Source: a virus. From it: a DNA stretch of 28,215 nt. Below, in pieces: positions 1-28,215 of this stretch. The stretch covers positions 1 through 28,215 of IMG/VR virus record IMGVR_UViG_3300030333_006069; one strand, written 5' to 3'. Every line of letters begins with the position of its first letter. Within the stretch, counting starts at the first letter, position 1. The notes under the pieces were generated by a model, which was given only the letters and a program-made list of their open reading frames with translations, was not told the origin of the DNA and ran no database searches. Both the position numbers and the translations under genes were made by a program.

Positions 1-40
1 TGTTTCATTAGCACTAGATATTTATTACCACATTAGATAA
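1..40 (+). CDS. 3' end of an upstream gene (partial)
   Basis: One frame is open from base 2 and ends in TAA at 38-40, giving the C-terminal residues VSLALDIYYHIR. The stop is followed at once by GGAGAAGAA and the ATG at 50, the same tight spacing seen throughout this operon. It is therefore probably the end of the preceding structural gene. The other two frames close at 9-11 and 34-36. Too little is visible to name a product. Confidence 0.5.
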   Translation, partial: VSLALDIYYHIR

Positions 41-49
41 GGAGAAGAA

Positions 50-1594
50 ATGCCAAGTTTTACAACAACAACAAATATAACAACAGGAAGGGGAGACACT
101 TTAACTGCAACAAAATCAGGGCAGTATGAAGATGTTTTTAATGTAAGGCAAGAATGTGATAATTCTAATGGTTTTATTACATTAGTGCTTGGTGGTTCAA
201 AAGGTCAATCTGTATTAGAAGATTGTAAAACATTGATAATTAAAAACACAGGCATAGTATCTGCTGAAGTTCAAATCAGAACAGAGCAATGGGCAGATGG
301 AACTCCTGATACTAATACAGATGGTGCAGGTGGTTTATCTAATCAAACATTTCTATTAGCTGTTGGTGATTATATGATGCTACCAAATTTTAGGCAGATA
401 AACTTTGGCTCTACTGATGGTTCAGGTGCAAATGCTTATCAGCTAACAAATCAAGCACCTGAAAGAGATATTTCTTCACCTGTTTTATATGTTGCAGTTG
501 ATAACCCTGTAGGTGATGATGCACAATTACTTGATGAGGCAAGTAATATTAATGATACAGTTACTAATTTTACTGTTGATGATGGTGATTTTTTTAAAGT
601 AGGAGATTTAATAAGATTAGATAATGAGATAATGGAAGTTACATCAATTTCTACAAATGAATTATATGTAATAAGAGGAACACATGGTTCAGCTAAGGCA
701 TCTCACAATGATGATGTAGCTATTAGATTTCCATTCTTTAATGCCTATGCAGATTTTGATAAATATACTACTGTACAAACAGATGCTTCAGGTAGATTTA
801 AGTGTATGAACTTTTTTGGATATGGTAGAACAGATGGTGAAGCAGATGGGATTGTAGCAGGTTCAGTTTCAGGCAAATTTTATAGTGCAGGGTTTCAGGA
901 ATTTGGGATGTCAGGGGTCACAGCTTCAACTAAAACAGGACTAGCAGCATCAACTGCTTATGCTTTTGATATAGCAGTAGATGGTGGATCAGATCATACT
1001 TTAAGTTTTACTACAGATTCTTCTAATGGTAATTTTGGTGGGAATAATGGTTTAATACAGAAAATTCAAGCAGCACTAGATGAGCAGTTTTATACAACAA
1101 GTTCTAACTTGTTAAATAAAAAGGTTCATGTTGGTATAGTAAATGGTGATATAAGATTTACATCAGGACAACATTTATCAACATCAGCAATAGCAATATC
1201 TGCACCTGCAAGTGGCACTACACCTTTTGGAGTTGGTGCTATTAGCATGGCTGTAGGGGATATAGAAGCGGCTGTTCCTGCAAAACTTCCTGATGATACA
1301 ATAAATGATAAAAGATCAAATGTATCAATACCAAATACAAGTGCTTTCTTTTATGATGATGGACATGGAAATATACTAGGTGCTTGTAGTGGAACAATAA
1401 ATTATGAAACAGGTGCTATAGATTTACAAGGCTGTCCACCTAATGCTAATTTTGTTGTAGATGCTAATTATGGATCAGCACATTCAGGTGGTAATGAATA
1501 TGCTAATACAGTAGGTAATAGCTTAGTTTCAGTAGCAGGTAGAAGTGTAAATAGTAAAATTAATGCAGTAATTGAAGTAATAGGATTAAAATAA
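50..1594 (+). CDS. putative virion structural protein, head region
   Basis: A 514-residue protein rich in Gly, Ser, Thr, Asn and Asp, with no signal peptide or membrane segment. Around residues 174-230 is a beta-rich module (FKVGDLIRLDNEIMEV, then a VIRGTHGSAKASH stretch) of a kind that recurs in phage structural proteins. The region around 290-400 is low-complexity and beta-like. It precedes the head-tail adaptor gene, where capsid, decoration or head-fibre genes normally lie, so a capsid-associated or decoration role is the best guess. It is not a recognised HK97-fold major capsid protein. The ribosome binding site GGAG lies 5 bases before the ATG. Structural role is inferred mainly from context; exact function is unknown. 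Confidence 0.6.
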   Translation: MPSFTTTTNITTGRGDTLTATKSGQYEDVFNVRQECDNSNGFITLVLGGSKGQSVLEDCKTLIIKNTGIVSAEVQIRTEQWADGTPDTNTDGAGGLSNQTFLLAVGDYMMLPNFRQINFGSTDGSGANAYQLTNQAPERDISSPVLYVAVDNPVGDDAQLLDEASNINDTVTNFTVDDGDFFKVGDLIRLDNEIMEVTSISTNELYVIRGTHGSAKASHNDDVAIRFPFFNAYADFDKYTTVQTDASGRFKCMNFFGYGRTDGEADGIVAGSVSGKFYSAGFQEFGMSGVTASTKTGLAASTAYAFDIAVDGGSDHTLSFTTDSSNGNFGGNNGLIQKIQAALDEQFYTTSSNLLNKKVHVGIVNGDIRFTSGQHLSTSAIAISAPASGTTPFGVGAISMAVGDIEAAVPAKLPDDTINDKRSNVSIPNTSAFFYDDGHGNILGACSGTINYETGAIDLQGCPPNANFVVDANYGSAHSGGNEYANTVGNSLVSVAGRSVNSKINAVIEVIGLK

Positions 1595-1595
1595 T

Positions 1596-1655
1596 ATGCC
1601 TAAAAATAAATATAAAAAAAAGACCAAGAATAAAACTAAAAAAAAGAGGTATTAG
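1596..1655 (+). CDS. 19-residue lysine-rich microprotein
   Basis: The ORF reads MPKNKYKKKTKNKTKKKRY. Its ATG starts one base after the TAA of the preceding gene and its TAG ends directly before the next ATG at 1656, so it fills the gap exactly. Twelve of 19 residues are Lys or Arg, so the product would be an unstructured polycation, possibly binding DNA or an acidic protein. The caution is that the purine-rich run AAAAAAAGAGG at its 3' end also serves as the ribosome binding site of the next gene. An A-rich spacer with a chance ATG is therefore the alternative. No separate Shine-Dalgarno site is seen; translation would rely on coupling. Confidence 0.4.
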   Translation: MPKNKYKKKTKNKTKKKRY

Positions 1656-2618
1656 ATGGCAATATCATCAACTTATTGTACACATAGAGATTTAAAAGAT
1701 ATATATCCTAATATAGATGAATTTGATGTTAAGACAGCTATATATGGATGGACAACAGTATCGACTAATAAATATGCTGCACATAATAGTGGTCTTGTTA
1801 CACAACTATTTGCAAATGGAGAAGATTTGGGACCAGCACAATCTGCTCATACAGATTTAAATGTTGAGGGAGAATGGTTTTATAATTCAGCAGAAGATGT
1901 GTGTTATTATTATTCAGCAAGTTCTCCTGCAGATAAACTAATGGAAGCTGGAGAAGAGTTTTCTACTCTTATAACTAGAATTATGAAAAATGCTTCTAGA
2001 TATGTAGACTCTAGAATTGATGCAGGTATACCAAGAGATGCTTTTAAAGATAAAGAAGGTAATTATGATTATTTTCTTATAAGGACTACAGCAATTGTAT
2101 CAGTTTATTTTCTTATTAATTCTACAATGCCCGGATCCGAAACATCAGCAAAGTTTTTAGAAGAGGCTAATTTTAACATAGATCAGATAAACACAGGAAA
2201 AACAAAACTTTCTTATCAAGTTTCTGGTGACTCTGCTAGTGGTGTTCTTAGAGAGGTCACATCTCCTCAAAATGCAAATGCTCTTTATATTGTTGATACA
2301 AGAGGACATTATACAGGAGTGTATGATTTAATGAAAATAGTAATTTCTACAGGAGGAGCTATAGGCACAGCTAAATTTGATGTATATCATGGTGACTCTA
2401 CAGGCTTAAAGCAAAATAAAGTTATAGATGCAGAGCTTATTACAGGAAAATATCAAAATGTTGGCTCAGGATTACAAGTTAGATTTGCAGGTGCTAATGA
2501 TTCTTCTGTGGCAACTGCCAATGATGAATGGGAATTAGAATGTTGGGGGCAATATGAGTCTTTAGATGATGCTCCTGGTAGTGGAACAAACACAAGGCTT
2601 ACAAGGCGATCTTATTAA
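1656..2618 (+). CDS. putative head-tail adaptor (connector) protein with C-terminal extension
   Basis: A 320-residue protein. The N-terminus (YCTHRDLKDIYPNIDEFD) and the helical stretch at about 103-150 (RIMKNASRYVDSRIDAGIPR, then an alternating hydrophobic helix) resemble gp6/gp36-type head-tail adaptors, which form a ring below the portal. Two regions are additional: an insert at about 27-95 and a beta-rich C-terminal half (about 185-320) with a jelly-roll-like pattern. At 320 residues it is two to three times longer than a typical adaptor, which suggests an added surface-exposed domain. It is preceded by AGAGG and followed three bases later by the neck-protein gene. The adaptor call comes from helix pattern and gene order; the C-terminal domain is unassigned. 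Confidence 0.5.
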   Translation: MAISSTYCTHRDLKDIYPNIDEFDVKTAIYGWTTVSTNKYAAHNSGLVTQLFANGEDLGPAQSAHTDLNVEGEWFYNSAEDVCYYYSASSPADKLMEAGEEFSTLITRIMKNASRYVDSRIDAGIPRDAFKDKEGNYDYFLIRTTAIVSVYFLINSTMPGSETSAKFLEEANFNIDQINTGKTKLSYQVSGDSASGVLREVTSPQNANALYIVDTRGHYTGVYDLMKIVISTGGAIGTAKFDVYHGDSTGLKQNKVIDAELITGKYQNVGSGLQVRFAGANDSSVATANDEWELECWGQYESLDDAPGSGTNTRLTRRSY

Positions 2619-2621
2619 TAA

Positions 2622-3056
2622 ATGCCAACAACTTATGTAAATTATTGGAAAGAGATATCTGAAAAATTCCAATCTAAGTTTAGAGAAGAATTTGGTAATT
2701 CTATGCCAGTTTTTATAGGAGAAGGTGATTACTCTGGAAATCAATTTTTAAAAATAACTCCTGAGTCAAATTCATTGTCTGAAAGATATGTTATTGGAGA
2801 ATTAAGAGAATATAATTTTAAATTTATTTATTATTTTATGGATGCAAATATAAAGAAAAAAGCTCTTATCCATATGCTTAGAATTATATGCAGAATAGAA
2901 TCTTTAATTGCATCTAATAGAAGAATTGCTTTAACTAATTCTACAAGTATAGTCAATAGTATAATAAGTAGTTATAATATAATTGAAGGCTCTGAAGGAT
3001 ATGATTATTTAATAGATATTAATTTTACTTGTCAACATTTAGGAAATATTAGTTAA
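2622..3056 (+). CDS. putative neck / tail-completion protein
   Basis: A 144-residue alpha/beta protein placed after the adaptor and before the tail tube, where head-closure and tail-terminator proteins are encoded. It is clearly paralogous to the first ~145 residues of the next gene. Shared positions include a W near residue 9, the FR.EFG motif at about 20-25, GNQ.L.I.P at about 39-47, E.RE at about 60-63, R.I.RIESLI at about 87-95 and a terminal F.C.H. Head-closure or terminator proteins form hexameric rings at the head-tail joint, and tandem copies could form two rings or one mixed ring. No strong ribosome binding site is seen; the start lies 3 bases after the previous stop, suggesting translational coupling. 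Confidence 0.5.
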   Translation: MPTTYVNYWKEISEKFQSKFREEFGNSMPVFIGEGDYSGNQFLKITPESNSLSERYVIGELREYNFKFIYYFMDANIKKKALIHMLRIICRIESLIASNRRIALTNSTSIVNSIISSYNIIEGSEGYDYLIDINFTCQHLGNIS

Positions 3057-3058
3057 AG

Positions 3059-6000
3059 ATGGGCGTTTCTTTTACAAATAATTGGGAAATTATTTTAAAT
3101 AAACTTGAAAGCATATTTAGAACAGAATTTGGAAAGACTTTAAATGTTTACACAGGAATTAAAAATGATTTTAAAGGCAATCAATATTTAAGAATTTCTC
3201 CTTCTTCTAGTACATTTACAAATTATTCTTCTCATTTAGAATATAGAGAGTTTGGTATTAATTTAACTTTACACTTTAAAAGTCCTAATTCTAAAGAATC
3301 TTCTAATGATCAAGTTATGAGATTGATATCTAGAATAGAATCTCTTATTGTTGATAACTCTGCAATGACATTATCTGATAATAGTATTGCATATAATTGC
3401 AGAATTGATTCTACTGAAATAAATACTGAAAGTGAAAATGAGTATATAGTTTTATTTGATTTTAAATGTGTCCACGCTAATAGTAGCCTTACACCAACAG
3501 TAACAATTACAGCAGCAGAGGTTGCAGATGGTGCAACATCTTCTGATAGTGCATTATCTTTAACCTTTACTCTAAACAGAGATTCAGATAATTTTGTTGT
3601 TGGAGATGTAGATGTTACCAATGGATCATTAAGTAGCTTTAGTGGCTCAGGATCAGTTTATACAGCTACATTTACACCATCAACACAAGGTGCAACTACT
3701 ATAAAAGTATTAGCAGATAAGTTTACAGGAATAGGTGCATCAGGTGGTAATACTGCATCAGATATATTTAATTGGACTTATGTGCCTAAATTTGTATTTA
3801 CAGTTGAAATTCCATCAGATGATAAAACTTTTGCTTTACCAATAGTAGAAGTTGCAGGGCATACACCAAGTTTTAATATAGATTGGGGTGATAGTAGTAA
3901 TGATGATATAACTGCACATGATGATTCAGCTTTAGATCATACATATAGCACAGCAGGAACTAAAACAATTACAATAGATGGAACAGTAAAAGGTTTAAAG
4001 TTTATTGGTGGTGGTGATAAGGATTTAATGAGAACTATAAGTAATTGGGGTGGATTAGATATTACAGAGCAATTAACTTTTAAAGGATGTACATATTTAA
4101 ATGTATCAGCAAGTAATGCACCTACAGTAACTTCAACTAATTTAAATTCAACATTTATGGATTGTCCTGCATTAACAGCAATAGGGACAGGATGGAATGT
4201 TTCAAGTGTTACAAATATGCAAAATATGTTTCATGGTTGCACAAATTTCAATGGTTCTGACCTTGTAAATTGGAATACAGCCTCATTAACAAATATGAAT
4301 GGCTTATTTGAAGATGCAAGTTCTTTTAATCAAGATATAGGTTCTTGGGATGTTGCAGATGTAACTAATATGGCAGAAGTATTTTATAAGGCATCATCTT
4401 TTAATCAAGATATAAGTAGTTGGAATGTGTCTAATGCTACTAGTATGTATCGCATGTTTACAAGTGCTATAGCTTTTAACAATGGTGGTAGTGATAATAT
4501 TAAAAATTGGGATACATCTAGTGTAACTAATATGGAATCAATGTTTAGAGAAGCTTCATCTTTTAATCAACCTTTACCAACAGATGGTAATAAATGGAAT
4601 GTTAGTTCTGTAACTACTTTTAAATCTATGTTTCAACTTGCATCTGTATTTAATCAAGATATTTCAAGTTGGAATGTAAGTTCAAGTGAAAGTTTTTATC
4701 AAATGTTTTACAATGCAGATGCATTTAATCAAGATTTATCAAATTGGACATTTACAACAGATGCTAGTAAAGATATTGATGCTTTTGGAATGTTTAGAGC
4801 TATGAATGTATTTAATAGTCCATTAAATTGGGGTAGCAAAACAGCAAGATTTACAAGAACAGCAGGAATGTTTTGGTATACAGAAAATTTTAATCAAGAC
4901 ATAGATGGATGGGATACATCTAATGTTACTGATATGAATAGTATGTTTAGAGATGCTACAGCCTTTAATCAATCTTTAAATAGTTGGAATGTATCTAGTG
5001 TTGAAAATTTTTCTTATATGTTTAATAATGCTAGTTCATTTAATCAACCATTAAATGATTGGGATTTTAAAACAAGTGGAGATATAGATATGAGGGCTAT
5101 GTTTAGAGGTGCAGTTGGTTTTAATTCCTCTTTAGCTTGGTGTGATGGTGCAGGTAGGGCAAATAATACTGCAAGAGTTACAACTATGTGGTATATGTTT
5201 GATTTAGGTGGTTCTGATGTTTTTACAGGAATAGGATTAAATAATTGGGATACATCTAATGTTACTGATATGACTAATATGTTTTCATATACTGATGCTT
5301 TTAATGCAGATATATCTAATTGGAATACATCTAGCGTTACTAATATGTCAGCTATGTTTAGCCATGCTACAGCTTTTAATCAAAATATTAATAGTCAAGG
5401 TAAAAATGCATCTAATTTAAAAGGTTGGTGGAGATTAAATAATAGTTTAGAAGATGAAAAGGGATATAATAATGCTACTAATAGTGGTGCAAGTGCTGTT
5501 AGTGGTAGTGGAAATACAGTAGGTAGCTTAAATACTCACTCTTACGATTTTGAATCGACTGAAAGTGATTATATGAATTTAGGAGACCACGAATTTGCTA
5601 CAACAGAAGGTAGTATGTCAGCTTGGGTAAAAATAGAATCTGATACAGATGATATTCAATCAATTCTTGCTAAATATGATACTCCAAGTGATAGAAGTTA
5701 TCAAATAGGAATAAATGCAGATTTAAAACCATTTTGTAATGCTATGGACACAGCAATTTCTTTTGATTCAAATACTGCAATAACATCTTCTGATGCTTTA
5801 AGCACAGGAACTTGGTATCATATAGTGGGTACATTTTCAACAAGTGATACACATAAAGTTAAAATATATGTTAATGGTGTTTTAAAAGGCACATCTGCCA
5901 ATTCACTAGATAGTGGAATACAGGATACATCACAACCTATTTATATAGGCAGAGATGGAGATGGTAATTATTTTGATGGACTTATACAAAATGTAGCAAT

Positions 6001-6427
6001 ATGGGATACTGTATTAACAGCAGAAGATGTAGAAGATTTATACAATAGCCTTGCACCTACTGATTTACAAGAACCTGCTTCTTATGATACTCCTAATGCT
6101 AAATGGAGCGTTTCTAAAGTTACCAATATGACAAGTATGTTTGAAGATGCTGATGCTTTTGACCAAAGTTTATCTGAATGGAATTTTGATGATATAACAG
6201 GCTCATCTACAGGATTTAATAATTTTATGAAAGATAAAATAAGTAGTGATAAATATAGCACAGCTAATTACAATGCTTTATTAGTTCAAATAGAGCAAAC
6301 TAATGAAGAAACTGATTTGCAATTACATGCAGGGGGTGCTAGTGGTGCAGAGCCAACAGGTGCAGGAGATACTGCAAGAGCTGCCCTTATTACAAGAGGA
6401 TGGACAATAACAGATGCAGATAGCTAA
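3059..6427 (+). CDS. neck protein fused to Ig, PKD-like, BspA-like repeat and LamG domains
   Basis: A 1122-residue multidomain protein. Residues 1-144 are a paralogue of the preceding neck protein. Residues 145-242 are a bacterial Ig-like domain (TPTVTITAAEV, then VTNGSLSSFSGSGSVYTATF). Residues 245-325 are PKD-like (FNIDWGDSS, then DHTYSTAGTKTITI). Residues 360-782 hold about 15 BspA-like DUF285 repeats of about 25 residues built on W[ND]xSxVTNMxxMFxxAxxFNQ. Residues 786-1000 are a LamG/ConA-like lectin domain (WWRLNNSLEDE, SAWVKIE, GTWYHIVGTF, KIYVNGVLKG, YIGRDGDGNYFDG). One more DUF285 repeat follows at about 1018-1045, and the C-terminus (RAALITRGWTITDADS) is the usual DUF285 array end. 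LamG is thus inserted inside the array. The likely role is a surface-displayed adhesin anchored at the neck, binding glycans or cell-surface proteins. Confidence 0.75.
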   Translation: MGVSFTNNWEIILNKLESIFRTEFGKTLNVYTGIKNDFKGNQYLRISPSSSTFTNYSSHLEYREFGINLTLHFKSPNSKESSNDQVMRLISRIESLIVDNSAMTLSDNSIAYNCRIDSTEINTESENEYIVLFDFKCVHANSSLTPTVTITAAEVADGATSSDSALSLTFTLNRDSDNFVVGDVDVTNGSLSSFSGSGSVYTATFTPSTQGATTIKVLADKFTGIGASGGNTASDIFNWTYVPKFVFTVEIPSDDKTFALPIVEVAGHTPSFNIDWGDSSNDDITAHDDSALDHTYSTAGTKTITIDGTVKGLKFIGGGDKDLMRTISNWGGLDITEQLTFKGCTYLNVSASNAPTVTSTNLNSTFMDCPALTAIGTGWNVSSVTNMQNMFHGCTNFNGSDLVNWNTASLTNMNGLFEDASSFNQDIGSWDVADVTNMAEVFYKASSFNQDISSWNVSNATSMYRMFTSAIAFNNGGSDNIKNWDTSSVTNMESMFREASSFNQPLPTDGNKWNVSSVTTFKSMFQLASVFNQDISSWNVSSSESFYQMFYNADAFNQDLSNWTFTTDASKDIDAFGMFRAMNVFNSPLNWGSKTARFTRTAGMFWYTENFNQDIDGWDTSNVTDMNSMFRDATAFNQSLNSWNVSSVENFSYMFNNASSFNQPLNDWDFKTSGDIDMRAMFRGAVGFNSSLAWCDGAGRANNTARVTTMWYMFDLGGSDVFTGIGLNNWDTSNVTDMTNMFSYTDAFNADISNWNTSSVTNMSAMFSHATAFNQNINSQGKNASNLKGWWRLNNSLEDEKGYNNATNSGASAVSGSGNTVGSLNTHSYDFESTESDYMNLGDHEFATTEGSMSAWVKIESDTDDIQSILAKYDTPSDRSYQIGINADLKPFCNAMDTAISFDSNTAITSSDALSTGTWYHIVGTFSTSDTHKVKIYVNGVLKGTSANSLDSGIQDTSQPIYIGRDGDGNYFDGLIQNVAIWDTVLTAEDVEDLYNSLAPTDLQEPASYDTPNAKWSVSKVTNMTSMFEDADAFDQSLSEWNFDDITGSSTGFNNFMKDKISSDKYSTANYNALLVQIEQTNEETDLQLHAGGASGAEPTGAGDTARAALITRGWTITDADS

Positions 6428-6675
6428 TGAAAGAAATTAAATACAAAAATATAAACAAATACTATTGGTGTGCTTGGGGTGGTGATGTAGTGCATTTTGG
6501 TAAATTAGAAAGTGGTCAAAGAGTAACTACAGGGCAACCTAATTTAGAAAATTATGCAACAGAAGAAGAATTAGAAGCTAAAGTTGATAGCCTTAAATCA
6601 GAGGATTATTATAAAGAGCATACTATGACGGAAGAAGAATTTGCAAAATATTTAGAAGATAAAGAAAAAGAATAG
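6427..6675 (+). CDS. small acidic hypothetical protein
   Basis: An 82-residue protein starting in a TAATG overlap with the stop of the giant neck fusion, so it is translationally coupled. The N-terminal half has a compact beta-like pattern (YYWCAWGGDVVHFGKLESGQ). The C-terminal half is a charged helix rich in Glu and Lys (TEEELEAKVDSLKSE, then MTEEEFAKYLEDKEKE). It might be a chaperone or accessory for the adjacent display protein, but nothing in the sequence proves this. Function unknown. Confidence 0.65.
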   Translation: MKEIKYKNINKYYWCAWGGDVVHFGKLESGQRVTTGQPNLENYATEEELEAKVDSLKSEDYYKEHTMTEEEFAKYLEDKEKE

Positions 6676-6687
6676 ATTTTCTAGAAT

Positions 6688-6777
6688 ATGTTTATTAAAT
6701 TATGCTATAAGTTCTATAACCAAATCTCTAGAAGTTGTAATATTTCTAGAAATATCTTTATACAGGAGAATGTATGA
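6688..6777 (+). CDS. possible 29-residue microprotein
   Basis: A short ORF in the only sizeable gap of the structural operon. It begins MFIKLCYKFYNQ, contains two Cys, and ends in a TGA that overlaps the next ATG as ATGA, the arrangement used by real gene pairs here. No convincing ribosome binding site precedes its ATG, and the region also holds a 16-base palindrome, so the ORF could be fortuitous. Confidence 0.3.
   Translation: MFIKLCYKFYNQISRSCNISRNIFIQENV
6740..6755. repeat. 16-base perfect palindrome with central TCTAGA
   Basis: ATATTTCTAGAAATAT is a perfect palindrome. It lies 18 bases before the next ATG, in a gap that also holds two further CTAGAA sequences (at 6681 and 6728). It may be a protein-binding site, an RNA hairpin affecting translation of the following small gene, or a chance AT-rich palindrome. 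Confidence 0.4.
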
Positions 6778-6953
6778 AAGTAAAATTAAAAAAAAATGTA
6801 AAGTTGTCGCAAAATAGAAATTATATGGGATTAGATACTAATATTTGGATAGCTTTAAATCAGGGAAAATCAGTAGAGTTAAATGTTATTCCTAAATTAA
6901 TTAAAGATAAAATAGAATCAGTTTCAGGTTCAAAGAAAAAAGGAGATAAATAA
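6774..6953 (+). CDS. small basic hypothetical protein before the tail tube gene
   Basis: A 59-residue ORF with a good ribosome binding site (AGGAGA, 6 bases before the ATG), ending in a TAATG overlap with the tail tube gene. It begins MKVKLKKNVKLSQNR and has a basic tail (SGSKKKGDK); the middle (IWIALNQGKSVELNVIPKLI) reads as a small beta structure. Small proteins at this position often belong to the head-tail joining set, but no family is recognised here. The strong start and overlapping stop make it a real gene in my view. Confidence 0.7.
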   Translation: MKVKLKKNVKLSQNRNYMGLDTNIWIALNQGKSVELNVIPKLIKDKIESVSGSKKKGDK

Positions 6954-7957
6954 TGGCAAATGCAGCTTTTTCACCAAAAGACTTTAAAGTAGGGATAGTT
7001 GAAGAAGCTACTCCAGGAACTATACCTACATTAACAACTACCAATATAATAAAACAATTAGATGTAGATTCTATTGCATCACCTACTTTAAACGTTAATC
7101 AAGTTTTAGAACCTAGAACACAAGATGGCAGAATACTTTCAAGTGTTGATTTTTTTCAAGATAATAAAAATTCTGCAAAAGAAATTACATTAACAGGAAC
7201 TTTTCATAATGATGCTGGTCATAGAATGCTAATACAAAGTGTTTGTGGATTAACAATAGCTACAGCTGATGGAGATTTGGCATTACCATATAATGCTACA
7301 GGTGTAAGTGGAAGGTATGGAGTTGCACAAGAGGATGCTACTTTTACTTTAGTTGTGGCTTCTCCTGATACTACAGATGGATACAATTTTGTAATGGCAG
7401 GTGCTATGTGTACAAATTTTCAAATAACTGCTGATAGTGGAACTGATGGAGGGCAATATAAATTTAGTGCTACAATAAGCTCAGGTAGACCTGTAACTCT
7501 TGATAATGAAACACCTGAATCTATTGGTGCATATTCTGCAAATCCTATTCCAATTTCAAGGTTAGCAACTAAAAAAGTTTATAGCCAAGATGTTGTTCTT
7601 AATTCTTTTGGTGTAACTATAGATAGTCCTGCAGTTTATATGGGAACATCTATAACGGGATATGATGCATTTGCAAGAGGGTCGGAAATATCAGTAACAG
7701 CTACAGCTCAAGTTAAATATGATTCTGTTACAAGAGGGTTTATTAATAGTTTTGATTCTCAATCTACAGGAGACCATGATGCTGCTGATGCTTTTACTAT
7801 GACTCAAACAACTGCAACTGATTGCTCAATTGCAATCCCTTCAGCAGTTCTTACAAATGTTGAATTGTCTGAAGGTGATATAATGATGTTAGATGTTGAA
7901 ATGAAAGCTGTTAGTTTAGGCTCTGGAAATATAATAACATTTGACTTAACATCTTAA
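6953..7957 (+). CDS. putative major tail tube protein
   Basis: A 334-residue, beta-rich protein. The N-terminus (FKVGIVEEATPGTIPT) matches the usual start of siphophage tail tube subunits (G.E...G..P), which polymerise into hexameric rings around the DNA channel. The product is soluble, Ser/Thr/Ala-rich and has no membrane segment. It lies immediately upstream of the G/GT chaperone pair and the tape measure gene, the standard position for the tube gene. Its start overlaps the previous stop as TAATG. The length is at the upper end for the family, leaving room for an extra domain in the C-terminal half. Confidence 0.72.
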   Translation: MANAAFSPKDFKVGIVEEATPGTIPTLTTTNIIKQLDVDSIASPTLNVNQVLEPRTQDGRILSSVDFFQDNKNSAKEITLTGTFHNDAGHRMLIQSVCGLTIATADGDLALPYNATGVSGRYGVAQEDATFTLVVASPDTTDGYNFVMAGAMCTNFQITADSGTDGGQYKFSATISSGRPVTLDNETPESIGAYSANPIPISRLATKKVYSQDVVLNSFGVTIDSPAVYMGTSITGYDAFARGSEISVTATAQVKYDSVTRGFINSFDSQSTGDHDAADAFTMTQTTATDCSIAIPSAVLTNVELSEGDIMMLDVEMKAVSLGSGNIITFDLTS

Positions 7958-7969
7958 TAGGAGTATAAA

Positions 7970-8275
7970 ATGAAAAAAACCGTAGAACTTTCAACTAAAA
8001 GAAAAGTTGAAATAAGAGAGATGAGCATAGATGATATTGATTATTGTGAAGACCAATATTCTTATACAGTTAGTGACAATAATGTAAGAGGACTTGTAAA
8101 TCTTGCAAGGTCTAGAACTGCATGGCTTAGGCATGGAATTTGTGGCGGATCTTTTAAAGATTACAAAGAAAACTTTAAAGGCCATCCAGACGATTCTGTT
8201 TTAAAGCAATTAACTGCCACAGAAAAGGAAGAATTACATTTTCTAATAAAGGAATATCAGTCTATGGGGGAATAG
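7970..8275 (+). CDS. tail assembly chaperone, G-like
   Basis: A 101-residue protein (MKKTVELSTKRKVEIREMS start) whose gene lies between the tail tube and the tape measure, the conserved place of tail assembly chaperone G. Such proteins bind the tape measure during tail assembly and are absent from the virion. AGGAG lies 7 bases before the ATG. The zero frame ends at TAG 8273-8275, immediately after a run of five G. The -1 frame from there is open for 150 codons, so a fraction of ribosomes should make a longer GT fusion. Confidence 0.75.
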   Translation: MKKTVELSTKRKVEIREMSIDDIDYCEDQYSYTVSDNNVRGLVNLARSRTAWLRHGICGGSFKDYKENFKGHPDDSVLKQLTATEKEELHFLIKEYQSMGE

Positions 8276-8324
8276 AATCCCTCACGCTAGAATTAAATAT
8301 ACATTTTAGCAATTGGTGTGAGGG
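8266..8324 (+). promoter_or_regulatory. programmed -1 ribosomal frameshift signal
   Basis: The zero-frame codons ATG GGG GAA contain five G (8266-8270), allowing the GGG-decoding tRNA to re-pair one base back. The zero-frame stop TAG follows at 8273. After a 6-base spacer, a 12-pair stem can form between 8279-8290 (CCCTCACGCTAG) and 8313-8324 (TTGGTGTGAGGG), including three G-U pairs, with a 22-base loop. Slippery run, short spacer, strong stem and open -1 frame together form the standard arrangement. Confidence 0.8.
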
Positions 8325-8721
8325 TTGCAATCTTCATAGCTATCCATATGAAGCTTCTGTTCCAATATCAGGTTATGGAATAAAAACTTTTAAAAGCGAT
8401 GAAGATGTTTTTAATATAATTGATCTTTTAATAGCTGAAACTAAGGAGGCTAATGAAAAAATGAATAAAAATTTTGATATAGCATCCTCTATAATGGCAC
8501 AACTTCCTCACTTTAGTTGTGTAAATGTTGTCTATAAAAAAGAGCATCAAGAGAATATATCCAAATATTTATACTGCAAAGAATTTAGCACTCCACCTTA
8601 TCCTGGTAGCTATGGGCAACAACCACGCAAATGGATTACAAAATCAAATATTATAAGATACGCTTTATCTAAAAAAGAGCAATCAGAAATTAATAAACAA
8701 AAATCTAAGGACAATATCTAA
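8269..8721 (+). CDS. T-like extension, read by -1 frameshift from the G gene (GT fusion)
   Basis: This frame is -1 relative to G and has no stop from the G-run at 8266-8270 to the TAA at 8719-8721, adding 150 residues to the ~100 of G. It contains FSNWCEGCNLHSYP and GYGIKTF early on. The last part is basic (KKEQSEINKQKSKDN). The stop overlaps the tape measure ATG as TAATG. A shorter independent product from ATG 8461, preceded by AAGGAGG at 8443-8449, is also possible (86 residues). The 64 open codons upstream of that ATG, plus the slippery site and stem, argue that the main product is the GT fusion. In lambda-like phages, GT recruits tube subunits to the tape measure. Confidence 0.75.
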   Translation, partial: GIESLTLELNIHFSNWCEGCNLHSYPYEASVPISGYGIKTFKSDEDVFNIIDLLIAETKEANEKMNKNFDIASSIMAQLPHFSCVNVVYKKEHQENISKYLYCKEFSTPPYPGSYGQQPRKWITKSNIIRYALSKKEQSEINKQKSKDNI

Positions 8722-10826
8722 TGGCTGAATCATTTAGTGCAGCAGAAGGTTTTAATAAACTTGCTAAGGCATTAGGCTTAACAGAAAAAAGAGCTAAAGC
8801 AGCTACTAAAGCTGTAGATAAGCTTAATAAAACAGCTTTAAATAAAACTGGCTCTGAGGGAAAAAGAGCTGCAAAAATAATTGAAGATTTGACTCGTCAA
8901 TTAGCAAAATTTAATGCTCAATCTAAAAAAACTAGAAAAAAGACTAGGCTTTTAAATAATACTTTTGCAACAATGAGATCAAAAATACTTCTTTTTAATT
9001 TTGCTATGGGATTAGGAATAAGACAATTAGGAAAATTTGCAAAAGAGGCTGCTAAAGTTGAGTCTATGAATAGAGCATTTAATACTCTTTCAGGGGGCAT
9101 AGATTCTGGAACAGTTGCAATAGAAAAGTTAAAAGTTGCAACAAATAATACTATGAGTCAGTTTGATTTATTTCAACAAGCAAATAATGCAATGATTTTA
9201 GGTGTTTCTAAAAATTCAGATGAAATGGCAGAGATGTTTGATATTGCTCAAAGACTAGGTAGAGCTTTAGGTAGAGATACAGCATCATCTGTTGAGTCAC
9301 TTATTACTGGTATTGGTAGACAGTCTCGTCTTATGCTTGATAATATTGGTATCATAGTAAAAGCAGATGAAGCATATGAAAAATATGCTAATAAAATTGG
9401 AACAACTGCTGATAAATTAAGTGATGCTGATAAGAAAACTGCATTTTTAGAAGCTACTATGGAATCAGCAAGGGCAAAAATAAATACTCTTGGAACTGAA
9501 ACATTGTCTTCTCAAGATTCTTTTGATGCTTTTTCAGCAACTGTTAAAGATTTATCAGTTATGGTTGGAGATAGATTAAAAGGGGCATTTTCTGGAGCAA
9601 TGGATGCATTTGTTAGATTTGTTGATGTTAATAAAGCTGCAGACGTAGAAACTGCTATGACCTCAAAATCATATGAGGTTTTAGCTATAACAGTTGATAG
9701 ATTAAAAAATAAATTAGAAGAGTCAGAAGCAGCATCAAGAAATCAAGGTATTGCTTTTAATGCAGGTGTTGGTATATATTCATTATCTGCTGAAAAAATT
9801 AAAGAAATGAAAGATCAAATTGCTAGTCTTCAAACTGAAATGGCTAATTTACTTTTTATAATTGATGCAGAGCCTTTTAAAACTCCTTTTTTTGAAAAAT
9901 GGGCTGACTTTGATAGAGATTCTACAATTGAAGTAATAAATAGATTTAATCAAGAATCAGAATCTTTATTAAATGATTTTTGGACTAAGAGACATGCTCA
10001 AAATTTACAAGCTTTTGCTATAGAAGAATCTGCATTAATAGCTGCTGCTCAAGATACAATAGATAATGAAACTGCACTACAACAAACAATTTTAGAAATA
10101 CAAGAACATTTTGCTAATGAAAGAAAAAAACTATCAGAAGGTGAAGCAAAAATAGAAGAAGAAATATTAAAAGAAAAAATATCAAGCTATCAAGAATTAG
10201 GTACTGCTTTTTCTGATGTAGGAAGTTTATTTAGAAGTAATGTTGAACAAAATATGAAAGCTGATATTAATGCAGCAAGGCAAACAAGTGAATATAAGAT
10301 GGCTAGAGAACGTGGCGATAGAAAAACTATGGAAGCATTAGAAAAAGAGGCAAAAAATAAACACCATGATAGCTTGGTTGCTGCCTTCAGAATGGAACAA
10401 GCCAGTTCTATTGCAAATATAATTATGAATTTTGCACAAGCCCATGCAAAAACCTTTGCAACTATGCCTCTTCCTGCTGCTTTAGCAAGTATGCCTTTAT
10501 TGTCAGCCCTTACTGCTACACAAATTGGATTAGTAGCATCTCAATCACCACCTCAAAAATTTGCACAAGGTGGTATAGTTGGTGGTAGAAGGCATTCACA
10601 GGGTGGAACTATGATAGAAGCAGAGCAAGGTGAATTTGTTATGAATAGAAGTGCAGTTCAGGCCATTGGGATAGAAAACCTTAATCGTATGAATCAAGGT
10701 GGTGCAAGTGGTGGTATAACTGTAAATGTATCAGGCAATGTTATGAGCCAAGATTATGTAGAAGGTGAATTAGCAGAACAAATAAAAGAAGCTATTAGAA
10801 AAGGCAATGATTTTGGAGTATCATAA
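8721..10826 (+). CDS. tape measure protein
   Basis: A 701-residue, mostly helical protein that sets tail length by scaffolding tube assembly and is ejected with the DNA. Visible features are a basic, Lys/Ala-rich N-terminal coil (about 1-80), a hydrophobic helix at about 88-106 (ILLFNFAMGLGIRQLG), and long amphipathic helices to about 300 and again at about 420-560. A hydrophobic Ala/Met/Leu-rich stretch covers about 550-610. A conserved tape-measure C-terminus follows (GGIVGGRRHSQGGTMIEAEQ, then GEFVMNRSAV) at about 616-645. At about 0.15 nm per residue the predicted tail is roughly 100 nm. It follows the G/GT pair directly with a TAATG overlap. Confidence 0.9.
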   Translation: MAESFSAAEGFNKLAKALGLTEKRAKAATKAVDKLNKTALNKTGSEGKRAAKIIEDLTRQLAKFNAQSKKTRKKTRLLNNTFATMRSKILLFNFAMGLGIRQLGKFAKEAAKVESMNRAFNTLSGGIDSGTVAIEKLKVATNNTMSQFDLFQQANNAMILGVSKNSDEMAEMFDIAQRLGRALGRDTASSVESLITGIGRQSRLMLDNIGIIVKADEAYEKYANKIGTTADKLSDADKKTAFLEATMESARAKINTLGTETLSSQDSFDAFSATVKDLSVMVGDRLKGAFSGAMDAFVRFVDVNKAADVETAMTSKSYEVLAITVDRLKNKLEESEAASRNQGIAFNAGVGIYSLSAEKIKEMKDQIASLQTEMANLLFIIDAEPFKTPFFEKWADFDRDSTIEVINRFNQESESLLNDFWTKRHAQNLQAFAIEESALIAAAQDTIDNETALQQTILEIQEHFANERKKLSEGEAKIEEEILKEKISSYQELGTAFSDVGSLFRSNVEQNMKADINAARQTSEYKMARERGDRKTMEALEKEAKNKHHDSLVAAFRMEQASSIANIIMNFAQAHAKTFATMPLPAALASMPLLSALTATQIGLVASQSPPQKFAQGGIVGGRRHSQGGTMIEAEQGEFVMNRSAVQAIGIENLNRMNQGGASGGITVNVSGNVMSQDYVEGELAEQIKEAIRKGNDFGVS

Positions 10827-13481
10827 ATGGCTATAACTATACCTGATGCTTTTAAAAGCCATATACAAAGCAATCATACTAATATATATCCTTATGTAGT
10901 AATTGATGTTGATGGATTAAATATAAGAATATCTACAAATGCATTTAGTATAAGATATAGTGATGCAGACAATACTATAGAAACATATAAACCACTTTTG
11001 TTAAATGTTCCATCATTAAAAGAATCAATAGATTTAGAAACAAGAAAGTATAAAATAAATTCAGTTTCATTAGATATTAGCAATGTAAAGTATGAAGGTA
11101 CAAGATTTTCAGAATTAGTTGCAGAAACATCATTAATGAACTCAAGGGTTCAAATATATTGGGGATCACCTGTATTAAAGTCTAATAATGATGCTTTATT
11201 AGTTTATGATGGAACAGTTAGAAGATATACTCATACAGATGATAAAGTAAAAATAGAATTAGAAGATAGATCACAGGCATATTTACATAAAGATTTGCCT
11301 GAAACTAATCTAGGTAGTGATGATAATGTTCCTGATAAATATAAAAATAAACCTATTCCAATGGTTTATGGTCATGTTGATAGATCACCATGTGTAATAA
11401 GTAGTCAGCAAAATATAATGATTGATAGTAGAAGTGGTTCTGCAAAATTAATATATAAAACAAATACTATAGAGGGTGTAACTGAATATCCATTATTAAT
11501 ATTTACAGGTGATGCTTATGCTCATGTTTTGCCTGTAATTGAAAAAGTTATAGATGGTTTTATTGATAGAAATGGTGAGCCTTATCAAATTGAATCACAA
11601 TGGTATGAAAATTTAGATAATTCAGGTAATGTTTTACCAAGTAATGTAATTAAGTTAAATCAAAGTAAATTACAAACACTTAATGGTTTACAGGTTAGAG
11701 GTTTTTATAGCCCTATAAATGTAAAATTAATAAATTATGATGATTATCATCCAACAATAGAATACATAAATTATTTAGAAACAGAACCTATAAATCAATT
11801 TGATTTAGAATTTACACAATCAGGAAGTGGTGCAAAATTCTTTTTTGCTTTATACATTTCATTAGATACTCCATATGAATCTGAATTTAATGATGAAGGA
11901 AAAGTATCAATAAATAATTTTAGAGTTCCAAGATTAAATGGAGATAATACTATAACAATAGGAAATGAATCTTCAGTAGCAATAGATCAAAATCTAAATA
12001 TTGATTTAAGTGGGCTTTTTGGAATAGGATCAAACTATTCAGGTACTCCTGATATTATATATGATTCAAGTTCTATAGGTGGTTCATTAAGCAAAACAAT
12101 ACAATTTCACAAAATTGATAATTCAATATATGCAATACCAACTATTGATTCAAAGGAAATATATGGTGTAATATTTTCAGGAAATACACAAGGTCAAGTA
12201 ACAAGCACAACAGCAACAATTACAGGAATAGTGAAAAATGTATTAATTTCTAGGCTTTCAGATGTAAAAAATCCATTAAATTTAAATTATTATGTTAATT
12301 ATGCAGGTAGATTGTCATCAGGAGAAAATAATTCACCAACTGCACCTAGTGCAATAGCAGATATATTAGAAAAAGAATTAGGTGTAAGCACAGATAATAT
12401 AGCTACATTGCCTACTGAATATTCAGATATGCAATATGCTTTTACTGTTCATAAAAAAACTAATTCTAAAAAATTAATAGAAGGCTTGGCATCAGCATCA
12501 CCATATATACCACATTTTAACAATCAAGGCAGTTTTAAGTTTGATACAATTCCATCTAGCAATCCAAGTTCTGATCATACAATACAAGAATCTAAAATTA
12601 TAGATTTTACATATAAAAGAACTAAAATAGAAGATGTAAAAACAAAAGTAGAATTAAAATATAAAATTGATTATGCTAGAGATGAATTTAGTAAACCTGT
12701 AACAAAACAAGAAGATAATGCAGATTTATTTAATTATTATGGTTTAGAGCCTGATCATTCATTATCTACATTAGTGGTTGATGATGATAGGGGTAAATAC
12801 ATAAGGGATGATTTAACTGCTGATAAATTTTGTGATTGGCTATTAGATTACCATAAAAATCAGCATTTAATTATGACAGTAAAATTACCATTATCAGTTG
12901 GTTTACCTATTGAGGTTGGTGATATAGTAGAGTTTGATAAGCTACTAGGAGATGTAAAACCTTATGGAATAGATTATACAGATAATTTTATTCTTAATGA
13001 TCAAAAATTATTTCCTGATTTTATAGTTACATCTACAAATAAAACTTTAGATATGGTTACTATAGAATGTGAGCAATTACATGAACTATTAAAAAATTAT
13101 TTTCCTACAATTTGGGCTACATTTTATCCTGATGATTATATACCTAATTCAAATCATGGATATGCTTATTTTATAGTTGAAGATATGCACATAGATGATG
13201 TTAAAGCAGAAATACCTGCATTATATAAAATAGAAAAAATGTATATTCCTGCTGATCCTGCTATTAATTATTGGTATCCTACAGGAGATAAGGCATATTG
13301 GGATGCAGGTGGTGAAGTAATAAAAGAAGTTACAAATATAACAACTATTTCAACAAATACATATTTTGGAAGTAATCCACCTGAAAATGCTACTTGTTGG
13401 AAGGTGCATTTGTATGGAGATAGTGTAATAACAAGTGATTTATTTGTGCATAATATGACAGCAAATGCAGAGCCAATATGA
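10827..13481 (+). CDS. large tail-tip / hub-like minor tail protein
   Basis: An 884-residue protein encoded directly after the tape measure, starting one base after its stop. The N-terminus (MAITIPDAFKSHIQSNHTNI, then a beta-rich stretch to about 150) reads as a distal-tail-like beta domain. The conserved-looking KNKPIPMVYGHVDRSPC at about 173-190 and the central beta-rich part fit a tail-tip or hub protein. Residues about 520-780 (KLIEGLASASPYIPHFNNQG, then VGLPIEVGDIVEFD) resemble the phage gp27/hub-like segment. No peptidase or lysozyme motif was recognised. It would sit at the tail end and anchor the proteins encoded after it. Confidence 0.6.
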   Translation: MAITIPDAFKSHIQSNHTNIYPYVVIDVDGLNIRISTNAFSIRYSDADNTIETYKPLLLNVPSLKESIDLETRKYKINSVSLDISNVKYEGTRFSELVAETSLMNSRVQIYWGSPVLKSNNDALLVYDGTVRRYTHTDDKVKIELEDRSQAYLHKDLPETNLGSDDNVPDKYKNKPIPMVYGHVDRSPCVISSQQNIMIDSRSGSAKLIYKTNTIEGVTEYPLLIFTGDAYAHVLPVIEKVIDGFIDRNGEPYQIESQWYENLDNSGNVLPSNVIKLNQSKLQTLNGLQVRGFYSPINVKLINYDDYHPTIEYINYLETEPINQFDLEFTQSGSGAKFFFALYISLDTPYESEFNDEGKVSINNFRVPRLNGDNTITIGNESSVAIDQNLNIDLSGLFGIGSNYSGTPDIIYDSSSIGGSLSKTIQFHKIDNSIYAIPTIDSKEIYGVIFSGNTQGQVTSTTATITGIVKNVLISRLSDVKNPLNLNYYVNYAGRLSSGENNSPTAPSAIADILEKELGVSTDNIATLPTEYSDMQYAFTVHKKTNSKKLIEGLASASPYIPHFNNQGSFKFDTIPSSNPSSDHTIQESKIIDFTYKRTKIEDVKTKVELKYKIDYARDEFSKPVTKQEDNADLFNYYGLEPDHSLSTLVVDDDRGKYIRDDLTADKFCDWLLDYHKNQHLIMTVKLPLSVGLPIEVGDIVEFDKLLGDVKPYGIDYTDNFILNDQKLFPDFIVTSTNKTLDMVTIECEQLHELLKNYFPTIWATFYPDDYIPNSNHGYAYFIVEDMHIDDVKAEIPALYKIEKMYIPADPAINYWYPTGDKAYWDAGGEVIKEVTNITTISTNTYFGSNPPENATCWKVHLYGDSVITSDLFVHNMTANAEPI

Positions 13482-14131
13482 TAATTAATTCAGCAAATAT
13501 AAAACCTGCAAAAGTAGAAGATAAATATTATTTAGGCACTTTAAGTTATACTAATGGTCAAAGAATAGGTGTAATTAGAAAGAATGGTATTATTATAGAT
13601 AGCACCTTAATAATCCCATCAATAGTAAATGGTGTTTTATCAGTAGAAAATATTACATTTAATTTAGGCATTGAAACAGATCAAGATAATGAAAAAGTAT
13701 ATTATAATAATGCTAGTTTAAAAGTAAAAACCTATAATGAAGGTGTAGATATATTATTAGATAAAATTGATATACCTTTAGAATTAGATTTAGATGCTAC
13801 GCAGCAAGTATTAGAATTTGTTAATTTTAAAACAGAATTATTTAAAATACAAGATGTTAATATAGATCAAACATTTGATATAGTATTTCAGGTAATTGTT
13901 AATAATTCTATAGCACAAGAAATATTTGTCAGATTTCATTATAAGCCATCAAATAATATAGGTGATGTAAATGGTGATGGAGTTATAGATTTAAGGGATA
14001 TGGTAGCATTATCAGATTATGTGATGCAAAACACACCTTTAAATAAACTTGAATTTGCAGATGTGAATAAAGACCATGAAATAACTAAACATGATGTAAT
14101 AGAACTTAGCAGGAGGGTTTTAAATGGCTAA
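13478..14131 (+). CDS. minor tail protein with C-terminal dockerin-like domain
   Basis: A 217-residue protein starting in an ATGA overlap with the tail-tip gene. Residues 1-155 are beta-rich and Ig-like in pattern, with no recognised family. Residues about 160-217 form a type I dockerin-like domain: the Ca-binding loop DVNGDGVIDLRD, a helix (MVALSDYVMQN), then a second loop DVNKDHEITKHD and helix (VIELSRRVL). Ca ligands at loop positions 1, 3, 5 and 12 (D, N, D, D) are present in both. Dockerins bind cohesin domains with high affinity. In a phage tail the domain could fasten this protein to another tail subunit or to a host-surface cohesin-bearing protein. The tail role is inferred from the operon. 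Confidence 0.72.
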   Translation: MIINSANIKPAKVEDKYYLGTLSYTNGQRIGVIRKNGIIIDSTLIIPSIVNGVLSVENITFNLGIETDQDNEKVYYNNASLKVKTYNEGVDILLDKIDIPLELDLDATQQVLEFVNFKTELFKIQDVNIDQTFDIVFQVIVNNSIAQEIFVRFHYKPSNNIGDVNGDGVIDLRDMVALSDYVMQNTPLNKLEFADVNKDHEITKHDVIELSRRVLNG

Positions 14132-14636
14132 TCTATATTATGGTAATGGTAATTGTAGTGTTGAAGGTGATATTAGAGCAATACAGATTAATTTTACAGG
14201 TGCAATAGAAATAACAGATAAAACTGATAATTCTTTTGTGGTAACTGCTAAAAATAACAGAGTTATATTTTATCCACTTAGTGCAGGGATATTGACAGAT
14301 TTATTTGATTATGTAGGAGAATTTAAAATAATATCTGTAAAAGCAGTAGATACTAATGCAGAATTTATATCTGTAACTGTAAATGAGCAAAATGATTATA
14401 TTCAAAATATAAATACTAATGCAGAAGATGCTACAATTAATATAGAAGATATGGACACTACATATATAAAAGATAGAGTAGTTGTTAATACATTAGTTCA
14501 GCCTACTAAAAAGCCAAATCAAGTATTAGCAAATAATTATTTATCAGGACAATTAACACAAGAAGCATTAGATGATAGTGTTGAAACTACTGTTACACCA
14601 CAAGTATCATCTATATCTACAGGAACATCATATTAG
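14124..14636 (+). CDS. hypothetical tail protein
   Basis: A 170-residue, beta-rich, acidic protein. It overlaps the end of the dockerin gene by 8 bases and has a strong ribosome binding site (AGGAGGG) before ATG 14124. The first ~85 residues form a compact beta pattern (SVEGDIRAIQINFTGAIEI). The last ~60 are low in hydrophobics and rich in Thr, Asn and Gln, perhaps an extended linker. Its place in the late operon suggests a tail-tip or fibre-associated part. No family recognised. Confidence 0.55.
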   Translation: MANLYYGNGNCSVEGDIRAIQINFTGAIEITDKTDNSFVVTAKNNRVIFYPLSAGILTDLFDYVGEFKIISVKAVDTNAEFISVTVNEQNDYIQNINTNAEDATINIEDMDTTYIKDRVVVNTLVQPTKKPNQVLANNYLSGQLTQEALDDSVETTVTPQVSSISTGTSY

Positions 14637-14645
14637 GAGTAATTT

Positions 14646-15707
14646 ATGGCATATCAATCAGTAGGAACACCAAGATTTTGGGTATCAGCACTTCAATGGT
14701 TAAATTCTAAAGGGTTAGTGAGTGAAAGGGGTGATGCTGTTGATACAAGATTAAGGCTTCCTGATGGAAATCCTATACCATCTTCTATATTTAATGTAAA
14801 TCCTACAAGTGTAATAGAATTTCAACCTATACAACAAACAGGTAATTATTTTAATTTTGATATAGATATTGATTTAAATACTGTTATAAACAAAGAAAAT
14901 AATTTTTTAATGTATTTAGGACACAATATGCGAACTCTAGGAATAGAAAAAGTTATATTAAAAGATATGGAAGATGAAAATCCTAATGCTAGAAATAATT
15001 ATGTTAATGGAACAGATGTAATGGATCAAGCAGGTATTCAATATGATGGTTTTAGTATTAATATTGATAATGATGGAAATGAACTTACAGATACAATGAA
15101 ATTTGTTGTTGAAGGTTCTGTTGCTGCAAATTTTACAATAGGATCAATATTGTATGGTAATTATTATACAATGCCACATAGCCCTGATCTTAATCTTACT
15201 ATGACTAGAGAATATGGTGGCACAAAAACTATGGAAACTAGGGGAGGTGCTACACTTTCTAACAGATATTGGACAAAGCAACCTAATTGGGCTAATGGTA
15301 ATCCTGCATGGAGTTTAATAAGTGGAACAGAGACATTTTCACCATTTGCTTCTAGTGGTAGAAGAATTTGGGATTTATCATTTTCATATTTAGACAAAGA
15401 AGATGTTTTTCCTGCTATATCTACCTTATCTTGGAATGGATTTGATGAAACTTTTATAGCAACTTTAGGAACTTCAGGTAATACTAGAGACTATGCTTTT
15501 ATGAATAGTAATGCTAATAGAAATTTTTTTAGTGATGTTATACATAAAACCAATGGTGGTACTTTACCTTTTGTATTTCAAGCTGATTCAAGTAATGCAA
15601 ATCCTGATCAATTTGCTATATGTATGTTTGACCAAGATAGTTTTCAATTTAAGCAAGTTGCTAATAGTGTTTATAATATTAAGTTAAAAATTAGGGAGGT
15701 GTGGTAA
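14646..15707 (+). CDS. putative minor tail protein, last gene of the late operon
   Basis: A 353-residue protein with AGGAG 7 bases before the ATG. It is rich in aromatic residues and Asn, and beta-rich throughout (RIWDLSFSYLDKEDVFP, then IKLKIREVW at the C-terminus). The stretch at about 175-240 (MPHSPDLNLTMTREYGGTKT) and the C-terminal half resemble tail-tip or tail-surface beta proteins. No catalytic motif is seen. It is the final plus-strand gene before the hairpin between the convergent arms, a usual place for a fibre or receptor-binding component. The exact role is inferred from position only. Confidence 0.5.
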   Translation: MAYQSVGTPRFWVSALQWLNSKGLVSERGDAVDTRLRLPDGNPIPSSIFNVNPTSVIEFQPIQQTGNYFNFDIDIDLNTVINKENNFLMYLGHNMRTLGIEKVILKDMEDENPNARNNYVNGTDVMDQAGIQYDGFSINIDNDGNELTDTMKFVVEGSVAANFTIGSILYGNYYTMPHSPDLNLTMTREYGGTKTMETRGGATLSNRYWTKQPNWANGNPAWSLISGTETFSPFASSGRRIWDLSFSYLDKEDVFPAISTLSWNGFDETFIATLGTSGNTRDYAFMNSNANRNFFSDVIHKTNGGTLPFVFQADSSNANPDQFAICMFDQDSFQFKQVANSVYNIKLKIREVW

Positions 15708-15720
15708 GCACCCCCCTATA

Positions 15721-15760
15721 GACTATGCAGGGTAGTTTCACGGTTCTACTCTGCATAGTT
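15721..15760. terminator. hairpin between convergent operons, probable bidirectional terminator
   Basis: The arms CTATGCAGGGTAG (15723-15735) and CTACTCTGCATAG (15746-15758) pair over 13 positions with one G-T wobble. One A-T and one G-T pair extend the stem at its base, and the loop is 10 bases (TTTCACGGTT). It sits between a plus gene ending at 15707 and a minus gene ending at 15766. There is no long T-run on either side, so it may act with Rho or by blocking read-through and stabilising both 3' ends. Confidence 0.65.
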
Positions 15761-15765
15761 GACCA

Positions 15766-16047
15766 TTATTTACTTTTAATCCATTTATCTATTTCTTTGC
15801 AAGTTTTTTCAAATTCTTTTATTTCTTGCGAAATATCTACAAATTCAGGAGGATGTCCTGATTTCATATAATATAAAAACCTTAAATCTTTTTTTGTTAA
15901 TTTATTTAATACACTAATTGTAATACTTCCACCTTGTATGTACCCTACATCTGATACATGACTTTCTTTAAATAATTTATATGATAATGCTTTTATAAGT
16001 TCCTGTTTATTGTAACTATATGGCTTTAATGGGTCTGTTGTTTTCAT
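15766..16047 (-). CDS. hypothetical protein, end of replication operon
   Basis: A 93-residue protein beginning MKTTDPLKPYSYNKQELI. I prefer the ATG at 16047 because it lies one base after the RuvC-like gene stop and has AAGGAA upstream. An in-frame ATG at 16083 would add 12 residues and overlap the neighbour by 35 bases without a ribosome binding site. The product is alpha/beta, with a basic first half, a central GGSITISVLNKLTKKDLRFL and an acidic C-terminal helix (EIKEFEKTCKEIDKWIKSK). No family recognised. Being last in the operon, it is presumably co-expressed with the helicase and resolvase. Confidence 0.6.
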   Translation of the reverse strand: MKTTDPLKPYSYNKQELIKALSYKLFKESHVSDVGYIQGGSITISVLNKLTKKDLRFLYYMKSGHPPEFVDISQEIKEFEKTCKEIDKWIKSK

Positions 16048-16048
16048 T

Positions 16049-16555
16049 TTATTTATTTTCCTTATAATATATTTCTTTTGCATAATTTGCTATGAGAAGT
16101 GCATCACTAATATTAAAGCTCATTTTTATATTAGGGAATAATCTTTCTGCAATTCCTCTAAGATATCTCTTTCTTTCTTTTTTGTCCATATTAGGTTTGC
16201 AATCATAATGTTGCATCCAAGTTCTAGGGCCGGTATATATAACATCTAATTCTAAAGAACCAAATATTCCTTCCCATTGACCTAGATTTTGACCAAATGA
16301 AAACATTGAGACTACTCCATTGCCCGGCATAGCATGAACATGTTCTATATGCACTATAATATCTGAAAATGCTATACTTTCTGGAATTGCAGACATTAAA
16401 GACATAGCCATATCTTTAGGATTTTTAGGGCATTTAAAAGATACACACCCTCCATCTTCATCTATAATTGCTACACCTCCATTCTTACCAGGATCAATAC
16501 CTATAAACATCTTTGGCCTAAGAATTTTTTCTTTTACATTTCCATTATATTTCAT
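16049..16555 (-). CDS. RuvC-like Holliday junction resolvase
   Basis: A 168-residue protein with the RNase H-like fold signature of RuvC-type resolvases. The strand motif FIGIDPGKNGGVAI carries D21; VHIEHVHA carries E71 after the second hydrophobic strand; and ISDALLIANYA carries D151 in the C-terminal helix. These are the expected metal-binding acidic residues. Such enzymes resolve four-way DNA junctions and branched replication or recombination intermediates before packaging. It overlaps the end of the DnaB gene by 11 bases, with AGGAG upstream. An alternative start at M16 would remove a basic leader but keep all motifs. Confidence 0.82.
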   Translation of the reverse strand: MKYNGNVKEKILRPKMFIGIDPGKNGGVAIIDEDGGCVSFKCPKNPKDMAMSLMSAIPESIAFSDIIVHIEHVHAMPGNGVVSMFSFGQNLGQWEGIFGSLELDVIYTGPRTWMQHYDCKPNMDKKERKRYLRGIAERLFPNIKMSFNISDALLIANYAKEIYYKENK

Positions 16556-17879
16556 TTAATTTACTACTCCTATATTCCTCTTGTGAATTATACATCTTTA
16601 CTTTATCTCCATCATATCCTAATTTAACAGAACCTGATGTTCCATATCTTACTTTAGAGCCTATAAGCTCTATTACATTTGCACCATCTTTAGACTTATT
16701 CATATGAACTTTATGGTCATAGTATACAAACAATACATTTTCTGCAACTTGTTCTATTGCTCCAGACTCAGCGAGATCCGATAGCTTTGGCCTACCATCT
16801 CCCCTAGATTCCAATCCTCTATTAAGTTGAGATAATAAAACACAGGCACATGATTGTTTTTTAGCCAACCATTTATAACTATTAACTAATTTTTCTAATT
16901 GCAACCTTCTTTCAGGTATCTTTTTATCAGGTGTTATAAGTTGAATATAATCATCAAATATAACATCAGGTTTAAACTTTTTAACTTGCGCAGCAGACTC
17001 CTCAAATGATGGCATATTATCAAACATTGCAAACTTATCTGCATTATACTTTTTGCCTATATTATTTTTAGCTTCTTCTAATGCACCCATTTTTTGAAGA
17101 TCGCCAACATATCCTAATCTAACATCTAAATAAGATAATTTTTCAGACTCTAAAACAATTAATTTTTTAAGCATTTCTACGTTAGTCATTTCTCTATTAA
17201 AGACTATAACTTTAAGACCTTGATCAATACAAGCTTTAACCATATTGAGCATTGTAGTTGTCTTTCCATGACCGGGTCTTCCACCTATAACTGTAATTTC
17301 TCCTCTAGTCATACCACCTGATAATTCATCAATTCCACTAAATCCAGTTTTTATAATATTCTGATCACTTGCTATAATGTTTTCAAGTGTATCGTTAAGT
17401 GCATCTTCTATACTAAATGTCAATCCGGGTCTTATATTTATAAGTTGACCTATTGTAAAATGAGCATCATCTAATATATTATAAACATCTTGATTGTTTT
17501 TATAAGCAGATTGAGATATTTCTGTTGTCTGAGATATAATCTCTCTAAGTAAATGCTTTTCATATACTTGAACTGCATATCTTAAAGCCATTCCTGATGC
17601 ACCAAGATTATTTAATAATTCTGCAATATAATAAGTGGTAACACCTCTGCTTTTATCTGCATCTGAAAGCTTTCCTGATATTGTAATCATATCAATAGAT
17701 TCACCATTTTTATGCATATCTATAAGTATAGAATATAGAACTTTACTCCTTTCATAATATAATATATTGCTTGATAGGTATGCAGAAACCTCATCTAAAA
17801 TAGAAGGGGTATCTATAATTGCACCCAATATAGCATCTTCTGCCTCCTGTGAGGAAGGCGGTATATTTATTTCTTTCAT
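16545..17879 (-). CDS. dnaB: replicative DNA helicase, DnaB family
   Basis: A 444-residue protein with the two-domain DnaB plan. The N-terminal helical domain starts with PPSSQEAEDAILGAII, followed by a linker to about 155 and the RecA-like ATPase. Walker A is GGRPGHGKTT (199-208), the catalytic Glu lies in FNREMTN (E230), and Walker B is DVIFDDYIQL (305-314). LLSQLNR is at 349-354 and the DnaB signature DLAESGAIEQ at 368-377. It unwinds DNA at the fork as a hexamer and normally works with a primase. No phage primase, loader or polymerase is encoded in this window, so it may recruit the host machinery. A ribosome binding site (AAAGGGAAATA) precedes the ATG. Confidence 0.93.
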   Translation of the reverse strand: MKEINIPPSSQEAEDAILGAIIDTPSILDEVSAYLSSNILYYERSKVLYSILIDMHKNGESIDMITISGKLSDADKSRGVTTYYIAELLNNLGASGMALRYAVQVYEKHLLREIISQTTEISQSAYKNNQDVYNILDDAHFTIGQLINIRPGLTFSIEDALNDTLENIIASDQNIIKTGFSGIDELSGGMTRGEITVIGGRPGHGKTTTMLNMVKACIDQGLKVIVFNREMTNVEMLKKLIVLESEKLSYLDVRLGYVGDLQKMGALEEAKNNIGKKYNADKFAMFDNMPSFEESAAQVKKFKPDVIFDDYIQLITPDKKIPERRLQLEKLVNSYKWLAKKQSCACVLLSQLNRGLESRGDGRPKLSDLAESGAIEQVAENVLFVYYDHKVHMNKSKDGANVIELIGSKVRYGTSGSVKLGYDGDKVKMYNSQEEYRSSKLNEI

Positions 17880-17888
17880 TATTTCCCT

Positions 17889-18056
17889 TTACTTTTTTGT
17901 ATTTGTATTGGTTGATTTGTTATACTCCTCTTGAGAAGTTACTTTAAAATCCTCAAGATATTTCTCCATACATTTATCATGTATTAGATTATGTTTTCTA
18001 ACTTTGCAGGGTGTAATAGGTTTATCACATACTGCACAAAAAAATGGCATAGGCAT
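17889..18056 (-). CDS. small Cys-rich, probable Zn-binding protein
   Basis: A 55-residue ORF filling the gap upstream of dnaB. Its ATG overlaps the previous stop as TGATG, with AGGAGA about 6 bases upstream. It starts MPMPFFCAVCDKPITPCKVR and contains a CxxC pair, a third Cys in TPC, His in KHNLIH, and a fourth Cys in DKCMEKYL. Together these could coordinate one zinc ion. The C-terminal tail is Thr/Asn/Lys-rich. Function unknown; tight overlap with its neighbours marks it as a real gene. Confidence 0.6.
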   Translation of the reverse strand: MPMPFFCAVCDKPITPCKVRKHNLIHDKCMEKYLEDFKVTSQEEYNKSTNTNTKK

Positions 18057-18202
18057 CAAGTCTCCTTTATTGGGGATTTTTTACGTTCTTCATTTTTTAT
18101 ATTCCAAAAAAATTCATTTCTACCATCTGTATTATCAATACATAAACAGCATATCCTATCATCTTTATCTATCTCTGCATCACATTTATAGCAAGTATTC
18201 AT
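18056..18202 (-). CDS. small Zn-ribbon-like protein
   Basis: A 48-residue ORF starting in an ATGA overlap with the stop of the methyltransferase gene. It begins MNTCYKCDAEIDKDDRICCL and carries CxxC at 4-7 and CCLC at 18-21, the four-Cys pattern of a zinc ribbon. The C-terminal part is charged (NEERKKSPIKET). It and the next gene form a tandem pair of Zn-binding microproteins between the methyltransferase and the helicase. Function unknown. Confidence 0.6.
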   Translation of the reverse strand: MNTCYKCDAEIDKDDRICCLCIDNTDGRNEFFWNIKNEERKKSPIKET

Positions 18203-19134
18203 AACAAACCTTTTATTATTTCTTCTACAACAGGAACACTAACAGTATTCCCTAACTGCTTATACCTTTGAGTATCTGATTGTCCTTCTGTCCATCCATC
18301 AGGATACCCTTGCAATCTTTCACATTCTATAGGAGTCAATCTTCTAATTTGAGACTCCATTTTATATAATCCTGTCTTAGCACCCCATCCACCACCTTCT
18401 GCTTTTAATGTACAAGCTATTCCATTAGGATCAAAGACTCTACCAGCATCACCATTGGCAACTCTATCTAATAAAACTATTTTAGGGTCTTTATAATCTC
18501 TAGCACATAAAGCAGGAGATATTTCTTTCTCATCATATTCTCTAGGAGATGCATTAGTTATTCTGATTCCTGATTCTTTTTGCATTCCTCTATTCTCTTC
18601 ATAGCCTTCTCCGATAGGAAATATTTTTGGTCTACGTTCTCCTCTAAGATGTCCGACAAAGAAAACTCGCTCTCTATTTTGGGGGAGAAACCACCGTGTA
18701 TTAAGTAATTGCCATTGACCATCATACCCAGCGTTGGCAATCTCTTGTAGGCAGATGATAAAGTCGTATCCATCGTTGCTTGAGAGAAGACCTTTGACGT
18801 TTTCAAAGATAATATGTCTGGGTCTTTTAGCCCTGATGATTCGCATTGCTTCAAAGAATAAGCCGCTTCGTGCAGCTGTGAGTCCACCTCTTTTTCCAGC
18901 CATTGACAAGTCCTGGCAAGGGAATCCGAAAGTGACGAGGTCAAGTCTTGGCAAATCTCTAGGCTGAATAGACTCAATTCCTCCGAGTTCTTCTGCTTCA
19001 TTAAAATGTCTCCTAAATATATTGTTAGCGTATTTATCTATGTCTGAGTATCCATGCCATCCATGTTTAATCCCTAGATTTCTCATTGCTAGGGAAAAAC
19101 CACCAATGCCACTAAATAAGTCAAGATGATTCAT
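18199..19134 (-). CDS. DNA (cytosine-5) methyltransferase
   Basis: A 311-residue enzyme with all the main C5-methyltransferase motifs. These are I DLFSGIGGF (5-13), IV GFPCQDLS with catalytic C73 (70-77), VI ENV (111-113), VIII QNRERVFFVG (152-161), IX RLTPIECERLQG (265-276) and X QLGNTVSVPVV (293-303). The target-recognition region lies at about 165-262. It transfers a methyl group from S-adenosylmethionine to cytosine in a specific short sequence that cannot be deduced here. No partner restriction enzyme is adjacent, so a protective or regulatory role on phage DNA is likely. The start overlaps the end of the PAPS-reductase-like gene by 14 bases. Confidence 0.93.
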   Translation of the reverse strand: MNHLDLFSGIGGFSLAMRNLGIKHGWHGYSDIDKYANNIFRRHFNEAEELGGIESIQPRDLPRLDLVTFGFPCQDLSMAGKRGGLTAARSGLFFEAMRIIRAKRPRHIIFENVKGLLSSNDGYDFIICLQEIANAGYDGQWQLLNTRWFLPQNRERVFFVGHLRGERRPKIFPIGEGYEENRGMQKESGIRITNASPREYDEKEISPALCARDYKDPKIVLLDRVANGDAGRVFDPNGIACTLKAEGGGWGAKTGLYKMESQIRRLTPIECERLQGYPDGWTEGQSDTQRYKQLGNTVSVPVVEEIIKGLL

Positions 19135-19882
19135 CGTCTAATCCTTCTGCTATCATGCCACAACTAATAGAACAGCTAATAGGTGGCTCATCTTTATATC
19201 TACCCATATTATCCTTTAAGTCGTCTAGAAACAATGGTTTTCCTTCATCTTCTCCAGACCTATGTTTTAATATAGAATTTCCAACATCTTTTTCTATAGA
19301 TGCCATTCTATTAAATTCTTTAGGAAAATCTTTTTTTATTTTATTCCAATAACCTATCCCACCTTTAACACAACCTATACAATTATTATGATTATAACCT
19401 AACTCATACATCTTAGGCAATTCTATTCCTAGCCTCCAAAGTATACCAAGACAATCTTCTTTAGTAACCTCGTTATCTATTAATATCCAATCTGTATATA
19501 TCTCAGGATTGTTATTATTAAATCTTTCTACTCTCTTTTTTTCTTCTAAAGTATATCCTAGTATATGTATATCATCAGGTCTTTGATACTCTAATCTTAA
19601 TTTCTTCTTTAATTCTATTGTGCAGTATGCAAATCCAACTTTTACAAAAAATTTTTTATCTTCAAATACATCAAAATGGCTATCATAATCTTTATTTTTA
19701 AGGATGGTCACATCTTTACCTATCCACTTTTCTACATCTTTTAGAAATTTTTTATTAGAATGATGTTCTCCACCTGTATCACAATATACTACATCACAAT
19801 CATCGCCATATTTTTTTACAGATAGTTTTGCAGCTATAGCAGATGCTGCGCCACAACTAAACCATACTACTGCTCTACTCAT
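19121..19882 (-). CDS. PAPS reductase / N-type ATP pyrophosphatase family protein
   Basis: A 253-residue protein. I choose ATG 19882 because it has AAAGGAATAAAT upstream and gives the standard N-terminus of the family. A start at 19963 would add 27 residues and overlap the previous gene. VVWFSCGAASAIAAKL (5-20) is the PP-loop in the SCGAAS variant known from phage members, with VVYCDTGGEH at about 31-40. CTIELKK follows at about 87-93, then CIGC at about 168-171 and two Cys near the C-terminus (ISCSISCG), suggesting a metal or Fe-S site. The family activates sulfate or substrates through adenylation. Phage members are of unproven function, and sulfur modification of DNA or tRNA is one possibility. 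It lies directly before the DNA methyltransferase gene. Confidence 0.75.
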   Translation of the reverse strand: MSRAVVWFSCGAASAIAAKLSVKKYGDDCDVVYCDTGGEHHSNKKFLKDVEKWIGKDVTILKNKDYDSHFDVFEDKKFFVKVGFAYCTIELKKKLRLEYQRPDDIHILGYTLEEKKRVERFNNNNPEIYTDWILIDNEVTKEDCLGILWRLGIELPKMYELGYNHNNCIGCVKGGIGYWNKIKKDFPKEFNRMASIEKDVGNSILKHRSGEDEGKPLFLDDLKDNMGRYKDEPPISCSISCGMIAEGLDDESS

Positions 19883-19946
19883 ATTTATTCCTTTATTTAC
19901 TAGAGAAAGGATAGGCATTTCGTTTCTCGGTATCCATGCCCTCCAA

Positions 19947-20162
19947 TTATCCTTCCTCTCCATTTAGGACTCTGTCCCAATAATTTGAACCTGCCTCTCG
20001 CCTGGCACACGGTGTACATATTACACCTATCCTCTCATCCCCCAAGAAATGAAGTGCTGGATGATGATACCAATCAAAAAACTTTGCTAACATTTTATAT
20101 TTACCACACGAGTGGCAGGTTCTTGTTTCTTTTTTATCTCTTGGTGATAACCATTTTTGCAT
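19947..20162 (-). CDS. small zinc-finger protein
   Basis: A 71-residue basic protein with CHSCGKYKMLAKFFDW (Cys at 16 and 19) and CTPCARREAG (Cys at 50 and 53), a four-Cys zinc finger resembling that in some HNH-type and phage zinc-ribbon proteins. No HNH catalytic histidines are seen in place. It overlaps the HTH gene by 29 bases. DNA or nucleic-acid binding is plausible, but the specific function is unknown. Confidence 0.65.
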   Translation of the reverse strand: MQKWLSPRDKKETRTCHSCGKYKMLAKFFDWYHHPALHFLGDERIGVICTPCARREAGSNYWDRVLNGEEG

Positions 20163-20292
20163 TGAGTTTCTTCTTATGCCTATAAAATGTTGCTCTAGAT
20201 ATCTTTAATTTACGACATATCCAATTAACATCCTTGCGAAGAATCCTCTTAAAAAACATCATCACCTTTATTTTGGTGTCTAGACTAACCAT
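20134..20292 (-). CDS. small helix-turn-helix protein
   Basis: A 52-residue protein. The ATG at 20292 overlaps the stop of the SSB-like gene as TAATG, which makes it a better start than the ATG at 20343 lying inside that gene. The sequence VNWICRKLKISRATFYRHKK is a resolvase/Hin-type helix-turn-helix with a clear recognition helix (ISRATFYRHK). The product is strongly basic with no partner domain, so it probably binds DNA as a regulator or replication accessory. Confidence 0.6.
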   Translation of the reverse strand: MVSLDTKIKVMMFFKRILRKDVNWICRKLKISRATFYRHKKKLNAKMVITKR

Positions 20293-20903
20293 TAAAATGG
20301 TAGGTCTTGCATAGCAAAATCTTTCTTTTTGCCTTCTGACCATTCAGTAAAACTCTTTACTTTATAAGACACCTTATCTTCACCTTCTGCATTCTTATAC
20401 ATTTGCTTGTCTACATATCCCATTATAGGAGAACCTAGAACATCTGATTCAGTAAGTTCAGGAAACTGCTTAACCATACGTTTTTCTCCATCTACATCTA
20501 CCTCAACTTCAGGACAATTAACTTTAATAGCCTCGCAAAACCTAAGATAAGTTTCATTTCCACCATTATTAGCCTCAAAGTTATCTCCAGGACCAGGATT
20601 TAAAAACATAAATATACCATTAGCATATAGTTTTTTCCCAACAAAACTTGCACCACTTACTTGACCTTGATCAGTATCAAATGTAAGACTAGCACATTCT
20701 TCTGCTATTTCATATACAATATTAAATACCTTAGCTTTATATTTTCCTCTCACAGTAACCTCTCTAGATGTCATCTCTTTAGCATGACATGGATATAGCT
20801 GCTTTGGAACTAGACTAACATACTTATTTTTCTCACCTTCTTTTGGATCGTAATAATTCATATTACTAGAACCTCCTATGTTTATTTCATTTACACTCGC
20901 CAT
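20292..20903 (-). CDS. putative single-stranded DNA-binding protein (SSB-like, phage type)
   Basis: A 203-residue protein with an N-terminal Ser/Asn-rich leader and a beta-rich core at about 25-170 (KYVSLVPKQLYPCHAKEM, then KLYANGIFMFLNPGPGD). It ends in KKKDFAMQDLPF. The terminal DLPF matches the acidic-hydrophobic tip (xDxPF) by which bacterial SSB proteins recruit partners, though the tail here is short. The core resembles phage DUF669-type proteins, usually found beside recombination genes. Its neighbours are a Rad52-like annealing protein and a Cas4-like exonuclease. Assignment rests on context and the C-terminal tip. Confidence 0.55.
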   Translation of the reverse strand: MASVNEINIGGSSNMNYYDPKEGEKNKYVSLVPKQLYPCHAKEMTSREVTVRGKYKAKVFNIVYEIAEECASLTFDTDQGQVSGASFVGKKLYANGIFMFLNPGPGDNFEANNGGNETYLRFCEAIKVNCPEVEVDVDGEKRMVKQFPELTESDVLGSPIMGYVDKQMYKNAEGEDKVSYKVKSFTEWSEGKKKDFAMQDLPF

Positions 20904-21130
20904 TTTTCTTCCTTTTTATTTACTTTTAATGAGGTTGTAGGCTTTAATTCCTTGAACCTCCTTTCTGTTACTTTTATAAGTCTTCGTGTAATTTCAATTC
21001 CATATTCTGTTTGCTTACCTAGACCTATCTTTTTAAACTTTTTTAACTGATCTCTATAAAATAAAGCTACATAGTTTTTAGTATATATCTGATCGTTATA
21101 CATACCACTAGATTTTTTATAATCGTTCAC
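20891..21130 (-). CDS. hypothetical basic protein
   Basis: A 79-residue, Lys/Arg-rich, mostly helical protein (KKSSGMYNDQIYTKNYVALF, then ITRRLIKVTERRFKELKP). It overlaps both neighbours by a few bases, between the Rad52-like and SSB-like genes, so it is co-translated with the recombination set. No family recognised. Confidence 0.6.
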   Translation of the reverse strand: MNDYKKSSGMYNDQIYTKNYVALFYRDQLKKFKKIGLGKQTEYGIEITRRLIKVTERRFKELKPTTSLKVNKKEEKWRV

Positions 21131-21735
21131 TTACCCTCCTTCATTTGATTTAGTTTCTTTATAGTTGCTTCAAAATTTGTAGCATTAATGGTCAAAGACT
21201 CTATACCTTGCTTAACTTTCTTAACTGTATCTGCATCAATGCCATCTAGTGCTTGGCTTATAAACTCTTTTTGATCCTGTGATAAATCAAGATCAGGAAT
21301 CTGTTTTCTGTAGACATCATCTGCAATATTACAAAGGCGATTTACAGCAACCTTAAAACAATCCGAATTAGAGGCTTTTAAGTCATTCCCTAAGTCTACA
21401 TAGCCTTTTTGATTTCTTGCGATTCTATGGGCTGCTACGGCATCGAAATGGCGTTCTACACCATTATCTACAATAGTCAATCTACCATGAACTGCAATTG
21501 CCTCAGTTCCAACAAACTCATATTTTATAATTTCCCATTTCCAAATAGGATAATGTTTGTTCATTTGATATCTCATATAGGCTTCATCTACATAGTCAAA
21601 GCCACCCTTGTCTTTAACGAATGCTCTAGGTGTTGGAACATTAGAAACAAAATCATGTTTCATTTGTAAATTATCCTCTGTATTTATAATACTATCGTTA
21701 CTTTCTATTATTTTATTTTCCATTAGTTTCTCCAT
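21127..21735 (-). CDS. Rad52-like single-strand annealing protein
   Basis: A 202-residue protein. Its core at about 45-150 has the Rad52/Sak-type pattern of beta strands followed by a helix. WEIIKYEFVG, AIAVHGRLTIVDNGVERHFD and GYVDLGNDLKASNSDCFKVA are visible, the last being the counterpart of the conserved K..A..DA.K.A...F segment of Rad52. These proteins anneal complementary single strands and pair with an exonuclease, here very likely the Cas4-like nuclease encoded just upstream. The C-terminal ~50 residues are helical and charged and may contact SSB or other partners. Overlaps with the genes on both sides show operon coupling. Confidence 0.65.
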   Translation of the reverse strand: MEKLMENKIIESNDSIINTEDNLQMKHDFVSNVPTPRAFVKDKGGFDYVDEAYMRYQMNKHYPIWKWEIIKYEFVGTEAIAVHGRLTIVDNGVERHFDAVAAHRIARNQKGYVDLGNDLKASNSDCFKVAVNRLCNIADDVYRKQIPDLDLSQDQKEFISQALDGIDADTVKKVKQGIESLTINATNFEATIKKLNQMKEGK

Positions 21736-22232
21736 TCTCTGTTATCTATCCATTTATGTAAATCTTTCCTATGTAAAAAATATCCCTCACCATTTAAACT
21801 AGGGTGATCCTGGAAATTCTTATATCCTTGATCAGATATAAGTTGGCTAGAAAATGCAAACCCGGCTATAATAAATTCAGCATCTGATATTTTTATAACC
21901 AAAGCATATAAGTCTACATCATTAGCATTCTTAGTGTTCATAGCTATAAGATTTCCATTAGTATTTCTAGTTGTTTTTACATCTACCTTAGCACCACAGG
22001 GCATAACACAATCATCTTTATCTGTCATACCTGTAGAAAACGATGGATATATGTTGAAATATTTACATAGTGCAAACTCTCCACCATAGCCATCTTCATC
22101 CATATCTAATTTATTTTGATCACTCTTCTGCAAGTCATTAAAACCATTTTTTCTAGCAGACTCATATCTCTTTCTAGATATATGCTTAACAACTCTCTGC
22201 TCATTCTCATTTAGTAAAACCTTGATAGACAT
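21723..22232 (-). CDS. putative PD-(D/E)XK-like nuclease domain protein
   Basis: A 169-residue protein. GYGGEFALCKYFNIYPSF (E52), followed by CGAKVDVKTTR with D84 and K86, fits the E ... D-x-K core of the PD-(D/E)XK nuclease fold; the following NGNLIAMN strand and ALVIKIS strand agree. It is directly followed by the annealing protein and directly preceded by the Cas4-like nuclease, each with short or no gaps. It could cleave DNA or be a structural relative without activity. Fold assignment is tentative. Confidence 0.5.
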   Translation of the reverse strand: MSIKVLLNENEQRVVKHISRKRYESARKNGFNDLQKSDQNKLDMDEDGYGGEFALCKYFNIYPSFSTGMTDKDDCVMPCGAKVDVKTTRNTNGNLIAMNTKNANDVDLYALVIKISDAEFIIAGFAFSSQLISDQGYKNFQDHPSLNGEGYFLHRKDLHKWIDNREWRN

Positions 22233-23000
22233 TTATAATCCCCCCTTTCTATCATTTTCACATCTAGCACTAAATGGACAATACTGACACTCCCAACTTG
22301 CAACAGGAGATACACCTTCTTGAAGGGTAGGTAGGCTATTTTTAGAATGCTCTGCATTGATCTTTTCCCAAAAACCTAAAGCAGTTAATAAGCGGTCCTT
22401 ACTAACCTCTTTACTCCTAAGCATAGAAGTATCTTTATTGTAATACAGAATATACATTCCATCAAGCCTACCTAATTCTTTCTCAACACCTAGACCGTAA
22501 GTAGCAACTTGCAATTCTTGATGAATGGAGGGTTGCCTGTTTTCTACCGATCTTGCAAATAGCTTTTTATAAGGGAATGAGCCAATGCTCTTGATGTCAT
22601 AGAGAAAGATTCTACCATCTTCTAACTCAACGATTAAGTCTGCGAATCCAAAGACTCTTATTTTTTTTAATATGAATGATTTTTCTATATATATATTATT
22701 TATATATATATTATATATATTATAATAAGAGTCGTTTCTTTCAATTTTTTTAAATGCATCTTGAATATCTTTGTGAATCATGTCTCCAAGTCTGAACAAT
22801 CTCTGAACTCTCTTGTCTACAGGCTTAGGCTCTACTCTCAAAATAGTCTCATAGTATATCTTCCTAGAACACATGCCACTAGAGCTGGGCCTATAGTGCG
22901 GCTCACTTGGTTTAAGTTTATTTATTTCTTCACGTTGGGTTTTGCTTATTTCGATCAAGTGATCGTTGTATGTCGACTGAAAGTCGATTGGATGTTTCAT
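22233..23000 (-). CDS. Cas4/RecB-like Fe-S exonuclease
   Basis: A 255-residue nuclease of the Cas4/AddB type. C44 (SSGMCSRKIYYE) and the C-terminal set C238, C241, C247 (WECQYCPFSARC) form the four-Cys Fe-S cluster. Nuclease residues are H76, D121 (FGFADLIVE), D135 and K137 (LYDIKS), and Q164 in HQELQVATYGL. It is expected to resect DNA ends for the annealing protein encoded downstream; phage Cas4 homologues are common and need no CRISPR array. Residues about 90-107 (NDSYYNIYNIYINNIY) are an insertion encoded by an AT-dinucleotide-rich tract. It is the first gene of the replication operon, with GGAG before the ATG. Confidence 0.85.
   Translation of the reverse strand: MKHPIDFQSTYNDHLIEISKTQREEINKLKPSEPHYRPSSSGMCSRKIYYETILRVEPKPVDKRVQRLFRLGDMIHKDIQDAFKKIERNDSYYNIYNIYINNIYIEKSFILKKIRVFGFADLIVELEDGRIFLYDIKSIGSFPYKKLFARSVENRQPSIHQELQVATYGLGVEKELGRLDGMYILYYNKDTSMLRSKEVSKDRLLTALGFWEKINAEHSKNSLPTLQEGVSPVASWECQYCPFSARCENDRKGGL
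22680..22727. repeat. TA-rich microsatellite inside the Cas4-like gene
   Basis: A tract composed almost only of A and T, with (TA)n-type runs. In frame, it encodes the Tyr/Asn/Ile-rich insertion at residues 90-107. It lies between the helical N-terminal part and the first catalytic strand, where the protein can tolerate a loop. It probably expands and contracts by slippage. Confidence 0.7.
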
Positions 23001-23142
23001 TTATGTCTCCACGATTTTTTATTGATTTTTGGGTGCTTAAAAATACAACTATTTTTGGCAATTTTCAAAATATTATTTTAAAAATATAAAAATAAAATTA
23101 TACCCTCCCCTTTACCCTCTTTTTAAAAAGTCTCATTAAATT

Positions 23143-23220
23143 TATAACTGAGTGAAACATAAATGAAACATGAAAAATATAATTGAGACATTGAAAATTA
23201 TAACTAAAAAATATAACTGA
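23143..23220. repeat. iteron-like short repeats TATAAYTRA and TGAAACAT
   Basis: TATAACTGA/TATAATTGA/TATAACTAA/TATAACTGA occur at 23143, 23178, 23199 and 23212. TGAAACAT occurs at 23153 and 23164 (11 bases apart, one helical turn), with a variant TGAGACAT at 23184. Placement between two operons, next to the replication genes, makes an origin or operator cluster possible. In AT-rich DNA such short repeats can also be chance. Confidence 0.4.
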
Positions 23221-23271
23221 AAAATATAATCCACAGATGGACATTAAAAAAATGAGCAAAAAAAAAGAGCA

Positions 23272-23295
23272 GAAAAACTAGAGATTTTTCTCTAG
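23272..23295 (-). terminator. Rho-independent terminator of the early accessory operon
   Basis: CTAGAGA, loop TTTT, TCTCTAG (23278-23295) form a perfect 7-pair stem with a 4-base loop. Read on the minus strand, the stem is followed by five T (and a further nine-T run shortly after). It lies 36 bases beyond the last gene of the early accessory operon. Confidence 0.7.
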
Positions 23296-23330
23296 AATTT
23301 CTACTCTCCTGGAGGAAGGGGATCCGCTAT

Positions 23331-23543
23331 TTAAATTGCATATGGTTTTCCTTTATCCATATAGAATAATGCACCACTACCATTACCTTCATAGTCTCTA
23401 GATGGATACATTTTAATTCCATTATCTAAAACTAAAACCATACAATCATTTCTATCGTGTTCCCAACCTTCTTTACTAGCCTCTGCTTTAGTCATTCGTC
23501 TTATGTCTACTATCTTAGCACCTATTATACTATTGTCCTTCAT
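23331..23543 (-). CDS. hypothetical conserved-looking phage protein
   Basis: A 70-residue protein with the pattern IIGAKIVDIRRMTKAEASKE, GWEHDRND, MVLVLDNGIKMYPSRDYEGN and GSGALFYMDKGKPYAI. I recall similar small proteins in other phages (a ...MTKAE..KEGW...VLVLDDG...YPSRD.EGN...LF pattern), but no function is known. It is the last gene before the terminator. Overlap with the preceding gene is 14 bases. Confidence 0.65.
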   Translation of the reverse strand: MKDNSIIGAKIVDIRRMTKAEASKEGWEHDRNDCMVLVLDNGIKMYPSRDYEGNGSGALFYMDKGKPYAI

Positions 23544-23766
23544 TCCAATCCTCCTTATCTATTAGAAAGTTGGCTAGTGACATATTTACTATCTCTACAA
23601 CACTCTCTTTACTAGGTGCTAATTTAAATGCCACTTCAAATACTGCATTCAACAATCCATATAAAACATATCGACCATTGAGTTTATACTTCTCCCAATC
23701 ATTTCCCCACACTATAAAGTCGTGGGTATCTTGATATACTTTTTCTACTACTTGGTCTTTAGTCAT
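23530..23766 (-). CDS. hypothetical protein
   Basis: A 78-residue helical protein (MTKDQVVEKVYQDTHDFIVW, then LYGLLNAVFEVAFKLAPSKE and VNMSLANFLIDKEDW). It is overlapped at its 5' end by the upstream microgene by 8 bases, with AAGGAG upstream. No family recognised. Confidence 0.6.
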   Translation of the reverse strand: MTKDQVVEKVYQDTHDFIVWGNDWEKYKLNGRYVLYGLLNAVFEVAFKLAPSKESVVEIVNMSLANFLIDKEDWNEGQ

Positions 23767-23926
23767 TTTCTATCTCCTTTCTTAATTGATTAATTATAGG
23801 ATATATTTTGTTTCTCAAATATCCTAGCATTATTAAAGCACCAAATTGCTCATCATCACCCTCTAAATCAACATTGTTTATATTTCTATCTACAAGCAAA
23901 GAGCCTATTTTATCTAATTCTTTCAT
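23759..23926 (-). CDS. small hypothetical acidic protein
   Basis: A 55-residue ORF (MKELDKIGSLLVDRNINNVD start) preceded by AGGAGATGTATAAA and overlapping the next gene by 8 bases. Both ends fit the tiled operon. It is mostly helical with a conserved-looking ALIMLGYLRNKIYPII segment. Function unknown. Confidence 0.6.
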   Translation of the reverse strand: MKELDKIGSLLVDRNINNVDLEGDDEQFGALIMLGYLRNKIYPIINQLRKEIEND

Positions 23927-23938
23927 TTTATACATCTC

Positions 23939-24058
23939 CTATTTTAAGATTATTTCTACTATTATTAGTTTCCAAAAGAGTATGCAACCACAAGCCATAC
24001 CCAACCATATCAGAAACCCACCTACTTTGCCTAATATACTAGCTATTGTATCTATCAT
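23939..24058 (-). CDS. 39-residue single-span membrane microprotein
   Basis: The ORF starts MIDTIASILGKVGG and continues with a hydrophobic segment (FLIWLGMACGCILFWKLIIV) long enough to cross the membrane once. AAGGAGG lies 6 bases before the ATG, and the gene overlaps the preceding one by 20 bases. A membrane role such as inhibition of a host function or superinfection exclusion is possible but unproven. Confidence 0.6.
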   Translation of the reverse strand: MIDTIASILGKVGGFLIWLGMACGCILFWKLIIVEIILK

Positions 24059-24587
24059 TTAATTCCTCCTTGTATCCTAATGCTTCTATTAATAGATTAT
24101 ATTTTTCTCTTAGAGTTATAGAGCCATAGTTTTTATCTACATAGACTTTTTTATCTAGATTGTCTGCTATATATTCTTCTACTATCCATTCTTTTATATC
24201 ATTTATTTCACATTCTAGTTCTGTCATAGTAAAATCTATATAAGGATTTTTATAGACTAATAGAGCTTTTTTTAGCCTTCTATTTTCCTTCTCTAGCTTT
24301 CTTATTTTATCCCAAAATCTAGACTTTAGCTTTTGTTCTGGTTGTTCTGAAAACTCTCTACGGTCTGTAATATATACACTAAAAGCATTAGCATTATCAC
24401 ATCTTAGGCTACCACCCATACCATATTTAAATCCGTCTTTAGGCTTTCTGTATTTAATATACATTTTCCACCTAGAATTACTTTCCTTAGACTTTTTATT
24501 CATCTCTTTTATAAACTTCCTATTATCTTTAGTATTAGGAATATTGCTAACTAGATGCTCATAATATACTTCTTTATCCTTCGACAT
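24039..24587 (-). CDS. hypothetical protein with coiled-coil region
   Basis: A 182-residue, highly charged protein. The N-terminal half is basic (KFIKEMNKKSKESNSRWKMY, then GFKYGMGGSLRCDNANAFSV). The stretch at about 88-112 (FWDKIRKLEKENRRLKKALL) has leucine heptads typical of a coiled coil. The C-terminal part is acidic and helical. It overlaps the upstream gene by 14 bases. No family recognised. Confidence 0.6.
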   Translation of the reverse strand: MSKDKEVYYEHLVSNIPNTKDNRKFIKEMNKKSKESNSRWKMYIKYRKPKDGFKYGMGGSLRCDNANAFSVYITDRREFSEQPEQKLKSRFWDKIRKLEKENRRLKKALLVYKNPYIDFTMTELECEINDIKEWIVEEYIADNLDKKVYVDKNYGSITLREKYNLLIEALGYKEELNDRYNS

Positions 24588-24852
24588 AATACTCTACCCC
24601 TTTCATATTTATATGACTTATTGTTTCTAGGTTTACCATTCTATATGCTTCTTTTTGCATATCAAAAACTACTAGCAATGCTTTTTTTATAGGGTCATAC
24701 CTTAGTCCATTACCATTTAGGTTTTTCTTGACACCTAATCTGCATAGCATTTTTCTAATAGTCCCATCTTTCTTTAAGAAAACAACAGAAAATATACTAG
24801 CCTTATTATCTTCTATTAGTTTTAATAAATCTTTTCTACTTATTGCTTTCAT
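24574..24852 (-). CDS. small SH3-like-fold phage protein
   Basis: A 92-residue protein with the pattern FSVVFLKKDGTIRKMLCRLG, VKKNLNGNGLRYDPIKKALL and VVFDMQKEAYRMVNLETISH. This matches a small phage protein type usually annotated as SH3 beta-barrel fold-containing protein, with a Cys in the RxMxCRLGVKK motif. Function unknown. AAAGGA lies 5 bases before the ATG. Confidence 0.6.
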   Translation of the reverse strand: MKAISRKDLLKLIEDNKASIFSVVFLKKDGTIRKMLCRLGVKKNLNGNGLRYDPIKKALLVVFDMQKEAYRMVNLETISHINMKGVEYYVEG

Positions 24853-24866
24853 ACATTCCTTTCTAG

Positions 24867-24892
24867 AGAGGGCTATATTTCAAGCCCCCTCT
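24867..24892. other. hairpin between two early genes
   Basis: AGAGGGCT (24867-24874) can pair with AGCCCCCTCT (24883-24892) with a 2-base bulge and an 8-base loop. It lies in a 53-base gap in front of the gene ending at 24574, upstream of its ribosome binding site. No T-run follows, so it might be a processing or attenuation element rather than a terminator. Confidence 0.4.
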
Positions 24893-24905
24893 ATTGATTT
24901 ATTAG

Positions 24906-25157
24906 TTATTCTATATTAGCATCTTCTAATACTCTACGTGCTTCTTTATCTAGATTATATGCAGACCAAGAACTAGCTAGAGCATTCATAACTTCTAAAG
25001 TCATTAAGCTATCATTAAGACAATGGAAAGTTCCATCATCTTCTATATAACCTAGCTTTCTTCTATGACTAGCATGGCTACATTGTGGCTCTAGATATAC
25101 TCTAGTTAAAGCACCTTCACATTCATCTACTATACTTATATTGTATCCGTTTTCCAT
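24906..25157 (-). CDS. hypothetical protein
   Basis: An 83-residue acidic protein (MENGYNISIVDECEGALTRV start), with Cys at 13, 26 and 46 and His-rich QCSHASHRRKLGYIEDDG in the middle. The second half is helical. AGGAGGCAAT lies before the ATG. No family recognised. Confidence 0.6.
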   Translation of the reverse strand: MENGYNISIVDECEGALTRVYLEPQCSHASHRRKLGYIEDDGTFHCLNDSLMTLEVMNALASSWSAYNLDKEARRVLEDANIE

Positions 25158-25165
25158 ATTGCCTC

Positions 25166-25243
25166 CTATTCTACTAACATTAATATTACGAATCCTACAT
25201 ATAGAAAGATTCCTACTGCTATTAATAATCCTAGATCATCCAT
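25166..25243 (-). CDS. 25-residue single-span membrane microprotein
   Basis: The ORF starts MDDLGLLIAVGIFLYVGFVI and is almost entirely hydrophobic. Its ATG overlaps the previous stop as TAATG. It has acidic ends and no Lys or Arg. Such tiny hydrophobic peptides are easily missed by gene callers. Confidence 0.55.
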   Translation of the reverse strand: MDDLGLLIAVGIFLYVGFVILMLVE

Positions 25244-25521
25244 TATACACCCTCCACATCTAGAGATATCATAGAGAATGGTACATTATATAGAGTGTCG
25301 TTTATATTAACTACTGCTCTAGTTCTATTAACCTTTCTAATAGAGCCATGTTCTACACCTTTCTTACTAGTTATTATAACTCTATCATTAGGCTTTAGAT
25401 TATACTTAATCCTACCACCTATTTCATCTATTCTATCCCTAACGCATCTAGCAATTAGTTTTAGTTCTTCTACGTCTTCCATTTGCATTAGTGTTTGTAG
25501 TACTTCTTTACGTTCTATCAT
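25243..25521 (-). CDS. small KOW/SH3-like domain protein
   Basis: A 92-residue protein starting MIERKEVLQTLMQMEDVEEL. ATG 25521 overlaps the previous stop as ATGA and has AGAGGAAAT upstream; an in-frame ATG at 25587 would overlap the Gp88-like gene by about 70 bases. The N-terminal half is helical. The C-terminal half (LKPNDRVIITSKKGVEHGSI, then VVNINDTLYNVPFSMISL) has the KOW/SH3-like pattern of a small beta barrel, often RNA- or protein-binding. Function unknown. Confidence 0.6.
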   Translation of the reverse strand: MIERKEVLQTLMQMEDVEELKLIARCVRDRIDEIGGRIKYNLKPNDRVIITSKKGVEHGSIRKVNRTRAVVNINDTLYNVPFSMISLDVEGV

Positions 25522-26126
25522 TTTATTTCCTCTATTATTTGAGTTGTAGTTTCCCCTAGAGTGTAGCACTTCATACAATCTAGGCATTTAGCATCACAAT
25601 TAACATCATTAGTTCTAGAACTAACATTGTTAAATACTTTATCGAAATGTTTAGGCAGCTTAACATCTAGCTTATCTACTATAGGATTAGAGTATATAAG
25701 TATTAGATTCTTAGGCTTATCTCGATTCTTTAGAACTCTATTGACTATGTTCTTACGTTTTGTCCATAAAGTAAAGGTTGTCATAGGTTGGTTTAAACAT
25801 ATATTGATTAGATTCTCTAAGTGATTAGAATTAACTAACTCTCCGTGACTAGAAAATCTTCCAATCATGCTAGGACAAATTGGTAGGGTTGTTCTATCTT
25901 GCACTTTCTCTGATAGATATTTAGAATTTCTAGAAAACTTAGGTCTGCAATTCTTTCTAAAAGTCTTTAACATACTCATAGAATAACAAGACCTACAAAT
26001 TAAGTTCTCTACTTTAGAATTATACATAGACTTACAAAACTCGTTAGTCACAGTATCTGTATTTAGGCTAGGTATTCCTAGCATCTTACCACTTCCTACA
26101 CTCCACATATTATACCTCTCTTTCAT
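25518..26126 (-). CDS. Gp88-like protein, cysteine-rich
   Basis: A 202-residue protein with the features of the phage Gp88 family: ICRSCYSMSMLK near residue 45, then PSMIGRFSSHGELVNSNHLE, TTFTLWTKRKN, LILIYSNPIVDK and a terminal Cys cluster (CDAKCLDCMKCY). The Cys spacing suggests metal or Fe-S binding, and some family members are annotated as related to radical SAM enzymes. The classic CxxxCxxC cluster is not clearly present. The cell role is unknown. It overlaps the preceding and following genes by a few bases. Confidence 0.6.
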   Translation of the reverse strand: MKERYNMWSVGSGKMLGIPSLNTDTVTNEFCKSMYNSKVENLICRSCYSMSMLKTFRKNCRPKFSRNSKYLSEKVQDRTTLPICPSMIGRFSSHGELVNSNHLENLINICLNQPMTTFTLWTKRKNIVNRVLKNRDKPKNLILIYSNPIVDKLDVKLPKHFDKVFNNVSSRTNDVNCDAKCLDCMKCYTLGETTTQIIEEIK

Positions 26127-26325
26127 TTTCTAATAGGTCTTTTACTTTACCTAGTTTATTAGGTCTATCCATTTTATGTTTGCTAGGAACACCACAAGAT
26201 ATAGCAAGTTTCCTTAGCTTAGATTTATTATTATAGTATCTAGTTATAAGGCCTTCTAAGTAATCTACTCTTTCTCTTAGCAAGTCTATCTTATCTAGAT
26301 ACAATTGTTCTAGTTCTTTATTCAT
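26110..26325 (-). CDS. small coiled-coil hypothetical protein
   Basis: A 71-residue basic protein starting MNKELEQLYLDKIDLLRERV. The ATG at 26325 overlaps the preceding stop as TAATG and has GGAGG upstream; a GTG nine bases earlier is less likely. Residues 3-28 form an amphipathic coiled-coil helix (LDKIDLLRERVDYLEGLITR), followed by a basic segment (KSKLRKLAISCGVPSKHKMD). No family recognised. Confidence 0.6.
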   Translation of the reverse strand: MNKELEQLYLDKIDLLRERVDYLEGLITRYYNNKSKLRKLAISCGVPSKHKMDRPNKLGKVKDLLENEREV

Positions 26326-26462
26326 TATACCCACCTCCCATCTGTATAGTCTTCTGTTATATCTTTACCACATATACAACAGATTACATAGGCTTTGGTG
26401 TTAGTATCTTCTTCATCTCTCTGATGTTCTAAAACTGGATGGACACACTCTTCTTTAGGCAT
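26325..26462 (-). CDS. 45-residue Zn-ribbon-like protein
   Basis: The ORF starts MPKEECVHPVLEHQRDEEDT, with Cys and His at 6 and 8, and ends in a YVICCICGKDITEDY stretch with three further Cys. Together these form a likely single zinc site. AGGAGG lies before the ATG and the stop overlaps the next ATG as TAATG. The last codons also form that gene's ribosome binding site. Confidence 0.55.
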   Translation of the reverse strand: MPKEECVHPVLEHQRDEEDTNTKAYVICCICGKDITEDYTDGRWV

Positions 26463-26526
26463 ACATACCTCCTAGTTTATTTTTTATTAGAATTGCTATT
26501 ACTATTATCATTATAAATTCTATCAT
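26455..26526 (-). CDS. 23-residue hydrophobic microprotein
   Basis: The ORF starts MIEFIMIIVIAILIKNKLGG and overlaps the previous stop as TAATG and the next gene by 8 bases. Residues 3-14 are Ile/Val/Met-rich, which could sit in the membrane. It is small enough that chance cannot be excluded; the position and overlaps support it. Confidence 0.4.
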   Translation of the reverse strand: MIEFIMIIVIAILIKNKLGGMYA

Positions 26527-26615
26527 TAGAAATTCCTCCATACTCTATATGCATAGCATACTAGAAAAATAACTAACAAGATTATAATGTGACCTACTAC
26601 ACTTTCTTCTATCAT
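26526..26615 (-). CDS. 29-residue single-span membrane microprotein
   Basis: The ORF starts MIEESVVGHIIILLVIFLVC and ends YAYRVWRNF: an acidic N-terminus, an 18-residue hydrophobic span and a basic aromatic tail (N-out or N-in undecided). TTAGGAGAAATAAA precedes the ATG. It is first in a set of three microgenes running into the coiled-coil gene. Confidence 0.55.
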   Translation of the reverse strand: MIEESVVGHIIILLVIFLVCYAYRVWRNF

Positions 26616-26647
26616 TTTATTTCTCCTAATTAGGATTGATTGTTTAT

Positions 26648-26971
26648 TTATATAAAGTCTACTCTAACAGATACTACTCTACCATCTTCATCATATGTAG
26701 CTACAATATCATAGATACCATCTCCACTTCTAGTAGTATGAACAACTCCTAGATTTGGGTCTTGAAATAATGAAGTATGTTGTTTAGATGGCTTGTTCTT
26801 AGGATACATTCTCTCTCCTAGTAAATCCCATTCCTTCTCATTATATCTATCAACCATATAACAAGGGTCTGTAATTACTATAGTTCCACTATCTACACAA
26901 GTCTGACCTACAACTTTTTCCGTATAGCCTTCATTACTAGGATATGTTACAACGTGTTGTTTATGTTTCAT
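26648..26971 (-). CDS. hypothetical phage protein with GTIVITDPCY motif
   Basis: A 107-residue protein with a beta-rich pattern: VVGQTCVDSGTIVITDPCYM, an acidic YNEKEWDLLGE segment, VVHTTRSGDGIYDIVATYDE and DGRVVSVRVDFI. This matches a small DUF4241-like type found in phages (a ..D.G.L.I.DPCY.......GDG.Y.V....D..G.V..V.V pattern); the relation is from memory. Function unknown. CGAGGTAGAAC precedes the ATG. It leads the early accessory operon. Confidence 0.6.
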   Translation of the reverse strand: MKHKQHVVTYPSNEGYTEKVVGQTCVDSGTIVITDPCYMVDRYNEKEWDLLGERMYPKNKPSKQHTSLFQDPNLGVVHTTRSGDGIYDIVATYDEDGRVVSVRVDFI

Positions 26972-27075
26972 GTTCTACCTCGTTTTGTTTTTGTTTTTGA
27001 AATGTCCACTAGAATATATAATTCCAATGGTCGAAAAAAAATTTAGAAATTATAGACTTAAAATATAATCTATAT

Positions 27076-27099
27076 AAAAAAACTAGATATAATATCTAG
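27076..27099 (-). terminator. second hairpin with T-run, CTAG-containing
   Basis: CTAGATATAATATCTAG (27083-27099) is a perfect inverted repeat of two 8-base arms around one central base. On the minus strand it is followed by seven T. The loop is tight, so a shorter stem with a larger loop would form in RNA. It is either a second terminator or an operator-like palindrome; two further TCTAGA sequences lie at 27114 and 27125. Confidence 0.5.
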
Positions 27100-27156
27100 C
27101 TTGTAAAAAAAAATCTAGAAAAAATCTAGATTGAAAATCAAAATTTAAAGACTAAT

Positions 27157-27183
27157 AAAAAACCCTTGAAATTAATCAAGGGT
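27157..27183 (-). terminator. Rho-independent terminator of the rightmost gene
   Basis: ACCCTTGA (27162-27169) and TCAAGGGT (27176-27183) form a perfect 8-pair stem around a 6-base loop. On the minus strand the stem is followed by a T-run. It lies 30 bases beyond the stop of the gene at 27213-27725 and should stop its transcript. Confidence 0.8.
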
Positions 27184-27212
27184 CTTTTATCGTTTCCTAT
27201 AAAGTAATAAAA

Positions 27213-27725
27213 TTACTTTTTCTTATTTTCTATAATTGCCCCCTTTTCATCAATATGCTTTTTGGCTAATGCGCTTAAACGTCTATTATATTCGTTGCTA
27301 TTGTTAATAGTCGGATTGTAATACTCATATTTACCTAGCTCATTTTTGCTATCGGCTTCAACAAACAACCTAGAAGACGTGTTGTCCGTAGGGTCATTAA
27401 TTATCTTATCTAGTAATTGCTTATTATCAATAGTTAATGTATAGCTTCCGTGCTTCTGTAGGCTAGATAATAAGTTTTCATCTATATCACGTTTGATAGT
27501 TTGAAGCAATATAGAATCACATTTGCTAGATTTAGTAATTAATCCGTTCTCATTAAGCTTAATTAATACGTTTGTTCTAACGTCACTAGGTACATATTTT
27601 ACAAACTTTTCAACTTCTAGACTAGATAGCTTTTGAGACTTTTGACCCCTTGCTATCTGCTTAATATCTGTAAATATGTTGTTTACTAGTTCGTTATTTT
27701 GAGTATTAGTAGTAGTATTCTTCAT
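27213..27725 (-). CDS. hypothetical early protein, single-gene transcript
   Basis: A 170-residue, mostly charged and helical protein, rich in Asn, Lys and Ile (KNTTTNTQNNELVNNIFTDI start, then LSSLEVEKFVKYVPSDVRTN). LITKSSKCDSILLQTIK and a terminal basic tail (DEKGAIIENKKK) are visible. It is separated from all other genes by a terminator downstream and the control region upstream. It could be a regulator, since its promoter region carries a repeat array, but no DNA-binding motif is clear. ATAAGGAAT precedes the ATG. Confidence 0.6.
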   Translation of the reverse strand: MKNTTTNTQNNELVNNIFTDIKQIARGQKSQKLSSLEVEKFVKYVPSDVRTNVLIKLNENGLITKSSKCDSILLQTIKRDIDENLLSSLQKHGSYTLTIDNKQLLDKIINDPTDNTSSRLFVEADSKNELGKYEYYNPTINNSNEYNRRLSALAKKHIDEKGAIIENKKK

Positions 27726-27731
27726 TATTAA

Positions 27732-27791
27732 GATTCCTTATATTTACTAGGAATCTAATCCCTTTTAATTTACTAGGAATCAAATTCCTAG
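27732..27791. repeat. operator-like array of AGGAAT half-sites
   Basis: GATTCCT (27732), ATTTACTAGGAATC (27742-27755), the same 14 bases again (27768-27781), and ATTCCTAG (27784-27791) give four half-sites in alternating orientation. The outermost pairs form inverted repeats (GATTCCT n10 AGGAATC; CTAGGAAT n3 ATTCCTAG). The array lies directly before the ATG at 27725, overlapping the region where its transcript would start. Confidence 0.55.
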
Positions 27792-28012
27792 ACGTTTTTT
27801 TTAACTTTCTAAATAGGGACATCATGCCCTAAATATTGATAATTAATTTACGGAATTTTGATGAAAAAAACTAAACTTTTTTACAATTTATTTTTAATTA
27901 ATTTGATATTTTTTTAAAGATTAATTTTCAATTTTGATAGTTAAATTTTTTTAATAAACAAGCTTTTTTTTTACGTTATTTAATGTTTAATTTTGTAGGG
28001 AATATGCATTTT

Positions 28013-28037
28013 CTAGAACATTTTACACTAGAACATT
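28013..28037. repeat. tandem direct repeat CTAGAACATT
   Basis: CTAGAACATT occurs at 28013-28022 and again at 28028-28037, a period of 15 bases. The second copy runs into the palindrome ATTAACGTTAAT. It is probably part of a binding-site cluster. Confidence 0.45.
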
Positions 28038-28046
28038 AACGTTAAT
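28035..28046. repeat. palindrome ATTAACGTTAAT, copy 1
   Basis: A perfect 12-base palindrome that reoccurs 160 bases later. Two copies of the same perfect palindrome in one non-coding region suggest a protein-binding site. Confidence 0.5.
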
Positions 28047-28120
28047 CTAATAATTTTACATTATTTCATGCCGTGCGGTCCTATAATTTATGATTGATAG
28101 GGTGTGGGGGAATTCTAGAG

Positions 28121-28140
28121 GGCGGATCATACATCTCGCC
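28121..28140. other. small hairpin in GC-richer patch
   Basis: GGCGGAT, loop CATAC, ATC, bulged T, CGCC form a 7-pair stem. It stands out because its surroundings are very AT-rich. No tRNA-like or riboswitch-like structure could be built around it. Confidence 0.3.
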
Positions 28141-28194
28141 TACCATAGAAAAATATTCACACAACGTGAAACTTAGTTCTTGAAAAATATATAG

Positions 28195-28208
28195 AATTAA
28201 CGTTAATT
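28195..28208. repeat. palindrome AATTAACGTTAATT, copy 2
   Basis: A perfect 14-base palindrome containing the 12-base palindrome of 28035-28046. An inverted repeat TTCAC n5 GTGAA lies nearby at 28156-28170. Confidence 0.5.
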
Positions 28209-28215
28209 TGTAGTA

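Follow-up and report, generated by a model that had tools for sequence, protein, structure and literature searches.

We analyzed a window of 28,215 bases, an IMG/VR virus record whose source is a phage, that is, a virus infecting bacteria, and in it the gene at 3059-6427 (+), a single intact open reading frame that runs from ATG to stop and encodes 1,122 aa. The protein consists, in order, of a tail-terminator domain (residues 1-145; 3059-3493, +), a Big_12 Ig-like domain (residues 145-235; 3491-3763, +; Pfam E 1.3e-10), a PKD-like stretch (about residues 244-310; 3788-3988, +), a DUF285/BspA-like array (residues 330-777; 4046-5389, +), a LamG (ConA-like lectin) domain (residues 835-991; 5561-6031, +), and further DUF285 cores with a BspA-type C-terminal cap (residues 1005-1122; 6071-6424, +). 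The array contains 15 repeat cores, each centered on a conserved tryptophan (W379 to W755), and two more (W1016 and W1041) stand between the LamG domain and the cap. Pfam matches to Big_12, DUF285 (PF03382; 413 bits against a gathering score of 25; E 7.4e-126 in five stretches), and Laminin_G_3 (PF13385; 104 bits against 27.6; E 9.4e-30) all exceeded the curated cut-offs. The protein also matched the NCBIfam repeat TIGR02167 (2.9e-32), and the LamG domain gave weak sequence matches to LamG/pentraxin-type proteins among PDB sequences. The PKD-like stretch was recognized by a WGD...HTY..AG.KTITI motif and predicted strands; three homologous stretches tested against Pfam gave no match even at E 1.

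A first-pass annotation made from the sequence had described a ring-forming neck domain joined to Ig-like and PKD-like domains, about 15 DUF285 repeats, a LamG domain interrupting the array, and one further repeat with the usual C-terminus. The profile searches with the DUF285, LamG, and Ig families and the count of repeat cores bear out the Ig-like domain, the repeat number, and the interruption, as cores lie on both sides of the LamG domain. The cap is likewise present but is preceded by two further cores rather than one, and the PKD-like assignment agrees with the motif and predicted strands but not with Pfam. Chimeric assembly was ruled out as the origin of the fusion because several contigs carry it at the identical junction. 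The full-length structure model was poor past the anchor (mean pLDDT 59), with no resolved fold for the LamG part, and we therefore draw no arm geometry from it.

Tail terminators are the proteins whose ring closes the tail below the head. The anchor (residues 1-145) was modeled with AlphaFold2 from an alignment to 60 homologues drawn from the window and related contigs; the model had a pLDDT of 81 and a pTM of 0.72. The predicted structure shows a terminator fold of two helices and a four-stranded sheet. Its top match was T5 p142 (VIA-align Z 15.6, 135 aligned residues, rmsd 2.2 A); the Z values were 14.5 for the gene transfer agent, 14.3 for Mu, 12.6 for lambda gpU, 11.9 for the marine phage R4C, and 11.0 for T4 gp15, with many further terminators at Z 10-15. 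Foldseek also ranked tail terminators top (E 3.7e-6), and in both programs the leading structural matches of residues 1-145 included no tail-tip or fibre protein. Between a neck ring and a tail-tip or fibre fold, the comparison thus sides with the neck domain of the first-pass annotation, and we read residues 1-142, on the strength of the model, as a tail terminator with weak sequence-family matches. Pfam Phage_tail_terminator_8 (PF20765) matched 19 of 61 family members, at best with 4.6e-4 and under the curated cut-off, and did not match the window's own anchor domain; three members matched PHROG 176 "tail terminator," and a terminator-family profile found nothing among PDB sequences. A BFVD entry from an uncultured Caudovirales phage, A0A6J5L8B8 (946 aa), contains a structural match to the terminator domain (E 8.6e-6) and may represent a giant terminator fusion in a further phage.

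Just upstream of the fused gene lies a second terminator gene (2622-3056, +), here called copy 1, which encodes a plain 144-aa paralogue of the fused protein (copy 2), matching the latter's residues 1-145 at 34% identity (E 9e-26). It is preceded by a putative head-tail adaptor gene (320 aa; 1656-2618, +), assigned by position only and, in relatives too, immediately preceding the terminator. Downstream are an 82-aa gene (6427-6675, +), a 59-aa gene (6774-6953, +) of the kind usual between the terminator and the putative major tail protein and conserved in position in relatives, a putative major tail (tube) protein (334 aa; 6953-7957, +) named from gene order and lacking Pfam and PHROG matches, and a 701-aa tail tape-measure protein (8721-10826, +) matching three PHROG tape-measure families (best 1.2e-10). 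The order of adaptor-like gene, terminator(s), small gene, tube-like gene, and tape measure is conserved in relatives and fits a siphophage neck, with the adaptor and tube placed by position and the tape measure by PHROG.

Several other genes of the window were recorded on the way. Residues about 164-225 of a 514-aa protein (50-1594) belong to an approximately 80-aa domain, phrog_11439, also found in cyanophage S-WAM1 and in 14 open reading frames of 390-430 aa (for example L004:8341-9576), the size of the longer putative adaptors, which are otherwise about 320 aa. A 217-aa tail-region protein (13478-14131, +), retained in L004 and L086, carries a C-terminal type I dockerin (Pfam 2.9e-11), a calcium-binding docking module unusual for a phage tail, and dockerin-like C-termini also occur on proteins of 1,279 aa (L042) and 1,383 aa (L032). 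A protein-like 147-aa open reading frame (18558-19001, −) lies wholly within a DNA methyltransferase gene (18199-19134, −) in another frame and is possibly a nested gene; a PAPS-reductase-like gene (19121-19963, −; phrog_424, 5e-49) adjoins the methyltransferase gene.

Queried singly, neither terminator copy found anything in IMG/VR; a two-sequence profile of copies 1 and 2 yielded 69 loci, and using the array or copy 1 as query added more. Copies were counted where the upstream gene is intact; L063, truncated at its contig edge, and L083, which stops after a copy-1-type gene, were not included. A single terminator was present in 59 loci, where it is always 143-150 aa long and never fused (0/59), some of the contigs being near-duplicates. 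Nine loci have two copies in tandem (the window, L003, L004, L074, L076, L079, L080, L081, and L082), and in eight of them copy 2 is extended or open-ended at the contig edge. The L080 contig ends just past the terminator domain, ahead of any arm domain, while L004 has two plain copies, the second of which ends at the domain edge. Fusions of a terminator to an arm were thus found only in two-copy loci. No isolate relatives emerged from 50,697 phage records, none of which matched the 82-aa gene, the LamG-plus-cap part, the tail-tip protein, the fused protein of L079, or a single-copy terminator, and scans of bacterial genomes revealed no prophage or host.

The arms differ among the two-copy loci. 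Ig and DUF285 domains make up those of L003, L074, and L076, and the window alone combines Ig, DUF285, and LamG. The complete 853-aa L074 protein has the window's order, including array and cap, without LamG at the equivalent site, so the LamG domain is a real insertion or deletion. The L003 protein starts as the window's does and is cut at 548 aa, and that of L076 is cut inside the Ig domain. LamG is accompanied by a CBM_4_9-like stretch in the complete arm of L079, is found in the cut arm of L081, and occurs twice in that of L082, cut at 812 aa. The sequences thus sort into two arm types, Ig-DUF285 and, in a separate clade, LamG/CBM; LamG is gained or lost within the array and, in the other clade, can be joined directly to the terminator. 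The first-pass annotation had taken no account of the tandem paralogue, which makes its neck domain the second of two terminators, or of relatives, which usually have one unfused copy, can carry other lectin arms at the same site, or, as in L004, can lack the arm. In some relatives with one terminator, multi-LamG proteins are encoded by genes upstream of the head-tail genes rather than carried on the terminator (L021:1389-3302, L027:123-3302, L039:3-2516, and L024:1-1086).

The armed loci also carry an extra small gene. Two small genes precede the putative tube gene in all three armed loci that are complete to that point (the window, L074, and L079), while no unarmed locus (0/55) has more than one. 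The extra gene follows the arm gene and encodes about 80 aa; the window's version has its sole homologue immediately after the arm gene of L074 and is found nowhere else in the set, and the extra gene of L079 is unlike it in sequence. As the loci share descent, we regard the link between extra gene and arm as an association and not as 58 independent observations.

In phylogenetic trees, copy 1 of the window formed a 100/100 clade with copy 1 of L003, L004, L074, and L076, while copy 2 clustered with the single-copy terminators of relatives, which makes the armed copy the orthologue of the usual terminator. The plain copy 2 of L004 was placed among armed copies, and the simplest reading is that L004 lost its arm. 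The trees favor an independent duplication in the L079 clade, although one shared duplication for the two armed clades was not rejected (p-AU 0.08 and 0.07 in one tree set and 0.21 in another). DNA identity between the window and L003 was 61-76% in the anchor, 97-98% in the Ig domain, and 67-77% in the PKD-like part that follows, with sharp edges; these steps suggest a recent exchange of the Ig module by recombination.

We infer neck placement from fold, orthology, and gene order, and we consider it probable that copy 2 serves as the neck-ring anchor for adhesive arms that are optional and exchangeable. Copy 1 would be the plain ring subunit. Copy 2, the orthologue of the relatives' lone terminator, would bear on its C-terminus an arm made of an Ig linker, a PKD-like spacer, a rod of DUF285 repeats, a LamG lectin domain, and the cap. 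In the virion, it would be built into the terminator ring, or form a ring atop it, at the top of the tail, with up to six arms projecting from the neck. The first-pass annotation had allowed for twelve; solved siphophage terminators are hexamers (PMC11784142), which predicts six arms, or a smaller number in a mixed ring. The arms may tether the virion to glycans on particles or host cells as the tail tip seeks its true receptor, and so raise the chance of adsorption. In a broader form, which we advance tentatively and hold at slightly less than even, duplication of the terminator would have created a programmable neck attachment slot: one copy would serve the plain ring, and the other, with its companion small protein, would carry interchangeable lectin arms that recombine through the Ig module, the arrangement having arisen more than once in one phage group.

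How the two copies share the ring is the point on which another reading comes closest. In a mixed ring, copies 1 and 2 would alternate in one hexamer with three arms, so that an armed copy would occur only beside a plain one; we regard this as a serious, if less favored, possibility and as the best explanation with another stoichiometry. It agrees with the restriction of fusions to two-copy loci, and since the genes of copies 1 and 2 abut or overlap, they are probably co-translated. The T5 ring has C3/pseudo-C6 symmetry already, the C-terminus of p142 takes part in the ring interface, and a C-terminal tag gives aberrant fibres (PMC11784142). By analogy, the ring may not readily accept an arm on each of its subunits, and this could be a further reason for finding armed copies only next to a plain one. 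Both copies have lost residues conserved in the family, yet the complementarity of these losses, a sign of alternation, was not above chance, and two stacked rings or a ring of copy 2 alone fit the data equally well.

That the arm is mainly structural or protective, reinforcing the neck, bracing capsid and tail, or masking against competitors, seems to us unlikely. The neck decoration proteins of phage 812 are proposed to be neck stabilizers (PMC12886913), but the swapping of LamG and CBM-like domains fits ligand binding better than bracing, and L004 has no arm. Slightly less likely still is that copy 2 occupies another site in the virion, such as the tail tip, as a terminator-like extra ring whose arms are ordinary tip fibres. 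Genome position can mislead in this way, as T5 p143, encoded beside the terminator, is a tail-tip protein (PMC11784142); p143, however, lacks the terminator fold, the leading structural matches here are all terminators or tail-top caps, and copy 2 is orthologous to the single terminator of relatives. Finally, we rejected as very improbable a pair of tube and sheath terminators as in contractile phages (T4 gp3 and gp15), because no sheath gene was recognized: although myophages normally have two terminators, some with extra domains (PMC11784142), the window has one 334-aa tube-like gene and then the tape measure, single-copy relatives share this layout, and the extra domains (Ig, LamG, and DUF285) include none that bind a sheath.

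Our preferred reading, armed copies of the terminator at the neck, can be set beside known systems. Residues 1-142 resemble tail terminators (T5 p142, lambda gpU, SPP1 gp17, and R4C gp18) in fold, length, and position between adaptor-like and tube-like genes; the locus differs from these in its two tandem paralogues, the second with a C-terminal display arm of about 980 residues, and in its weak family sequence matches. The phage 812 tail terminator gp99, a six-armed clamp, likewise adds an outward-projecting domain to a terminator core (PMC12886913), but that domain is a single sheath-binding beta-sandwich, unlike the long modular lectin-type arm of the present phages, which have no recognized sheath gene. 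In function, the closest parallel is with the lactococcal neck passage structure of 936 phages and TP901-1, a proposed collar whose projecting arms bear terminal carbohydrate-binding modules; it is an accessory structure that varies from phage to phage and is non-essential in TP901-1 (PMC6669499). Its anchor combines a BppU-like beta-sandwich with trimeric coiled coils, in contrast to the terminator domain and Ig/DUF285/LamG rod described here. The fused protein showed no BppU-like N-terminal beta-sandwich, its N-terminal domain having a predicted terminator alpha/beta fold, and because of this different anchor we do not count it as a member of that structure. The repeat and C-terminal cap are shared with BspA-like/DUF285 (PARCEL, TIGR02167) surface proteins of bacteria and jumbo phages. 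Related DUF285 arrays occur in Aeromonas, Vibrio, Synechococcus, and other phages, but none of the best-listed phage matches combines the array with the terminator part, and no match covers 80% of the query. In the literature searched, itself incomplete, we found no description of a duplicated terminator as the anchor for adhesive arms.

To our knowledge, sugar-binding neck appendages occur in few phages and are built on dedicated collar proteins. Duplication of a core ring protein, followed by use of one copy as the anchor for exchangeable arms, would be a simple route to new attachment organs. A tandem, extended terminator may then predict neck arms in uncultured phages from sequence alone, and as the arm is naturally present or absent within one clade, its role would be directly testable once a member is cultured.
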